Assembly: GCF_022378355.1 (NCBI RefSeq)
Contig: NZ_JAKMAJ010000008.1
Location: forward strand, 1-64,000
Direction: 5' to 3'
Source of the DNA: Brenneria bubanii
GTDB lineage: Bacteria > Pseudomonadota > Gammaproteobacteria > Enterobacterales > Enterobacteriaceae
Length of the DNA stretch: 64,000 nucleotides
The position numbers were made by a program, and so were the translations under genes. A model generated the notes under the pieces. That model was not told the DNA's origin, made no database searches, and saw only the letters and a program-made list of their open reading frames with translations. Of the stretch, positions 1-64,000 are shown in pieces; position 1 is the stretch's first letter; each line of letters starts with the position of its first letter.

Positions 1-83
1 GGTTTGGAGAGGGCTTCGCTGCCCTTGAGCTTCCAGAAGAGCAGCCCTTCAACGGGCAGTTGTACGGTGATGCGGTTGAGCAT
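1..83 (-). CDS. vgrG: VgrG (TssI) spike protein, N-terminal fragment
   Basis: Only the first 27 codons are inside the window; the gene runs off the left edge. They start at an ATG at 83 and contain the stretch LPVEGLLFWKLKG, which I recognise as the conserved beginning of enterobacterial VgrG proteins. VgrG is the trimeric spike at the tip of the T6SS tube and carries effectors into target cells. It is transcribed after the Ser/Thr kinase gene, 59 bases away, as the last visible gene of the T6SS cluster. Nothing can be said about a C-terminal effector domain because that part is missing. Confidence 0.8.
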   Translation of the reverse strand, partial: MLNRITVQLPVEGLLFWKLKGSEALSK

Positions 84-142
84 ATAAATTCATCCCGAAA
101 TGAAAATCATGGCGCGGACGGACGCCACATGCAGCGTTGACG

Positions 143-1612
143 TTAAAGGTTGATAAGCCAGGTGCCGGGCTTGCCCACGGTAATTGTTTGGCTGCGGGGC
201 TGTCCGTTACTCAGGATCGTGATTGCGTATTGACCCGGCGGCAGCTGCAACGAAGCGAAGCCGTTGGCTTCAGGCACTACGGCCTGCGGTTTGCCGTTAA
301 GCGAAATCTGCTCGTTTTTACCCATACGTACATAGATCTGCGCGACAGGGGCGGCGATGACGGCCGGCGTTGCGGCTTCCGCCGGCGCGGCGCTGGCGTT
401 CGACGTTGGTGTTTCTGTCGGCGTGGCGCCAGCGGTCTGTATTGACGTTTCTGCCGATTTGTTATTGGCGGTTTGTGTCGGCGTCTGCGTCACCGTGGGC
501 TGCGTCATGTCGGCCGTTTGCGCTTGCGCCGGATTATCTGATCCGTCGCTGAAGAACATCCCTCCAGCCACCAGCCCCACCAGTACGCCGGCGGCTACCA
601 ATCCGGGTACTTTATAGCGCCGCCAGTCGAGAGGGGCGAATTTTGATTGCGCGACCTCCACCGGCACCAGCATGGTGCCGGGTTTTTTGATGCCCAGTAC
701 ATCGCTGAGGGCTGCCACCGGCATTTCAATCAGTGCGGAGAACTCGCCGATAGACTGAGGGCGGTTTTCAATTTTCAGCGCCAGCGCTCGATCCACCGCC
801 TGTAGCAGAGACAGCGAATATCCTTCCGGCCGGCGTTCAACCAGCGGCTGATAGTTATCCTGAATGCTGCGAACTACGCTGACCGGCGGCGGCGAACCGA
901 CGATCAAGGTATGCAACACGGCGCCCAGGGCATAGATATCGGTCCACGGCCCCTGTTCGCTTTCATTGTCGTCGGTGTACTGCTCAATAGGCGCAAAACC
1001 GGGACGCAGCATGGTTTCGGTTTCGTCGGAGAGATTGCCGATACTGCGGCGTGCCGAACCGAAGTCCAGCAGCACCGGCAGGCCGTTATCCTGAATCTGG
1101 ATGTTATCCAGCGAGATATCGCGATGCAGGTAGCCTTCGTCATGAATGGTTTTGATGGCGCCGAACAGCATCGGCAGCGTGCGGCGGATCCAGGCTTCGT
1201 TAATCAGCTCCGGGCGTGCCTCGCGCAGTTTCGACAGCGTGGTGCCGCTGTAAAAAACGGTGCCCATGTATGCCGTATCGTTCTGTACCCAAAACCGCAG
1301 CACATGCAACAGATTCGGGTGGTTAAAACGCGCCAGCAGGCGCGCCTCCTGAATAAAACTGTTCAGCCCGGCGGTATAGGCTTTACTGAAACGCTCACTG
1401 CGCAGTACTAATGTCATGTCATCGTTGCGCACCGCAAGCGTTGTCGGCATAAACTCTTTAATGGCGATGGCGCGCTCCAGTTGGTGATCCCAGGCTCGAT
1501 AGACAATGCCAAATCCGCCGCCGCCAATCACGTCCTTGATTTCAAACTCGTTGAAGCGATACCCAGGCGGTAATGCATTGGGCACGGTCCGGTTGTTATT
1601 GTGATCCGTCAT
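143..1612 (-). CDS. T6SS-associated Ser/Thr protein kinase (PpkA/Stk-like)
   Basis: This is a membrane-anchored eukaryotic-type kinase. The glycine-rich loop GGGGFGIVY is near residue 20, the IAIKEF lysine follows, HRD is near 162 and DFG near 182, so the catalytic core is intact. A transmembrane helix (GLVAAGVLVGLVAGG) lies at about 335-355. A Thr/Pro/Ala-rich linker then leads to a C-terminal periplasmic PEGA-like segment. In Pseudomonas, PpkA phosphorylates Fha to switch on the T6SS; the FHA protein and PP2C phosphatase encoded upstream here suggest the same circuit. I chose the ATG at 1612 (MTDHNNN), which has an AAGAGAG-like ribosome site and follows the clpV stop by 26 bases. A longer frame reaching 1657 would overlap clpV. 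Confidence 0.9.
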   Translation of the reverse strand: MTDHNNNRTVPNALPPGYRFNEFEIKDVIGGGGFGIVYRAWDHQLERAIAIKEFMPTTLAVRNDDMTLVLRSERFSKAYTAGLNSFIQEARLLARFNHPNLLHVLRFWVQNDTAYMGTVFYSGTTLSKLREARPELINEAWIRRTLPMLFGAIKTIHDEGYLHRDISLDNIQIQDNGLPVLLDFGSARRSIGNLSDETETMLRPGFAPIEQYTDDNESEQGPWTDIYALGAVLHTLIVGSPPPVSVVRSIQDNYQPLVERRPEGYSLSLLQAVDRALALKIENRPQSIGEFSALIEMPVAALSDVLGIKKPGTMLVPVEVAQSKFAPLDWRRYKVPGLVAAGVLVGLVAGGMFFSDGSDNPAQAQTADMTQPTVTQTPTQTANNKSAETSIQTAGATPTETPTSNASAAPAEAATPAVIAAPVAQIYVRMGKNEQISLNGKPQAVVPEANGFASLQLPPGQYAITILSNGQPRSQTITVGKPGTWLINL

Positions 1613-1638
1613 AGTGGAAAACTCTCTTGATGATAGCG

Positions 1639-4251
1639 TTATGCTGCGAACTGGCACTGAAACTCACCCTGCGCGAAAGTGATAAGCAGGCGACGGTAAT
1701 TTTCATTGCGCGCGCTGGCGGTGAGCAATATCTGGCTCATCTGCGGCAGCAGAGTATTGGTAAGAATGGCGCTGACCATACGGCCACCGGATTCAACTTC
1801 GGTACAGCGCTGAACGATTTGTGTAATGACGCTGTCGTCCACCTGGGAAATAATGCCGTGATTTTCTTCCAGACGGCGTTGAATGCGTTTGAGTTGCAGG
1901 CGCACGATTTCCTCCAGCATGGCATCGCTGAGAGGATAGTAGGGCACCACCAGCAAACGCCCCAGCAACGCCGGCGGAAAAACCTGCAACAGCGGTTGAC
2001 GCAGCGCGCCCGTCAGCGCGTCTGGTTCCGGCATCAGATCCGGGTCGGCGCACATCGCGCTGATAAGCTCGGTGCCGACGTTGGAGGTGAGAATAATGAT
2101 GGTATTGCGAAAATCGATATGTCGCCCTTCGCCATCTTCCATCCAGCCTTTGTCGAACACCTGGAAAAAGATCTCATGCACATCCGGGTGGGCTTTCTCG
2201 ATTTCATCGAGCAACACCACGCTGTACGGGCGGCGGCGTACCGCTTCGGTCAACACGCCGCCTTCGCCGTAGCCTACGTAACCTGGAGGCGCGCCTTTGA
2301 GCGTGGAGACGGTATGCGCCTCCTGAAACTCACTCATATTAATGGTTATGACGTTTTGTTCGCCGCCGTACAGCGCTTCGGCCAGCGCCAGCGCGGTTTC
2401 AGTCTTGCCCACGCCGGAGGGGCCGCAAAGCATAAATACCCCTACCGGTTTATTCGGATCGTCCAGGCTGGCCCGGGAGGTGCGAACGCGCTTGGCGATC
2501 AGATCCAGACCATGGCGCTGGCCGATAACGCGCTGGCTGAGGGTATCAGCCAGATTCAGCACTGCGTCTATCTCATTTTTTACCATGCGGCCTAACGGGA
2601 TGCCGGTCCAGTCGGAGACGACCGCCGCAACGACGTTAGCGTCCACCGCGGCGAATAATAATGGCGTTTCCCCCTGAAGCTCGGAGAGCGCTTGCTGGCG
2701 CTGAGCCAGTGTTTCACGTAGTTCCGGCTGCGACTCTTCAGTGGCGCTATGTAGTTCCGCGCGCAGAGCGATAATCGCATCCACCAGTTCACGCTCCTGT
2801 TCCCAGCGATCGGTCAGCGCATCGCGCTCGGCTTCAAGCGCCTCTTTCTCCGTTTTCAACAGCGTCAGACGTTCGTTATCGCCTATCGCAACGCGAGCTT
2901 CACGCTCGGCGATATCGGTTTCCACCTCAAGCGCCGCGATGCGGTGCAGGCAATTCTCCAGCTGTGCCGGCGGCGCGCTTTGGCTGACCGCCACGCGGGC
3001 GCAGGCGGTATCCAGCAGCGCTATCGCCTTATCCGGCAACTGGCGTGCGGGAATATAGCGATGTGAAAGTTTGACTGCGGCATTCACCGCTTCGTCCAAC
3101 AGCAATATGCGGTGATGTTTTTCCAACGGCGAGACGGCGCTGCGCAGCATCAGCACGGCTTTTTCCTCATCCGGCTCCAGTACCTGTACCGTCTGGAAGC
3201 GGCGAGTGAGAGCAGGATCCTTTTCGATATATTTTTTGTATTCGGCCCAGGTAGTGGCGCCGATGGTGCGTAGCTGCCCACGCGCCAGCGCCGGTTTCAG
3301 CAGGTTAGCGGCGTCGCCTGTCCCTTGCTGGCCACCGGCGCCAATCAGGGTATGAATTTCGTCGATAAACATGATGATAGGCGTGGCGCTGGCCTGAACA
3401 TCGTTGATCAGCGATTGCAGACGCGCTTCGAATTCGCCTTTCATCCCCGCGCCCGCCTGCAACATGCCGATGTCCAGCAACCAGAGCTGTACATTCTGCA
3501 ACGGCTCAGGCACGTCGCCATTGGCGATACGCAACGCAAGTCCTTCAACTACCGCGGTTTTCCCGACGCCGGCCTCGCCGGTCAGCAGCGGATTGTTTTG
3601 GCGCCGCCGCATCAGGATATCGACCATCTGGCGAATTTCCCCGTCACGCCCGACTACCGGGTCGATCTTCCCTTCGCGCGCCCGTTGCGTCAGATCCTGA
3701 CCGTACTGCGAAAGCGTGCTTTGCTGGGCTGGCACGTTTCCTGTTTCCGGCAGAGGGGCATCCGTCTGTTGCGTTTCTTTGCTGGCGGAAAAGATGGTGT
3801 CGAAGCGATCGGTCAGCTCGTCGGCGCTGACGCGATCGAACTGCGGCGAAATGCCGCTCAGCACGTTCGCCAGATTCCTCGTTTTCAGAATACCGATCAG
3901 CAGATGGCCGCCGCGGATACGATTAACGCCGAATTTTAGCGATCCGTAGACCCAGGCGCGCTCTACGGCGCTATCGATATGTTCGGAGAGATCGGAAATT
4001 GAACTGGCTCCGCGCGGCAATTTATCCAGCGCCGCGACAATGTCCCGGCTGAGTCCCTCTTCATCCAGCGAGAAATGGCGGATAAGTTGTTGCAGATCGC
4101 CGTCCTGCTGCTGCATCAGTTGATGCAGCCAGTGCGTCAATTCCACATAGGGATTGCCGCGCAGTTTGCAAAAGGCGGTGGCGCTTTCCAGCGAAGTAAA
4201 TAACAGCGTATCCAATTTGCCGAACAGTACGGCGCGGCTGATTTCTGACAT
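1639..4251 (-). CDS. clpV: ClpV/TssH, T6SS sheath-disassembly AAA+ ATPase
   Basis: This 870-residue protein has two AAA+ modules. The first Walker A (GEAGVGKT) is near residue 222 and the second (GPSGVGKT) near 605. FIDEIH and [14 protein letters not shown] are Walker B motifs, and a ClpB-like coiled-coil middle domain lies between the modules. ClpV pulls apart contracted TssB/TssC sheaths so subunits can be reused. The N domain (about 1-150) is the TssC-binding region in characterised homologues. It is followed by the kinase gene and preceded by an exported protein gene 72 bases away, which breaks the tight spacing of the core genes. Length and motifs are normal for the family. Confidence 0.97.
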
Positions 4252-4322
4252 GATCGATTCCGTTTATTAATAAGCGTAATGAACGCAATAGGCGGTATTG
4301 TTTTCGGGTGTTACTAATAATG

Positions 4323-4880
4323 CTAAGGATATATTGATTTCAAAACACTCTTTTTATCATGAGAAAAAATAGAAAAGTCATTTTCTAAACTCTGATTTTT
4401 TTTCATTAAAGCGCTTTTCTTTTCCTCAAATCTATCATCATCAGAAAAAAAGAGGGCCATCAAGTAGTCCATGTTTTCAGTTTCATTGCTTTCAGATAAG
4501 AAAATGAATTTTTTATAGCAGCTTAAATCGGTTTTGTTAATTCTATCTTTCAACATGCATTCCTGAAGCAATAAAGACAGAGTCGTTTTTTCTTTGTTTA
4601 TTGATTCAAGGTAAGGAATGGCTTTTTTATACTCACCTTCAGAAGACAGTAAGCTTGTATATATCCTGATGACATTGACGTTTTCAGGGTTTGAATCTGC
4701 TAATCCAGCAAGATTTTTTAAAATGAATGATTTGCCGGAGTCATCAGATGTAACATATTTTCTTGCTAGCTTGGATGCTTCTTCAGTTGGTTTATCTACA
4801 TAACCGCCACTCCCGCTGGCTATTGCGACTAAGCTAAAAAGAGCAAAAAAGAAAGCTATAGCAATGTATTTAATGTTCAT
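4323..4880 (-). CDS. Exported hypothetical protein, possible T6SS immunity protein
   Basis: I do not recognise the family. The 185-residue protein starts with a signal peptide (FFFALFSLVAIAS) and probably leaves the cytoplasm. The rest is helical with short repeats of aliphatic and charged residues that could be TPR-like, ending in SIYP. It is AT-rich compared with tssG and clpV on either side, a sign of separate origin. It begins 6 bases after a 57-codon ORF that overlaps the end of tssG. An exported AT-rich protein at such a site inside a T6SS cluster fits a periplasmic immunity protein, but that is inference from context only. Confidence 0.6.
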   Translation of the reverse strand: MNIKYIAIAFFFALFSLVAIASGSGGYVDKPTEEASKLARKYVTSDDSGKSFILKNLAGLADSNPENVNVIRIYTSLLSSEGEYKKAIPYLESINKEKTTLSLLLQECMLKDRINKTDLSCYKKFIFLSESNETENMDYLMALFFSDDDRFEEKKSALMKKNQSLENDFSIFSHDKKSVLKSIYP

Positions 4881-4886
4881 AACATC

Positions 4887-5060
4887 TCAATCCTGGAATG
4901 GTTTTAAGTTTACGACACGCTTAAGGCTTCCAGGGATAGGTGGTACCGTCCCCGAATAACCGGAATCATAAAAATAACCAGCTTCCACTTCTAAAAATGG
5001 AGATGAATAAGTTGAATTAGGCAAGAAAAATGAAGTTGTCCCTATGGAGATATCATCCAT
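4887..5060 (-). CDS. Small ORF (57 codons) overlapping the tssG stop
   Basis: The frame begins with an ATG whose first bases overlap the tssG stop (ATGGATGA) and ends with TGA 6 bases before the exported protein gene. An AAGGAG lies 15 bases upstream of the ATG, which is rather far. The peptide has motifs such as TTSFFLPN, YFYDSGY and PPIPGSLKR that look like folded-protein sequence, not random translation. It could be an intact small protein translated by coupling to tssG, or the surviving C-terminal tail of a larger effector whose front was lost. It has no signal peptide. Confidence 0.4.
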   Translation of the reverse strand: MDDISIGTTSFFLPNSTYSSPFLEVEAGYFYDSGYSGTVPPIPGSLKRVVNLKPFQD

Positions 5061-6117
5061 GCCTACTGTCCAATGCTCCTTCTATACTAAACATCAGATC
5101 CCCGCACGGCGCGGGCTGAGGTTGGTGGGCGAGCCATGTGCTGTAACCCAACTGAGCGTTGCCGCCGAGGGTAGCCCCGGAGACGGCTTCTTTACTCAGG
5201 ATCAGGCGAACTTCCCATTGATATTCAATGCCGAGGTATTGGCGCACCCAGTCGCGCAGTTCCCTCACCCATACGCCGCCCGGCATGAAACGCCGATAGG
5301 TTTCGAGATCCAGCGGCCCCAGCTCAAGGCGAAATTTATGCTGGGCATCGCGTACCGCAACGCCGAGGAAGGCTGATTTTCCCAGGCGCGGCACGCGTCG
5401 ACCCGCGCCAAGACGCGCCTGTTCACCGGCGGAGAGGGGCATCCACTGCGCGACATTTTCCACCAGCCGAACAGGCACCTGGAAATAGTGGCGCAGAATT
5501 TTTTCCAACCCTTCGGCGTCGCGTCCGTGACGGGATAAATGTCCAGTCAGCGCGTAACGCGCGTGGTGGCTGAGGCTGCCTTTTTCCATTTGGCCGGGCT
5601 GCCCCATCCCGATGAGCGATGCGAGATACTGTTCGAAGCGTTTTTCATCTTCCCGGTCAAGGGAGACCGTCGGCTGCGCATCGGCCCAGGCGCGGTAAAA
5701 AAGCAGCGTCAGGCGGTGATGAAACAGATCCGCAAAGGCGCTCAGGCTATCGTCCTGATGATGATAAATTCGCTCGCGCGCATATTCGGTCATATGCAGC
5801 GGCAGCGGGCCGTTGGGGCCGAAGAGGCCGAAACTTAAAATAGCGACATCGTGCAGCGGCGAGTTGTCGCGTGAACTCACCTCGGAAATCGTCGAGGGAG
5901 CAAAGGCCATTGATGGTTTCTGACCAATGCGCAGCGGCTCAAAACGAGGCAGCGGGGCGCGTCCAAGCAGGTAACGTTCGCCGCCCTGAGCATCCAGACG
6001 TCGCAAAAGCTGGAACAAGTCATAGCGCCATGGCGCGGCCATGACCGCGTCCCAGAATTTTTCCGATAATGGCTTCATACGCCGTATCGGGGTAGTGGCT
6101 GGCAGCGTCTCGCTCAT
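5053..6117 (-). CDS. tssG: TssG (VasB/ImpH), T6SS baseplate subunit
   Basis: This 354-residue protein shows the family start (FWDAVMAAPWRYDLFQLLRRLDA) and the conserved LGRAPLP and SFGLFGPNGPLPLHMTEYARER segments. TssG pairs with two TssF copies to form the wedge of the T6SS baseplate, which docks on the membrane complex and primes sheath growth. Its ATG overlaps the tssF stop by four bases, the usual translational coupling. The 3' end overlaps a small ORF that does not belong to the core set. Confidence 0.95.
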   Translation of the reverse strand: MSETLPATTPIRRMKPLSEKFWDAVMAAPWRYDLFQLLRRLDAQGGERYLLGRAPLPRFEPLRIGQKPSMAFAPSTISEVSSRDNSPLHDVAILSFGLFGPNGPLPLHMTEYARERIYHHQDDSLSAFADLFHHRLTLLFYRAWADAQPTVSLDREDEKRFEQYLASLIGMGQPGQMEKGSLSHHARYALTGHLSRHGRDAEGLEKILRHYFQVPVRLVENVAQWMPLSAGEQARLGAGRRVPRLGKSAFLGVAVRDAQHKFRLELGPLDLETYRRFMPGGVWVRELRDWVRQYLGIEYQWEVRLILSKEAVSGATLGGNAQLGYSTWLAHQPQPAPCGDLMFSIEGALDSRHG

Positions 6118-7985
6118 ATCAAAGCCCTTTTACCCATGCGCGGCTCCCAGTAGCCGACTTCACCACGCTGCTGACTTATGAGGGTGAATTCGGTGAAGCT
6201 GTTCATGGCTACCAGGCGGGCGAACATACGTTCCAGCACGCTTCCCAGCAACCAGGGGCTGGAGCCGGAAAATGCCTGTTCATCCACGGTCAGCGTGATG
6301 CCCACGCCGCGGGCGAACACAATTGGGCCAGGTTCCGGCACCCGGCGGTGCACAGGTTCCAGCACGCAGTGGCGAATACCTTCGATCTGCCGCGCTATCG
6401 GCGTTTCCGCCAACTGCGCGTAAAGGCCGAGCAATTGACGCAACGCCGCAGCACCTTCGCCATCATCGCTATCCATCAGGCTGAGATAGTTCATTTGCAA
6501 CTGGCTGATGAGCCGCCAGGTGCTGAGCCCTTCCGCCAGCGCCGGGCGTGGCGGCGTCGGCCCTTTCCGCATCGTAAGCGAGCGTACCGGCAGGGAGTCC
6601 GGCATGACGAACTGGCCGAGATCCTGTTGCAGCATCAGCGGTAAATCGCGGCTGGTGCACAATACTTCGGCGGTGATATAACGCAGATCGTCGAGCCACG
6701 GCGCGTGATGTTCATCCACCAGCGAGACAAAGGCTTCCGAGCCGACATAGCCGGTGCGGGCGCCATAGCGTAGCGCATGTTCGGAAAGCGCCCGCTGTTC
6801 TCGGCGCAGCGAAAAATAGGCGCCGTAGTTGCCGTCGTCTCGGCTCCAGGTGCTCCAGAACGGGCGAAAAATCTGCTCATCATGCAGACCATCCACACTG
6901 GCGTAGAGTTTTTGCACCGCAAAAACTTCATAATCCAGAGGACGGATATTATCCACCACCAGATGATATTCATGCTGGGCTTCGCTGATTTTCTGGCGCT
7001 CGGCCACTTTGGGAAACAGGTTGATGACCGGCGTGCAGTGTAGCGCCAGATGGCTTTTATCCACGACGCGCTCAAGCTGCGCGTCGGCTTTATCCAGCAA
7101 AATGATAATGTCGAAGGCTTTGACCTCGCCGCTTTGCGCCAGCAGCGGTCGCAGACCACGGACACTGATAAACTGGAAGCGGGCCGGGAATGCGAAATAT
7201 TCATGCAACAGCCGGTAACCGTCGAAGTTGCGCAGGTCGTCCGGCAGCAGCGCCTGATCGGCTTCGAAGCCTTCCTGACGCAGGGCATCCTCGCCGAGGA
7301 CAATGCGCGCAGGATTCGGCTCTACCGTCTGGCATACGATGCCCACCTGGTGCTCCATCAGTAATTCCAGCAGCTTCAGCGCCTGTATATCGGGACCGCT
7401 CAGGAAAAAGTCGAGACGGTCGAAATCAAGATGCCTGAGGTTGAACGAGCCGTCGCAGGTCACGCGCACGCGCAGCGCGCTTGCCGCGCCGCGCTGACTC
7501 AATCCAAGCTGACCGAGCGGCGCGTCCGCAGGCACGCCGCCAAGCTCCGCCAAACCGATGTGCAGCGGCAACAGCGTGACATCATGAGCCGTGGCGTAGC
7601 TACAGGTAACGCCGTTTTTTTTCAGGGTTTGGCTATCCATCATGGTGCCGCGCGGCACCACAACACCACTGCTCAGATCGCCTTTGGCGCTGTCGGGGTG
7701 CAGTTCCGCGATGGCCATCGAAGGCGTCGGCGCCAGATAGTTAGGGGCGATCATTTCCAGCAAGCGCTGGGAAAATCGTGGGAACTCAGCGTCCATTTTT
7801 AGCTGTACGCGCGAGGTGAGAAAGGCAAAGCCTTCCATCAGGCGTTCAACATACGGGTCCGCCACATCGATACCGCGCATACCGAGACGCCCCGCCACTT
7901 TGGGATAGCGTTCGGCAAATTCCGCGCCCATTTCGCGCAGATACGCCAACTCACGGTTGTAATAGTCGAGCAGTTTACTCTCCAT
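6114..7985 (-). CDS. tssF: TssF (VasA/ImpG), T6SS baseplate subunit
   Basis: The protein opens with KLLDYYNRELAYLREMGAEF and then AERYPKVAGRLGM and VERLMEGFAFL, the strongly conserved TssF N-terminus. It is about 623 residues, normal for the family. TssF and TssG form the baseplate wedge around the VgrG hub. I chose the ATG at 7985 because family members start at this M-(D/E)-SKLL. A GTG two codons upstream (7991) overlaps the tssE stop and is an alternative. The order tssE-tssF-tssG is the standard one. Confidence 0.95.
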   Translation of the reverse strand: MESKLLDYYNRELAYLREMGAEFAERYPKVAGRLGMRGIDVADPYVERLMEGFAFLTSRVQLKMDAEFPRFSQRLLEMIAPNYLAPTPSMAIAELHPDSAKGDLSSGVVVPRGTMMDSQTLKKNGVTCSYATAHDVTLLPLHIGLAELGGVPADAPLGQLGLSQRGAASALRVRVTCDGSFNLRHLDFDRLDFFLSGPDIQALKLLELLMEHQVGIVCQTVEPNPARIVLGEDALRQEGFEADQALLPDDLRNFDGYRLLHEYFAFPARFQFISVRGLRPLLAQSGEVKAFDIIILLDKADAQLERVVDKSHLALHCTPVINLFPKVAERQKISEAQHEYHLVVDNIRPLDYEVFAVQKLYASVDGLHDEQIFRPFWSTWSRDDGNYGAYFSLRREQRALSEHALRYGARTGYVGSEAFVSLVDEHHAPWLDDLRYITAEVLCTSRDLPLMLQQDLGQFVMPDSLPVRSLTMRKGPTPPRPALAEGLSTWRLISQLQMNYLSLMDSDDGEGAAALRQLLGLYAQLAETPIARQIEGIRHCVLEPVHRRVPEPGPIVFARGVGITLTVDEQAFSGSSPWLLGSVLERMFARLVAMNSFTEFTLISQQRGEVGYWEPRMGKRALI

Positions 7986-7987
7986 GT

Positions 7988-8557
7988 TCACCCCGCGTCT
8001 TTCAGTTCAAAGTAGCCGTTTTCAAGATCCACATCGGTGCGAAACAGGAACTCCAGCGGATAAGGCACACACCACAATCGGCCTTTGATTTCAATCGACA
8101 ATACGTTGTGCAGGTCAAGCGATTCCGGGTCGGAGATACAGCGTACCTGCAGCCCCTGCGGCAGGATGCGCGGTTCAAAGTGCAAAATCGCTTCAGTCAG
8201 TTTGCGCTGAATATCCTGCCATTCAATGTCGGACATGCGTTGACCGGCCAGCGGGGCGACGCCAAAATTGAGCACTGAACGACGAATTTGATCCCGGCCG
8301 CTTAAATCGTGTTGCGCTTCATTGTTGGTGGTATTGAACAGCCATTGCAGGTCGCGCAGCACGTGGCGGCGCAGCGTGCTGTGAGAGATCAGATTGCTGT
8401 TAACCGATTCTTGACGTTTGTCGGGCGCGTCGTCAGTCAGACGATCGAGCAGCGAGGGCTGCATTTTGTCGCGCGCGCCGATGGTCTCCTGATCGCGGCG
8501 AAAGCGCCACCCGCTGTGCAGCGCATTAAGCTCGTTTTCACGATACGGCTTATTCAT
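7988..8557 (-). CDS. tssE: TssE, gp25-like T6SS baseplate subunit
   Basis: The protein has a gp25-like C-terminal domain with RRSVLNFGVAPLAGQ, then ILHFEPRILPQGL and a final PYPLEFLFRTDVDLENG. gp25-like proteins start sheath polymerisation at the baseplate. An ATG at 8557 overlaps the tagJ stop (ATGAATAA), giving tight coupling. A further in-frame ATG at 8569 would add four residues. The length of about 189 residues is slightly above the family mean because of an N-terminal extension that includes LLDRLTDD. Confidence 0.93.
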   Translation of the reverse strand: MNKPYRENELNALHSGWRFRRDQETIGARDKMQPSLLDRLTDDAPDKRQESVNSNLISHSTLRRHVLRDLQWLFNTTNNEAQHDLSGRDQIRRSVLNFGVAPLAGQRMSDIEWQDIQRKLTEAILHFEPRILPQGLQVRCISDPESLDLHNVLSIEIKGRLWCVPYPLEFLFRTDVDLENGYFELKDAG

Positions 8558-9365
8558 GCCCGTCTTCACCCGTGCTGAATATCAGGCTCTCTAGCGAAAG
8601 CAGCGGGAACTCATCGCTGTCGTTGAGCCATACCTTCTGGCCGATCCCCAGATACTGTTCTTCGTCGTTATTTACCGGTTTCCATTCCGTGGCGCGGGCC
8701 AGCAGGAAGCGATCTTCGGTATTCTCCATCAGCGGGTAACGCGCCGGGATCTGGCAAACCTGTTCGGTGCCGTCTACCAGTCTGACCGAGGTATGTCGCC
8801 ATACCAGATCGGTTACGCTGGCAGGCGCCTGAAAACGCATTTCTGCAATGGCGCTAAACGGCAGCCAGAAGTAGCGGCCGTTCACAATGACTTCACACAC
8901 CGGTCCCAGCCGGGTATCGCCATCCATTAACCAGTCGAAACGATGAGCGCGGTCTTGTGACGTCAGTTCACCCGGGTTGAGCTCGGCTTCAGCAAACGCG
9001 GATTCGCGTTGCGTGCTGGCGGCATCGGCACTCTGGGCGCTTAAAGCGGCCAATAAGGGGGTAAGCCACGGCCACTGCGTGTCCGGCATATTCGGACGGG
9101 AGCGCCCTGCCATGACTTCAATGCGCCGCTGTTCGCCGGCAATCGCCTGTTCCAGCAGCGTGATGGTCGGTTTCGCCTGTGGTTTAAGCGCTAACCAGCT
9201 TTTAAGCTGAATCAGCGCGCGTCCCCAATTTCCCGCCAGGCACAGCAACTGCACAAAGGCCGCGCGCAGGTCGGCGTTCGCTGGCTGGGTCTTGATGTCG
9301 TTTTCAAGCTGTGCCAGCGTATCGGCGAGCGACGTACTTGATAGTTGTTGATAAAGATTTTGCAT
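8550..9365 (-). CDS. tagJ: TagJ (ImpE), ClpV/sheath accessory protein
   Basis: The sequence matches the ImpE family: a helical N-terminal half with TPR-like character (LAQLENDIKTQPANADLRAA) and a C-terminal beta domain containing RFDWLMDGDTRLGP and GRYFWLPF. In Pseudomonas TagJ binds TssB and modulates ClpV recruitment. Two ATG codons are adjacent (9368 and 9365); the AGGAG site is better spaced for the second. It lies 14 bases or so after the exported protein gene and overlaps tssE. Confidence 0.88.
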   Translation of the reverse strand: MQNLYQQLSSTSLADTLAQLENDIKTQPANADLRAAFVQLLCLAGNWGRALIQLKSWLALKPQAKPTITLLEQAIAGEQRRIEVMAGRSRPNMPDTQWPWLTPLLAALSAQSADAASTQRESAFAEAELNPGELTSQDRAHRFDWLMDGDTRLGPVCEVIVNGRYFWLPFSAIAEMRFQAPASVTDLVWRHTSVRLVDGTEQVCQIPARYPLMENTEDRFLLARATEWKPVNNDEEQYLGIGQKVWLNDSDEFPLLSLESLIFSTGEDGHE

Positions 9366-9382
9366 CATGGCTCCTGAGGGAA

Positions 9383-10345
9383 TTACTTCAGCGTGCGATA
9401 GGCGCCGGCCGCCGGATCGCGAAGCTGCGGGTACAAGGCGTTGACCAATACAATGGTCAGGTTTGTGCCAGGCTCCAGCCTGGAAGACCAGACTTTGCGC
9501 ACTTCTTCCAGATGTAAACGCAGGCGCTCATCATCGACGGCCTGATCGAGCGGGACTTCCACCGCCACGGTGCCACTTGCCTGCCAACTGTTAAGGTTTG
9601 AGACGTAAGGCAGGATCATCCAGCTTTGCGCCAGACGTCCATCGCTTATCACCATTCTTTCGTTGTTTGCACTGGTGACCGTCAGGTTTTTGACGTCGGC
9701 ATTTTTGTTAAGTCCGATCACCGGGAAACCGTGAACGAAAGTCATGGCGACTTGCTTTTCACCGTCGGCACTGAGTCGAGTGACGTCGTAGCGGCCATTC
9801 AGCCAGACGCCTGTGTCACATTTACCCTCGCCGGCGGCCGGAATAAACAGCGCTGACGCATGGGAAGCGCCTTGCCAGAAGGTGCGCAGGTAGCAACCCT
9901 CTTTGAGGCTGAATTTCAGCCACGGAGTCTGGTCGGCGAGAGGCGACAGATCTTCGACGCGAATCTGCTGCGGCGCCTGTGCTTGCGGCGCCTTGGGCGG
10001 GATAACCGGCGTCCAGTCGTTGGCTTTCGCGGCATTCCCCTGAGCGATCGGCGAGCCGTCGGGCTTGTTAAACTGCCAATGAACTACGTTGAGCATGGCG
10101 CACTGGCTTTCCAGCAGCGATCCCAGGCGGGGCATAAAGGATTCTAATACGCTAATTTTTTTATCGCCGTTGGCCACAATGCGTAGCGATAGCTCTGTCG
10201 TGCACCAGCTTTTCGGCGTGTTGTCTTTGATGTTATCGACCCAGACATCCAGTTTTTGGGAGGCGGACTGAACAATCCGGTAATTTTCCGCCTGAGCGCC
10301 GGCGGATATCGCAAGCAGGGCTAACCCCGAAAGCCAAAGTTTCAT
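9383..10345 (-). CDS. Exported T6SS-cluster protein of unknown function
   Basis: The protein has 320 residues and a clear signal peptide (LWLSGLALLAISAGAQA, cut before ENYRIVQ). The mature part contains five or more cysteines or conserved aromatic clusters (SWCTTELSLRI, EGCYLRTFWQGA, ALFIPAAGEGKCDTG), which suggests a disulphide-bonded periplasmic protein. A C-terminal segment (DERLRLHLEEVRKVW) looks helical. It sits between the PP2C phosphatase and tagJ genes with the same spacing and base composition as the core genes, so it is probably a regular member of this T6SS subtype and not an inserted immunity protein. I cannot name a family with confidence. Confidence 0.75.
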   Translation of the reverse strand: MKLWLSGLALLAISAGAQAENYRIVQSASQKLDVWVDNIKDNTPKSWCTTELSLRIVANGDKKISVLESFMPRLGSLLESQCAMLNVVHWQFNKPDGSPIAQGNAAKANDWTPVIPPKAPQAQAPQQIRVEDLSPLADQTPWLKFSLKEGCYLRTFWQGASHASALFIPAAGEGKCDTGVWLNGRYDVTRLSADGEKQVAMTFVHGFPVIGLNKNADVKNLTVTSANNERMVISDGRLAQSWMILPYVSNLNSWQASGTVAVEVPLDQAVDDERLRLHLEEVRKVWSSRLEPGTNLTIVLVNALYPQLRDPAAGAYRTLK

Positions 10346-10366
10346 AAAAATCCTTGTTAACCTTAA

Positions 10367-11161
10367 TCAATCACGAAAGGGAAAATATTGTTCAGCCTCA
10401 GAAAGCGAATGTAACAGGGTCGTGTCCTGCGGTTCGCCAACCCAGACGGCCACGGCGCTGTAATTATCCTGCTTGCCTTGCGTCTGATGCTCATTTTTCA
10501 ACAAAATCTGGTTCATCAGCGTCAGCCAATCCTGCGGCGTATTCACCATATGCAGTGACTGCTTCATTTGCGCTTCGCTGACGCTGTGCCAGAAGCCGTC
10601 GGTGCAGAGCAAAAAAGCGTCGCCGTCTTCAATCGGCACCACGTCGCTATAGCTGGATTCCCGCCCTTCATCGTCCATACCGAGGGCGAAATAGAGCAGG
10701 TTATCGTTAACGCCATCGGTTTGGTGACCGGCGTCTTTCATTTGTTGAACCAGACTATGGTCGGTGGTGACATGGTAGAGCCAGCCGCGACGAAACAGAT
10801 AAAGGCGGCTGTCGCCTGCGTGCGCCCAGTAAGCAAGCTGGTAATCCCGGTCGATAAACAAGCTCACCAACGTCGTACCCATACGGTGATAATCTTTCGT
10901 TACTTGCTGTTCGGCGCGGATAGTACGATTCGCTTCGTTTACATATTGGCGAATGTACTGAGCATTCAGGTGATTATCGCCGTCAAACCGTGAAACGATG
11001 GCGTCGCGTGCGAGTTTCGCCGCCATCTCACCTCCTGGTAGTCCGGCGATGCCATCGCAAACCACAAAGCAAGCTGAACGCTTGCCGATGACCTCGCCGA
11101 CCTGATCCTGATTACTGGCGCGAGCGCCCTGCCTGGAAAGTAAGGCCGTTTTGATATCCAT
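10367..11161 (-). CDS. PP2C-family Ser/Thr phosphatase (PppA/Stp1-like)
   Basis: This 264-residue protein has the PP2C metal-binding motifs: an N-terminal SNQDQ with Asn17 and Asp19, CDGIAG with Asp36-Gly37, WAHAGDSRLYLFR in the middle, and LLCTDGFWHS near residue 190. In T6SS clusters this phosphatase opposes the PpkA kinase by dephosphorylating the FHA protein. Its ATG overlaps the tagH stop by one base (TAATG), so the phosphatase and its likely substrate are translationally coupled. Confidence 0.92.
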   Translation of the reverse strand: MDIKTALLSRQGARASNQDQVGEVIGKRSACFVVCDGIAGLPGGEMAAKLARDAIVSRFDGDNHLNAQYIRQYVNEANRTIRAEQQVTKDYHRMGTTLVSLFIDRDYQLAYWAHAGDSRLYLFRRGWLYHVTTDHSLVQQMKDAGHQTDGVNDNLLYFALGMDDEGRESSYSDVVPIEDGDAFLLCTDGFWHSVSEAQMKQSLHMVNTPQDWLTLMNQILLKNEHQTQGKQDNYSAVAVWVGEPQDTTLLHSLSEAEQYFPFRD

Positions 11162-12927
11162 TATTCCGACCCGCTTTGTGAATCTTTGTACTGGTTTACT
11201 TCCATGTCATAGGCATGCAGGAAGGCTTCGCCAAACAACGTGTGAAAGTCGTCTTCAATCTCGCCCGCGGTGTCATTGTATTGACGAATGAAATAGTCCC
11301 ACAGCGCCGCCTTTCGGCTAGCGGATAGCGACAGTCGCGAGGTGGCGCCATCGCGTTTCGCCGCTTCCTCCAGCAGGTCTGGATTAAACGATTGCAGCAT
11401 GGCGGCAATAATGGCTCGAATTCCGGATATCATTCCCAACTGGTGCGCCTGAAGGTCGATAAGCGCATCGCGAACCGATTTTTTCGGCGGCATAAAGCCA
11501 GGCATGCGAGAACCGAACATCTGCATCAGCACTGTTTTTCCTGATGGCAACAGTTTGAAGGGATTGTTGGCGTCATCCAGCACCATGGTCATATCGGCCT
11601 TTACGCCGCGCTTGAGAATAGAGCGCGAAGATAGGAGCGCCACGGTGCCCTGAGAGAACATGCTTAGCATCTGGCCAAGTTGATGCATGCTGTCCCGGTC
11701 AAACTGTGGAATCGGCTGCATATCGCCCAGTCCCATTCCTTGCAGTAAGGCCTCCAGCAGTTCGCCTTGCAATACATCACCGCGCGCGGATGACGTAGCC
11801 GCCTGGCTCTGCGTATGGCTGGTGTTTACCGGATCAATGCGCAGGCGGCCTGTGGGCGTCTGGCTGACCTTGCGTTGTACCGTCTGCGGGGTAGGCAGGG
11901 TGATATGGGCATAATCCTGCGGCTCTTGCTCAGGGATCTGCGGCGCGCTTTTCTCCGGCTCGTTGCTGAACAACGATGAATTATCCGCTGGGGAGTAAGG
12001 GCTTGCTGCGCTTTCTTTCACCGAAGCGGGTATTTGATTATCGGTCGTCGCTGGTGTTTCAGTCGACTGAACGCTTTGCGGTTCGGGCGTTATTTCCTCA
12101 TCGCCAGGTTGCGCTAGCGGCAGTGCACCGCCCATCAGACCGAGTGGATCCTCGCTATTGGACTGGGATTTTCCGCTGCCCGCGCCGCCGAAAAACGCCA
12201 GAGGATCCAGCCCATTGTCTTCGCCGCTGGCCAAGGGGGACGATGCGTTGTCCGACGGCGTCAGCGAGGTTGGCGTGGCATCGTTGAATATGCTGTCGGT
12301 CTTAAAGAGCTCCTCGTTATTGAAAAGCTGGTCGGTCTCTACTGGTTTTTTGTCAAACAGCGGCTCTTGAGTATTGAAATGCGCCAGCGGATCTTCCGGA
12401 TTGCGCTCTGGCTCTTTTGGCGCCGTAAATGGATTAAGCAGCGACTCTTGCGACGGCCTTGATCGGGTGCCGGAAATATTGTCGGAAATAGAGAATTCCT
12501 GCGTCAGGCTATCCCAAATTTCCGCTGGCACCGCGGTGGGGATATTTTCTGTCGGCGGCGTCTGCACCGGCCGCTGGGCTGCAATATTGTCTGGCGCCGG
12601 CTTGGCTTCCTGCGTCAGTTCGCTGACCTGCAGACGATACTCATCGATACCGAGGATATCGCCATCTTGAAGTTCAACCTGCCGGCCGCGTTCAAGGGGG
12701 AGGTCATTCAGCATCATTCGCGTCACATTGCCGCGGTTGGTGATACGACATTCGCCATCAGCGGATATATGGACGATCGCTTGCAGCCGAGAAATAGCGC
12801 GGTCATCGTCCGGTAAAACAAGATTATTATCGGTGCCGCGGCCAATAGTTCCCCCTGGCGGATTAAAATCGCAGCTACTCTGCGGTGGCTGATGGCCGGG
12901 TTTGGTGGTGATGATTGTGAATCGCAT
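11161..12927 (-). CDS. tagH: TagH/Fha, FHA-domain T6SS regulator
   Basis: The N-terminus is an FHA phosphothreonine-binding domain (GTIGRGTDNNLVLPDDD, then ISRLQA, residues about 20-90). A long Pro/Ser/Glu-rich linker with DPLAFF-like repeats follows, then a helical C-terminal domain (about 400-588) containing LLQGMG and RMPGFMPPKKSVRDALIDL, typical of VI_FHA proteins. Phosphorylation by the T6SS kinase and recognition through FHA domains gate the apparatus in Pseudomonas and Serratia. I chose the ATG at 12927 (MRFTII), preceded by AGGAA, over an upstream frame start that adds 12 unconserved residues. Confidence 0.9.
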   Translation of the reverse strand: MRFTIITTKPGHQPPQSSCDFNPPGGTIGRGTDNNLVLPDDDRAISRLQAIVHISADGECRITNRGNVTRMMLNDLPLERGRQVELQDGDILGIDEYRLQVSELTQEAKPAPDNIAAQRPVQTPPTENIPTAVPAEIWDSLTQEFSISDNISGTRSRPSQESLLNPFTAPKEPERNPEDPLAHFNTQEPLFDKKPVETDQLFNNEELFKTDSIFNDATPTSLTPSDNASSPLASGEDNGLDPLAFFGGAGSGKSQSNSEDPLGLMGGALPLAQPGDEEITPEPQSVQSTETPATTDNQIPASVKESAASPYSPADNSSLFSNEPEKSAPQIPEQEPQDYAHITLPTPQTVQRKVSQTPTGRLRIDPVNTSHTQSQAATSSARGDVLQGELLEALLQGMGLGDMQPIPQFDRDSMHQLGQMLSMFSQGTVALLSSRSILKRGVKADMTMVLDDANNPFKLLPSGKTVLMQMFGSRMPGFMPPKKSVRDALIDLQAHQLGMISGIRAIIAAMLQSFNPDLLEEAAKRDGATSRLSLSASRKAALWDYFIRQYNDTAGEIEDDFHTLFGEAFLHAYDMEVNQYKDSQSGSE

Positions 12928-13035
12928 AGCGTATTCCTGCCTGGGTATGTGATTAGCGCTCAAACGGCGAGGGTCTCAACAAGGCCCATGCGGGTTGGGG
13001 GCTTTTAAGGTAATGAAACGATTATGGGGAAACAC

Positions 13036-13716
13036 TCAGTTAAGCGGTTGAAGTTTATCAAGTTCAATATAACCTTGCGGATTACCGAGCAGATCAGGTT
13101 TGTCCGCATCATATATTGCCGCTAGGATCCACTTATCGTTTATTGTTTTAATTTTTATTAATGGCTTATTAAGCGGGATTTTTTCACTTTTCTTCGCATT
13201 ATCTGTCGGTGTTTCTTTAAAATAAAGAGAGCCAATACCGTCTTTGGCAGAATAAGTTACAATATATGGGCTGGCTTCACAGCCAGCGCTCTCTTCAAGT
13301 TTTTGAATATCCAATTTACGATCCTGCCCTGGTGTGAATGTAATTAGTCGGGCGTTATGATATGTGTGATCACACTCTTTTTTTTCAGAGAGATTATCTA
13401 CGACTATCCCGCCAATACGTTCTATATGGCCTTCTTTATATTTAAGGAAATTATGTGGAATGTCTTTGAAGTAATCTTTCAGTAAACTATCTTTTTTCTT
13501 CTCTGTGTCTACGTCGAGATTAATTATCTTATCGACGTGTGAGTTTTCGGTTAGTGAAAAATAGCGGAAATACAAAACTGGATTATTTACGGTGACTGAA
13601 TCATTCCAGATTGGCAGCCAATATGCTTGCAATACACCATGGTTTATTTTTTGAGTCGCAAGGCTTGATGGTGCAATGACAATAAAAAATAAGAGTGAAA
13701 GTATTTTTCTGAACAT
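13036..13716 (-). CDS. Exported protein, probable immunity partner of the DUF5675-like gene
   Basis: The 226-residue protein has a signal peptide (ILSLLFFIVIAPSSLA) and no recognised family. The mature part contains two well-separated cysteines (KKECDHTYH and SAGCEASPY) and ends in GYIELDKLQ, reminiscent of a small SH3-like strand pattern. It starts 9 bases after the preceding DUF5675-like gene and is equally AT-rich. A periplasmic immunity protein directly downstream of a cell-wall-directed effector is the standard T6SS layout, so that role is likely but inferred. Confidence 0.65.
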   Translation of the reverse strand: MFRKILSLLFFIVIAPSSLATQKINHGVLQAYWLPIWNDSVTVNNPVLYFRYFSLTENSHVDKIINLDVDTEKKKDSLLKDYFKDIPHNFLKYKEGHIERIGGIVVDNLSEKKECDHTYHNARLITFTPGQDRKLDIQKLEESAGCEASPYIVTYSAKDGIGSLYFKETPTDNAKKSEKIPLNKPLIKIKTINDKWILAAIYDADKPDLLGNPQGYIELDKLQPLN

Positions 13717-13725
13717 AATACCTCT

Positions 13726-14172
13726 TTATTTATTGCAGTTCACGTAACATGATGTAATCATGATGGTATAGTTTTCGATACCTTCTTGAGAGATAGTCTC
13801 TTTTAACTCTTTTAGTTTAATAACACTTCCACCAACGAAATCATTTCCTTTAGTGCTTCCAATCAAAAGACAACCATCTGTATTTCTTGGATAGTTTCCG
13901 TTATGAATAAGAATATATCGAGATTGTGGTACGTTGGCATTATAAAGTAAAGGAACTGGGTTGTATGGTTTTACAGAAGGAATGTTACTGTTATGCCATT
14001 TTATTTTATAGGATCCTTCAGGAATACGTTGCCTTAAACCTGAAACGGTAGTGTCTGGCCCAGGTCGCTCAAGAATGTAGCCTTTTGTCGAGCATCCTGA
14101 AACTTCATAAGTGCTTATGGTTGAGTTATTTTTTTGCCAAAGTCTTCTTATTAATATTACGCGATTTGCCAT
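13726..14172 (-). CDS. DUF5675-like protein, candidate T6SS cell-wall effector
   Basis: This 148-residue protein has the order I associate with DUF5675: an N-terminal strand region with ILERPGPDT, then RIPEGSYKIKW, and the signature ILIHNGNYPRNTDGCLLIG with His90 and Cys101. The His-Gly...Gly-Cys arrangement resembles the catalytic motif of L,D-transpeptidase-like enzymes that act on peptidoglycan, which is known for the T6SS effector family Tlde1 (DUF2778). It lies directly behind hcp and a tai4 relic, and an exported partner gene follows. The family call is from motif memory; effector activity is inference. Confidence 0.65.
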   Translation of the reverse strand: MANRVILIRRLWQKNNSTISTYEVSGCSTKGYILERPGPDTTVSGLRQRIPEGSYKIKWHNSNIPSVKPYNPVPLLYNANVPQSRYILIHNGNYPRNTDGCLLIGSTKGNDFVGGSVIKLKELKETISQEGIENYTIMITSCYVNCNK

Positions 14173-14200
14173 ATCCTGTTCCCTATTTATTTGATATTCC

Positions 14201-14356
14201 CTAATTATCCGATTTACCCTTAAATTTACTTATAAGATCCCGCAATTTTTCACTATGATAAAAGTCAATGCATTTCGCCGTTATCATAGGATCGCCAGAT
14301 TTACTGTCATATTGCTTAGCTAAAATGGCAAGAATATGATTTATTTTAGAAGCCAT
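14201..14356 (-). pseudogene. tai4: tai4 immunity gene with large in-frame internal deletion
   Basis: The 51-codon frame begins MASKINHILAIL and jumps directly to AKQYDSKSGDPMITAKC and DFYHSEKLRDL. Both parts match the second tai4 copy at 15655-16020, but about 70 codons covering most of the signal peptide, the mature N-terminus and the middle are missing. Tai4 is the periplasmic inhibitor of the T6SS amidase Tae4. Without its central region this copy cannot fold as the inhibitor. It occupies the same position behind hcp copy 1 as the other copy does behind hcp copy 2. Confidence 0.8.
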
Positions 14357-14512
14357 ATCGACGCCTCCGTTGCTTGAGGAAAATTGATATTAAACTCACA
14401 TTTCCACCAATTTTTTATCACATCGGAAACAGGTATATTGATTTCTAAAAAATGCTACCATGCTTGTAGAAAATTGGGCCTTGTCTCTTTTTGAGCTTTT
14501 ATCAACAAGGAA

Positions 14513-14532
14513 GTGAGCCCATAGGGGCTCAC
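14513..14532 (-). terminator. Hairpin after hcp copy 1
   Basis: A perfect 8-bp stem (GTGAGCCC / GGGCTCAC) with a 4-base loop lies 8 bases after the hcp stop. The following minus-strand sequence (TTCCTTGTTGAT) is only moderately T-rich. It may be a weak terminator or an mRNA-stabilising hairpin that lets hcp transcript accumulate above its neighbours. The same hairpin follows the other hcp copy. Confidence 0.6.
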
Positions 14533-14540
14533 CGTAGCGA

Positions 14541-15023
14541 TTAAGCTTCTTTATTTTCCTTGATATTCCAGCCAGCGCTGCTTTCCGCGCCTTTACCGCC
14601 AGCGCTAGTCTGCTCCCAATACTGTTGCTTCACTTTCGCAGCCTGGAAAGCATAAGCGATGCCAACCAGCTCGCCATCGTTAGAGCCTGTGTATTGAACA
14701 GAGGTGACTAATACGTCTTCCAGAGTAATACGTGCGTATTCAACCTGCTGTCCCCCGGCCTTGCAGACAGACACTTCAACTTTGGTCAGGTGTTTACCAC
14801 TGGAGCAGTGTTTCAGGATTGCAGTGGTGGATTTGTCAATCAATGCGTTGATATGCAAATCGTTAAAATTCACTTTACCAGCGCCGCCGCCGCCGCCCAC
14901 GCTCATATTTCCCGGTTGGGAAGCACCCCATGAGAACGAGGTGATGTCAGTCCAGCCGGTGTGATTGGAATCTTTTGATTCACCGGTTACACCGTCAACT
15001 TTCAGGAACATATCAATAGCCAT
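14541..15023 (-). CDS. hcp: Hcp (TssD), T6SS tube protein, copy 1
   Basis: This is a 160-residue Hcp of the Gly-rich-loop type: MAIDMFLKVDGVTGES, DITSFSWGASQPG, a GGGGGAGKVNFNDLH loop, and the conserved C-terminal AFQAAKVKQQYWEQ. Hcp hexamers stack to form the inner tube and can carry small effectors in the lumen. It is nearly identical to copy 2. The differences cluster around residues 108-126 (SVQYTGSNDGELVGIAY here, SIQYTGSDNGDTVGVTY there). The upstream leader is also duplicated, so it may have its own promoter. Confidence 0.96.
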   Translation of the reverse strand: MAIDMFLKVDGVTGESKDSNHTGWTDITSFSWGASQPGNMSVGGGGGAGKVNFNDLHINALIDKSTTAILKHCSSGKHLTKVEVSVCKAGGQQVEYARITLEDVLVTSVQYTGSNDGELVGIAYAFQAAKVKQQYWEQTSAGGKGAESSAGWNIKENKEA

Positions 15024-15327
15024 AATAATATCTACTCTTCGTTAGTGACAATATATTGCTTTCGGGAAAGCACCTATATGGCAAACGGGAAAGCATGGGG
15101 CCGAATAAAACCGTCCATATTTTACCTCTGCCTCGTGACTGAATGGATAAAATGTCCATCCAGTAATATCAGCCGCTTGCTTATGGGCAAACAACTGGAG
15201 TCGACGTAATTTTTAAATTTATGTTAACGGAATTAATAAGAATCCGCTTGTAAACGAAATATTTCAATTCAAATAAACACATGTCTTGCAGATGTTCTGG
15301 TTCAATTTTTTCTCATCAATGATATAT

Positions 15328-15520
15328 TTATGCTGATAAAAACGGCCTTCGTTTCAACTTAAAATCAAGCTTCTTCAATCGAGCTACATATTTACTGATT
15401 CTCATTTTATTTTTCCCACACTTTTCTACACAATTCAGTAAATCTTCATCTGATACGGGTGAAACGTGTACATCTTCAGCAAATACCGCTCCCTGATAAA
15501 ATGTATATAAAATTTTTCAT
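15328..15520 (-). other. Possible remnant of an exported protein gene between the hcp copies
   Basis: In the 630 bases between hcp copy 1 and the second tai4 there is no intact gene. One minus-strand frame from about 15520 to a TAA at 15328 stays open for some 60 codons. It reads like the tail of a signal peptide (GAVFAEDVHVS), followed by SDEDLLNCVEKCGKNK and a basic end. It has no start codon at its front; the only internal ATG would give 25 residues. It may be debris of a lost gene. Confidence 0.3.
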
Positions 15521-15654
15521 TTATGTAAATTTAATTAATTATTCTATTTAAAGTGGTGAATATATTATTTTTTTAGGGTGGAATATCCTGAATTCGACAA
15601 TATTAGTTGCCTACTAATATGTTCTGATCTTCATTTTGTAGCATCGTGAAAGAA

Positions 15655-16020
15655 TTAATTATCTATTTTACCTTTAAACTTTTCCACAAGATCCTGCAAT
15701 TCATTACTATGATAAAAGTCAATACATTTTGCCGTTATCATAGGCTCGCCAGACTTACTGCCATATTGCTTAGCTAAGAACTCCTTAGCTAGATTTCTTG
15801 TTGCTGTATGGGCTTCAAGAGCATAATCACCAAACTCCAAATAACCACTGGCAACCGCTGCGGCATCATTCTTGATCTCTTTTGAATGATATCCTTATGC
15901 CAGGCATGTACTTAATGCGTAATTCTTCAGATATTCTTCCGGCGTGTAATCTACCCGGGCAAAAACAGGTGTTGATAATATAGTTAAAAGGGCAAGGCTA
16001 TAATTTATTTTAGAAGGCAT
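15655..16020 (-). pseudogene. tai4: tai4 immunity gene interrupted by a nonsense codon
   Basis: The frame from the ATG at 16020 has a signal peptide (NYSLALLTILSTPVFA), then YTPEEYLKNYALSTCLA, a TAA at 15897-15895 (codon 42), and continues in the same frame with GYHSKEIKNDAAAVASGYLEFG and MITAKCIDFYHSNEL to the natural end. Related Tai4 proteins have a glutamine where the stop is, so a single CAA to TAA change explains the break. Tai4 inhibits the peptidoglycan amidase Tae4 in the periplasm. No tae4 gene lies beside it, so loss of selection for immunity is a plausible cause. Confidence 0.82.
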
Positions 16021-16216
16021 ATTGATGCCTCTGTCGCTTGAGGAAAATAGCAATGATCAGAGCAAATTGAACCATTCCACAAATTTGATATTTAACCCCA
16101 CATTTCCACCGATTCGTTTACCGACATCGGAAACAGGGATATTAATTTCTGAAAACCGCTGCCATGCTTGTAGAAAATTGGGTTTCGTCACCTTTTGATC
16201 TCTTATCAACAAGAAA

Positions 16217-16236
16217 GTGAGCCCTTACGGGCTCAC
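16217..16236 (-). terminator. Hairpin after hcp copy 2
   Basis: The 8-bp stem GTGAGCCC / GGGCTCAC with loop TTAC (plus-strand reading) stands 8 bases behind the hcp stop, as in copy 1; only the loop bases differ. Conservation of the stem while the loop changed supports a functional role in ending or stabilising the hcp transcript. Confidence 0.6.
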
Positions 16237-16244
16237 CGTACCGA

Positions 16245-16727
16245 TTAAGCTTCTTTATTCTCTTTAATGTTCCAACCAGCGCTGCTTTCCGCGCCTTTAC
16301 CGCCAGCGCTGGTTTGCTCCCAATACTGTTGTTTCACTTTCGCCGCCTGGAAGGCATAAGTCACGCCTACGGTGTCGCCGTTATCCGAGCCGGTGTACTG
16401 AATAGATGTGACTAATACGTCTTCCAGAGTAATACGTGCGTATTCCACCTGCTGTCCCCCGGCCTTGCAGACAGACACTTCAACTTTGGTCAGGTGTTTA
16501 CCGCTGGAGCAGTGTTTCAGGATTGCGGTGGTGGATTTGTCAATCAATGCGTTGATATGCAAATCGTTAAAATTCACTTTACCGGCGCCGCCGCCGCCGC
16601 CCACGCTCATATTCCCCGGTTGGGAAGCCCCCCAGGAGAAAGACGTGATGTCAGTCCAGCCGGTGTGATTGGAATCTTTTGATTCACCGGTTACACCGTC
16701 AACTTTCAGGAACATATCAATAGCCAT
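16245..16727 (-). CDS. hcp: Hcp (TssD), T6SS tube protein, copy 2
   Basis: This second 160-residue Hcp has the same start, Gly-rich loop and C-terminus as copy 1 and a handful of substitutions near residues 108-126. It lies closer to tssC, the position where the single hcp gene is found in most clusters of this type, so it is likely the parental copy. The leader (16728 to about 16900) is shared with copy 1. Two expressed copies would raise the supply of tube subunits, which are consumed at each firing. Confidence 0.96.
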   Translation of the reverse strand: MAIDMFLKVDGVTGESKDSNHTGWTDITSFSWGASQPGNMSVGGGGGAGKVNFNDLHINALIDKSTTAILKHCSSGKHLTKVEVSVCKAGGQQVEYARITLEDVLVTSIQYTGSDNGDTVGVTYAFQAAKVKQQYWEQTSAGGKGAESSAGWNIKENKEA

Positions 16728-17146
16728 AATAATATTTACTCTTCGTTAGTGACAATATATTGCTTTCGGGAAAGCACCTATATGGCAAACAGGAAAGCAT
16801 GGGGCCGAATAAAAACGTCCATATTTTACCTCTGCCTCGTGACTGGATGGATAGAATATCCGTCCAGTAATATCAGCCGCTTACTTATGGGCAAGTAGCT
16901 AAAATTGATATAAATATTAAATTTATATCAATGGAATCTATAAATTTTTTTATACGAGAAATTTTTAAATGGCGTTTTACTAACGACCTGAAAAGACGTG
17001 CATAATAATCCAGATAACAGTGAAAATGCGATTGGTCTTTTCATAGCAATAAAACTAGGTCTTATTCCCATCGCTTTTCGCTCCTACTTTATCTCGGTCC
17101 AGGGGATAGGCAGGAGCCGAATTAGTACAGATCCGTAACCATTATA

Positions 17147-17254
17147 TTACGCGTCTTTTGCCTTCAACGATGGCAGCTTGGAAACCAGTCGCAGAGAAAC
17201 GGTCAAGTCTTCCAACTGGTAGTGAGGCTTGCCGGTATAGTCACCTACCAAACA
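17147..17254 (-). pseudogene. tssC: Remnant of a second tssC gene
   Basis: In one frame this reads CLVGDY and then KPHYQLEDLTVSLRLVSK and LPSLKAKDA, then TAA. The first six residues match an internal TssC segment (about residue 165 of the intact copy) and the rest matches the TssC C-terminus, so some 300 codons are deleted between them. The 20 or so bases after the stop also match those after the intact tssC. It starts 6 bases behind the immunity gene at 17261, so the muramidase/immunity pair lies between two tssC 3' ends. The rest of 16900-17146 holds nothing I recognise. Confidence 0.8.
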
Positions 17255-17260
17255 TATGTT

Positions 17261-17629
17261 TTATTCGATAACACCATGATCTTCTGAAATGATTTTATCA
17301 TTTTCCATTATGATGTAGTTCCATTTATTCAATTGATGATTATCGCTTAATAATGTGTAAGTATAGTTTTTATTTTTGAAGGTGTAACCTCTAAAATCGC
17401 AAGTCTCAGGGCAGTTTATGTTTACGGTTTCCCCTTTTAATTTTATTGTTTGCTTTGTTTTGATGCTTTTTGAGATTAATGTAACATTTTTACAATAAAT
17501 ATTACCCTCTTCACAATACGAGGTTATTTCGGCAATATATTTACTTCCTTTAAATATTTCTGTCGTTTCTGCATAAGATGATAAAGGAAATATCGCACTA
17601 AGAAGTGTTAGTAGTAAAATTTTTTTCAT
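17261..17629 (-). CDS. Exported immunity protein of the GH24 effector (predicted)
   Basis: This is a 122-residue protein with a signal peptide (ILLLTLLSAIFPLSSYA). The mature part is beta-rich with four cysteines (CEEGNIYC, NINCPETC), suggesting disulphides in the periplasm. Its ATG overlaps the stop of the muramidase gene by four bases. Small exported Cys-containing proteins are the usual inhibitors of lysozyme-like T6SS effectors, so immunity is the natural reading, but I do not recognise the family. It is strongly AT-rich compared with tssC. Confidence 0.7.
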   Translation of the reverse strand: MKKILLLTLLSAIFPLSSYAETTEIFKGSKYIAEITSYCEEGNIYCKNVTLISKSIKTKQTIKLKGETVNINCPETCDFRGYTFKNKNYTYTLLSDNHQLNKWNYIIMENDKIISEDHGVIE

Positions 17630-18531
17630 AATTTCACATAAACTCCTTTATGGAAGACATTTAATTCTGAAATTCGTCTGTTTAATAATCCCTGCATTGT
17701 TTTTCCTTGGCTTTTTATCCACATTTTCCATGCGGTATCAAGATCTTCATTGCTCAATCCATTTATTACTTTTAGCATCGTTGAGCCAGGGAAACCGCTT
17801 TTAGGACTATCGACACCGACATTATATGAAAAAATAACTAAAGCGTCGAACTCATTTTGCGTAAGATTGACCTTTACATATTTTTTTACGGCATCTTCGA
17901 ATTTTATTAATGTTGTTATGAAAAGTGTTTCTGCTTGTGTTTCTGTTATCCCATTCTTAAATTTATCGAATTCAGCATGACTTGATATAAGATATCCATA
18001 GCCTATGGTTGCGCCTGCAACATAATTTGTGATAATTTTTCCTGTCTGGTCATCATAAGGCTTTAGTCGTAATTCTTCATATTGTTTTAACAATAAAATA
18101 CCTTGGCGACTGAAGCTCATTACGGATGGGTTGTATTTTAAACCGCCAACATCATCGACATTATTTACTGACGAAAGCGGGATGTTTCTCTTAGCGCTAT
18201 TCCCCGTTGAAAAATTTCCCTGTTGTAAATATTTTATTGTCTTTCCATTCTTATCAACTTTAGCATCTGGGAATGATAAAAAATGGCGTTGAAATAATCT
18301 TATGGCTTTGATGGTGTTATACCCACAAATCCCATCTCCCCTTAATTTATATCCTTTTTTAATAAGTAATTCCTGAACAACTTTGACATCGTCAAAATGA
18401 TTCACACCGTTCATACCAACTGAGTATTTTATCTCCATAATATATTTTCTCATCCGGGGTATATTTTTATTCATATCCCAGTTCTGATAGGACTGGGAAG
18501 AAGAGCCGTACTCATACAGCTCCGTGACCAT
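17626..18531 (-). CDS. T6SS effector candidate: peptidoglycan-binding plus GH24 lysozyme domains
   Basis: Residues about 35-85 form a PG-binding-1 domain (VKVVQELLIKKGY, GDGICGYNTIKAIRLFQ). Residues about 140-300 form a T4-type GH24 muramidase: YEELRLKPYDDQTG with the likely catalytic Glu152, ATIGYGY at 175-180, ALVIFSYNVG, and GLLNRRISELNVF near the end. There is no signal peptide, as expected for a protein delivered by Hcp or VgrG into another cell's periplasm. The ATG at 18531 lies in sequence that also follows the tssC remnant, so the native start may be a later ATG such as 18438. It overlaps its immunity gene by four bases and is AT-rich. Confidence 0.85.
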   Translation of the reverse strand: MVTELYEYGSSSQSYQNWDMNKNIPRMRKYIMEIKYSVGMNGVNHFDDVKVVQELLIKKGYKLRGDGICGYNTIKAIRLFQRHFLSFPDAKVDKNGKTIKYLQQGNFSTGNSAKRNIPLSSVNNVDDVGGLKYNPSVMSFSRQGILLLKQYEELRLKPYDDQTGKIITNYVAGATIGYGYLISSHAEFDKFKNGITETQAETLFITTLIKFEDAVKKYVKVNLTQNEFDALVIFSYNVGVDSPKSGFPGSTMLKVINGLSNEDLDTAWKMWIKSQGKTMQGLLNRRISELNVFHKGVYVKL

Positions 18532-18535
18532 TATA

Positions 18536-20035
18536 TTACGCGTCTTTCGCTTTGAGTGACGGCAGCTTGGAAACCAACCGCAGAGAAACGGTCAAGCCTT
18601 CTAACTGATAGTGCGGACGCAGAAAGAACTTGGCGGCATAGTAACCCGGGCTGTCTTCAATTTCCTCCACCTGCACTTCGGCGGCGGCCAGCGGTTTACG
18701 GGATTTGGTTTCCTGAGATGAGTTGGCCGGATCGCCGTCAACGTAGTTCATTACCCAGTCATTCAGCCAACGCTCCATTTCATCGCGCTCACGGAAAGAA
18801 CCAATCTTGTCGCGCACGATGCATTTCAGATAGTGCGCAAAGCGGCAACAGGCGAACAAATAGGGCAGGCGTGCCGCCAGACGCGCGTTGGCCGTGGCGT
18901 CGGCGTCGTGGTATTCCGTCGGCTTCTGTAGTGACTGGGCGCCGATAAACGCGGCAAAGTCCGAGTTTTTACGGTGCACCAGCGGCATAAAACCGTTCTT
19001 TGCCAGTTCCGCTTCACGACGATCGCTGATGGCGATTTCAGTCGGGCATTTCATATCCACGCCGCCGTCATCGCTTGGGAAAGTATGGCAGGGCAGGTTT
19101 TCCACCGAACCGCCTGATTCGACGCCGCGGATGGACGTACACCAACCGAATTCTTTAAATGATCGGTTAATGTTGGCTGCCATGGCATAGGCGGCGTTAG
19201 TCCATGTGTAGTTGTTGTGGTTCGCGCTGTCGGTTTCTTCTTCAAAATCGAAACTGTCAACGGGGTTGGTACGAACGCCATAGGGCAGGCGCGACAGAAA
19301 ACGCGGCATCACCAGACCCAGATATCGTGCGTCTTCAGACTCACGCAGGCTGCGCCAGGCGGCGTACTCGGTATTCTGGAAAATTTTTGTCAGGTCGCGC
19401 GGATTAGCCAATTCCTGCCAGGATTCCATCTGCATGATGCTTGGGGCGGTCCCAGCAATAAACGGGCAGTGACTGGCGGAACCAATGCGCGCCATTTCAC
19501 CCAGTAATTCCACATCCTGCGGACTGTGGTCGAAGTAGTAGTCACCTACCAGGCAGCCGAATGGTTCACCGCCGAACTGGCCGTACTCTTCTTCGTAGAT
19601 TTTTTTGAAGATTGGACTCTGATCCCAGCCTACGCCCTTGTGGCGCTTTAAGGTGCGGCCCAGCTCCTGCTTGGAGATGCTCATAAAGCGGATTTTTAAC
19701 ATCTCGTCGGTTTCAGTATTATTGACCAGATAGTTCAGTCCCCGCCAGGCGCTTTCCAGCTTCTGAAACTCTTCGTGGTGAATAATCTGGTTAACCTGCT
19801 GGGAAAGTTTCTCATCGAGACCGGCAATCAGATTCTGAATGGTGCGATAGACATCGGATGAAACGGTCACCGTATTTTCCAGCGCTTGTTGCGCCAGTGT
19901 TTTTACCGCGTTCTCTACCGCTGAACGAGCCTGATCTGTCTTCGGTCGGAACTCTTTTTTAAGCAGTGTGCTGAATTCATCTTCACTGAATGTGTTCTGC
20001 GAAGGCTGAGTCTGTGGCTGATAAGAATTGCTCAT
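18536..20035 (-). CDS. tssC: TssC (VipB), large sheath subunit
   Basis: This 499-residue protein has the conserved KLESAWRGLNYLV, GEPFGCLVGDYYFDH, FIAGTAPSIMQM and FKEFGWCTSIRGVESGG segments and the C-terminal LEGLTVSLRLVSKLPS. TssB and TssC heterodimers form the contractile sheath that drives the Hcp tube. It follows tssB by three bases. Downstream of its stop the usual hcp is displaced by the muramidase/immunity cassette and a tssC relic. Confidence 0.97.
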   Translation of the reverse strand: MSNSYQPQTQPSQNTFSEDEFSTLLKKEFRPKTDQARSAVENAVKTLAQQALENTVTVSSDVYRTIQNLIAGLDEKLSQQVNQIIHHEEFQKLESAWRGLNYLVNNTETDEMLKIRFMSISKQELGRTLKRHKGVGWDQSPIFKKIYEEEYGQFGGEPFGCLVGDYYFDHSPQDVELLGEMARIGSASHCPFIAGTAPSIMQMESWQELANPRDLTKIFQNTEYAAWRSLRESEDARYLGLVMPRFLSRLPYGVRTNPVDSFDFEEETDSANHNNYTWTNAAYAMAANINRSFKEFGWCTSIRGVESGGSVENLPCHTFPSDDGGVDMKCPTEIAISDRREAELAKNGFMPLVHRKNSDFAAFIGAQSLQKPTEYHDADATANARLAARLPYLFACCRFAHYLKCIVRDKIGSFRERDEMERWLNDWVMNYVDGDPANSSQETKSRKPLAAAEVQVEEIEDSPGYYAAKFFLRPHYQLEGLTVSLRLVSKLPSLKAKDA

Positions 20036-20038
20036 TAG

Positions 20039-20566
20039 TTACTCCTCATTACCTTTTTGCGCGTTATCACCGTTGGGCAACTGGCTCAGCGCCTTGAGCA
20101 GAGTCGGGTCCTGAAGTACTTTGGTGATCAGTTCTTCGGCGCCGTTTTTGCCATCCATGTAGGTCAGCAGGTTGGAAAGCTGGGTGCGAGCTTCGAGCAG
20201 TTTATTCAATGGCTCGACCTTGCGTGCTACGGCGTCCGGTTGGAAATCGTCCATGCTTTCAAAGGTCAGTTCGACGTTAATCTTGCCATCTTCCGTCAAC
20301 GTATTATCGACCTGGTAAGCGACGCGGGGTTTCAATGCCTTCATGCGTTCGTCAAAATTATCAATATCAATCTCAAGGAACTTGCGTTCATCAATTGCGG
20401 GCAACGGGTCGACGGGTTTTCCTGCCAGGTCGGCCATGACGCCCATGACAAACGGCAGTTGAATTTTGCGTTCCGCGCCGTAAATCTCTACGTCGTACTC
20501 AATTTGTACGCGTGGCGCGCGATTTCGGGCGATAAATTTTTGCCCACTGGATTTATTGATTGGCAT
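20039..20566 (-). CDS. tssB: TssB (VipA), small sheath subunit
   Basis: The protein has about 175 residues with the family signature KFIARNRAPRVQIEYDVEIYG, the segment LPFVMGVMADLAG, and an acidic C-terminal helix ending in AQKGNEE. With TssC it forms the contractile sheath. I chose the ATG at 20566 (MPINKS), with GGAGA seven bases upstream, over an ATG four codons earlier. It is preceded by tssA and directly followed by tssC. Confidence 0.96.
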   Translation of the reverse strand: MPINKSSGQKFIARNRAPRVQIEYDVEIYGAERKIQLPFVMGVMADLAGKPVDPLPAIDERKFLEIDIDNFDERMKALKPRVAYQVDNTLTEDGKINVELTFESMDDFQPDAVARKVEPLNKLLEARTQLSNLLTYMDGKNGAEELITKVLQDPTLLKALSQLPNGDNAQKGNEE

Positions 20567-20643
20567 GATGTTCTCCATCGGATATGCGCGTTGAAAGTCT
20601 GTCGGCAGGCGTCAACGCCCGCCGACATTACGGGCGGACGCAA

Positions 20644-21657
20644 CTATTCGCGGCGTCCAAAGATATTTTCCAGTTGATTGACGCCGTCCGGCGCCAGGTC
20701 GCGAATAATGTCCATAAAGTTCATTTCAATCAGCCGCTGCACGCGCTCTATCATCTGCGGGGCAGGGTGGCTGGGTTCGTGCAGGACAAAATACTGTTTC
20801 GCTTTCTCCAGCATCAATTGCGCATCCTCTCGGGAGCGAACCTGTACGGAACGCCAGTCGCCTTCTTCGCGTGGGGCGGAAGCGGTCGCGGCAGGTAGGG
20901 TTTCCTGTTTCATTTCCGGCCCCCTTGTCGGGATTAAGGTCGAAATATCGGTAGTCTGGCAAGAAGCGGCGATAGTACCAATGAGTTTCCGCAACTGTTC
21001 CATCTCTGGTACGCCAGTTTCGCCCAAATGCTCGGTCAGTATCTCGCAAATATTTTTAAGCCGTTCATCGATCAACTGAATGGCTTCGATACCCGGCTGA
21101 TTGCTGCTGGCCAGCTCATCCAACAGACGCGCCCGCCCGCCTGGGTAGTCGGGACATTCGGTTTTGCTGCCGTCGAGCAATGACAGCGCGTCACGCAGGG
21201 TTATTTCATCCGCGGCGTTACGCAGCAGTTTGGCCTGCCGCAGCGTAGCTGTTAACGCCGATTTGTCGCTAAGCGCGGCTAGCGCGTTGATGCGATAAAA
21301 GGGATCGCGCTCCCCATACTCTTCCAGTTGCGGATAAAGTTCTTCCCAGTAGAGTAGCAACGCCTTCTGGATAAGCAGCAATCCGTCGGCGTAACCGGGC
21401 AGCGCGCGGCGTTTGGTCCAGGCATGGGTCAATGCGAGCATGACCCGCAAATCTTTAGTGCGCGCCAGCAGAGAAATGGCAAGCTTCTCGACTTTAGTCC
21501 AGTCAGCGGGTTCCGCCGGGATAATCGTTTCGCCGAATTGCTGCTCGGCTTTTCCCTGACTGGCCTGCTCCATTGCCTGAAAATCGGCATCGTACTCAAG
21601 ATTTTCCCCACACGGCTTTTCCGCTGTCACCGGGGCGAGAAACGTTTCAATATCCAT
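20644..21657 (-). CDS. tssA: TssA (ImpA-N domain), T6SS sheath-assembly cap protein
   Basis: The N-terminal ImpA domain is evident (FLAPVTAEKPCGENLEYDADF, LLARTKDLRVMLALTHAW, GYADGLLLIQKALLLYWEELYPQ). The C-terminal part (about 270-337) carries HPAPQMIERVQRLIEMNFMDIIRDLAPDG, the short conserved end of TssA class proteins that bind baseplate and sheath tip. The ATG at 21657 has GGAG eight bases upstream; a GTG two codons earlier is unlikely. It is placed between tagF and tssB. Confidence 0.93.
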   Translation of the reverse strand: MDIETFLAPVTAEKPCGENLEYDADFQAMEQASQGKAEQQFGETIIPAEPADWTKVEKLAISLLARTKDLRVMLALTHAWTKRRALPGYADGLLLIQKALLLYWEELYPQLEEYGERDPFYRINALAALSDKSALTATLRQAKLLRNAADEITLRDALSLLDGSKTECPDYPGGRARLLDELASSNQPGIEAIQLIDERLKNICEILTEHLGETGVPEMEQLRKLIGTIAASCQTTDISTLIPTRGPEMKQETLPAATASAPREEGDWRSVQVRSREDAQLMLEKAKQYFVLHEPSHPAPQMIERVQRLIEMNFMDIIRDLAPDGVNQLENIFGRRE

Positions 21658-21672
21658 TCGCACTCCTGCGGT

Positions 21673-22380
21673 TTATTCAAACATTGGCGGATAGAGTCCA
21701 TGGCGGCCGGGACGGGCGCCGCCGGCAGGGTCGAACAACAGTGAAAAAAGCTGTCCGGTAAAGTTGCCGCTGTGGACATGGGTATAGAGTGGATAGCCGT
21801 CGCTGCGGTTAGTCCACCAGAAACTGGTCTGGCGTTGCGGGTCAAAGCAGTCGCTGGCCTGGCACCAACTCAAATTGGCGGGGGCAGCCTCATAGCCGAT
21901 AACATCCAAAATTTCCGAGCGCGGCTCCTGCGTGGGGATGGTCGGCGCCGGGATGGCAAGCAAGGCCCGGTCAAGTTGTTCGGCCGAATAGACATTATGT
22001 ACCGCATGGAGGAGGGTGCGTCCCAGTTGCTGATACCAATCGCCGGCCATCGACAGTATCTGAGGCGACCATTCTGCGGGGTTAAACGCACACAGCGCGC
22101 ACACCGGATATTGACGGCCTACGCTGTCGCGACCGGGCAACAGGCAGCCTATTTGCACCTGCTGGCCGCCAAGCATTGGCGGCACCACGAAATTCCACAC
22201 CGGCGCGTTGTCGAATTGGCGACTGCCGGCCGCGCGTTCTTCGTCTTTTCGCCAGTTCATCAGTCCTATCTGAAACCAGTGCGACCATTGACGCAATAGC
22301 GCATCGGGGAACCGGCGCTGTAGGAAGTCGCCGGCACTGGGTAATTTTCCGTACCAGCTAATCACAGGATAGTTACTCAT
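21673..22380 (-). CDS. tagF: TagF (ImpM/SciT), T6SS-associated regulator
   Basis: The protein begins with VISWYGKLPSAGDFLQRRFP and contains WNFVVPPMLGG, LPGRDSVGRQYPV and SFWWTN, the pattern of the ImpM/TagF family. In Pseudomonas TagF is a post-translational repressor of T6SS that binds Fha. Here it accompanies the kinase, phosphatase and FHA genes. I took the ATG at 22380, which has an AAGGAA site; a longer frame would reach into tssM. It ends 15 bases before tssA. Confidence 0.9.
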   Translation of the reverse strand: MSNYPVISWYGKLPSAGDFLQRRFPDALLRQWSHWFQIGLMNWRKDEERAAGSRQFDNAPVWNFVVPPMLGGQQVQIGCLLPGRDSVGRQYPVCALCAFNPAEWSPQILSMAGDWYQQLGRTLLHAVHNVYSAEQLDRALLAIPAPTIPTQEPRSEILDVIGYEAAPANLSWCQASDCFDPQRQTSFWWTNRSDGYPLYTHVHSGNFTGQLFSLLFDPAGGARPGRHGLYPPMFE

Positions 22381-22397
22381 AGTCCGTTCCTTTGCGG

Positions 22398-25300
22398 TTA
22401 TGGGCATACAAAGCCGGGAAGCTGGAAGGGATTGCGGATGCTGTTGGGCACAAATTCCAGCGTTACCTGATGTCCGTCAACCATGAAGGTGGCCTGGCGG
22501 CTGAGATTGCTGCCAGGCGTGATGCGAGCGCGATCGAAAAAGCGGTTCAGTGCCCAGGCGCCATTGGTTACCAGCGTTGAGGTTGTGCCGTTGGTGAGCC
22601 CCAACTGCATCCGTACCTGGTTGGTTCCGCCCGGGCCTGGCCAACTGACCAGTTGAACAGCCTGCGGACCGTGGCTGTAACGCAACTGTTGGCCATCGAC
22701 ATCCAGCGTCAGATTAAGAATGGTGTTATCCATACTAACCGTGCGTAAGGTGACTCGATAGGATGGCGTAGCCGTACCGTTGGCGAAAAAGGCGTCGCGA
22801 ATAGACTGCGCCTGCTGGAATGGGCGTAATAGGCTTTCGCTGCCAGGCAGCGTTTTGCCATCAATACCTGGTGTAAAGCGCCAGCTCTGCTGGGTGGTAT
22901 CGACCTTGTTGGTCAGATTGTCGCGAAAAAAAGTGTCCATCAGTCCGGTTCCCGGCGCAAACATGCGCGCCAAATCGTCCGGCGTTACGTCGTTGTTGGC
23001 TGAGCGAACCAGCGGGTAGCGTCCGGCAATAGCCTGACGACAGAAACTGCCTACCTCAACGCTGATACGCTTGCGGATATTTTCAAGGTTCCGGCGCTGA
23101 GTATCGCTGCTTGCGCCGACCGCCATGCTGCTGAATATTCCCTGCAACTCGCTTGGCAGACGGCCTGCGCTGGCCTGTAAGTTGCTGATGGCGTCATTCC
23201 CCGGCGCATTCAGCCCGCTGTTCGTCGCGTCCTGGACGGCGGTAAGATAGCGGTAAAGATCGTCGACCTGCTTGAGAACATCGTCGAATACGATAGTTTT
23301 GCTGCCTTTCTCAAGCGGTTTTGCCAGCTCAACTATCGAGGCATAGTGATCGGCGACCATCTGTTCCGGCGTTTGCGCGCCGGCAGTGGCTATCGGCGTA
23401 TTGTCGCGATTGCTAAACAACGTTTCCAGCGTGCGAGTGGAGTTATTGCTGTTTTGCAAGGATGGATCCGCTTCCGCCGCGTTTGTCGTTGCATGAGCCA
23501 GCGTCAACACCTTGCCGAGGTTGATGACCAATCTGCGCAACGGTGAGTTATTGCTGGAAATCAGCCGTATGGTATTGATGCGCTGCGAGAGGTCGGCGCT
23601 GTTATTAAGCTGAATATCGGCCAGAAAACTGTCCCAGTGGACGATAAAATCCTGCATATAAAGCTGGCGGACTGCGCTATCGGTTTGCTGTTTATCTTCC
23701 GGCGACTCATTCATGCCCAGCACCCAGATGTCGTCCTTACGTAACGCGGCGATGACGCTGTCGATCTGGCCATTGAAGCTTTTCCAGTAGCCATCTGGCG
23801 TATACAGGCCAGGCACGCCGTCACTGATGGATTTGCCGCTTTTACGGGAAAATGCCAATTCACTTTGCGGACCGGCGAGCGTCGTCAAGGATACTGGCCG
23901 CAGGCTTTCATCATGCACCAGTAAACGCTTCAGACGACCATATACGCGAGTCGACAGTGGGTTCTGGTTAATAAGCGCCTGGTGACGGCTGATCAATGCT
24001 TCCTCTTTGGCATAAGGGGATGACTGAATCTGCGGTTCCAGCAGTTGCGTTAGGTGCTGTTCCAATTGGCTAAGCTGCGCCTGGGTCACATTTTGCGGCA
24101 GATTGCGCCGTAAATTGAGCATTACCCAAGAATGCAGAAATTTACCGTCATAATGTTTAGGCTGGTAAAGCATTTGGTAGGCTTTTAGCGCTTCGTAACT
24201 GTATTCCACGTCGCTGCCGTTGTCGTTACGCAACCAGGCGGTGATGTGTTGGGTCACCGCCGGCAGCAGTAACTGCTGTAAAGATTTTTGGTAGAGATCC
24301 TGCGATGCATTGCTGATGTCATCGCCACGATACAACCCCATACGGCGAGTTAGTGGCGGGTCGTTAACGTCGAATGCCGTACTGGCTGGAAGCTCGATCA
24401 GACTGTTGAGAAGCGGTAGTAAATTGAACAGGTCCTGTTGATTATGACCCTGGAGCGTCTTGCTCTGCTGCGCGACTTCCGGAATTTTTGCCTGAACTTC
24501 GTCAAGATAACTATTGTTTTGCTTGTAGCTGATTAGCCACAGTGTGCCGCTCGCCACCAGCAGCGTCAGCAGCGCTGCGTAACCAGACCAAATAATTGCG
24601 TGACTGCGCAGTTCCCACCAGCGATTTTGCCCTGCAATCCCCGCTTCTTGAAAGATAACGTTTTGTAGCAGGTTTTTAATAAAGAAGCTCTGCCCCTTGC
24701 CGGCAGGGATGGGCGATTCTTTATTGACGGAGTCCCAATTATCGCCATCCGCGCTGTTTACCGGCAGCGAAAGCGCGCGATTGAGTTCGCCCATCACACG
24801 GTCAAACGGCAGCCCTTCCTGAGTTCCGCTTGCCAAATAGATCCCGCGTGGCGAGAATTCGGTTTCAAAATTGGAGCGTGCAAATACGGTGTTCAGATAC
24901 TCTGCGAGTAATGGGCGCAGGGCGGTGAACTCTTGTGGGAAGAGGAAAATCTCGGCTCGTGTTTTGGTATCTCGCTCTTGCAGCAGGTTATCCGGCAGGC
25001 CAGCATCCAGACGCTGCTGCAGCAGCGCGAACTCCTGCGTGAATGCGCCCATGAAATCAAAATCGGCCTGTTTTGATTGATCCCACGGGAAAGTAAAGCC
25101 CCAGATCTGGTCACGCTGTGTTTTATCAAAACTCGCGAAATAAGACCGAAAACCTTTCAGGAGATCTGCTTTGGTGACCAGTACGTAAACCGGGAAACGA
25201 ATACCTAACTGTTCGTGTAATTCCTGTAGGCGCTGGCGAAGGTTTACCGCTTGCTGCTGAGAGGCTTCCGGCGACTGTGTGAGCAGATCGGAAACGCTTA

Positions 25301-26015
25301 TCGTGATAATGACGCCGTTAATCGGCTGACGGCGTCGGTATTTGCGCAGCAGTTCAACAAAACGTAGCCATTCACCGGCATCCTGAGTTTGCTCACTCTC
25401 CTGAGTGGTATAGCGCCCCGCGGTATCCAATAAAACCGCTTCGTTGGTGAACCACCAGTCGCAGTTACGCGTACCGCCTATTCCGCGCAGCGCAGTTTTG
25501 CCAAAACGGTCCGCTAGCGGGAACTGCAGGCCGGAATTCATTAATGCGGTTGTTTTACCGGAGCCTGGCGCGCCGATAATCACATACCAGGGCAATTGAT
25601 AAAGATACTGATTGCTGAAGCGTTGAGTCCACAGAGCACCGTGCTGTGACGAATTGTTGAAGTGCGCTTTTTTCAGGACCTCCGCCGCCTCATCAAAGCG
25701 TTCGGCCAGGATCTGATCCGCATTATTCAGAGGCGTGCTATCGCCTTTTCGCTGTTCAGGCTGAGCCTCACTGAGGTTATCCATGAGGCGTCGGTTGAGC
25801 CACGCTCTGTAGATACGCGGCACCACGTGGGCGTGAATCCAAATGAGGTAGATCACCAGGATACCGATAATTCGGTGCAGCACGGATTCCAGAGGGCGGA
25901 TATCGGCAATAGAAAGCAACGGACCAATCATCCAGATTACCGCGGCGAGCGCCGTGGCGCCCACAAAGCCCCAGAGGATGCGGTTAGTAAGTATTGAAAC
26001 GAGAATATTCAGCAT
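22398..26015 (-). CDS. tssM: TssM (IcmF), inner-membrane T6SS protein with NTPase motif
   Basis: This 1205-residue protein has two N-terminal transmembrane helices (about 10-32 and 44-62), a cytoplasmic domain with Walker A GAPGSGKTT near residue 148, a third helix near 472-492, and a long periplasmic part ending in QLPGFVCP. The conserved periplasmic segments FFRDNLTNKVD and WSWPGP-like VSWPGPGG are present. TssM joins TssL and the lipoprotein TssJ in the trans-envelope complex that anchors the baseplate. It overlaps nothing but is only two bases behind tssL. Confidence 0.96.
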   Translation of the reverse strand: MLNILVSILTNRILWGFVGATALAAVIWMIGPLLSIADIRPLESVLHRIIGILVIYLIWIHAHVVPRIYRAWLNRRLMDNLSEAQPEQRKGDSTPLNNADQILAERFDEAAEVLKKAHFNNSSQHGALWTQRFSNQYLYQLPWYVIIGAPGSGKTTALMNSGLQFPLADRFGKTALRGIGGTRNCDWWFTNEAVLLDTAGRYTTQESEQTQDAGEWLRFVELLRKYRRRQPINGVIITISVSDLLTQSPEASQQQAVNLRQRLQELHEQLGIRFPVYVLVTKADLLKGFRSYFASFDKTQRDQIWGFTFPWDQSKQADFDFMGAFTQEFALLQQRLDAGLPDNLLQERDTKTRAEIFLFPQEFTALRPLLAEYLNTVFARSNFETEFSPRGIYLASGTQEGLPFDRVMGELNRALSLPVNSADGDNWDSVNKESPIPAGKGQSFFIKNLLQNVIFQEAGIAGQNRWWELRSHAIIWSGYAALLTLLVASGTLWLISYKQNNSYLDEVQAKIPEVAQQSKTLQGHNQQDLFNLLPLLNSLIELPASTAFDVNDPPLTRRMGLYRGDDISNASQDLYQKSLQQLLLPAVTQHITAWLRNDNGSDVEYSYEALKAYQMLYQPKHYDGKFLHSWVMLNLRRNLPQNVTQAQLSQLEQHLTQLLEPQIQSSPYAKEEALISRHQALINQNPLSTRVYGRLKRLLVHDESLRPVSLTTLAGPQSELAFSRKSGKSISDGVPGLYTPDGYWKSFNGQIDSVIAALRKDDIWVLGMNESPEDKQQTDSAVRQLYMQDFIVHWDSFLADIQLNNSADLSQRINTIRLISSNNSPLRRLVINLGKVLTLAHATTNAAEADPSLQNSNNSTRTLETLFSNRDNTPIATAGAQTPEQMVADHYASIVELAKPLEKGSKTIVFDDVLKQVDDLYRYLTAVQDATNSGLNAPGNDAISNLQASAGRLPSELQGIFSSMAVGASSDTQRRNLENIRKRISVEVGSFCRQAIAGRYPLVRSANNDVTPDDLARMFAPGTGLMDTFFRDNLTNKVDTTQQSWRFTPGIDGKTLPGSESLLRPFQQAQSIRDAFFANGTATPSYRVTLRTVSMDNTILNLTLDVDGQQLRYSHGPQAVQLVSWPGPGGTNQVRMQLGLTNGTTSTLVTNGAWALNRFFDRARITPGSNLSRQATFMVDGHQVTLEFVPNSIRNPFQLPGFVCP

Positions 26016-26017
26016 CC

Positions 26018-27256
26018 TTAATTTCCTTGCACTAATCCGTTAAGCTCGGCCTGGGTGTTTTCAGCCGATACCAGCAGGGTGATTTCCACTCGGCGGTTAC
26101 GTGCGCGGTTTTCAGCGGAATCGTTCGGGGCGACCGGGTTCATTTCGCCGCGTCCCTCGGCCTTTACACGCTCTGGGTGTGAAAGATGTTTTTGCAGCAT
26201 TTTCAACACTGACTCGGCGCGGGAACGCGACAATTCGTAGTTTGAGGCAAAACGCGCGCTGCGGATGGGAACGTTATCACTGTAACCTACCACCAGAATT
26301 TTGCCGCTGACGTTGTTCATCGCCTGGGCGATACGGTAAATCACCGGGTCGTAGCGATCGCGCACCTCGGTGGAAGCCGAGGCAAAGAGTCCGTCGCCTT
26401 TCAGAATGACCACGCTGCGATCCGACTCATCGTGTACCGCCACCAGCCCCGCATCAATTTCCGGGCGCAGAAAACCGCGCAGATCCAATACGGCGGGCAA
26501 CGATTCCGCAGGACGTTGAATGCTCACTTCCGGAAGCCTGGTCTGATAAATACTCGCCAGCACCGGACTTGTTTTATCGCTCAGGCGCCAGTTAAGACTA
26601 ATGTAGAACAGACAGCCCAAAAAGCCGGCCAGTGCGACGCAGGCCCAGAGCGGTATCACCGGTCTCCATAGTTTGCGCATTACCGGTTGATCTTCCGGGT
26701 GGGGCGAAAGGTACGGGGAGTAGCTGCCGCGCACGCCGCGAATCATTTGCCACAGGCGCTGTTTAATGGTGTCCAATTGCGTGCGTCCGTTATCCATTAC
26801 GCGGTAACGGCCTTCAAAGCCAAGGAGCAGGCAATAGTTGATAAGCTCCAGTAGCAAGATATGTTCACGCGGATTCTGCGAAAGACGAGCCAGCAACTGG
26901 AAGAATTTCTCCCCGCCCCAGGTTTCATTGTGGAAGGTCACTAAAAGACCGCTGCCGGACCAGACGCCGCGGCTGCCCCATGGCGTAAGCGCCGCAGCCT
27001 CATCCAGCGCGGTGCACAGGCAATAGCGTGCGCCGATAATGACTTCGTAAGGAAGCTTCGCCTGTTGGCAACGCACTTCGAATCGGCGAATTTCATCAAT
27101 CAATCGTTGGCGCAGATCGATCAGGTCGTCGTGCGACACCGAGTGGCGGATCTGATGAATGGCATTAAGCAGCGGGTTGGCGGCCGCAACCAAGGGATTG
27201 TCGCCGCTTTCTCCGGAAAGAATGGTATTGCCGCCGGTGGATTGTCGTTCCTGCAT
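26018..27256 (-). CDS. tssL: TssL with OmpA-like peptidoglycan-binding domain
   Basis: The cytoplasmic DotU domain (residues 20-190) has RYCLCTALDEAAALTPWG and GEKFFQLLARL. One transmembrane helix follows at about 200-221. The C-terminal periplasmic OmpA domain (about 285-400) has VVGYSDNVPIRS and NRARNRRVEITLL. This evolved form of TssL binds peptidoglycan itself, so no separate TagL or TagP is needed. It lies between tssK and tssM in the usual J-K-L-M order. Confidence 0.95.
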   Translation of the reverse strand: MQERQSTGGNTILSGESGDNPLVAAANPLLNAIHQIRHSVSHDDLIDLRQRLIDEIRRFEVRCQQAKLPYEVIIGARYCLCTALDEAAALTPWGSRGVWSGSGLLVTFHNETWGGEKFFQLLARLSQNPREHILLLELINYCLLLGFEGRYRVMDNGRTQLDTIKQRLWQMIRGVRGSYSPYLSPHPEDQPVMRKLWRPVIPLWACVALAGFLGCLFYISLNWRLSDKTSPVLASIYQTRLPEVSIQRPAESLPAVLDLRGFLRPEIDAGLVAVHDESDRSVVILKGDGLFASASTEVRDRYDPVIYRIAQAMNNVSGKILVVGYSDNVPIRSARFASNYELSRSRAESVLKMLQKHLSHPERVKAEGRGEMNPVAPNDSAENRARNRRVEITLLVSAENTQAELNGLVQGN

Positions 27257-27274
27257 AGTGAGCTCTCGTTCTCG

Positions 27275-28618
27275 TTATTCCGATAGGCTACGGATGGCCC
27301 AGAACTCCATATCCAGTCCGGGAAATTCACCGGCGAGATGTAGCGCAAATGCGCCGGATTTTTCCATCTCTTTCCAGAGTTCACCGCCTTTTTCCAGTTC
27401 AAAATAGCTATAACCGGAATGCCACGGGATTTGCGGAGGCGCTATCGGCATGGCGCGCAGCACCATACCCGGTAACTGCAACTGCACCAGATCGCGAATC
27501 TTGGTGACCGGTGCGATTTTCATTTGCGCCGGGAAGTGAGTTTGCAGCATTTCGCTTGGTACGTTGGCCTTAACCGCCAGTACGAAGCCAAATTCGCGCG
27601 CCATGCTGCTTTCCGGCATCGTCGCTATATTGAGGCCATGAGAGCGTTCTGTGAGCGTGAGTTGGATCGCGCTCTCTTCCATTACCAGCGACAGCCCTTG
27701 GCGCAGCAGGAGCATCAGTTTGCTAAAGCAGACGGCAAGATTGTTATGATCGTAATCCGGCAGGGACGCGCCCGGTATACGCTGAGGGAGCCAGGTAGAG
27801 AGTTCAGTGGCAAGGGGCAGCCAATCGCGCCACAGCGATTCAGGGTGAAGCAGGGGCAGCGTAATCAGATGATTGATATGACCTATATGGTGATTGATTA
27901 AGGCCAGCAGCATGAACTCAACCATTTCGGAGGTGTTAAAACGCCCAGGCTGACGTAGCCGCTGGCTCATCTGCTGACTACGCTGCTGTAGCAATCCTCG
28001 CATATCGTTGAGCAGACCGCTGAGCGGTTCGCTATTGATGGCGTTGAGCATCGGAGGAATGTAGTTGGCGTCCAGGCGTACCTGGTTGTCATTGCGCTTT
28101 TCAATCACTTCGGCCACGCCGATGGCGGTCCACTCGGCGGTTAGCTCGCTTTCCAGCATCAGTTTCAATCGCAGCCTGCCGAACTGCAGCGCCGCCGAGC
28201 CGATTGAGATGGCGTTGTCGTCATCCACCTCTTCTTCAAAAGCAATATAGCGGGCAAGAGAGTCGGCCGATTCGCTGAAAATCACCTCTTCACGTCCGGC
28301 ACGACGGGCGGGCAGTGCAAGCACGACGCGGGCATTGGTCAGGTTATCGGGAATTTCCATTGGCGCTGGCCCGTATCGCGCATCGCGAAAGGAGAACGGG
28401 GTGCCATCCGGTAGTAAACCGCTGGCATAGCTCAGCGCAATACACCCCTGACGCAACATCGCCTCATCAAATTCCAGATCGAGAAATCCCCAGAGGTAGG
28501 GACGCTGTAAGTTTCCCCATTCCCGAATATGGCTTTGCAGGAAGCTCTCTGTTTTCTGAAAATGATGAGGACGCAGAAACATCCCTTCGCTCCAGACCAC
28601 TTTTTCTGCTTTATTCAT
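27275..28618 (-). CDS. tssK: TssK (VasE/ImpJ), baseplate-membrane complex connector
   Basis: This 447-residue protein has the family start VVWSEGMFLRPHHFQ and the conserved GCIALSYASGLLPDGTPF and LPGMVLRAMPIAPPQIPWHSGYSYFEL. TssK trimers link the TssEFG wedges to TssM and TssL. It lies 24 bases downstream of tssJ and 18 bases upstream of tssL. Nothing unusual was seen. Confidence 0.96.
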   Translation of the reverse strand: MNKAEKVVWSEGMFLRPHHFQKTESFLQSHIREWGNLQRPYLWGFLDLEFDEAMLRQGCIALSYASGLLPDGTPFSFRDARYGPAPMEIPDNLTNARVVLALPARRAGREEVIFSESADSLARYIAFEEEVDDDNAISIGSAALQFGRLRLKLMLESELTAEWTAIGVAEVIEKRNDNQVRLDANYIPPMLNAINSEPLSGLLNDMRGLLQQRSQQMSQRLRQPGRFNTSEMVEFMLLALINHHIGHINHLITLPLLHPESLWRDWLPLATELSTWLPQRIPGASLPDYDHNNLAVCFSKLMLLLRQGLSLVMEESAIQLTLTERSHGLNIATMPESSMAREFGFVLAVKANVPSEMLQTHFPAQMKIAPVTKIRDLVQLQLPGMVLRAMPIAPPQIPWHSGYSYFELEKGGELWKEMEKSGAFALHLAGEFPGLDMEFWAIRSLSE

Positions 28619-28642
28619 ACTGATTTCCTGTTGGATCTTCCG

Positions 28643-29149
28643 TTACTCGTTGGCGACGCGAACCCCATCAATATCGAGAAAAATACTGGCTTTGAGTTCG
28701 TTAGACGACCATTTCCAGAATTTATAGAAGCTGTCTTTATTTGTGGTGGGAAGCGGAAGCGATATTCGCCACTTTTTGCCATCAAGTACCTGATATTCCG
28801 CCATGATGCCGATGTAGCGCGCATCCGTTGATGGCTGACCGGTCGACGTCCTGTTGAGCTGTCCTGGCATCAGGAAAAATTCATCAGCGTTAAGCAGGTT
28901 GGCTCCGAGAACTGTTTGAGCGTTGTTTTGCAGCGAGTAGAAATCTGCCGACATAAAGTCGGCATCGGATTTCAGTAACAGAACTCTGACCTTTAGCGGC
29001 GCAGCGTCGTTAATGTCCGGATGCGCATAAAAGTTCAGAATGTAGTTGGAAGGCTCGCTGTGTGAAGACGAAGTACAGCCGCTTAATAGCGTGAGAGCGG
29101 CTATGAAAAACACCAGTAACGACCGGTATAAAATCGGTTTTTTTTTCAT
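28643..29149 (-). CDS. tssJ: TssJ (VasD), outer-membrane lipoprotein of the T6SS
   Basis: The protein carries a lipobox LLSGC with the acylated Cys at residue 25, followed by a Ser-rich linker and a beta-sandwich domain (NYILNFYAHPDIN, PLKVRVLLLKSDADF, RYIGIMAEYQVLDG, SIFLDIDGV). TssJ tethers TssM to the outer membrane. It begins the conserved J-K-L-M run and is preceded by a second lipoprotein gene. Confidence 0.95.
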   Translation of the reverse strand: MKKKPILYRSLLVFFIAALTLLSGCTSSSHSEPSNYILNFYAHPDINDAAPLKVRVLLLKSDADFMSADFYSLQNNAQTVLGANLLNADEFFLMPGQLNRTSTGQPSTDARYIGIMAEYQVLDGKKWRISLPLPTTNKDSFYKFWKWSSNELKASIFLDIDGVRVANE

Positions 29150-29174
29150 GTTGTGTTGTTAGGCTAACGCGAAA

Positions 29175-29678
29175 TTAGTCGATAATCCAGGTTCCGCTGT
29201 TGGTATTCTGGCAAGCTTTGCTGCTGCCATCTACCGATACGCAGGTTGGCTTCTGCGCTTTACGACGCGGTGTACGTCTCCTGTCTTTTTTCAATGTCTC
29301 TTCATATCGCTCGCTTTTTACCGCGGCCTGCGGCGGAACGTAGCCAATCAGCTCGTCTTTCCCCTGGTCGGCAATGGCAAGCCAGGCGTTTTCTGTCTGT
29401 CCGAGTACGTTATATGTATTGCTGTTTTCAAGACGGCGAACCACCTTACCGCTAAAATCGGGGCGGCTCATTACCGATGCAGGGTAAAGGGCCCGGTATT
29501 CCTGATTGATTGGTTGGAACTCTTGAGGGGGGGTGATGGCGTGACGATGCACTAACTTAACGCCATTCACTTCATTGGTGACGATGGTGTCATCGGTTAA
29601 TTCGGGTGGGGGAGGCGCTTTGCAACTGGCAAGGCCAAACGCAGAAAGAAGAACTAAGACGATTCGCATATTCATCAT
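29175..29678 (-). CDS. SH3-like lipoprotein at the head of the T6SS cluster
   Basis: From the ATG at 29678 (AAGGAAA site six bases upstream) the protein has a lipobox LASC with Cys19, a Pro-rich APPPPEL segment, and a region (about 75-125) with an SH3-type pattern (VRRLENSNTYNVLGQTENAWLAIA, ELIGYVPP). A basic stretch (KKDRRRTPRRKAQK) and a C-terminal domain with two cysteines (PTCVSVDGSSKAC) complete it. It is the first gene of the apparent T6SS transcript, just before tssJ, so it may be an envelope accessory that touches peptidoglycan. Its role is not established. Confidence 0.75.
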   Translation of the reverse strand: MMNMRIVLVLLSAFGLASCKAPPPPELTDDTIVTNEVNGVKLVHRHAITPPQEFQPINQEYRALYPASVMSRPDFSGKVVRRLENSNTYNVLGQTENAWLAIADQGKDELIGYVPPQAAVKSERYEETLKKDRRRTPRRKAQKPTCVSVDGSSKACQNTNSGTWIID

Positions 29679-30746
29679 GATTTTCCTTTGCAAATAGATA
29701 GTTTGTACGTACGAAATATATTTTTGAATGCTTGTTGGACGATATTATTGAATAACACATTTAATAGCTGTATTCCCGAACAGCTATTTTTATTAAGGCA
29801 TAGCTACCGCACGAGCTTTACGCAGGGCAAAGCCAGGGCTGCTATTTTCGGCTGTCAAAACTTAGGCGTGATTCTACATAGACTGGATGATAATTCAATA
29901 TTGTTCTCGCCCCTAAAAAAGGGGGTAATTATATGAAATGTCCAAAAAATGATGAGTTATTCGACGTTATTTATTACTTAAGTAAAACCAGTTATTGATC
30001 GGCATTATGTGGATTGTCAGTTAATTGTATGATTTTTTAATAAGTTTTATCTTTTCTTTACCCCATTTTTTCATGGCGGTGTTTTTTGCTGAAAATTTCA
30101 GCATCCATAAAATAGAGATTAATCTTAAAATGATAACGGCATAGTATAACGATGTATTAGCTATTCTTATCGTACATTCAACATGTTGTTTACAATCAAC
30201 AATTGTATTCACATTCTATCTGCGGTTACATATCTGAAATGCGTTTCTTACTCTTTTTGTTATGGCATTAATACCAATAGGCCGCGTTTGCACCGTATCA
30301 GGGATGCCTGCTTTATTTATGGCAAATATCCAGAATAGCGCCTCAGGACAGACATTCTTCGACCTGAATGGCTTGACTGCAATAATTATCACGATAATGA
30401 TTTTTTTGTTAATTGTTTCAATTAAAAATTGCATGGTCGGATAACCTCTCATAATAGCGTTATCTTTTGCAAAAAATGACATCCCGTCGACGGCGGAGCC
30501 GCAACATGATAGCGGTGAGCCTCAGTGCGGGAAACTATTCAGGCGTGTCCTGTCTCTATTTTTACAAGAATAGATTTTATCTATGAAATAATTCTATTTA
30601 ATTGATATAACCAATGACTTGCTATGGTTTTTTTTTAACCTGGTGGGGGTTATTAAAATAATAAACCTAATAATGTATCCGTATTAATCATTCCCGGCGC
30701 AGCAGAGAGATACTCTTAACGTTGGTTTAGTGGCTATCGCTCCTGT
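29679..30746. other. AT-rich intergenic region upstream of the T6SS operon
   Basis: About 1.07 kb without a convincing gene. It must contain the promoter for the minus-strand T6SS genes, but I could not assign clear -35/-10 or sigma-54 elements. A short CCCCT...GGGGG hairpin lies at 29910-29925. Open frames of 60-88 codons on both strands around 30216-30482 mirror each other and have no ribosome sites or recognisable family, so I did not call them. Confidence 0.5.
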
Positions 30747-31685
30747 CTACCAGTGGCCTGACGCCCCTCCGCCGCCGCTGGATCCGCCGCCGCTGGAATC
30801 CCCTCCGCCGCCTGAGGATCCGCCGCCGGATGACTCGCCACGCGAAGCGCCACCGACGCTCAAGGTTCCGGCCAGCTGTTTTCCCGTGATGATGGCGGCA
30901 AACATAAACCAGAATACTAAAATAATGCCGGACACGGCAAAGACGAAAACATAGTTATTGGCCAGGCTGATGCCCTCTCCATCGAGCGCATCCAGCAACG
31001 CGTCGCCAGCGACAATCACCAACGCGCATTTACTGGCGCGGGCAAATAGCGTGCGTCGCCGAAAGACCAGCAGAGGTAACGACACCATCGCCAGAAGCCA
31101 GAGGCCAGCGTGGGATGAGGCGAGATTGATGGTGTTTTTATCCTCAGTCATCGCCGTTTCAGCCGTATCGGCCGCACTCGGCGTTGCCGGTTCGACGGAA
31201 ATAGGCTGCCCGGTTGCCGCCAACGTCAGATCGGCCACTCCCCGCAGGATCCCTTCGTCGTAGCGGTTCGCCCGGAAATAGGGCGTGATGTTATCGCGAA
31301 TAATGCGGCTCGCCGTCACGTCAGGAATATTGCCTTCCAGACCATAGCCGACTTCGATTCTTATGGTGCGGTCGTTGAGCGCCACGATCATCAGTATGCC
31401 GTCATCACGCGCTTTGTCGCCCAGTTTCCAAACATCAAATACCCGGATCGCGTACTGCTCGATGCTGTCGGATCCCGTGGTCGGCAGTATCAGTACCGCC
31501 AGTTGGCCGCTGGTTTTCTGTTCAAATAGCCCGATCGCCTGCTCGATACGCTGTTTTTGCTCAGGCGAAAGTTGGCGGGTCTGATCGATGAGGCGGCCGC
31601 TGAAAGAGGGGACTGCGATGGTGTCGGCCTGCGCTTGGCCGCTCAGGCCGCATATCAGCGACAATATAAGCCAGAAGGTTTTCAT
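30747..31685 (-). CDS. TPM-domain (YgcG-like) membrane protein
   Basis: A signal peptide (LILSLICGLSGQAQA) precedes a TPM domain (about 28-165) with GRLIDQTRQLSPEQKQRIEQ, DDGILMIVALNDRTIRIEVGYGLEG and IRDNITPYFRANRYDEGI. Two transmembrane helices follow (about 190-212 and 240-265), and the tail consists of GGGSSGGGG-type repeats. Members of this family are often encoded with LemA; none is seen here. Related proteins have been given roles in photosystem II repair in plants and in membrane-associated protein quality control, but the bacterial function is not settled. It has no visible link to T6SS or iron uptake. Confidence 0.88.
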   Translation of the reverse strand: MKTFWLILSLICGLSGQAQADTIAVPSFSGRLIDQTRQLSPEQKQRIEQAIGLFEQKTSGQLAVLILPTTGSDSIEQYAIRVFDVWKLGDKARDDGILMIVALNDRTIRIEVGYGLEGNIPDVTASRIIRDNITPYFRANRYDEGILRGVADLTLAATGQPISVEPATPSAADTAETAMTEDKNTINLASSHAGLWLLAMVSLPLLVFRRRTLFARASKCALVIVAGDALLDALDGEGISLANNYVFVFAVSGIILVFWFMFAAIITGKQLAGTLSVGGASRGESSGGGSSGGGGDSSGGGSSGGGGASGHW

Positions 31686-31995
31686 TATTTGTGCCTCTCT
31701 TAAGGGTGGTGCGCGCCGGCGGCATCGTTATCGCCGCCGCCCGAGAGCAGAAACAGGCTGATTAAACGCCAGAAAATAGGCGGCATATCATCGCTATCCT
31801 TCGAGCATGAAAAGAAAGCCGGAAGGGGAATGATCATCAGTCTACCGTACCCGAACAAGACGGTTCAATAACCTTATGTTTTTCATTGTTATTTAAAGGA
31901 AAATAACGTTAGAACAGATCTGCCGCCTTGTTAAGCGGCACGGTGTCGGGTGTGGCCGCAACACTTTCCTGTTGCTTAAATTATTCAGTGCACAT

Positions 31996-32014
31996 CATTA
32001 TAATAATGATTATT
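31996..32014 (+). promoter_or_regulatory. Fur-box-like operator upstream of fhuC
   Basis: The bases here match 14 of 19 positions of the GATAATGATAATCATTATC consensus by eye. They overlap a perfect 13-base palindrome (AATAATGATTATT, 32002-32014). The site lies about 120 bases before the fhuC start, so iron-replete Fur would repress the transporter genes. The rest of 31686-32133 shows no gene. Confidence 0.65.
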
Positions 32015-32133
32015 ATTTTCATTGTTTGGTTTTATCTGCCGGCGCGCTCAATGTCAGGCGCTTGCAATGGCAACCTTATTGTATTTAACCGGGTAACCGG
32101 GACGCGCATCGTCGACCCGAAAAGATAGGAACT

Positions 32134-32931
32134 ATGCAGGAAAACCACCATCATCACGATGCAAGACTTACCTTGTCGGAAGTGAGCTTCTCCGTCGCAG
32201 ACCGTATGCTGCTGCAGCCGTTGTCGCTCATTTTTCCTCAAGGGAAGGTGTGCGGCTTGATCGGCCACAATGGCTCCGGCAAATCCACGCTATTAAAAAT
32301 TCTTGGCCGCCATCAAGCGCCAAGCGCCGGACAGGTATTGCTGAACGATCGGCCGTTGTCTCAATGGAACAACAAGGCGTTTGCCCGCCACGTGGCCTAT
32401 TTGCCGCAGCAATTACCTGCCGCTGAAGGCCTGACGGTGCGAGAGCTGGTTGCGGTCGGCCGCTATCCATGGCATGGCGCGCTGGGACGTTTTGGCGCAG
32501 CCGATCGTCAGCGGGTCGACGAGGCGATCGAGCTGGTCGGGCTTAAACCCTTTGCCGGCCGCCTGGTGGATAGCCTCTCCGGCGGCGAGCGGCAGCGTGC
32601 CTGGCTGGCGATGCTGGTGGCGCAGGATAGCCGTTGCCTGCTGTTGGACGAGCCGACCTCGGCGCTGGATATCGCTCATCAGGTGGAAGTCTTGGCTCTG
32701 GTCCAGCGTTTGAGTCGCCAGCATGGGCTGACGGTGATCGTCGTATTGCACGATATCAACATGGCGGCGCGGTATTGCGACTGTCTGGTGGCGTTGCGCG
32801 CCGGCGCGGTGATAGCGCAGGGCGAGCCGCTGGCGTTGATGCATCCCCCGGTGCTGGAACAGATTTACGGCATTTCTATGGGAACGTTGCCGCATCCGCG
32901 CGGCGGGGCGCCAGTGAGCTTTGTCTACTGA
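32134..32931 (+). CDS. fhuC: FhuC, ferric hydroxamate ABC transporter ATPase
   Basis: This 265-residue ATPase has Walker A GHNGSGKST, the segment HVAYLPQQLPAAEGLTVRELVAVGRYPWHGALGRFG, signature LSGGERQR, Walker B CLLLDEPTSALD and the switch His in VVLHDINMAARYCD. It is close to E. coli FhuC over its whole length, including the C-terminal PVSFVY. It powers FhuB-mediated import of ferric hydroxamates. The ATG has AGGAA upstream. Its stop overlaps the fhuD start by one base (TGATG). Confidence 0.96.
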   Translation: MQENHHHHDARLTLSEVSFSVADRMLLQPLSLIFPQGKVCGLIGHNGSGKSTLLKILGRHQAPSAGQVLLNDRPLSQWNNKAFARHVAYLPQQLPAAEGLTVRELVAVGRYPWHGALGRFGAADRQRVDEAIELVGLKPFAGRLVDSLSGGERQRAWLAMLVAQDSRCLLLDEPTSALDIAHQVEVLALVQRLSRQHGLTVIVVLHDINMAARYCDCLVALRAGAVIAQGEPLALMHPPVLEQIYGISMGTLPHPRGGAPVSFVY

Positions 32932-33824
32932 TGCATAAGCCGTCATGTGATCCGTTGCGCCGCCGTCTGCTGACGGCGCTGGCGCTGTCTCCGTTTCTCT
33001 ATGCCGCGCCTTGCCGCAGCGGATCAGCGCCGAATTTGGCGCGTATCGCCGCGTTGGAATGGCAGTCGGTGGAGCTGTTGTCGGCTCTTGATGTGGTGCC
33101 GATGGCGGTTGCGGATATTCCCAATTATCACCAATGGGTGGTTTCTCCCCGCCTGCCGGCATCGGTGATAGACATCGGCCAGCGCACCGAACCGAATTTG
33201 GAACTGTTACAGCAATTGCGTCCTTCATTGCTTCTACTGGCGCAAGGTTACGGACCCTCGCCGCAGAAGCTACAGCCGATTGCGCCCAGTATGGCGTTTG
33301 ACTTCAACGACGGCAACGGCAAGCCGCTCAGCATGGGTAAAGACGCCATAAGGCGACTGGCGCAGCGTTTGTCATTGGAAGATCGGGCGGAACGGCATCT
33401 GACCTACTTCAGCGATTTTCTACAGCGGGCGAGTCAACGGCTACGGGCCTATACCCAGCAACCACTATTACTATTTTCGTTAATTGATGCCCGGCATGTG
33501 TTGGTGATCGGGCAAAATAGCCTGTTTCAGGAAGTGATGGACGAATTGGGGATCCGCAATGCCTGGCAACAAGAGACCAGTTTCTGGGGGACGGCGGTAG
33601 TGGGCATTGAGCGTCTGGCCGAGGTGAAACGCGCGCGCGCGATTCTCCTCGAACATCAGGATCAAATGATGTTCGATAAGGTCAGCGCCAGCCCGCTTTG
33701 GCAGGCCTTGCCGTTCGTACGGCGGAATCAGCTCAGGCGGGTGCCGGCGGTGTGGTTTTACGGCGCCACCTTATCCGCCATGCGTTTTTGCCACATGCTG
33801 ATGCAGGCGCAGGAGAGCCGATGA
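32931..33824 (+). CDS. fhuD: FhuD, periplasmic ferric hydroxamate-binding protein
   Basis: The sequence follows E. coli FhuD closely: RRRLLTALALSPFLYA export signal with a twin-arginine-like start, ARIAALEWQSVELLSALDVVP, SVIDIGQRTEPNLELL, YGPSPQ, LIDARHVLVIGQNSLFQEVMDELGI and VPAVWFYGATLSAM. It binds hydroxamate siderophores and hands them to FhuB. I placed the start at 32931, overlapping the fhuC stop. The open frame extends far upstream inside fhuC, but that part is an overlap artefact. Confidence 0.95.
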   Translation: MHKPSCDPLRRRLLTALALSPFLYAAPCRSGSAPNLARIAALEWQSVELLSALDVVPMAVADIPNYHQWVVSPRLPASVIDIGQRTEPNLELLQQLRPSLLLLAQGYGPSPQKLQPIAPSMAFDFNDGNGKPLSMGKDAIRRLAQRLSLEDRAERHLTYFSDFLQRASQRLRAYTQQPLLLFSLIDARHVLVIGQNSLFQEVMDELGIRNAWQQETSFWGTAVVGIERLAEVKRARAILLEHQDQMMFDKVSASPLWQALPFVRRNQLRRVPAVWFYGATLSAMRFCHMLMQAQESR

Positions 33825-35812
33825 CGAATTCACGTACGCGTATATTTCCTCTGGCGACCTTGGCCTTGCTGCTGGCCGTCGCCGTGTGCCTGACGCTTTA
33901 CAATCTGCTGCAACAGTTGCCGCTGCCGCAGTGGCGGCAGGGAATATTCACGCCGGATAGCGACGATATCCGGCAAATGTTATTTCACTATAGCCTGTTG
34001 CCGCGTCTGGTTGTATCGCTGCTGGTGGGCGCGGGACTGGGGCTGGTCGGCGTACTGTTCCAGCAGGTGCTGCGCAATCCGTTGGCGGAACCGGCGACGC
34101 TGGGCGTCTCCGCCGGCGCTCAGTTGGGCTTGACCGTCGCGACGCTGTGGGTGTTGCCGGGCGGAGAACTTACCCGGCAACTGGCGGCGATGCTGGGCGC
34201 GCTTGTCGTCGGGGGATTGGTATTCGGCGTTGCCTGGGGTAAACGCATGTCGTCCGTAACCTTGATTCTGGCCGGACTGGTGCTGGGGTTATATTGCGGC
34301 GCGCTGAGCAGCCTGCTGGCGTTATTTCACTATGATGAAATGCAGGGGGTTTTTTTGTGGGGTACGGGCGCCTTGAACCAGCAGGGTTGGGATACGGCGA
34401 TTTTTTTGTTGCCGCGGTTGCTGGTCGTCTTGTTGCTGGCGTTGCTGCTGGTGCGACCGTTAACGCTGCTTGGACTGGACGACGGCGTAGCGCGCAATCT
34501 GGGCCTGGGGTTGAACGCCGCGCGTGCGGGCGCGCTGGGGCTGGCGATTATTTTCAGCGCCATGCTGGTGAACGCGGTGGGCGTGATCGGCTTTATCGGT
34601 CTGTTTGCTCCGCTGATAGCGAAAATACTCGGCGCGCGCCGTTTACTTAAACGGATGTTATTGACGCCGGTCTTAGGCGCGTTGTTGCTTTGGCTGACAG
34701 ACCAGGCCATGCTCTGGTTGACGCTGATATGGCGCGAGATCCCGACCGGTTCCGCCACCGCGCTGATTGGCGCGCCGCTATTGTTATGGCTGCTGCCCCG
34801 CTTGCGCGCCAGCAGCGCGCCGCCGGATATGACGCCGGGGGACGGCGCGCCCCCCCCTTGGCGAAGGCCGCTGATAGGATATGCCGCAGCGGGGTCGATA
34901 CTATTGGCGTGCTGCGCGCTGGCGCTGGCGTTAGGTCAAAACGCCGCGGGTTGGCATTGGAGTTTGGGCGCCGAACTGGATGCGCTGGTGCCGTGGCGTT
35001 GGCCGCGTCTGGTATCCGCGCTGGCGGCGGGGATGATGCTGGCCGTCGCCGGCACGCTGATCCAGAAACTGACCGGTAATCCAATGTCCAGCCCGGAAGT
35101 GCTGGGCATCAGTTCCGGGGCGGCTTTGGGCATGGTCGTTATGCTGTTTATCGTGCCGGGCGACGCCTTTGCCTGGCTATTGCCGGCCGGCAGTCTGGGC
35201 GCTGCGGCCACCCTGTTGATTATTATGATTGCGGCGGGGCGGGGCGGTTTTTCAAGCGAGCGAATGTTATTGGCCGGCATCGCGCTCAGTACGGCGTTCT
35301 CCGCCGCCATGTATTTGCTGCTGGCCAGCGGCGATCCGCGCATGGGCGGGCTCCTGACCTGGCTTTCCGGTTCAACGTATTCCGTTGACGCGCCGCAGGC
35401 AAGACGTACCGCCCTGTTTGCCGCAGGACTGATTATGCTGGCTCCGCTGTGTCGCCGTTGGTTGACGATCCTGCCGTTGGGCGGCGTGGCCGCACGCGCG
35501 CTAGGCGTCGCGCTGGCGCCGGCCCGTGTGGCGCTGTTGTTGTTGGCCGCGACGCTGACCGCGATGGCGACGCTGACCGTCGGGCCACTGAGTTTTATCG
35601 GTCTGATGGCGCCGCACATGGCGCGCTTGCTGGGGTTTCGCCGCGCGATGCCGCAAATGGCGATGGCGGCGTTGCTGGGCGGACTGCTGATGGTAACCGC
35701 GGATTGGTGCGGACGGATGGTGATGTTTCCTTATCAGATCCCAACCGGCTTACTGGCGACATTTATCGGCGCGCCTTATTTTGTGTATTTGCTGCGGCGT
35801 CAGTCGTTTTGA
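33821..35812 (+). CDS. fhuB: FhuB, ferric hydroxamate permease (double-length)
   Basis: The 663-residue permease consists of two fused FecCD-type halves of about ten helices each, as in E. coli FhuB. The first half has NPLAEPATLGVSAGAQLG, the second NPMSSPEVLGISSGAALG; the ATPase-coupling regions are present in both (GFIGLFAPLIAKIL, SFIGLMAPHMARLLG). The ATG overlaps the fhuD stop by four bases. The gene completes a compact fhuCDB operon. Confidence 0.95.
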   Translation: MTNSRTRIFPLATLALLLAVAVCLTLYNLLQQLPLPQWRQGIFTPDSDDIRQMLFHYSLLPRLVVSLLVGAGLGLVGVLFQQVLRNPLAEPATLGVSAGAQLGLTVATLWVLPGGELTRQLAAMLGALVVGGLVFGVAWGKRMSSVTLILAGLVLGLYCGALSSLLALFHYDEMQGVFLWGTGALNQQGWDTAIFLLPRLLVVLLLALLLVRPLTLLGLDDGVARNLGLGLNAARAGALGLAIIFSAMLVNAVGVIGFIGLFAPLIAKILGARRLLKRMLLTPVLGALLLWLTDQAMLWLTLIWREIPTGSATALIGAPLLLWLLPRLRASSAPPDMTPGDGAPPPWRRPLIGYAAAGSILLACCALALALGQNAAGWHWSLGAELDALVPWRWPRLVSALAAGMMLAVAGTLIQKLTGNPMSSPEVLGISSGAALGMVVMLFIVPGDAFAWLLPAGSLGAAATLLIIMIAAGRGGFSSERMLLAGIALSTAFSAAMYLLLASGDPRMGGLLTWLSGSTYSVDAPQARRTALFAAGLIMLAPLCRRWLTILPLGGVAARALGVALAPARVALLLLAATLTAMATLTVGPLSFIGLMAPHMARLLGFRRAMPQMAMAALLGGLLMVTADWCGRMVMFPYQIPTGLLATFIGAPYFVYLLRRQSF

Positions 35813-36138
35813 GCGCCGATGTTCCTATCGCCAGCCGCTATCGCGTCAATGACATATTGACCGTGATGAAAACATCTCTCCCTCCATGGCGGTCTGGTTG
35901 ACGGCATCAACGGCCTCGTCAGCCCAAGCGCTGTGTTGCCGCTGCCGGCTCATCGGCCGTCTTGCCCGGTGGCGATAAGCGCTGTAATTGCAGTCAGAGT
36001 CCCCTCGATTCTCTTGTTGGTTAAGTCCTGCCATCAGGCGCGCTATCCGCAGGAAAAACAAGCCACCTTCTTGATGATGACCTCTTGGAAATTTTTTGTT
36101 GCTAATTTATTACAGTGCTTACTAAATACATTTCATAT

Positions 36139-36157
36139 GATAATGGTAGTAATTATT
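36139..36157 (+). promoter_or_regulatory. Fur-box-like operator upstream of the receptor gene
   Basis: GATAATGGTAGTAATTATT matches the 19-base Fur consensus at 15 positions by eye. It lies about 130 bases before the receptor start in a 476-base gap (35813-36288) that otherwise shows no gene. This suggests that the receptor is transcribed from its own iron-regulated promoter and not only by readthrough from fhuB. Confidence 0.7.
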
Positions 36158-36288
36158 ATTTGCATTTATTGTTTTGGCTGTTGTCATTCTTGATCAATTC
36201 TTTCATACGCTTTCGGCACATCCGGCGAGTTTCTTGACTGAAGTTCTCGCCCGTGGCGCCAGGGTTATCATTCTAATGAGGACGTATC

Positions 36289-38517
36289 ATGCTTTTCAGA
36301 CAAGCGAGTGGCGGGGCGCCGGGCGCAATAGGGATAAAGTCTTGTTTCACCGTCTCACTTATCGCGCTGTGCGTGGCCAATGCGCTAAGCCCGGCCGCCG
36401 CCCAAGCCGCGGGCAATACCTTCGCATCCGCGTCTTCCGCAACTCGCCAGAGCGCTAATGGCGACACGCTGGTCGTGAGTGCCGACGGCGGAGAGGATAA
36501 CGGCGGCGTCAGCCGGCAGGAACGAGACTATACCGTACCGACCACCCGTGCTGGCACAAAGCTAAACCTCACCACTCGCGACATTCCGCAGTCGGTGAGC
36601 GTGGTTACTCAGCAACGCATTAAAGATCAGAATCTGCAAAACATCAGCGATGTACTGCATAACGCGGCCGGTATTTCAGCGTCACAGAATGATAGCGATC
36701 GCTTCGACTTTTATTCGCGTGGGTTTTATATCAACAATTATACCTATGATGATATTCCCACCACGCAAAATGCTTCATGGAATTTCGGCGATACCGATGA
36801 TGATGCGGCGATTTATGAACGTATTGATATCGTGCGCGGCGCTACCGGTCTGATGACCGGTAGCGGGAATCCGGGCGCGTCCATCAATATGGTGCGTAAG
36901 AAAGCCGATAATAAAGCCTTTACCGGCAATTTAAGCGCCAGCTACGGCAGTTGGAACGATCAGCGCTATGTCGCCGATCTTTCTGGTCCGCTGGATCAGT
37001 CGGGTAGGGTACGCGGCCGCATGGTGGCCGGATATCAGGATAAAGACGGTTGGATCGATCGCTACCGGCAGGACAAAAAATTCTTCTATGGCAATATCGA
37101 AGCTGACCTGACGGACCATACCACTGTTGATGTGGGATACAGTTATCAGGCGCGAGACACCGATAATCCCACCTGGGGCGGCTTGCCGGCCTGGTACGCG
37201 AATGGCGAAAAAACCCATTACGACCGCCGCGCCAACCCCGCGGCCGACTGGGCATATTATAATGTGCTGTCGCGCAAGGTTTTTGCCAATCTGACCACCG
37301 ACTTTGACAACGGCTGGCAGGTACGGCTGAATGGCGCGCATTCAGAAACGAATTTTGACAGTAAGTTGTTTTATGTCAGCGGCTTCACGGATAAAACCAC
37401 CGGGCTGCTTACCAATGATTATTCAGCCTATGGCGGCTGGTATGACGGACGCCGCACGCAGGAGGCGATTGACGCCTATGCATCGGGGCCCTTTGAGCTG
37501 ATGGGGCGACAGCATGAGCTTGTCGTGGGGCTGGATTACAGTCGCCAGCGGAATCGTTACTATGGCCGTTTTGTGACGATAAGCGCGAATGATGTCGGCA
37601 GTACCAGCGGCTGGAACGGCGACGTGACGGAACCGGATTGGGGGGCGTGGGCGCTTAACGGGGATGATACCCTTCGCCAGAAAGCCGGCTATGCGGCGGC
37701 GCGTTTCTCGCTCACCGATCCGCTGTCGCTGATTGTCGGCGCGCGCTATACGCAATACAGCACCAACGGCACCAGCGCGGATATGAATACCGACAACCTC
37801 ACGCCATACGGCGGTCTGGTCTATGACATCAATGACACCTATTCCGCGTTTGTCAGCTATACCTCTATTTTCCAGCCTCAGACCTACCGCGATCGTCAGG
37901 GTGCCTACTTGAAACCGGTGGTCGGAAAAGATTATGAAACGGGGATTAAATCCGACTGGTTTAACGGGCGACTGACCGCTTCGGTCTCCGTGTTCCGCAT
38001 TGAGCAAGAGAATCTGGGCCAGCAGGATGGCACGTCTCTGGTGTCGGGCAGTTCGGAATACGCTTACTATGCCTCTAAAGGCGTCGTCAGCCGTGGCGCC
38101 GAGTTTGAGCTGAACGGCGCCGTGACCGATAACCTGACGATGACATTCAGCGCCAGCCGTTATGTGGCGAAGGATATTAACAACGATCGGGTTAATTCCA
38201 ATCTGCCGCAAACGCAACTGAAGCTGTTTACCCGTTATAACCTGCCGATGCTGCCGCAATTGACCCTAGGCGGCGGCGTCAACTGGCAGAACCGGACCTA
38301 TAAGGATCTGACCGGCCCGTCGGGCGACACCGTTCGCCTGTATCAGGGGAGCTACCCGCTGGCTAACCTGTTTGCGCGTTATCAGGTGGATAAAAACTTA
38401 TCGGTGCAGGCGAACGTAAACAATGTGTTGGATCGTGAATACAACACCGGACTGGTGAGCGGCGTCATTTACGGCGAACCCCGTAATTATTCCGTCAGCG
38501 TCAACTATGCTTTCTGA
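36289..38517 (+). CDS. FhuE-like TonB-dependent siderophore receptor
   Basis: This 742-residue outer-membrane receptor has a signal peptide (LIALCVANALSPAAAQA), a TonB-box-like DTLVVSA near residue 58, a plug domain (RDIPQSVSVVTQQRI, IDIVRGATGLMTGSGNPGASINMVRKK) and a 22-strand barrel ending in VNYAF. Long segments (PTWGGLPAW, SFVSYTSIFQPQ-like YTSIFQPQTYRDR, GGGVNWQNR) match E. coli FhuE, the coprogen/ferrioxamine/rhodotorulic acid receptor. Placement behind fhuCDB supports a hydroxamate ligand. The ATG has GAGG upstream. The true ligand is not determinable here. Confidence 0.92.
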   Translation: MLFRQASGGAPGAIGIKSCFTVSLIALCVANALSPAAAQAAGNTFASASSATRQSANGDTLVVSADGGEDNGGVSRQERDYTVPTTRAGTKLNLTTRDIPQSVSVVTQQRIKDQNLQNISDVLHNAAGISASQNDSDRFDFYSRGFYINNYTYDDIPTTQNASWNFGDTDDDAAIYERIDIVRGATGLMTGSGNPGASINMVRKKADNKAFTGNLSASYGSWNDQRYVADLSGPLDQSGRVRGRMVAGYQDKDGWIDRYRQDKKFFYGNIEADLTDHTTVDVGYSYQARDTDNPTWGGLPAWYANGEKTHYDRRANPAADWAYYNVLSRKVFANLTTDFDNGWQVRLNGAHSETNFDSKLFYVSGFTDKTTGLLTNDYSAYGGWYDGRRTQEAIDAYASGPFELMGRQHELVVGLDYSRQRNRYYGRFVTISANDVGSTSGWNGDVTEPDWGAWALNGDDTLRQKAGYAAARFSLTDPLSLIVGARYTQYSTNGTSADMNTDNLTPYGGLVYDINDTYSAFVSYTSIFQPQTYRDRQGAYLKPVVGKDYETGIKSDWFNGRLTASVSVFRIEQENLGQQDGTSLVSGSSEYAYYASKGVVSRGAEFELNGAVTDNLTMTFSASRYVAKDINNDRVNSNLPQTQLKLFTRYNLPMLPQLTLGGGVNWQNRTYKDLTGPSGDTVRLYQGSYPLANLFARYQVDKNLSVQANVNNVLDREYNTGLVSGVIYGEPRNYSVSVNYAF

Positions 38518-38574
38518 TCGTCGATCATGAGAGTCTGCCGACGCTGGCGCATGAGGCGCGGGGCGAGAGCAAGC

Positions 38575-38599
38575 CATGGCGGTTTTGTTGGCCGCCATG
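38575..38599 (+). terminator. Hairpin between the receptor and the ferric reductase genes
   Basis: A perfect 8-bp stem (CATGGCGG / CCGCCATG) with a 9-base T-rich loop lies about 57 bases after the receptor stop. No clear T-run follows on the plus strand, so it may attenuate or protect the transcript and not fully terminate it. Confidence 0.4.
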
Positions 38600-38681
38600 C
38601 GGTTTATCGTGGTGCGTGATGTGATTTGGCATTGTCGCCATACATTCACCTGTATTCGCAAATAAAAAGGAAAGCGAGGTT

Positions 38682-39572
38682 ATGGCTGGAGCTCAGGAAT
38701 ACCGTATGTTTAACGTTCGACTGGCGCGCAAGAGCGCCGTTTCTCCTTCGCTGCTCAGGCTGGTATTCAGCGGCGCGGAAGTGTCTCAGATGAAATGCGA
38801 TGCGCCCGATCAGCGTATCAAAATGCTGTTTCCCGCCGAAGACGGCACGTTGCCGTCGCTTCCCGCTGAAGGGCAGTGGTATCAAATGATCCTGTCGCTG
38901 CCGAAAGCGCAACGTCCGGTGATCCGCACCTATACGCTGCGCCATGTTGATCGCGAACGTCATGAAGTGACGGTAGAGTTTGTCCGTCACGGGACGTACG
39001 GCCCGGCGTCGGCATGGGCGATTAACGCTCAGCCGGGAGACGGGATTCAGATCGTCGCGCCAAATGCGGCATATAAAGAAAACAGCGGCGGCTATGAATG
39101 GTCGCCCCCCGCCGGCGTGCGTAATGCGTTGATTATTGCCGATGAAACGGCGCTTCCGGCGGCACGGGGGATCCTGGAACTGATTGCCGGTCAGGAAAAT
39201 CAGCCTAGGGTGCAGGCTTTTTTTGAAGTGCCGGACGCTGGGGATTGCCTGGATCTGAGCGCATTCAGTTTTGCGGAGGTAACCTGGCTGGCGCGCAAAC
39301 CGGTTGGCGCGATGCATGGAGAACGTCTGATGCAAGCGATAACACGGCACATTAAGCTGCCGGAAAAACATTACCATCAAGCGTTGCGCGAAGAGGCCGA
39401 AGGCGAATTGCTATGGGATAGAGCAACCACCGGAAACCTTGAGTTTTATGGTTGGGTGGCGGCGGAATCGACGGTGGTAAAACGGCTGCGCCGCTATCTG
39501 ATTGGCGAACGCGGCGTGCACCGCGAGGCGATAAACTTTATGGCTTATTGGTCGAAAGGACGCGCGCTGTAA
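38682..39572 (+). CDS. Siderophore-interacting protein (ViuB/YqjH-type ferric reductase)
   Basis: The 296-residue protein has an FAD-binding domain with RTYTLRHVD, an NAD(P)H domain with ALIIADETALPAARGIL and the C-terminal WVAAESTVVKRLRRYLIGE and NFMAYWSKGRA signature of the SIP family. Such cytoplasmic flavoproteins reduce imported ferric siderophores so iron is released. It starts after a GAGG site, 164 bases behind the receptor gene, and probably belongs to the same iron regulon. Confidence 0.92.
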   Translation: MAGAQEYRMFNVRLARKSAVSPSLLRLVFSGAEVSQMKCDAPDQRIKMLFPAEDGTLPSLPAEGQWYQMILSLPKAQRPVIRTYTLRHVDRERHEVTVEFVRHGTYGPASAWAINAQPGDGIQIVAPNAAYKENSGGYEWSPPAGVRNALIIADETALPAARGILELIAGQENQPRVQAFFEVPDAGDCLDLSAFSFAEVTWLARKPVGAMHGERLMQAITRHIKLPEKHYHQALREEAEGELLWDRATTGNLEFYGWVAAESTVVKRLRRYLIGERGVHREAINFMAYWSKGRAL

Positions 39573-39771
39573 CGGTAACGACGGCCGATCGCTTACGATC
39601 TGTCATGAATTTAAGCTCTGCTTTTCTTCACTCGGCGGCCCGTTGTGGTACGCAGGCAGTTTTAACTATTTTAAATAACTACCAGGTAAATGAAAGTGAC
39701 GAGCATTATCAGAGAAGGTACTGATGGCTGATATGGCTATCATTATCTTGATTACTGTTAAGTGTTTTTAC

Positions 39772-40266
39772 TTAAATTTCAGCATAAGCGTCACCATAGT
39801 TATTTTTATTCCAATAAATGTCTTTTCCATTGGTTTTATAGAGTTCATTCAGTAACTCAGTGAAGCTTTTTGCAATAACGGGACAACTGCCTGCCACACC
39901 ATGAATTTCATGATGACTATCATAGCATTGGCCATTTCTTTCTTTAGATAAGTCTATGGAAAGGTAGTCTCCATTGTCCGTTTTACAGATAACATACCAG
40001 CTTGACGATAAATCATATGCGCAAGCTTCGCCCAGAATAATGATATTTGCCGGTAATATTTCCTCGGGAGGCAAGATCTTGAACGAGATATTATCTTTTC
40101 CTTGCTTAAATAAAGATAGCCCTTGGCATAGACTATAAAATTCGATTAAATCATCTGGGTAAGCCAGGCCGTTATCTGATAATGATTGAAGTCTGCTTTT
40201 TGCACTGAATATATCGCATCTATTGTTTGTTTTTAATTCACTGATAAGATCGCTAATCGATTTCAT
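39772..40266 (-). CDS. SMI1/KNR4 (SUKH) family immunity protein
   Basis: The 164-residue protein has the SUKH pattern: a helical start, then LAYPDDLIEFYSLCQGLSL, FKILPPEEILPANI, a central SSSWYVICKTDNGDYLSIDLS with the usual aromatic and Gly-Asp, and a C-terminal IAKSFTELLNELY. SUKH proteins neutralise diverse nuclease and other polymorphic toxins. No toxin gene is adjacent. It is AT-rich and stands first of three immunity-like genes on the minus strand. The assignment rests on motif pattern, not on a search. Confidence 0.75.
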   Translation of the reverse strand: MKSISDLISELKTNNRCDIFSAKSRLQSLSDNGLAYPDDLIEFYSLCQGLSLFKQGKDNISFKILPPEEILPANIIILGEACAYDLSSSWYVICKTDNGDYLSIDLSKERNGQCYDSHHEIHGVAGSCPVIAKSFTELLNELYKTNGKDIYWNKNNYGDAYAEI

Positions 40267-40393
40267 ATTGAATCTATCTGATAAATTGGCGTTGGATTAG
40301 AAGAAGTAGTATTTTTATTTGAGAGCAGGTGATTGGTTTCTCGATAGCCAAAAGCATGGCGGAAGAGCTATTCGTCATTGATCGTTGCTGTTA

Positions 40394-40834
40394 TTATGAA
40401 CTCATGTTAATAGTTTCCTTGCCATTAATCAGTGTATCAAAGCAAGACGGAATGTTCTGGCCATATTTATAAACAGATTGATCGAATACGCCATAGATAA
40501 CGTCATCCCCATACATGAGGATAATGTATCCATTGTCACATTCACCTATAGGAACCAATGAGCATTGTGTGATTTTTTCATAATCGGCCACCTGTTCTTG
40601 GTATAGTTGAAGCATGGCCTTCTCGGGGTTGATATAGAAAAATTTACTTTTCCCACTGTTGTTTTTGTATGCTGAGTGATATCCGTGCAGCCCGTTATAT
40701 TTTTTAAGAAAATCAATTAATTTATCAGAAGTAGAATAACCAAAGCTATTTATGACGCTAAGACACTTGGATAAGTCTATGTCCTGTTTTTTAATTTCGC
40801 CATATTTTGATGCTTGATCAATTATTTTTAGCAT
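40394..40834 (-). CDS. SUKH-3-like immunity protein
   Basis: This 146-residue protein has a SUKH-like order: KLIDFLKKYNGLHGYHS, FFYINPEKAMLQLYQEQVADYEKI, then CSLVPIGECDNGYIILMYGDDVIYGVFDQ and a final FDTLING. The combination V-P-I-G-E-x-x-x-G and the acidic D-x-x-x-Y-G-V near the end is typical of the SUKH-3 group, which protects against secreted polymorphic toxins. No toxin lies next to it. It is separated by 127 bases from the neighbouring SUKH gene and shares its AT-rich character. Confidence 0.65.
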   Translation of the reverse strand: MLKIIDQASKYGEIKKQDIDLSKCLSVINSFGYSTSDKLIDFLKKYNGLHGYHSAYKNNSGKSKFFYINPEKAMLQLYQEQVADYEKITQCSLVPIGECDNGYIILMYGDDVIYGVFDQSVYKYGQNIPSCFDTLINGKETINMSS

Positions 40835-40970
40835 ACAGTTCCTTGCAACTATTTTGATGAGTAAAATGATTTGGCTATTTCACATATCGCAAGCATTTCA
40901 GCGGATGCTGAAATTGAATTTTTTCTGGTGATATAAATAATTGTATTAAATGATTTAGAGGTTATTAAAT

Positions 40971-41357
40971 TTATAGTGGGTAATCATCTGTTTTGTTTGC
41001 ATCAATAAAATCATTCAACCCTAAGCTATATGTTGAAAGTTTCGCTATCAGTTCATCTTGGGAATTGAGATAAATGTAACTCCCGACTCTATCGTAAGAA
41101 GGATCTAGCCCACATTCTATTTCTTTTGCCAGGAAATATGAAGTTCTGAGTTTGAATCTAGCGACAGATTCATTGCAGAGGTTTGCATAAGGTGAATGGC
41201 CCAACATTGATCCCGGTTCTGTTCTAAATGGATGACTGGGCTTTAATTCATCTTGTAACGATAACTCAATCCAGGCGCGATCGTCCGTATTTTCTGTCTT
41301 AATCTCTTTTAGCAAGGTCTTCCCTTGCAATAGACTTATAAGATTTTTGTTTTGCAT
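40971..41357 (-). CDS. Hypothetical protein in the orphan immunity cluster
   Basis: I do not recognise this 128-residue protein (from the ATG at 41357, MQNKNLIS). It has no signal peptide and contains DDRAWIELSLQDELKPSHPF, SMLGHSPYANLCNESVARF and a hydrophilic C-terminus. It stands first in transcription order ahead of the two SUKH genes and has the same AT-rich composition, so it may be another immunity protein or a toxin remnant. That is guilt by location only. An in-frame ATG at 41381 is a possible earlier start. Confidence 0.5.
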   Translation of the reverse strand: MQNKNLISLLQGKTLLKEIKTENTDDRAWIELSLQDELKPSHPFRTEPGSMLGHSPYANLCNESVARFKLRTSYFLAKEIECGLDPSYDRVGSYIYLNSQDELIAKLSTYSLGLNDFIDANKTDDYPL

Positions 41358-41381
41358 GTCTGACCTATTCGTCTTTATCAA

Positions 41382-42263
41382 TAAATAGATAAATAAATTA
41401 TACGGTTGTTAAACGGCTGTTTTTTTGCGGAAATTTCTGGCAGAATCACTGGGCGTCATACCCAATCGCACAAATTTTTATTAAATGACGATAATAGCAT
41501 TCCGGTGCTGTTATCCAGTACTGATGAACTGTCAGATATATTAAAGGTCAACTGTCGAATTTTTTCGCCTTCCTCCTGTTCTTCAATCTCTGCTTTTGCT
41601 AGCCTGGCCACCGAGCGCTTTCCGCTCCGAATTTATCGAGGTCCATTGGAATGGTACGGGGATGCTACCGCCACACCCTGATAGATCTATCTGCACAGTA
41701 GCTATTTTACCCGTTAATCAGTTGGTTAAACAGAAAATTCGTTTTCGAGAAATCGATAGCCCTGTGAAGTCCGGTGTCGGGCCGTATCTCAAGAGGGATA
41801 TCGGCTCCGACCTAACGATAAAATAATCGTTAGGCTATTCCCGCGATTTTTATAAACGGTATCTTGATTTAATAAGATAGCTATCGACGATTTCCCCTTT
41901 AAATAAGCACGCCGATATATAATCTATTGGATAGAAATATGTATCTGCCATTATGTTAGCCCTTTATTCATTGTCAGTTTGGTTCTCAACACAGTTTATT
42001 TAAAACGGTGTAAACGCTTCGACGGAATGGGGGCGGGTAAGGGTGTTCCCTGCAAGGGAAGACGCGCAGATGCGTTACCGCCTGCGGTATTGCCATGCAT
42101 TCAATAAATTTATAACGACTTTTCTTGTGATGTCGGCCGGTAGATCACATCAAAGCCGATACTGGCTGATTGGACCTATTCGCATACTGGCGCGCCAGAA
42201 CCAATCCCAGGTAGTGGAGATTTTGTTCTGGCGCCCCCTGAACTGCTGATAGTCTTATGCTTA
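41382..42263. other. Gene-poor accessory stretch with inverted repeats
   Basis: No convincing gene was found in about 880 bases. A minus-strand GTG frame near 41613-41460 (ending NLCDWV) and two other short open segments look like coding debris but match nothing I know. A perfect 10-bp inverted repeat (42192-42201 and 42225-42234, arms GCGCCAGAAC and GTTCTGGCGC) lies 30 bases beyond the lipoprotein gene and might terminate it. A smaller TTCCCT-AGGGAA hairpin is at 42046-42060. Confidence 0.4.
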
Positions 42264-42605
42264 TTACCAACTACTCACTGCCGCATCTTTTACCGTGCAC
42301 CCGGTAAGGTAAATTTCATCATTGATTAATTGCTTGAAAGAACAGTTTTTGGTTTTTCCGCTTATTGTTGCATCAAACGTGTAGTCCTTGGCTGAAGCAC
42401 CCGTAAGGCTAACCCCATTACCTTCTTTTCCTTTAATATTGCTAATGGTGACTTTATCTGGAGAAATATTCATCGACGTTGAGAAGCTTTCCTTAACTTC
42501 ATCAGCGGAAGGGCCAGGTTTCAGTCTGCCATAAAGTTCCATGCCTACGTGCGCGCATCCCGATAACTGCGTGATAATAACTGCTACAGCCAAAAATTTT
42601 GACAA
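42264..42605 (-). CDS. Small predicted lipoprotein
   Basis: This 113-residue protein has a short signal peptide with lipobox QLSGC (Cys17), then HVGMELYGRLKPGPSADEV and a beta-rich C-terminal half with two cysteines (KNCSFKQLI, LTGCTVKDA). The frame has no ATG at its start; translation would use the TTG at 42605 with only a weak AAGAA upstream, or the start has been lost. Function is unknown. The region 42606-43077 upstream holds no gene I can support. Confidence 0.6.
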   Translation of the reverse strand: MSKFLAVAVIITQLSGCAHVGMELYGRLKPGPSADEVKESFSTSMNISPDKVTISNIKGKEGNGVSLTGASAKDYTFDATISGKTKNCSFKQLINDEIYLTGCTVKDAAVSSW

Positions 42606-43077
42606 ATGATTCTTTTTTATAAATCAAACTCCAGTCGGGTAAATAGCTTAAGTTAATTTAAACTTTCATGGTCAGGTCACCTAAAAGGGTAAAGTCTACT
42701 GTTTTATATCTCAGGGTACTGCCAATCTTCATTTATAAAAACAACCATGTTTAATTATCCCATTGTCGAGAACCATAAAATTTGCCTTAGTAAGTTACAA
42801 GGATCTCAATTTGTGATCAATATTCAGCCTGAAATAATTAATCACATTATTAAAAAATGATATATAACCACTGGGTTTATAAGTGTATTGGCGTCATCTT
42901 TTCTTGGACGATATCCCAGTATTCTGCTGCTTTATGATTTTCAAAACGCTATTTATAAAAGCAAAAACGTGATGGCCCCAAGCCCGAGAGTCAATTGCCC
43001 GATAGCGGGCGGTGACCCCCTCAAGCACAAAAGCGGGAACCAGTTATGTAATCGCGTTCATTATTAATGTGTGATTT

Positions 43078-43491
43078 TTAACATTTCTTATTAATGGTCG
43101 ACTTGGATTCAGTGGCTTGGCCTGCATTTAGTATCCGGGGGAGATTGATCTCTATCCAGTCGCTCAGTTGGATGACCTGCGCATACACCTCCAGTCCCAA
43201 AGGGGTCAGTGAGTACTCGGTGTGTGGGGGCATCACGGGCAACATGGTGCGATGAATAAACCCGTCATTTTCAAAAACCTGTAATGTCTGAGAAAGCATC
43301 TTCTCGCTAATTCCGGTGATTTTCCTCCTGAGTTCGCTGAAGCGAAGCGTATTGTTATCCAGTGCAATCAGTACAAGGATCCCCCATTTACTGGATATAT
43401 GTTGCAGAAATTCCCGCGAAGGACAATTAACGTCAAGCAATCGACCATGTTTAATTGGTTGTATTTCAATGTTGTTTTTTGTTTTCATCAT
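43078..43491 (-). CDS. HxlR-family regulator (QorR/YtfH-like)
   Basis: This 137-residue winged-helix protein has the HxlR layout: a Cys near the N-terminus (VNCPSREFLQHI), KWGILVLIALDNNTLRFSELRR, ISEKMLSQTLQVFENDGFI, and the wing EYSLTPLGLEVY. In E. coli the HxlR protein YtfH is encoded divergently from qorB (ytfG), the same arrangement as here. The single N-terminal cysteine is the usual redox or electrophile sensor of this class. It likely represses qorB and itself through the palindrome in the shared intergenic region. Confidence 0.88.
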   Translation of the reverse strand: MMKTKNNIEIQPIKHGRLLDVNCPSREFLQHISSKWGILVLIALDNNTLRFSELRRKITGISEKMLSQTLQVFENDGFIHRTMLPVMPPHTEYSLTPLGLEVYAQVIQLSDWIEINLPRILNAGQATESKSTINKKC

Positions 43492-43521
43492 TTTTTCTCA
43501 AAAAATCGATACTTAACAAAC

Positions 43522-43535
43522 GGTAAGTACTTACC
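43522..43535. promoter_or_regulatory. Perfect palindrome, likely HxlR operator
   Basis: GGTAAGTACTTACC is a perfect 14-base palindrome in the 145-base gap between the divergent HxlR regulator and qorB. A second ACTTAAC half-site is 10 bases away. Homodimeric HxlR regulators bind such inverted repeats; this is the natural operator candidate for both genes. Confidence 0.7.
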
Positions 43536-43636
43536 TTTAGATAGCATATCAGCTATAGTCATTTCCGTACACAATTTCCCCAATCAGACTTAAGGCATGC
43601 TGATAAATGGCATGTTAATTACTTAAGGAGATCATT

Positions 43637-44494
43637 ATGATCGCAGTAACAGGTGCAACCGGCCAGTTGGGCCAACTGGTTATCGCAGAATTACTTAAAC
43701 AGGTTCCAGCCAATGAGATCGTTGCCGCTGTACGTAACCCCGCCAAAGCCGAAGCGCTCAACGAGGCCGGTGTGAATGTCCGCCAGGCAGAATACAGCAA
43801 ACCGGAAACGTTAAAAACGGCCTTTGTCGGTGTCGATAAGCTTCTGTTGATCTCTTCCAGTGAAGTCGGTCAGCGCAGCGCGCAGCATCGGGCTGTTATT
43901 GACGCCGCTAAATCTGCAGGCGTGAAGCTTATTGCTTATACCAGTCTGTTAAACCTCGACGGCTCGAGCTTATTGCTCGCGGATGAGCACCGCGATACAG
44001 AAGCGGCGCTGAAATCGTCAGGCGTGCCTTATGTGTTATTACGTAACGGCTGGTACACCGAGAACTACGCCGCCAGCATCGCGCCGGCGCTGGCTCACCA
44101 TGCGTTTATCGGTTCAGCCGCCGGCGGTCGAATCGCCTCTGCACCGCGTATTGATTATGCACATGCCGCAGTTAAGGTGTTGTTGGCCGATAGCCAGGAA
44201 GGAAAAGTTTATGAGCTGGCGGGTGACGACAGCTATACGTTGAGCGAATTCTCGGCGGAAATCGCCCGCCAGTCCGGCAAAGAGGTTAGTTATGTCAATT
44301 TGCCGCAGGCAGATTTCGCTGCCGCACTCAAGGGCGCAGGTCTGCCGGACGGTCTGGCCGACGTATTGGCGGATTCTGACGTGGGCGCCAGCAAGGGCGC
44401 GCTGTATGATAACAGCCACACGCTGAGCCGCCTGCTGGGCCGTGCGACCGTGACTTATCAGCAAGTGATCGCGGATACCCTGAAGTCTCTTTGA
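43637..44494 (+). CDS. qorB: QorB-like NAD(P)H:quinone oxidoreductase (NmrA-type SDR)
   Basis: This 285-residue Rossmann protein has VTGATGQLGQLVIAELL, AAVRNPAKA, KLLLISSSEVGQR, RNGWYTENY and LADEHRDTEAALKSSG. It resembles E. coli QorB (YtfG), a quinone reductase that protects against toxic quinones. An AAGGAGA site stands before the ATG. The divergent HxlR gene and palindrome suggest induction by quinones or other electrophiles. A strong hairpin terminator follows. Confidence 0.9.
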   Translation: MIAVTGATGQLGQLVIAELLKQVPANEIVAAVRNPAKAEALNEAGVNVRQAEYSKPETLKTAFVGVDKLLLISSSEVGQRSAQHRAVIDAAKSAGVKLIAYTSLLNLDGSSLLLADEHRDTEAALKSSGVPYVLLRNGWYTENYAASIAPALAHHAFIGSAAGGRIASAPRIDYAHAAVKVLLADSQEGKVYELAGDDSYTLSEFSAEIARQSGKEVSYVNLPQADFAAALKGAGLPDGLADVLADSDVGASKGALYDNSHTLSRLLGRATVTYQQVIADTLKSL

Positions 44495-44555
44495 TCTTTT
44501 AGGCCACCTAGAATCAAGAGTTGTAGAGCCTGGCTAATTTGAGACTTACACATAT

Positions 44556-44583
44556 AAGGGAAGCAAATCGCTTCCCTTTTTTG
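44556..44583 (+). terminator. Rho-independent terminator of qorB
   Basis: A 9-bp stem (AAGGGAAGC / GCTTCCCTT) with a short loop is followed by a T-run, 60 bases behind the qorB stop. Confidence 0.85.
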
Positions 44584-44718
44584 CCATTTGACGATGACAA
44601 ATATCGCCTGTGCAAAAAATCATCAACCCGATGAGTCGCTGCCATCAGGAAAACCCGCAGCCTATGAATCCGAACGGCCTATCGTCTTTACCGGATACCT
44701 GTAAAAAGAGGGATTGTC

Positions 44719-44943
44719 TTATCCACGTCGTTTTTGAGCCGTTTTGTCGATTTCTCTGACCATGGTACTGAGCCTTCCGAACGGTAGTCTGGCAAGTGTC
44801 GCATTACCAGCCATAGCAACAACTTCACTCCAGCGCTTATGCATCGGTTTGGGGGGAACAATCGGCCATCCAGCTCCACCGGTTTTATTGAGAAAGTGAG
44901 GATCAGTTGAGGAAGGTGTAGTCTTATTTATTGCCACGGACAC
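44719..44943 (-). CDS. Doubtful small ORF in decayed region
   Basis: A minus-strand frame of 74 codons from a GTG contains PIVPPKPMHKRWSEVVAMAG and RLPFGRLSTMVREIDK, which reads like real protein. The frame stays open further upstream (to about 45000) without an ATG. It may be a truncated gene of a lost mobile element. I recognise no family and no ribosome site. Confidence 0.3.
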   Translation of the reverse strand: MSVAINKTTPSSTDPHFLNKTGGAGWPIVPPKPMHKRWSEVVAMAGNATLARLPFGRLSTMVREIDKTAQKRRG

Positions 44944-44979
44944 GGGGTATGACTTGTCCTCGCCGGCTTTTCCATGTGG

Positions 44980-45360
44980 GGGGGCGATTTTATGAACTCA
45001 ACTCCTAAGTTAAACTCTCTTATCTTCTGGCGCCTATTCCCCTGAATGATAAGACTAAAAACTCACTTGCTGATTACTTGAAAGCTGGCGAAGGCATGGA
45101 TTATGCCGGCTATAAGGAAGGGTATCCTGAAGAGGATGCGTACAGTGAAATGGCTTATTGAAGTCCACAAGCTTATCGATGCCGTAGTTGCCGAGGCTAA
45201 GCATGAGTTGAAATTTGAGTAGCCATCAACCACACCCGCGATGGCAGCCATCGCGCAGGTACTTCATCTGGGAAGAGGCCGAGCCCGGCCATGCCGAGGC
45301 TTGGCGAACACTGCTGGCGCGGTTACGCCAGAACAGCCAGAGGTAATGGTATTAGCAGCT
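44980..45360 (+). other. Plus-strand coding debris
   Basis: Three short plus-strand segments read like protein fragments in different frames: one with SLADYLKAGEGMDYAGYKEG (ending near 45161), one with VKWLIEVHKLIDAVVAEAK (ending near 45223), and one with RYFIWEEAEPGHAEAWRTLL (ending near 45346). Each ends in a stop shortly after. None has a proper start. Together they suggest the decayed tail of one or more accessory genes. The remainder of 44584-45456 shows nothing I recognise. Confidence 0.35.
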
Positions 45361-45456
45361 TCCACCATATAAAGTAGGTGATATTTAACTCTGCGTAACG
45401 GTCAGCTAAGCCAAGAGCGGACATTGATAATTGAAAAGAGAAATTCCGCTATGCAC

Positions 45457-46152
45457 TTATTTCCGAAGTTTTGCTGCTGCTTTTAAAGTAGCCTGCCGTC
45501 TCTTTTCTATAAATGGTGCAATCTGTTCCTTTGCTTTTTTTACCTGTTCTTCAGAGGCAGTACGGGGGGAGCCGCATGTAAAGGGAGGGGCGGGGTCATA
45601 TTCCATATGCAACTGAATATTCTGAGCAATATCACTGCCGTACATTTCTGACACCACGTTGAGAGCAAAATCTATACCTGAAGTCACACCTGCGCCGGTT
45701 ATACGGTTGCGGTCACGAACTACGCGCTCATTTACCGGCTCCGCACCTAATAGTGCGAGCTGCTCCAGAGAAGCCCAGTGCGTAGTTGCTTTATATCCAT
45801 CCAGAAGCCCTGCTGCGCCCAGAACAAGCGACCCAGTACATACCGAAGTCACCAGCTTTACATGTTTACTTTGAGTGCGGATAAACGAAAGGACTTCTTC
45901 GTCATCCATCAGATTTATTTGACCAGGCCCACCAGGGACACAAATTACATCCAGTTCGGGACATGTTTCAAATGTGGTTGTGGGCTGTATAGCCATTCCA
46001 CGATCAGAAACAACCAGATCCAAACTTTTCCAGATGAGATGAACTTTTGTGTTTGGCGCTCTTACGAAAACTTCATACGGGCCAGTAAGATCAAGCTGAG
46101 TAAGCGCCGGAAAAAGGAGCAGTCCAATTGATGAACATGCAGAATCACTCAT
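45457..46152 (-). CDS. DJ-1/PfpI family protein (isonitrile hydratase-like)
   Basis: From the ATG at 46152 (AAAGGA upstream) the 231-residue protein has IGLLLFPALTQLDLTGPYEVF, LDVICVPGGPGQINL and the nucleophile elbow SVCTGSLVLGAAGLLDGYKATTHW. The Cys followed by Thr-Gly and the Asp in LTQLDLTGP match the InhA-type isonitrile hydratase subgroup, so a hydratase or related activity is possible. A longer upstream frame lacks conserved residues. It has no clear partner gene here. Confidence 0.85.
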   Translation of the reverse strand: MSDSACSSIGLLLFPALTQLDLTGPYEVFVRAPNTKVHLIWKSLDLVVSDRGMAIQPTTTFETCPELDVICVPGGPGQINLMDDEEVLSFIRTQSKHVKLVTSVCTGSLVLGAAGLLDGYKATTHWASLEQLALLGAEPVNERVVRDRNRITGAGVTSGIDFALNVVSEMYGSDIAQNIQLHMEYDPAPPFTCGSPRTASEEQVKKAKEQIAPFIEKRRQATLKAAAKLRK

Positions 46153-46425
46153 AAAAAATCCTTTAAACTTAAAAAAGCATATTAAGACTGTTCTTTCATG
46201 AAAGCCAACTGCATTGTGTAATGGAAAAAGTGCGCTTGTTGATGTTTTTGTCGGTGATGCCGCCCCTGACTGGCCAGCGATCTGATTGGTCTTTGGAACC
46301 CCCCCTGTGCCAATTCGATGCAAAGCGGTTTGAATCGATCAGATGCCACCAACTGAATACGAAAACCAGTATTATCAACGGCTCGGAAGTGTCTAGATTA
46401 TCCGTGGCGATTCATAGAGGATGTA

Positions 46426-47334
46426 ATGAAAAGTGATAAAAGTAGACTCGACAAGGTCTTAGTAGACGTTAAAGAATGGGCGTCAGATGGATTCCCCCCC
46501 CAGGGGCGACTTGAGACCTATTTAAGTGGGCATGGATATCTTCGTCTCGCCGCTATTGATTTATTCAAGTACGGGATGGAGAAAGTTAATCAAAGTCTGA
46601 TCGCTGCAATAGAAAAGGAATATGTGTATGCCAATATCCGCATGACACATGCGTTTACGCGAATGTCTCTTGCTAAAATTCTGGATATTTTAGAAAGGAA
46701 AGGGTCTGACCAACTAATTGTTGGCAATCTAGATAGCGTTACACATTTGATGTTTGGAGCAATTGCGACCGGTCAGCCCGAACTGGTGCCGCCATTCCAT
46801 CATGCGGTGTTCGATGGCATAAAAGATGGATATGGCATTCATGATGGACGCAAGCCTCCAATCAGTTCCACGCTCCGCTACGCCGCCTTTGGTCTGACTA
46901 TCATCGGCGACTGGCTGGGAAAACCCCTGGATCTGGATAAGCACGCTTTGCCATGGGACCCTGCCTGGGGCCAATTGGCGGCGCACTGGCGCGAACCCGA
47001 TCTGGATAAATTCCTGCCCGTCCTTCTGGGGGCCTGCGATACCCACGTCGAGCGTATTGCCGTGACCGAGCGGGAAGCCAACCAGCAAGCTAAACAATTC
47101 GAATTCAACTCTGTATTCCTCGCGGTGCATCCCACAGAGATCCTGGCGGTGCTGCGTCTGCGCGAATCACTGGGGCTGCCGAATCCAGACCACATCGGCC
47201 ATCCATTAATGCAAACGCCTTACGCCGCTATCACCTGCCAGCCCGGTGAGGTGACGAAGCGCGATGAATTGCTTGACCGTTTTCTTAAAGTGGTTCGTCA
47301 GCGTGATCCACAGGTGTTGCCGCCAGGAATATAG
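46426..47334 (+). CDS. Immunity-like protein upstream of a truncated PAAR gene
   Basis: This is a 302-residue cytoplasmic protein, mostly helical. The C-terminal two thirds (LRYAAFGLTIIGDWLGKPLDL, DLDKFLPVLLGACDTHVER, HPTEILAVLRLRESLGLPNPDHIGHPLM) resembles in layout the PoNi-type (DUF1910/DUF1911) immunity proteins that protect against PoNe DNase effectors. That resemblance is tentative. A PAAR gene starts 17 bases downstream, which is where the cognate effector of such proteins lies, but it is cut off after about 27 codons. Confidence 0.55.
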   Translation: MKSDKSRLDKVLVDVKEWASDGFPPQGRLETYLSGHGYLRLAAIDLFKYGMEKVNQSLIAAIEKEYVYANIRMTHAFTRMSLAKILDILERKGSDQLIVGNLDSVTHLMFGAIATGQPELVPPFHHAVFDGIKDGYGIHDGRKPPISSTLRYAAFGLTIIGDWLGKPLDLDKHALPWDPAWGQLAAHWREPDLDKFLPVLLGACDTHVERIAVTEREANQQAKQFEFNSVFLAVHPTEILAVLRLRESLGLPNPDHIGHPLMQTPYAAITCQPGEVTKRDELLDRFLKVVRQRDPQVLPPGI

Positions 47335-47351
47335 AAATAAGGAGAAAAAAC

Positions 47352-47432
47352 ATGTCGGGACGTGGCGCGATTCGTCTGGGAGACGCTCATTCAGGGGGCG
47401 GGAAAACGATCGAAGCCAGCGGTTTTCCGGTT
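47352..47432 (+). pseudogene. PAAR-protein gene truncated after 27 codons
   Basis: The frame starts after an AAGGAGA-like site with MSGRGAIRLGDAHSGGGKTI and EASGFPV, the typical beginning of a PAAR-repeat T6SS spike-tip protein. From about 47432 on the sequence is the complement of an integrase gene, so the PAAR domain and any C-terminal effector are gone. The frame happens to stay open to 47540, which would make a nonsense fusion of 62 residues. Confidence 0.75.
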
Positions 47433-48220
47433 AGCTTCGCGTGTGGCTGGAATGATCCAGATTTTGTTTCTGAAATCGATCTCAGACCAACGGGCAAAAC
47501 GCAGTTCACTGGAACGGATAAACAGGTGCAGGGTGAGTGAGACCGCCAAGCGGGTTAATTCACGTCCTTGCTTGTAGTCCTCAATGCTAGCCAACAGCTC
47601 CGGCAGTCGCTCCAGTGGAAGGGCAGGGTAATGACGTTTAACTGGAGGGGCGGTAATGCCATCCAAATTTTGTGCTCTATTAATTCCTGATGCACGGCAT
47701 GACGCATGATGTTGAACATATGCTGCCGGGTACGGGCCGCCACTTCCAGTAGGCCTTTTTTCTCAATCTCTTTCAGTAGGTCGATGAAGTGGCGATTTTT
47801 CAGTTCTGTGACCGGCAGGTGTCCAATTATTGGGAAGATATGGTTATTCATGCTGGCGAGCAGACGGGCGGCATGGTTCTCTGACCATGAGCGGTTGCTT
47901 TTATGCCACTTCAATGCCGCATGCTTGAAGGTTTTTTCTGGTGAGGAAGAGGTTCTTTCAGCAGAGTGCAGCTGTGCGGGGTTAATATGCTGCGCCAGCA
48001 ATTTGCGGATACCGTCACGCTGCTGACGAGCGTCGGCCAGAGATACATCAGGGTAGGCACCTAAGCCGAGGCGGGATTCTTTTCTATTGATACGATATTT
48101 GAGATACCAGAGACGTGAACCGCTTGGATTAACTAAAAGGTATAGACCGTGAGAATCGGAGACTTTGAAGGGTTTTGCGGATGGTTTTAAGTTGCGGATT
48201 TTTGAGTCGTTAAGAGACAT
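47433..48220 (-). pseudogene. Tyrosine integrase (P4-type), frameshifted and truncated
   Basis: The start at 48220 gives the P4-integrase N-terminal domain (MSLNDSKIRNLKPSAKPFKV, GLYLLVNPSGSRLWYLKYR, LGLGAYPDVSLADAR). Near 47668 the frame shifts: the expected continuation (DGITAPPVKRHYPALPLERL, LFIRSSELRFARWSEIDF) is in another frame, consistent with a one-base loss. The gene then stops abruptly at IIPATREA, where PAAR sequence begins, so the catalytic His-Arg-Tyr part is missing. It sits 161 bases from the 3' end of tRNA-Asn, the usual place for the integrase of an island inserted there. Confidence 0.88.
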
Positions 48221-48381
48221 TTGGGGGTCACTCCGTCATCGAACCAACTTGACCCCAAATCTGACCACCAAATTCTCCCGATGCGGAGGGTAAACTGAAA
48301 ATGCATCGGGAAGACTTTTCACGCCAACCTATTGAATCCGAATCACATAAGGATTCGCAAAGCGGCATGAAAACAAGAATA

Positions 48382-48457
48382 TGGCTCCCCTGACTGGACT
48401 CGAACCAGTGACATACGGATTAACAGTCCGCCGTTCTACCGACTGAACTACAGAGGA
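48382..48457 (-). tRNA. tRNA-Asn (GTT)
   Basis: On the minus strand the sequence begins TCCTCTGTAGTTCAGTCGG, has the anticodon GTT in CTGTTAATC, the T-arm GGTTCGAGTCC and an encoded CCA end. It folds as a full cloverleaf; the acceptor stem has one G-U pair because the 3' strand is CAGGGGA. The 3' end faces the broken integrase, as expected for an attachment site. The 321 bases on the other side (48458-48778) hold no gene I can support. Confidence 0.97.
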
Positions 48458-48778
48458 ATCGTGTGAACGGGGCGCATCATAACGAGGTGCTCAGCGCATG
48501 TCAAAGGTGGAAACAACAAATTTGGTCTGTTTGGCGAGAGAATGCGCAACTTGCCGCTATTATGAGTCATAGGGCGCGTTATTGCTGATTTTTAATGTTG
48601 GCACAGGGGAATATCCGCGCGATTATTTTTATGTCATGGCGATGGCGCCGGCAACGAACGCGGTTTCTGATGTGTATCGGCCGGAATGGACCTGCCCCCA
48701 GGAGATAGGTGTGCGGCAACGGAGATTTCCGCCACCGCAGAGCATAGCAATGGATCAGCGCGGTATGACGCGGATATA

Positions 48779-49495
48779 TCAGGCGGCGGCTTCGTTTCTG
48801 TGTGTGTGGCTGAAATACCATTCGACGGTTTTTTTGATCAGCGCTTCAGTTGCATCAATATAGCTTTCCGGTGATTTCTTTATTTCATTTTCCAGAATCA
48901 AAGGAAGCTCGGTACAGCCCAGAATGATTTTTTCAACGCCGTCTTGCAACATGCGCATTTTTATTGGCGAGAGAATTTGATAAGCGGTCAGGGCATCACC
49001 GGATTTATAGGCATAAATACTTTCCATCACCAGATTTTGCTCATCTTCTGTCGGCGTATGGCAGTAAATATGTTGTTTGCTCATCTGGTTTTGATAAATT
49101 TTCGCCCTGACGGTGGCGGTGGTCGCCAGCAACCCTACGCTGGTGATGTTTTTATCCTGAATAACCTGACATGCTGCATCAATAATGCTGATCATTTTGA
49201 CGCGGGTATGTAATTTTAATTCATTAAACCAATAGTGAGCCGTATTACACGGAATGATAATGCACTCTGCGCCGGCATTCTCCAATATTTTCATATACTG
49301 GATCATCTTTTCCAGCGGCGACGCGCCATGGTCAAGAATACATTTCGTTCTGTCCGGAATATCCGGAATGGAAACGGCGATCATCGGGATATGATCCTGG
49401 TCTCGATAGGCGGGGGTATTTCTTATCAACTTTTGCATGGCGTCAACGGTCGCGCCCGGACCCATGCCACCAAGAATGCCTACTAGACTGTTCAT
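48779..49495 (-). CDS. Aspartate/glutamate racemase family protein
   Basis: This 238-residue protein has the N-terminal VGILGGMGPGATVD, the first catalytic Cys in CIIIPCNTAHYW (near residue 83) and the second in KIILGCTELPLIL (near residue 193), so both acid/base cysteines are present. The family interconverts L- and D-forms of aspartate, glutamate or related amino acids; E. coli YgeA is a relative. It is divergent from a LysR gene and close to a GltP/DctA-type symporter, suggesting use of an acidic amino acid. Confidence 0.92.
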   Translation of the reverse strand: MNSLVGILGGMGPGATVDAMQKLIRNTPAYRDQDHIPMIAVSIPDIPDRTKCILDHGASPLEKMIQYMKILENAGAECIIIPCNTAHYWFNELKLHTRVKMISIIDAACQVIQDKNITSVGLLATTATVRAKIYQNQMSKQHIYCHTPTEDEQNLVMESIYAYKSGDALTAYQILSPIKMRMLQDGVEKIILGCTELPLILENEIKKSPESYIDATEALIKKTVEWYFSHTHRNEAAA

Positions 49496-49643
49496 GCTGC
49501 TGCCTTATTGCGTTCTGAAACTGACAGCATAATTGCATATCTGCTTGGGATGTGAATTGCTAAAATCCCATCTGCTATGTATGATTTGCATAGCTCATCG
49601 GTTTTTCATGCTTTAATCGGGTTTGCCAACGCGGTGAAATATC

Positions 49644-50534
49644 ATGCTGAATAATATCGAAACAAAATGGCTTTATGACTTTATTGCTCTGGAAGAGTAT
49701 CGGAGTTTCACGGTCGCGGCAGAAAAAAGAAATATATCTCAGTCATCATTCAGTCGACGCATCCGTGCGCTGGAAACGGCTATCGGCTTCGATATCTTTG
49801 ACCGTACTTCCTCACCATTGCAATTAACTGAGCAGGGCCGTGTTTTTCATGCTCATATTCGTAATACGTTGGATGACTTAGAATATCAGTTAAATAAATT
49901 ACACGGCGGCAGTAATTATAAGAACAAAATCACTATTGCCGCCGCACATTCACTGTCAGTTTTCATTATGCCTGATTTATTAAAAGCGGTGCCGGAATCT
50001 CAGGAGAAGATATTTTATGTTGAATCCATTGATGTCGATGAGGCGGTATTAAATCTTAAGGACGGGCGCAGTGATTTTATCCTCTCTTTTTATAATGAAG
50101 ATTTAATGTCCGAGCCTTTTATGCATGCAAAGGTACTGGAGTCCCGGCTTTATCCTGTCTGTGCATGCGACAGTGCCGGAAAGCCGTTATTTGATATTCA
50201 TTCCCCTACGCTGCCCTTGCTGAACTATACCGACAACAGCTATATGGGGCGTCAGGTAAACCGTTACCTTGCCAGCACCGACAGTAATAAATTTGCCGTT
50301 ACTTTTGTTTCATCAATGAGCGATTTACTTAAGCGGATGGCTAAACAAGGGTTCGGCATTGCATGGCTGCCTGATTATTCGATCCAGGACGAGTTGAACG
50401 ATAAAACGCTGGCTATCGTCAATATGGAAAATGCGTTGATGCGGATGGGGGTCTATATCTACCGGCTGGATACCAAGCTGAACATGGCGTCAGAAAAATT
50501 TTGGCGCTATGTAAAAAGTCTGCGTCAGCATTAG
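49644..50534 (+). CDS. LysR-type transcriptional regulator
   Basis: The protein has 296 residues. The N-terminal helix-turn-helix (ALEEYRSFTVAAEKRNISQSSF, RRIRALETAIGFDIFDR) is followed by a typical effector-binding domain (LKDGRSDFILSFYNED, KQGFGIAWLPDYSI). It is divergent from the racemase gene with 148 bases between, the classic LysR arrangement, and convergent with the symporter gene. It probably controls the racemase and perhaps the transporter in response to their substrate. Confidence 0.93.
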   Translation: MLNNIETKWLYDFIALEEYRSFTVAAEKRNISQSSFSRRIRALETAIGFDIFDRTSSPLQLTEQGRVFHAHIRNTLDDLEYQLNKLHGGSNYKNKITIAAAHSLSVFIMPDLLKAVPESQEKIFYVESIDVDEAVLNLKDGRSDFILSFYNEDLMSEPFMHAKVLESRLYPVCACDSAGKPLFDIHSPTLPLLNYTDNSYMGRQVNRYLASTDSNKFAVTFVSSMSDLLKRMAKQGFGIAWLPDYSIQDELNDKTLAIVNMENALMRMGVYIYRLDTKLNMASEKFWRYVKSLRQH

Positions 50535-50538
50535 TGGA

Positions 50539-50567
50539 TAAAAAACGGCGACCGTAAAGGCCGCCGT
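50539..50567 (-). terminator. Terminator between the LysR and symporter genes
   Basis: On the minus strand a stem of ACGGCG / CGCCGT with a short loop is followed directly by TTTTTT, ending transcription of the symporter gene. On the plus strand the same hairpin lies just behind the LysR stop. Confidence 0.75.
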
Positions 50568-50592
50568 GATTAAGAAGAACGCGAGCGATTAA

Positions 50593-51888
50593 TTACCGAT
50601 TCGCATTGGCCTCTTTATATTCAATTTCTTCGTCTTCTTCTTCTTCCGGCGCGCCGATGCTGTTTTCCAGCTTGGCGACCACGGCGGTAGAGATGCTATT
50701 GCCAATAACGTTGGTGGCAGTACGGCCCATATCAAGGAATTGGTCGATGCCGATAATCAGCAGAATACCGGCTTCCGGTAGGCTAAACATCGGCAGCGTG
50801 GCGGCAACAACCACGACGGAAGCTCGCGCTACGCCCGCCATCCCTTTACTGGTGATCATCAGCGTCAGCAGAATCAGGATTTGCTGCGTCAGGCTTAAAT
50901 CAATGTTATACGCCTGAGCGATAAACAGGATCGCAAAAGACTGATACATCATTGAGCCGTCCAGGTTGAACGAATAGCCCAGCGGCAGTACAAAACTGGT
51001 GATTTTCTTCGGTACGCCGAACTTGGTCAGCGCTTCCATGGTTTTTGGATAGGCAGATTCGCTACTGGCAGTGGCGAAAGCCAGCATGGTCGGTTCACGG
51101 ATCAGCCTTCCCAGTTTGATAATCGGCTTGCCAAGGAACGCATAGCCAATCAGGAATAGGACGGTCCACAACAAAATCAGTCCAAGATAGAATTCGCCAA
51201 TCAGCTTGCCGAAGTCATACAGCAGGCCCAAACCTTCAGTGGTAATGGCGGATGCGATGGCGGCAAATACCGCGATAGGCGCTAGACCCATTACATAGTC
51301 CGTCACGCGGAACATGATTTTGGCCAGTTCTTCAATCATGGAGGAAATCACGCTCGCATTTTTGTTTTTATGTTTCACATAGGCAAGCGCGGAACCGAAG
51401 AACAGCGAGAAGACCAGAATTTGCAGAATTTCATTGTTTGCCATCGCTTCAACGATACTTTTCGGGAAAATATGGCTGATGAAGCTCTTAAGCGTAAAGC
51501 CGTCGGTGTTCAGCCCGGTGGCGACATGGGCGGCATTGACCGGCGCTTCCAGGTTCATTCCCGCGCCGGGCTGGAAGAAGTTAGCCAGAACCATACCGAT
51601 AAACAGGGAAAGAAGGGAGGCCGTAACAAACCAAATCATGGCTTTCAGACCAATACGCCCGACCGCCGATGAATTTCCCATACTTGCCAGACCCGAAACC
51701 AGGGTGGCGAACACCAGCGGGGCAATGATCATCTTGATCAAACGCAGGAAAATATCGGTAACCATATTGAAATAAGAGGCAATTTCTTTCGCACGTCCGC
51801 CATCAAGATATTGATGACATAGCCATCCAACTAATATCCCTAATAAGATAGCGATGGCTATCTGTATAACTAACTTCTGCCTTTGCAT
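50593..51888 (-). CDS. Dicarboxylate/amino acid:cation symporter (DAACS family)
   Basis: This is a glutamate/aspartate or C4-dicarboxylate carrier of about 431 residues with eight helices and two re-entrant loops. SSESAYPKTMEAL is the Ser-rich hairpin and GYSFNLDGSMMYQSF and TSKGMAGV the substrate-binding segments, followed by IDQFLDMGRTATNVIGN. The C-terminal tail is unusually acidic (PEEEEDEEIEY). The ATG at 51888 has GAGG upstream; a longer frame adds 12 unlikely residues. GltP-like and DctA-like members are hard to separate by eye, but the racemase next door favours aspartate or glutamate. Confidence 0.92.
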   Translation of the reverse strand: MQRQKLVIQIAIAILLGILVGWLCHQYLDGGRAKEIASYFNMVTDIFLRLIKMIIAPLVFATLVSGLASMGNSSAVGRIGLKAMIWFVTASLLSLFIGMVLANFFQPGAGMNLEAPVNAAHVATGLNTDGFTLKSFISHIFPKSIVEAMANNEILQILVFSLFFGSALAYVKHKNKNASVISSMIEELAKIMFRVTDYVMGLAPIAVFAAIASAITTEGLGLLYDFGKLIGEFYLGLILLWTVLFLIGYAFLGKPIIKLGRLIREPTMLAFATASSESAYPKTMEALTKFGVPKKITSFVLPLGYSFNLDGSMMYQSFAILFIAQAYNIDLSLTQQILILLTLMITSKGMAGVARASVVVVAATLPMFSLPEAGILLIIGIDQFLDMGRTATNVIGNSISTAVVAKLENSIGAPEEEEDEEIEYKEANANR

Positions 51889-52713
51889 GTTAACCTCATG
51901 TTGGTGAATAGATTCAGACAACACACAGTATTATTGCCGGGTGACGAATCGGTACGTATTCCTTGAACGCATCAATTCAGCACCCTTAACTGTTATTGGG
52001 GGTGTTGTGTCTGACTGCCTGATATTACATGGATTCTTGTCTTTTACCGTTTTTTCTATGTGACGAATTGCAAATTATAACAATTTGATGCGAAAAAAAC
52101 ACGGCTACGGGGCCATCGCCGTCTGCCGACGGATTGTGTTTGGCTAAGATAGGGTGTTGATATTTATAATAAAAATAGTTTATTATAGTGGTTTTTCAAG
52201 GATTCCCAAGCATAAGATATTGTGATATTATATTTTCTTATGATCAAAGGTGTTTTAGCAATAAATGGAATTTTATTCAGGTATTATTTGGGTCGTTTTA
52301 TTTATGGCGATTTAATTGCTCTGCGCCTATCAAGAGATTATGGAGCTGTCTAGTTATAAATATTATATTTCAAATAAAGTAATTAACGTTGTCGATTATT
52401 CAATCAGCAGGCGTAATGAGATACAGAAGAATTGTTTTATTTTGATAAATAAAAGTGTTGTTTTTGTTAATTGATAAAATCATGGCGGTGAAATTTAATT
52501 GAGAATGATACATAAAGCGATGCCGTGATCCTGGTATCCAACGCGTTCAGCGATGAGCGAATGGTTCTTATTATTATTTCCTGAGGGGCGGCTTAAATTA
52601 GCGTCAGTCAAGTACGATTCAGATCAACCTATTGACATGGCGGCATAGGTTTTTGGTCCGTTAACTCCTACACTATTAACCACATTATTCATGGCGATTT
52701 TATTGTGGTAGCT
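51889..52713. other. Long AT-rich gap before the sigma-54 activator gene
   Basis: No gene could be supported in about 825 bases. It should contain the promoter of the symporter (minus strand) and of the FhlA-type activator (plus strand). A short plus-strand frame at 52188-52382 has no recognisable content. I saw no sigma-54-type promoter or clear operator. Confidence 0.5.
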
Positions 52714-54885
52714 ATGGCGATACGGCTGACAGATTCCCCATCACGGTTGTCCATTCTATGGCAGGACACGTTGCTGAAAGTGTCGCAGCGGCTGTTGCGG
52801 CAGCGCAGCATCGACGGGCTGCTTAAGGTGTTGGATAGCCTCTCGTTTTCAGTGGTGCGGTTTGGCCGGGTTAATCTGTTATTGATAAATCCCCTGCATA
52901 ATCAGGCCTCGTTTTACTACCATGACCGCGACGCCGATGAAACGCGGCGTCGCGAAGAAACGCTATCGTTATTAGCAGGGCCGGGCAGTGTGGTGTGGAA
53001 TAGCCATACGTTGCTGCATTGCGACAAAGTTCATTTCCAGCACGATTTTCCCCACCTGATGGATCAACCGGCCTACGCCGGGCTCAGCGACTATTGCCAA
53101 CTGCCGTTATTGACGCCGCACCGCGCTTTGGGGGGCATTGAGTTCATCAAAACGGACGGCAGCCGGTTCGATGACGGTGAAATCGCTTTTTTTCAGGCGC
53201 TTTCCGGCGTGGTGCCGATGGTGTTGGAAAATATCAGCGAGCGCGAATCGGCGCGGTATGAAACAGCGATGCTGCGGCATGAACGCGACCATTGCCGTAT
53301 TCTGGTGGATGTGACTAACACCGTTATTTCCAAGCTGGAACTGAAAGCGCTGGCGCAAGAAGTGTCAAAAGAGATTCACCGCTTTTTCAATATCGATTTC
53401 GTCGCCCTCGCTTTCCGGGATAACGATGGCGATGATAAAACGCTGAAGTATTACGCGACCCATTACCTGCCCGGTCAGACGCCGCGTTTGGGGGAAGGGG
53501 AGCTGGCGCTGTCTGACGCGCTGGCGGCGGAGGTGATGCGCAACAACCAACCGATGTTGATTCATCATCAGGCGTCGGTTGGCCGCCCTGATCAGCCACG
53601 CTATCTGGCGCAGTGGTTTGACGGCGCATTAACCCATGTCTGCCTGCTGCCGCTGGCTTTTGGCAGCCGGGTGCTGGGCGTGCTGGAGCTGGCTCACGGT
53701 ATTGCGCTATCGGTCAATGATGCGGAGATGAAACTCCTGAGTCAGATAGCGTCGCGTATCGCGATTGCGCTGGATAACGCGCTGGCCTATGAGCAAATTA
53801 CCCGCCTGAAAGACAGTCTGATCCACGAAAATTTTTATCTGACCGAACAGTTGACGGAACATATTCAAAGTCAGGGCGGCGAAGCCTTTGGCGAAATTAT
53901 TGGCCGCAGCGCCGCCATCCGTCAGGTGCTGGAACAGGTGGAGATGGTGGCGTCCAGCGACAGCACCGTGCTTATTTTGGGGGAAACCGGAACCGGGAAA
54001 GAGCTGATCGCGCGGGCTATTCATAGTTTGAGTCCGCGCAAGGCGAAACGGATGGTGAAAATGAATTGCGCGGCGATCCCTTCCGGATTATTGGAAAGCG
54101 ATCTGTTCGGGCATGAAAAAGGCGCGTTTACCGGCGCGACAAGTCAGCGGCAGGGGCGTTTCGAGATGGCGGATAAGAGCACGCTGTTTCTGGATGAAGT
54201 GGGGGATATTCCTTTAGAGCTTCAGCCGAAACTGTTGCGGGTGCTACAGGAGCGGGAAATAGAGCGCTTGGGGGGCAGCAAAGTTATTTCGGTTGATGTT
54301 CGCCTGATTGCCGCCACCAATCGCGATCTGAAACAGATGGTGGCCGATCGGGAGTATCGCAGCGATCTCTATTACCGGTTGAATGTCTTTCCTATCGTCA
54401 TTCCGCCGTTGCGCGAGCGGCCGGAAGATATTCCGCTGCTCGCGAAGTTTTTTACCCGCAAGATCGCACGGCGTATGAACCGAACCATAGATAGCATTCC
54501 TTCCGAAATGCTGCGTCAACTGAGTAAGCTGCCCTGGCCGGGAAATGTGCGCGAACTGGAAAATGTGATTGAACGCGCCGTCATCCTGACGAAGGGCACG
54601 ATGCTTAACCTGCAGCTGGCTGAATTGCCGTATCATCTCTCGCCGCTGGATTCGCCCAGGGCGGCGCCGACGACGGTGAAAGACACGTCGGCGCCGTCCC
54701 CCGCGCCGCAGGATGGTGAAGAACAGTCCGAACGGCAGCGGATTATTCAGGTATTGAAAGAAACCAACGGCATCGTCGCCGGGCCAAAAGGCGCCGCCGC
54801 CCGGCTGGGGTTGAAACGCACCACGCTGCTGTCGCGTATGCAGCGAATGGGGATTTCGGTGAAATCCATTGAAGAGATGGACTAA
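52714..54885 (+). CDS. fhlA: FhlA-type sigma-54-dependent activator
   Basis: Two GAF-like sensory regions (about 15-180 and 195-365) precede an AAA+ domain with Walker A GETGTGKE, the sigma-54 contact loop GAFTGA, FLDEVGDIPLELQPKLLRVLQE and the arginine finger region, and a Fis-type helix-turn-helix at the C-terminus (GPKGAAARLGLKRTTLLSRM). It matches E. coli FhlA across its length, so formate is the likely inducer; HyfR is the alternative name in hydrogenase-4 clusters. I took the ATG at 52714; a GTG three codons upstream is possible. It is encoded beside fdhF and the hyf genes. Confidence 0.92.
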   Translation: MAIRLTDSPSRLSILWQDTLLKVSQRLLRQRSIDGLLKVLDSLSFSVVRFGRVNLLLINPLHNQASFYYHDRDADETRRREETLSLLAGPGSVVWNSHTLLHCDKVHFQHDFPHLMDQPAYAGLSDYCQLPLLTPHRALGGIEFIKTDGSRFDDGEIAFFQALSGVVPMVLENISERESARYETAMLRHERDHCRILVDVTNTVISKLELKALAQEVSKEIHRFFNIDFVALAFRDNDGDDKTLKYYATHYLPGQTPRLGEGELALSDALAAEVMRNNQPMLIHHQASVGRPDQPRYLAQWFDGALTHVCLLPLAFGSRVLGVLELAHGIALSVNDAEMKLLSQIASRIAIALDNALAYEQITRLKDSLIHENFYLTEQLTEHIQSQGGEAFGEIIGRSAAIRQVLEQVEMVASSDSTVLILGETGTGKELIARAIHSLSPRKAKRMVKMNCAAIPSGLLESDLFGHEKGAFTGATSQRQGRFEMADKSTLFLDEVGDIPLELQPKLLRVLQEREIERLGGSKVISVDVRLIAATNRDLKQMVADREYRSDLYYRLNVFPIVIPPLRERPEDIPLLAKFFTRKIARRMNRTIDSIPSEMLRQLSKLPWPGNVRELENVIERAVILTKGTMLNLQLAELPYHLSPLDSPRAAPTTVKDTSAPSPAPQDGEEQSERQRIIQVLKETNGIVAGPKGAAARLGLKRTTLLSRMQRMGISVKSIEEMD

Positions 54886-55035
54886 AAAGCGAAGGCCGAT
54901 GTATCGGGTAGTTGCAACCAGCGCCGCTCAATTCGGTGACGGTATCGTGAGTAAAACTGTGTATAATCCACATTCTACCAAATAAGCTATTTTTCACTAA
55001 TTTCGAAACGAAAATTACAATAACGGGTGAAAGCA

Positions 55036-55506
55036 ATGTTTAAAAAATATCGCTTAATGGTAGCAGGGGTTGTTATTATTTCAATGGTTTTATACGCTGC
55101 ATGGATAATTATCAAACCTGTTGAGATAGTACGGATAAACAATACATCAATATATGTTAAACATTTCCCTTCGACCACTCAAAGCAAAATTGATTGGTGG
55201 AATAAAAACAAAAACTCTATTCAACAGAAATACAACGTGATAAGAAATTCACATGATCTCGATATCTTCATTATGAATTTTGGCGGTTATGAAGACGTTC
55301 CCACTGGAAGCAGGGATAATAACATTGATGACTATCAGTGTTTTGATGATATGAAAAGTAAGAAGAAATGCATTCTGAATGACATTGCTATGGTTATCCG
55401 GGGGGATGTAGACAAAAATGTCTATTTTACTTTTGATAGTAAAACCTACATTCAACGCTCAGATGGAGAAATTATCTTAAAAAAAGATAACGCTTCGGTA
55501 TATTAA
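55036..55506 (+). CDS. DUF943 family membrane-anchored protein
   Basis: The 156-residue protein has an N-terminal helix (LMVAGVVIISMVLYAAWII), then KPVEIVRINNTSIYVKHFP, KIDWWNKNKNSIQQKY and a C-terminal beta region. This W-I-I-x-K-P-V...W-W pattern is what I know as DUF943, small proteins often found in several copies in Enterobacterales. The function is unknown. The gene is AT-rich compared with fhlA and fdhF, so it may be a late insertion between them. GGTGA precedes the ATG. Confidence 0.8.
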   Translation: MFKKYRLMVAGVVIISMVLYAAWIIIKPVEIVRINNTSIYVKHFPSTTQSKIDWWNKNKNSIQQKYNVIRNSHDLDIFIMNFGGYEDVPTGSRDNNIDDYQCFDDMKSKKKCILNDIAMVIRGDVDKNVYFTFDSKTYIQRSDGEIILKKDNASVY

Positions 55507-55571
55507 ATAATAGGAACGAGCGTCCCGAAGATAATTCTCCAGACCGCATCCAAACCGGATTATAAAGAAAG

Positions 55572-55603
55572 AAAAACATTGGCGGCGGTATATTTACGCC
55601 GCC
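55572..55603 (-). terminator. Terminator of the hydN-fdhF transcript
   Basis: A perfect 7-bp GC-only stem (GGCGGCG / CGCCGCC) with a 9-base loop lies 17 bases beyond the fdhF stop. On the minus strand it is followed by AATGTTTTTC. It may also end transcription of the DUF943 gene from the other side. Confidence 0.75.
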
Positions 55604-55619
55604 GCTTGGTCTTTTCTTC

Positions 55620-57770
55620 TTATTTCGCCATTTCCGCCGTCTTGCGCAGATGGGATTTCAACTGGCTGTATTCCTGCTGGACATAGTTTTCCGCCCACTG
55701 CTGGTTCTCTATCGCTTCCAGCTTGACGGCGCAGTATTTGTATTCCGGCGTTTTGGAGATCGGATCGAGGTGATCCAGCGTCAGTTCGTTACAGGCGCCG
55801 ATCCACCATTGATAGGTCATATAAACCGCGCCTTTATTAACACGTTCGCTGACGGCAACGCGGGTAATCACTTTGCCGCGGCGTGAGGAAACCCAGGTCA
55901 GTTGCTGATCGCGCAGTCCCAGACGTTCGGCGTCTTGAGGATTGACCTGTACGTAACCGGGTTCGTCCGCCAGCGTTTGCAGGGCGGTGCAGTTGCCGGT
56001 CATTGAGCGGCACGAGTAATGGCCGACCTCGCGCACGGTGCACAGCGCCAGCGGGTAATCGTAGTCAACCTGCTCCATCGGCGGCCGCCATTCGGTAGCG
56101 AACAGCAGGCCTTTGCCGCCGGGGCGGGCAAATTTATTGCCTGCGTACAGCCACGGCGTGCCAGGACTGTCCTCGGTGGCGCAGGGCCAGGGAACGTATC
56201 CCAGACCGGCCATTTTTTCATAGGTGGCGCCGTAGTACGACGGGCATAGATGCCGCAGTTCGTCCCAGATTTCCTGGGTGTTGTTGTAATGCATGGGATA
56301 ACCGAGCGCGGTCGCCATCAGGCTGATGATTTCCCAGTCGGGTTTGACGTCCCCCTTCGGCTCTACCGCTTTGTAAAAGCGCTGGAAGCCGCGGTCGGCG
56401 GCGGAATAAACGCCCTCATGCTCGCCCCAGGAGGTCGCTGGCAGAATCACGTCCGCCACCGACGCGGTCTTGGTCATGAAAATATCCTGCACGATCAGCA
56501 GTTCCAACTGGTTAAACGCTTCCCGCATCATGGACAGGTCCGGCTCGGTTTGCAGCGGATCTTCCCCCATCACATAGTTAGCTCTGATTTTCCCTTCCTT
56601 GATCTTGTGCGGCACATCGGTAAGCGAATAGCCGATTTTATCCGGCAGGTTCGGCACCCCCCAGGCTTTGGCGAATTTATGCCGGATTTGTTCATCGGTA
56701 ACCGATTGATAGCCGGGGAACATATCCGGCAGAGCGCCCATGTCGCAGGCGCCCTGAACATTGTTCTGCCCTCGCACCGGGCCGACGCCGACGTTTGGCC
56801 GCCCGAGATTGCCGGTCAGCAACGCCAACCCGGACAGCCCCTTGACCACGTCCACGCCCTGGCCCCACTGACAGACGCCCATGCCCCATAAAATGGTGGC
56901 GGATGGGGCGGCGGCAAAAATGCGCATCGCCTCGCGCACCAGCTGCGAAGACAGCCCGGTGATGTCCGCAACGTATTCCGGCGTATATTTGGCGACAATC
57001 TGACTGTATTGCTCAAACCCTTCCGTATGACGGGCGACATAGTCTTTATTGTAAAGCCCCTCATTGATCAGCACGTTGGCAAAGGCGTTGACCAACGCCA
57101 TATTGGAGCCGTTTTTCAGCGGCAGCCACAAATCGGCGATACGGGCGGTTTCGATATGGCGCGGATCGCAGACAATAATCCTGGCGCCGCGCTCTTTGGC
57201 CTTCAGGATACGGCGCGCCACGATCGGATGCGAGTCGGCGGCGTTATAGCCGAACACCAGAATACAATCGGTATGCTCGATTTCGTTGATGGAGTTGCTC
57301 ATCGCGCCGTTACCCAGGGTGACCCGTAATCCGGCGACGGAAGGGCCGTGGCAGACGCGGGCGCAACAGTCGATATTGTTGTTGCCGGTTACGGCGCGGG
57401 CGAATTTCTGCATGACGTAGTTGGTTTCATTGCCGGGACCGCGCGATGAGCCGGTGTGCATAATGGATTCGGCGCCGTATTTTTCTTTGATGGCTTTCAG
57501 GCGTGAGCTGGCAAAGCTTATGGCTTCAGGCCAGGACACGGCCTCAAAGGGTTCGCCTTTATGCCGGCGGATTAGCGGCTGTTTCAAGCGCGGCGTCAGC
57601 AATTTGGTGTCGTTAAGAAAATCCCAGCCGTAATAGCCCTTAAGACAGAGCTCACCTTCATTGGTATGGCCGTTGGCGCCTTCTGCGCCGACTACTTTCC
57701 CATTTTCAACCAGCAGGTTAATTTTGCAGCCTGACCCGCAATAAGGGCAGACGGTGATCACTTTCCGCAT
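55620..57770 (-). CDS. fdhF: Formate dehydrogenase H, cysteine-type
   Basis: This 716-residue molybdenum enzyme has an N-terminal 4Fe-4S site (Cys8, Cys11, Cys15 in CPYCGSGC, and Cys in ELCLKGYY). The active-site motif NNIDCCARVCHGPSVAG has a cysteine codon (TGC) at residue 140, where E. coli FdhF has selenocysteine encoded by TGA. His141 is retained, and molybdopterin-binding segments (GYNAADSHPIVARRIL, GPVRGQNNVQGACDMG) are intact. It oxidises formate and passes electrons to the hydrogenase. It follows hydN by 39 bases. A selenium-free enzyme of this kind is known in Pectobacterium formate hydrogenlyase-2. Confidence 0.95.
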   Translation of the reverse strand: MRKVITVCPYCGSGCKINLLVENGKVVGAEGANGHTNEGELCLKGYYGWDFLNDTKLLTPRLKQPLIRRHKGEPFEAVSWPEAISFASSRLKAIKEKYGAESIMHTGSSRGPGNETNYVMQKFARAVTGNNNIDCCARVCHGPSVAGLRVTLGNGAMSNSINEIEHTDCILVFGYNAADSHPIVARRILKAKERGARIIVCDPRHIETARIADLWLPLKNGSNMALVNAFANVLINEGLYNKDYVARHTEGFEQYSQIVAKYTPEYVADITGLSSQLVREAMRIFAAAPSATILWGMGVCQWGQGVDVVKGLSGLALLTGNLGRPNVGVGPVRGQNNVQGACDMGALPDMFPGYQSVTDEQIRHKFAKAWGVPNLPDKIGYSLTDVPHKIKEGKIRANYVMGEDPLQTEPDLSMMREAFNQLELLIVQDIFMTKTASVADVILPATSWGEHEGVYSAADRGFQRFYKAVEPKGDVKPDWEIISLMATALGYPMHYNNTQEIWDELRHLCPSYYGATYEKMAGLGYVPWPCATEDSPGTPWLYAGNKFARPGGKGLLFATEWRPPMEQVDYDYPLALCTVREVGHYSCRSMTGNCTALQTLADEPGYVQVNPQDAERLGLRDQQLTWVSSRRGKVITRVAVSERVNKGAVYMTYQWWIGACNELTLDHLDPISKTPEYKYCAVKLEAIENQQWAENYVQQEYSQLKSHLRKTAEMAK

Positions 57771-57809
57771 GATGAGTATTCTCCTTCAACGTACCTTGCG
57801 CGGTTCTGT

Positions 57810-58352
57810 TCAGAACTGCATTCCTGCGGCTTCATCAAGCGCCGCACGCCGTTGTTTTTGCTGGATCATGGCCTGGATGTCGTCACGGCCAATCATCCGT
57901 AATGCTTTGGTCGGGCAAACGTCGACGCAGGCCGGGCCTGCCGCGCGACCTTCACAGAGATCGCATTTCTGCGCCTCGGCTTTGATACACTGGCCCAGCG
58001 CCTGATACTGGCCGCTCCGGATCACGGGCTTACTGATTACGGTCATGGCGCCGTAAGGGCAGGCGACCACGCATGTCTTACAACCGATGCATTTCTCCTG
58101 CTGCACCTTGATGCGTTCATCCGCATGGATGATGGCGCCATTGGGGCACACGTTGGCGCAGGGCGCGTCCTCACACTGACGGCACTGCACCGTGGTGCTG
58201 ATGTTCAGCCCTTTGACGACCTTGAGACGAGGTGAAAAATGCGCTGGGGATAGCGAGGACGTTTTACCGTCGCTGTGGGCCAATGCACAGGCTATTTCGC
58301 AGGTGCGACAGCCAATACACTTCCTTGAATCTGCAATAACGAACCGGTTCAT
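57810..58352 (-). CDS. hydN: HydN-like four-cluster ferredoxin
   Basis: This 180-residue protein carries four 4Fe-4S motifs: CIGCRTCEIAC, CRQCEDAPCANVC, CIGCKTCVVAC and CDLC...CVDVC. It is of the HydN/HycB type that passes electrons from FdhF to the hydrogenase. In E. coli hydN precedes hypF, and hycB is in the hyc operon; here the gene directly precedes fdhF, so it is likely the dedicated electron carrier. No hyp genes are visible in the window. Confidence 0.92.
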   Translation of the reverse strand: MNRFVIADSRKCIGCRTCEIACALAHSDGKTSSLSPAHFSPRLKVVKGLNISTTVQCRQCEDAPCANVCPNGAIIHADERIKVQQEKCIGCKTCVVACPYGAMTVISKPVIRSGQYQALGQCIKAEAQKCDLCEGRAAGPACVDVCPTKALRMIGRDDIQAMIQQKQRRAALDEAAGMQF

Positions 58353-58430
58353 GACATTGTCTCCGACCAGAAGTCAGGTAAAAATACTTGATGTCGATAT
58401 TATTGATAGAGTGACGCCTCGCCATTGATA

Positions 58431-58446
58431 AGCAGTCTTTATGCCA
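58431..58446 (-). promoter_or_regulatory. Sigma-54-promoter-like sequence upstream of hydN, one base short
   Basis: On the minus strand TGGCAT-AAGA-CTGC has a good -24 element and a fair -12 element, 80 bases before hydN. The distance between the conserved GG and GC is nine bases instead of the required ten. In known promoters such a loss abolishes activity, so it may be inactive or not the real site. No better sigma-54 site was seen in 58353-58866, and the remaining 500 bases show no gene. Confidence 0.35.
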
Positions 58447-58866
58447 GTGTTGATATGTTTATTTTAATTTTTTGAAAATTAAATATATTTTATTTTTTAT
58501 GCGTTAGCGATCGCGCGCTTGATGTCGATAGTGACGACGATAGCGAGGCCGTTTCGGCAGATTTGACGACCAGCGCCAGGCAATGAAAGCGACGAGGCAT
58601 TCTTATCGCCGGCGCTTCCTCTATTAATATTAATGCCTATACTTTAACTACCCCAGCGCCGGAGAGGAGCCTCTACTTTTATTGACCACGATTTTGGATA
58701 TATCGGGTTTCCTGTTCATTGCTTCTAATTAACGATTATTCAGACTTTATCTACAGCGGCGGACGGCCTGTGCGTAGCATTGCGGCAACAACGTCATGAT
58801 TAAAAAACGGGTACCCCAATATTATATTGGTGTGAACGGCATTGGGTAAATTAACGGGAGTGTACT

Positions 58867-60525
58867 ATGAGCGTTCTAAGGAATGTCAGCATAAGAATTA
58901 TGGTGCTGGTTATCGTGGCCGCCCTGCTGGCGATCTGGGGATTAGCATCAGGCTATAGTCTTCATTCGCTTTATCAGGCAACTGATTTACTTAACAAAAA
59001 TGAAATACAACGAAAAACTTATTCCTATCTGGTTTACGGCAGCGATCAGTATTTCAGGGCCGTTACCCGTATGGAGCGAACGGTAGATTATTTGCAGCAC
59101 GACGATCTGGATAATGCGAAGAAAACGCTGGATATGGCGCAGGTCGCCATAAAAAACACCAAGACGTCGTTGGAGAAATTCCAATCATCGGAACATATTG
59201 GCGTGGAACGCGCAACGCGCGATGATATTACCAATAATTGGTCAACCCTAATTTCAACGGCGATTGATCCGATGAACGCCGCACTGCAACAAAATAATCA
59301 ACAGGCGTTTTATCGGATATTCCGCGACATTTATCCGTCAATCAGTTTGGCCTTTGGCGATAATATTAAGGCCTACACCGATCAAATTACCGCGTCTGAA
59401 TTTATTCCCGTGGTAAATGAATACAATATCCATAATCGAAACGTCCTGATTACGGCCATGATTATGGGCATTATGGTATTGATATTCACCGAGTATTATC
59501 TGAGAAATTATCTGGTGATACCGATTGGGGTGCTTAAGTCGCATCTGGCCCAGCTAACGTCAGGCCAGTTGGCGGGCGATCTGGCCGAATTCGGCCGAAA
59601 CTGCGCGGGCCGTTTGGTTCCGGATATTAAACGGCTGCAGAAAAGTTTGCGTGATACCGTCGCCGCTATTCGTCAAAGTGCGAGGGCCATCGATAGCGGC
59701 ACCAGCAATATCAAGAATGGCAACGACGATCTGTCCAGCCGGACGGAACAGCAGGCGGCCGCGCTGCAGGAAACGGCCGCCAGTATGGAGCAGATCAGCG
59801 CCACGGTAAAACAGACCGCAGAGAATGTTTATCAGGCGCGGGAACTGGCGCGGGAAGCCTTCGACGCGGCGACCAAGGGCGGTGAAATCAGCAATGGCGT
59901 CATCAGCACCATGGATGATATTAGCGCCAGTTCGCGTAAGGTGGCCGATATTACCACGGTGATTAACGGTATCGCGTTTCAAACCAATATCCTGGCGCTC
60001 AATGCGGCGGTTGAAGCCGCCAGGGCCGGAGAACAGGGCCGAGGATTCGCGGTGGTGGCCGGTGAGGTTCGCACCCTGGCGCAGCGTAGCGCGCAGGCGG
60101 CGAAAGAGATTGAAACGCTGATCGCCGAGTCGGTATCCCGCGTTTCGATCGGCGCGGGTCAAGTTCGCCAGTCCAGCGAGGCGATGGAAGCCATTATTAG
60201 CGCCATCAATCAGGTTAATGATCTGATTGGTGAGATTGCCGCCGCCACCGATGAACAAACTCACGGCATCAGCCAGATCAGCCAGGCAATCCACGAAATA
60301 GACGGCGTGACGCAACAGAATGCGGCGCTGGTTTTACAATCGGCCGAAGCCGCGGCCAGGCTGGATCAACAGACCAGCGAACTGTCGGCGGCGGTGGACG
60401 TTTTTCAGCTCGAGGATAATCAACTGCGGCAAAAAACCGTCGCGCCGCAGCCGGTGGCGATGAGGGCGAAAACGCCGCTGCTGCCGGTTAGCGCTCGCCG
60501 GGATGAAAATTGGCAGCGTTTTTAA
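58867..60525 (+). CDS. Methyl-accepting chemotaxis protein
   Basis: This 552-residue transducer has helix 1 at about 10-32, a four-helix periplasmic sensor domain (about 35-190), helix 2 near 193-213, a HAMP domain, and a signalling domain with the hairpin [46 protein letters not shown]. It ends in NWQRF, the NWxxF tether for CheR/CheB found on high-abundance enteric receptors. The ligand cannot be read from the sequence. It lies inside the formate/hydrogenase locus, between hydN-fdhF and hycI, and is transcribed away from hydN. Confidence 0.95.
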
Positions 60526-60607
60526 CTACGAAAGACGACGCGCCTATCGCAAGACCGGCTATCCTCTTTACTTTCGGCGCTGAGTGGGGGGCGCATGACA
60601 TACAGCG

Positions 60608-61084
60608 CTACAGCGCCTGAAAGCCGCCGTTTCCCCGCCAGTCCGCGAGTCGCCGGTGAATCAGTTCCACCGCCTGTACGACTTCCCGACTGAGCGGAAA
60701 GTAGAACGCCACCAGCGCCGGTTGGATGCCGACGAAAATCACGTCCGCAATGTCTTCCTGCAACCGTTCGATCAGAAAATTCAACGGCAGATTGTGGGTG
60801 TTCATCAACAGATCCTCGGCGATCCGCCGTGGGTCGATAATGCGTATTTCGCCCGGCGGCAATCCCATATCGGTGGCATCCACCACCAGCAGTCGCGCAG
60901 GTTTTAGCTGGCGGAGCCGATGAGCCGCATTTTCGGGAATGGCGCCGCCGTCAATCACCGACCAACCCGCAACCGGATTTTGCCGCATGCGCTCGGCCAG
61001 CAAGGGGCCGGCGCCATCGTCTGCCATCATGCTGTTACCGACGGTGAGTACCATGTTATCCGTACGTTGGCTAAGTTCATTCAT
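60608..61084 (-). CDS. hycI: HycI-type hydrogenase maturation protease
   Basis: The protein has 158 residues with VLTVGNSMMADDGAGPLLAE, where Asp23 and nearby acids bind nickel, and LLVVDATDMGLPPGEIRII. HycI removes a C-terminal peptide from the hydrogenase large subunit after nickel insertion. Its likely substrate, HyfG, is encoded in the same operon and still carries the C-terminal extension after DPCYSC. The start overlaps hyfJ by eight bases. It is the last gene of the visible operon. Confidence 0.92.
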   Translation of the reverse strand: MNELSQRTDNMVLTVGNSMMADDGAGPLLAERMRQNPVAGWSVIDGGAIPENAAHRLRQLKPARLLVVDATDMGLPPGEIRIIDPRRIAEDLLMNTHNLPLNFLIERLQEDIADVIFVGIQPALVAFYFPLSREVVQAVELIHRRLADWRGNGGFQAL

Positions 61085-61481
61085 CGATGCGTTTCACCAT
61101 TAAATAGAGCGCGGTTTCCCGTTCAATCGCCTGTAGATAAGCGAGCAGGGTGTCGGTCCAGTCGGGATAGGCGTCCTGTCCGTCAGATAAGCGGCTAAAG
61201 GCCGCTCCCAGCGATTTAGTGTGGCTGGCGTCAATGACGATCTCGCCGAATTTCATCAGCCCGGCCATTTTACGCCGTGCTTCGCCGTCCGGGAGTTGTC
61301 CGATCCAGCATTGATAGTCCGTCAGCGGACAGGTCAGTATTCGCTTCAGACAGTCGATCACGCCGACGTGGTGGCCGATCGCCAACGAGTAATACATTAC
61401 CTGTTGCGGCTGTTCCGGCACCTTATCCTTGCTGTCGAGGAATTTCTGGTTCAGGGCGTAGAAAATCGCCTGACGGTTCAT
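61077..61481 (-). CDS. hyfJ: HyfJ/HycH-like hydrogenase accessory protein
   Basis: This 134-residue protein has [19 protein letters not shown] and [22 protein letters not shown], matching the HycH/HyfJ family, small proteins needed for assembly of formate hydrogenlyase hydrogenases. Their exact action is not known. It overlaps hyfI by four bases and hycI by eight. Confidence 0.92.
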
Positions 61482-62269
61482 CGGCTGCCTTCCCCCTTCG
61501 GTAATGACAGGTAAATTTGTTGCAGCCGCCCGACAATCTCGTTCAGCCGCGGGTCGTTGTGCTGTTGCAGCCAGGAGGCGATCCGTTGGTCCAGCGCCTC
61601 CGGCGGCTGATTTTCCAGTCGGGCCAAAAAGGCGTCGCAGATTTCCCGCCCCTGACGATACCCCGCCATGCGCCGGGCCTCCCGCTCCAGCAAAACGCGT
61701 AAATCCAACGGTACGCCGGGATGAATCAGCGCCGCTGTTTCATGCTCTCCCTGACGGTGTTCGCTGCCGTGCAGCTTTTGTTCCAGCAAACCCAGCGCGA
61801 CGGCAAAACCATAAATCGTGGCGGCGGGCGTCGGCGGACAACCGGGAATATAGACATCTATCGGCACGATGGCATCGCTGCCGCCCCAGACGCAATACAG
61901 GTCGTGGAAGATACCGCCGCCGCAACCGCAGGCGCCGTAAGCGATGCAGATTTTCGGGTCGGGCGCGGACGCATAGGCGCGCAGCGCGGGAGTACGCATG
62001 GCGCGGGTCACCGCCCCGGTGAATAGCAGAATGTCGGCATGACGGGGCGACGCCACGACTTTGATGCCAAAACGTTCGGCGTCGAACACCGGCGTGATGG
62101 CGGCAAAAATCTCTATTTCACAACCGTTGCAGCCGCCGCAGTCGACGCGATAAACGTAGGCTGAACGCTGGATATCTTTCAGCAGCGTTTTTTTCAGTTT
62201 TTGCGCCTGCTCATCCAAAACAATCGGCGTGGTCCTGTAGTGATCGCCGTGGGTCAACTGCGTGCTCAT
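61478..62269 (-). CDS. hyfI: HyfI, hydrogenase-4 small (NuoB-like) subunit
   Basis: This 263-residue subunit has [37 protein letters not shown] with cluster ligands, [23 protein letters not shown] and [19 protein letters not shown]. The N-terminus is nearly that of E. coli HyfI and not HycG, which fixes it as hydrogenase-4. It carries one 4Fe-4S cluster next to the NiFe site. One extra Cys stands in GACGCGGG where E. coli has Asn-Ser. The C-terminal tail is longer than in E. coli HyfI. Confidence 0.94.
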
Positions 62270-62853
62270 GATTTGCTCCCTTTGATGGTCGCTGACGCGG
62301 AGTCGGCCGGTGGCAGAATGTATCGACTCAGCATCACGTTGTCTTTGTTGTCCATATTCTGCCGGCGTTTACATTGCGGACAGGTTTCAAAGTGGTGACG
62401 ACGCGATGCCACTTCGTCTGCTGACAAACCGGATTGCGCCATCAGCGCCATGACGTATTCCACCTCTTTTTGCGGGGCAAAAGGACGACGGCAAACGTGG
62501 CAGTTCAACAGGTCGAAAGTCGCCCGCTGATAAAGATCGGCTTTATTGGCGACGGCCATCTCAAATTCCTGCGACAGTACGATGGCGCGGGTTGGGCAGA
62601 CCTCCTCGCAGCGTCCGCAGAAGATGCAGCGCCCGAGAAACAGCTGCCAGGTACGGGTGCCGGTCACGACATCGGTTTCCATCGTCAACGCATTGGCCGG
62701 GCAAGCCATGGTGCAGGCGGCGCAGGCGATGCATTGTTCGGCATCATATTGCGGCTTGCCGCGAAACCCCGCAGCAACATCCAGCGGTTTGAACGGGTAT
62801 TTCACCGTACTGTTGCCTGCCTTGAGGATGGTCTTAAACAGTTTCAGCATCAT
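62266..62853 (-). CDS. hyfH: HyfH, hydrogenase-4 8Fe-8S subunit
   Basis: This 195-residue protein has two 4Fe-4S motifs ([17 protein letters not shown] and [16 protein letters not shown]) and two further Cys pairs (CHVCRRPF and CPQCKRRQ) that could bind a metal. The start [16 protein letters not shown] matches HyfH/HycF. It transfers electrons towards the hydrogenase active site, as NuoI does in complex I. It overlaps hyfI by four bases and follows hyfG by eight. Confidence 0.94.
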
Positions 62854-62861
62854 TCATCCCT

Positions 62862-64000
62862 CTACTTGAGCGGCGAGCAGGTACGTTCCAGGCCGTAACG
62901 TTCCATTTCTTTATAGGGCACCGTGGTGATTTTCTGTTTGCGCACATCAATCAGCGTCACCCGGTCGGTACAGGAATAACAGGGATCCAGACTGCCGATA
63001 ATCAGCGGCGCATCGGAAACGGTATTGCCGCGCAGCATATAGCGCAGCACCGGCCAGTTGGCATAGGTGGCGGCGCGGCAGCGCCAGCGGAATAGCTTCT
63101 GGTTATCGCCGGTCATGCTCCAGTGAATATCTTCGCCGCGCGGCGCTTCGGCGAAGCCCAGCGCGAATTTGTGCGGCCGATAGGTGAAGTGTTCGTTAAG
63201 CAGCGGGCCTGCCGGCAGATTGTCCAGACCGTATTCGATCATCGCCATCGACGTGAAGACCTCGCGTACCCGAACCAGCACGCGGGAATAAACATCGCCC
63301 GCATCCAGATGATGCAGCTCCATCGGCAGATTCAGATAGCCGGCGTAAGGATGGTCGATACGCATATCTCGCTTGAAACCGCTGGCCCGGATCATCGGGC
63401 CGACCGGGCTGTAATCGCGGGCGACTTGTTTATTCAGCAGGCCGATACCCTGCGTACGTTGCGCCATGTTGGGCGTGGTGAGCAGCATATCGGTCAGTTG
63501 GCTGACCTCGGCGCGCATCTCGCGGATCAGCCTGATGGTCTTCAAGCGGTCTTCTTTCAGTATGTCGCGGCGGATACCGCCAATCAGATTCAGGCCGTAG
63601 GTTTTACGCGCGCCGGTCAACATTTCCGCGATGGTCATCGATTTTTCGCGGATACGAAAAAACTGCATAAAGCCGGTATCGAAACCGACAAAGTGACTGG
63701 CCAGCCCGATGTTCAGCAGATGGCTGTGCAGCCGTTCCACTTCCAGCAATATGCTGCGAATGCTGTGCGCCCGCGGCGGAACGACAATGCCCAGCGCATT
63801 TTCGATGGAAGAGGTGTAAGCCACGCTGTGGGTAAAGCCGCAAATACCGCACACCCGGTCTGACAGGAAGGTGACTTCGTTATAGCCCATGCGCGTTTCC
63901 GCCAGTTTTTCCATGCCTCGGTGTACATAAAACAGGCGGTAGTCGGCATCAATAATCTGCTCGCCGTCCACGAACAGGCGGAAATGCCCCGGCTCATCCG
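62862..64000 (-). CDS. hyfG: HyfG, hydrogenase-4 large (NiFe) subunit, 3' part
   Basis: The frame enters from the right edge (EPGHFRLFVDGEQ) and covers about 380 residues. Both NiFe ligand motifs are visible: RVCGICGFTHSVAY and DPCYSCTDR. The extension after the second motif (VTLIDVRKQKITTVPYKEM to SPLK) is the part expected to be cut off by HycI. The protein is related to NuoCD of complex I. The N-terminal domain lies outside the window. Confidence 0.95.
   Translation of the reverse strand, partial: DEPGHFRLFVDGEQIIDADYRLFYVHRGMEKLAETRMGYNEVTFLSDRVCGICGFTHSVAYTSSIENALGIVVPPRAHSIRSILLEVERLHSHLLNIGLASHFVGFDTGFMQFFRIREKSMTIAEMLTGARKTYGLNLIGGIRRDILKEDRLKTIRLIREMRAEVSQLTDMLLTTPNMAQRTQGIGLLNKQVARDYSPVGPMIRASGFKRDMRIDHPYAGYLNLPMELHHLDAGDVYSRVLVRVREVFTSMAMIEYGLDNLPAGPLLNEHFTYRPHKFALGFAEAPRGEDIHWSMTGDNQKLFRWRCRAATYANWPVLRYMLRGNTVSDAPLIIGSLDPCYSCTDRVTLIDVRKQKITTVPYKEMERYGLERTCSPLK

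Follow-up and report, generated by a model that had tools for sequence, protein, structure and literature searches.

In the type VI secretion system (T6SS) core operon of Brenneria bubanii, a GH24 muramidase-type gene and a presumed immunity gene lie between an intact copy of the sheath gene tssC and a relic of a second tssC. We consider it likely that this cassette was imported by recombination anchored in tssC, leaving the relic as a scar. Within the window, the 64,000-nt stretch of DNA that was analysed, all genes of the locus and the relic are on the minus strand (Table 1). The first-pass annotation had described an intact tssC followed by a peptidoglycan (PG)-binding/GH24 gene and, overlapping it by 4 nt, a Cys-rich gene; the open reading frames and the Pfam and NCBIfam matches agree with that layout.

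Table 1. Features of the tssC–hcp region, in window coordinates
Feature	Position	Strand	Remarks
Second tai4 remnant, behind hcp copy 1	14202..14384	-	direct repeats D2, D4 with 15656-15777, 15981-16048
hcp copy 1	14541..15023	-	divergent in upstream flank and 5′ part, G003-like in 3′ part and downstream
Dead tae4/tai4 pair between hcp copies	15655..16212	-	
hcp copy 2	16245..16727	-	PF05638; G003-like in upstream flank and 5′ part, divergent in 3′ part
Stub of older tssC–hcp interval	16967..17113	-	aligns with L093 15314-15394 and 15666-15849
Repeated post-tssC-stop sequence	17114..17146	-	still attached to native flank
tssC relic	17147..17254	-	CLVGDY (codons 161-166), TGK (~codons 467-469), codons 474-499 and stop
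Four-Cys presumed immunity protein	17261..17629	-	122 aa; signal-peptide-like; 4-nt overlap with effector gene
GH24 muramidase-type effector with PG_binding_1	17626..18438	-	ORF open from 18531
Intact tssC 3′ end and 33 nt past stop	18503..18616	-	repeated in relic
tssC, intact sheath gene, presumed insertion anchor	18536..20035	-	VipB PF05943 9e-137; VipB_2 PF18945; TIGR03355

The relic begins 6 bases past the stop codon of the immunity gene and reads TGT-TTG-GTA-GGT-GAC-TAT (CLVGDY), then TGK, then PHYQLEDL...KAKDA and a stop. As the first-pass annotation had reported, it aligns with tssC at the nucleotide level and the match runs on beyond the stops: 17114-17227 is 84.2% identical to 18503-18616 over 114 nt (E = 6.9e-30), covering the last 81 nt of tssC and 33 nt beyond both stop codons. 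In a scan of each gene's own 3′ end (165 tests), the relic scored 76 against a reverse-strand null maximum of 17.8. For this main block, chance similarity is refuted, as is an assembly artefact, since the two copies differ at 16% of sites and are thus not an assembly repeat, in a contig of 240 kb; either would be an almost inconceivable source of the relic, with only the shortness of the CLVGDY piece, just 13–18 nt by itself, to speak for chance.

That piece is weaker than the main relic. It is a 13-nt exact match inside tssC codons 161–166, extending to 15/18 over 18 nt with all differences synonymous, and 13 nt was reached in 23 of 20,000 random 35-mers from the window (draws from the region itself, about 3%, were skipped yet counted in the denominator). 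On the best reading of the sequence, CLVGDY would have been joined to AAK (codon 467 on), with codons 167–466 lost between GGTGACTAC and GGTTACTAT and FFLR (12 nt) lost as well. The earlier claim that the extra copy shed about 300 codons hangs on an 18-nt match with a chance of about 1e-3.

A congener (G003), whose TssC is 98% identical to that of the window, has a single tssC with neither cassette nor relic, and provides the empty site; no cassette-free relative carrying the tssC fragment was found. Over the last 81 coding nucleotides, the intact copy and the relic differ at 12/81 positions, the intact copy and the congener at 8/81, and the relic and the congener at 9/81. Local duplication of tssC in this lineage, followed by entry of the cassette between the copies and decay of the extra one, would give the same final layout. 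Such recent copies should be each other's closest relatives, however, and here they are further apart than either is from the congener; the congener also holds no trace of a duplicate. We regard this history as improbable.

The same comparison bears on which copy is foreign. In the 33-nt stretch beyond the stop, the congener agrees with the relic at 5 sites and with the intact copy at 1, and the relic's downstream flank is native. The coding 81 nt are divided, with 5 sites at which the relic matches the congener, 6 at which the intact copy does and 2 at which the intact copy and the relic agree; across the whole alignment, whose ends are less certain, the counts are 14 for the relic and 12 for the intact copy. 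The post-stop sequence thus favours the relic as the native end, whereas the coding part does not tell foreign from native. The 6-to-5 split in the coding part would suit a cassette that arrived with a donor tssC tail at its rear, leaving the intact tssC wholly native, but a dead copy can be expected to gather changes of its own, and the G003-like post-stop sequence is continuous with the native flank, which makes a foreign relic unlikely. Somewhat more plausible, though still doubtful, is a Campbell-type or unequal crossover, in which a circle or tandem of tssC(161-499)-GH24-immunity would enter by one homologous crossover, without an illegitimate joint in the chromosome, and yield the same product. 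The neighbouring hcp pair looks like the outcome of such an event, with two full copies, the 5′ part of one and the 3′ part of the other native, and a divergent payload between them; against it, the start of the relic falls at no natural boundary, and neither a tandem nor a circular donor turned up. Both of these routes are variants of import, so the probability that we give to import overlaps with theirs.

Recombination was probably homology-anchored and partly illegitimate, by analogy with the route proposed for Vibrio cholerae but with a sheath gene as the anchor. We infer the following order of events. The incoming DNA would have carried a 3′ stretch of tssC in front of the cassette, and a crossover inside the resident tssC would have rebuilt a full-length, presumably working gene. 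Just past the immunity gene, the insert would have been linked at its far end to the resident tssC near codon 161, leaving a 5′-truncated tssC beside native downstream DNA; this copy would later have collapsed to the present relic by losing codons ~167–466 and then FFLR. The upstream anchor is visible as the tssC end repeated across the insert, past the stop included; a non-homologous downstream joint may be marked by the start of the relic at tssC codon 161, which carries the same 18-nt caveat as above. A breakpoint within the 3′ end of the intact tssC was considered and rejected, as the dip in identity with the congener is too slight (90% over the last 100 nt, 91–97% elsewhere). No donor with a tssC–GH24 junction was found; among Escherichia coli genomes, 106/5426 had a match to the locus, none of them across 80% of its length, and the five matches listed all lay within tssC.

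The pair is most likely an antibacterial T6SS effector–immunity cassette from a diverged relative. GC content is 34% in the GH24 gene and 28% in the immunity gene, against 53% in tssC. The open reading frame 18531-17626 matches Phage_lysozyme (PF00959, 1.7e-27) and PG_binding_1 (PF01471, 2.6e-5), and PDB lysozymes match the protein with E-values down to 7.6e-20. Its first ~10 codons are the repeated post-tssC sequence, and translation probably starts instead at ATG 18438, because a relative in another locus (L058) starts there. E152, D161 and T175 (301-aa ORF numbering) are invariant in 7/7 aligned sequences; we take these Glu, Asp and Thr to be the catalytic residues of GH24, with roles as in T4 lysozyme. 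The toxin would be loaded via Hcp or VgrG and cut the glycan strands of peptidoglycan in the periplasm of a rival, and the exported immunity protein would guard its owner in the same compartment.

The presumed immunity protein has an N terminus that looks, by eye, like a signal peptide. Neither Pfam nor NCBIfam gave a match at E 0.01, and its family of 12 sequences was not placed by sequence, single members matching weakly (best DUF6134, at 0.0031). The predicted model has 8 strands (pLDDT 83.9), and its fold matches many unrelated barrels, with no clear sign for or against kinship with lysozyme inhibitors of the PliC/MliC type.

An immunity homologue adjoins the GH24 gene in 8/10 loci of the family sample and, order-wide, in 1/8 inspected GH24 loci (8 of 13 other matches were inspected). 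Outside this operon type, a T6SS gene lies nearby in 4/18 GH24 loci (L117, as a fragment at the edge, L119, L167 and L173) and none was found in 14/18 with the probes used over the stretch examined, a count that indicates that the GH24 family also occurs outside T6SS loci. Its tie to the T6SS comes from L173, where VgrG and GH24 are fused with the immunity gene behind; in L119 the GH24 protein and immunity gene follow a VgrG. Within T6SS surroundings the GH24 gene sits between tssC and hcp in the window and behind hcp in L027 and L058. The latter holds a related cassette without a scar, and an apparent Hcp–GH24 fusion there, suggested by ORF extension, was discarded, since the hcp stop separates the two in translation.

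Scars of this kind are scarce. Comparison with related T6SS loci yielded one independent parallel, a Mixta locus (L027) in which an hcp 3′ relic (codons 144–159) comes after a related GH24/immunity pair that itself lies behind hcp. This scar supports insertion by recombination, and together with the empty site it upholds the first-pass proposal that the cassette came by recombination that left a second tssC end. Scar frequency was 2/165 gene ends and then 0/29. In a scan of 24 GH24 loci, 3 of which had no GH24 match, a relic of the upstream gene behind the immunity gene was found only in the window and the Mixta locus, L125 apart. The long repeat round the GH24 gene of L125 (score 221.6) was set aside as a member of a set of three 1.05-kb repeats whose size and number are IS-like, and weak matches to the own tssC or hcp elsewhere were no stronger than the reverse-strand null.

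The interval also records older events. Behind the relic, the translation of the stub, compared by eye with an ORF of L093, shows a tae4-like start and a tai4-like start, and tblastn of the stub gave no tae4 match; in the congener the tssC–hcp interval carries a deleted tae4 beside an intact tai4, whereas in the window this old tai4 is only a stub. Within the dead pair between the hcp copies, a tae4 piece (16044-16088) matched at 7.8e-4 by tblastn and a Tai4 piece (15655-15840) at 4.2e-5, under Pfam's cut-off. Relative to the congener, the two hcp copies form a reciprocal mosaic with one breakpoint (34:18 vs 11:56; permutation p = 5e-5), which also supports insertion by recombination. Where the first-pass annotation suggested an effector swap inside the core operon, the cassette is an addition beside older dead tae4/tai4 pairs and not a clean swap.

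In V. cholerae, T6SS effector–immunity modules displace one another sequentially, and the authors propose that a module is anchored by upstream homology while its far end is joined illegitimately (PMC5361080). The present locus shares the homology-anchored module. In the available part of that account, what is displaced downstream is the 3′ end of the older effector gene with its immunity genes, at a pair downstream of the machinery genes; the anchor and relic here are the sheath gene tssC (hcp in the Mixta locus), inside the core operon. At vgrG islands of Pseudomonas aeruginosa, effector swapping is described as replacing an existing effector, and no structural-gene relic is described in the sections available (PMC11751169). 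Closer in content are the hcp and vgrG islands of Pantoea and Erwinia, with low-GC effectors at the core-locus hcp, some lysozyme-like with PG-binding domains; the words recombination, truncated and tssC are all absent from that text, and no relic is described in the accessible passages (PMC3235180). The Ssp/Rap pairs of Serratia marcescens (between vipB and fha, round hcp1) occupy the same slot, on both sides of hcp in the core operon, with neither a GH24 pair nor relics described in the part of the report at hand (PMC3533786). Enterobacter bugandensis is reported to keep leftover tssB and tssC genes, but, so far as the available portion goes, these mark the loss of a whole cluster, without effectors, rather than a scar beside an effector–immunity pair (PMC10763514). 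In the open-access literature we found no paper on tssC fragments or pseudogenes and none joining type VI secretion, GH24 and an immunity protein, and among the papers listed there we know of no such core-gene scar in print.

Uptake of T6SS effectors without loss of an essential sheath or tube gene has so far mostly been inferred from mosaics; here, a structural-gene relic and an empty site in a congener lay the breakpoints open to inspection. As a tentative and rather speculative extension, the 3′ ends of tssC and hcp may be recurrent docking sites, at which cassettes bearing a tail of the adjacent core gene integrate by way of that tail, restore the core gene and leave its former end as a datable scar. 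If so, the three events (tssC and hcp here, hcp in Mixta) would sample one route of arming the T6SS that spares its core. The signature, an immunity gene followed by the 3′ end of a core gene, is searchable and could be used to find and order effector acquisitions, and the GH24/four-Cys pair is put forward as a T6SS candidate.

The T6SS operon of the window runs on the minus strand through a DotU/TssL gene, tssA, tssB, tssC, the interval holding cassette and relic, two hcp genes, a DUF5675 gene, a 226-aa gene, an FHA gene, a phosphatase gene and a TssH ATPase gene. Behind tssC, a GH24/PG-binding gene overlaps a small signal-peptide-like gene by four bases and a tssC relic comes next, just where the first-pass annotation had placed a muramidase/immunity cassette and its scar; the relic matches the true tssC end at 84% over 114 nt, of which 33 nt lie beyond the stop codon. 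The cassette is AT-rich, with a GC content of 34% in the GH24 gene and 28% in the immunity gene, compared with 53% in tssC.

Coordinates of the T6SS features in the window and at loci of other genomes
Locus	Feature	Coordinates	Strand	Reading
Window	1205-aa ORF	22398–26015		tssM, by size and position
Window	tssC	18536–20035	minus	intact copy
Window	GH24/PG-binding gene	17626–18438	minus	putative effector
Window	Small signal-peptide-like gene	17261–17629	minus	presumed immunity gene
Window	tssC 3′ fragment	17147–17254	minus	relic
Window	Post-stop sequence	17114–17146	minus	duplicated with relic
Window	hcp copy 2	16245–16727	minus	
Window	hcp copy 1	14541–15023	minus	
Window	DUF5675 and 226-aa genes	13036–14172	minus	possibly effector–immunity pair
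L093 (G003)	Tai4-type gene, intact, 121 aa	13081–13446	minus	probable orphan immunity gene
L093 (G003)	Tai4-type gene, intact, 186 aa	14954–15514	minus	probable orphan immunity gene
L027	180-aa ORF, then 132-aa lipoprotein-like ORF	12120–13057		possible older effector–immunity pair
L064	283-aa ORF	15121–15969		immunity domain C-terminal
L066	301-aa ORF	14452–15354		immunity domain C-terminal

To assess the relic, tssC and hcp 3′ ends (165 gene ends at 82 loci) were compared with their own downstream DNA, other full copies being masked; the window relic scores 76, against a reverse-strand control maximum of 17.8 over the same ends. The immunity stop is followed by six bases, CLVGDY, TGK, PHYQLEDLTVSLRLVSKLPSLKAKDA and a stop. 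CLVGDY corresponds to tssC codons 161–166 at 15 of 18 nt, with an exact run of 13 nt (chance about 1e-3) and only synonymous differences, TGK fits AAK of codons 467–469, and in the alignment FFLR is absent ahead of PHYQ. On a parsimonious reading, the relic would have formed by a deletion between GGTGACTAC and GGTTACTAT plus a 12-nt loss, a deletion of the same size as the roughly 300 codons estimated earlier to have gone from the extra tssC. That this second copy may have begun near codon 161 before the deletion is the weakest link in the reconstruction.

The site without the cassette is found in a congener. All ten genomes of the genus that were compared (the window's own and nine others) have some TssC, and the window-type T6SS occurs among the nine only in G003 (TssC 98%), the other eight carrying a different TssC at 39–42%. 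The 19-kb T6SS stretch of G003, L093, contains a single tssC and neither a tssC relic nor anything matching the GH24 or immunity protein; a tssC fragment in such a cassette-free relative, named beforehand as evidence that would speak against insertion, is absent. Because window DNA downstream of the relic aligns with G003 DNA downstream of tssC, the relic lies at the native tssC–hcp junction, and the cassette is an addition placed between relic and intact tssC. Between tssC and FHA, G003 carries a deleted tae4, an intact tai4, more degenerate sequence, one hcp, another tai4, a DUF5675 gene and a 226-aa gene. Its two Tai4-type genes, on both sides of hcp, are probably orphans; no intact tae4 was seen beside them. 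The DUF5675 and 226-aa genes are shared with the window, where they lie between hcp and FHA with a low GC content of 35–36%; the window's 226-aa protein is signal-peptide-like, and a relative of it at 45% lies behind hcp at L014, a locus of another genome.

Recent copying of tssC within the window's own lineage should leave the two window copies mutually closest, yet over 81 coding nt they are the most distant pair of the three, with 69 identities between intact copy and relic, 73 between intact copy and G003 and 72 between relic and G003. Beyond the stop, five sites unite the relic with G003 against the intact copy, and one unites the intact copy with G003 against the relic. In the coding part, five sites join the relic to G003, six join the intact copy to G003 and at two the window copies agree against G003; over the whole alignment, whose ends are less certain, these counts are 14, 12 and three. 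The post-stop sites favour the relic as the native tssC end; coding sites do not decide which tssC copy is foreign and which native. A close relative was probably the source of the tssC end, because a homologous post-stop stretch was found by eye, among 82 loci, only behind the intact window copy, in the relic and in G003. We propose an insertion that would have been anchored by homology, with its far end joined non-homologously. A one-crossover, Campbell-type route may give the same product, and it is this route that the hcp pair resembles more.

Between the two hcp genes, which share 447 of 483 nt, lies a dead tae4/tai4 pair. When both window units are aligned with the single G003 unit, copy 2, nearer tssC, resembles G003 upstream of hcp and over its first two thirds, and copy 1 does so in the last third and downstream; informative sites divide 34:18 to the left and 11:56 to the right of the best single breakpoint (permutation test over breakpoints, p 5e-5, one of 20,000). 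This mosaic is what a crossover inside hcp would leave on inserting a divergent segment of hcp 3′ end, dead tae4/tai4 and hcp 5′ part, and it suggests that core genes serve as anchors for recombination in this operon. Two near-full-length hcp copies also lie downstream of tssC at L036, L040 and L042 (3 of 80 named loci).

Comparison with related T6SS loci, proposed as a check in the first-pass annotation, yielded one independent parallel. In Mixta sp. Marseille-Q2659 (L027), hcp is followed by a GH24 gene (54% identical, stop-interrupted), an immunity gene (48%) and an hcp relic, which covers codons 144–159 at 94% and some 14 nt beyond the hcp stop, small indels included; another putative pair and then tai4 follow. 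The 180-aa ORF behind that relic, with what we take to be a zinc-protease-like HE..H-type motif, has no Pfam match at 0.001. In Pantoea dispersa (L058), no scar accompanies the related pair (52% and 40%) found behind hcp, so that, in a comparison made post hoc, a scar is present at two of the three loci where this type of T6SS carries a closely related pair, counting the window. A further 15 loci with 29 gene ends (three loci repeating named ones) gave no scar. The tssC–hcp slot is a known hot spot: its length is 62 to 2172 nt across the 78 named loci having both genes, and 54 junction ORFs, hand-chosen from 88 listed, include matches to Rap1a (16), Tae4 (14), Tai4 (13) and LprI (2).

The GH24 domain matches solved lysozymes (down to 7.6e-20), and a Glu, Asp and Thr, the residue types that are catalytic in T4 lysozyme, are invariant in all seven aligned sequences. 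The immunity protein is predicted to form eight strands matching barrels; its fold matches include PliC, MliC and the T6SS immunity protein BtaiB, with unrelated barrels scoring equal or higher. Two cysteines are invariant in 12 of 12 homologues and two more in 11 of 12. At L064 and L066, the immunity domain forms the C-terminal part of longer ORFs. Close GH24 matches occur in 11 of 392 genomes of the family sample, and 14 of 394 genomes of the order sample have a match, the window's own included in each; an immunity homologue adjoins GH24 in eight of the ten other family matches and in one of eight loci examined from the 13 other order matches. At L173, a VgrG ends in GH24 and is followed immediately by the immunity gene, and at L119 both genes lie behind a VgrG. 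Only 4 of these 18 GH24 loci (10 family, 8 order) gave a T6SS gene with probes for VgrG, Hcp, TssB, TssC, TssM, TssH and FHA, and the upstream neighbours at L166 and L169 are transporter and metabolic or transferase genes; these observations count against a strict tie of the GH24 family to T6SS loci, and we lower that claim. In this operon, the cassette most likely encodes a putative T6SS muramidase effector and its periplasmic immunity protein.

The cassette with its tssC relic is real and well explained, and the class of mechanism is already known. For V. cholerae effector arrays, passages of Kirchberger et al. (PMC5361080) propose insertions anchored by homology and joined without homology at the far end, and describe an effector 3′ end that has been displaced; excerpts of PMC9711863 and PMC11751169 argue along similar lines, PMC11751169 placing a breakpoint at the vgrG 3′ end, and in agrobacteria recombination within vgrG, displacing downstream content, is inferred in part of PMC8546570. 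The anchor here is the sheath gene, with a structural-gene relic left behind; a search of an open-access library turned up no paper in which a tssC fragment is described as a scar of this kind. Taken together, the core sheath gene as anchor, the empty site in a congener, the parallel in Mixta and the mosaic hcp pair amount to a clean case and supply a signature that can be searched for.
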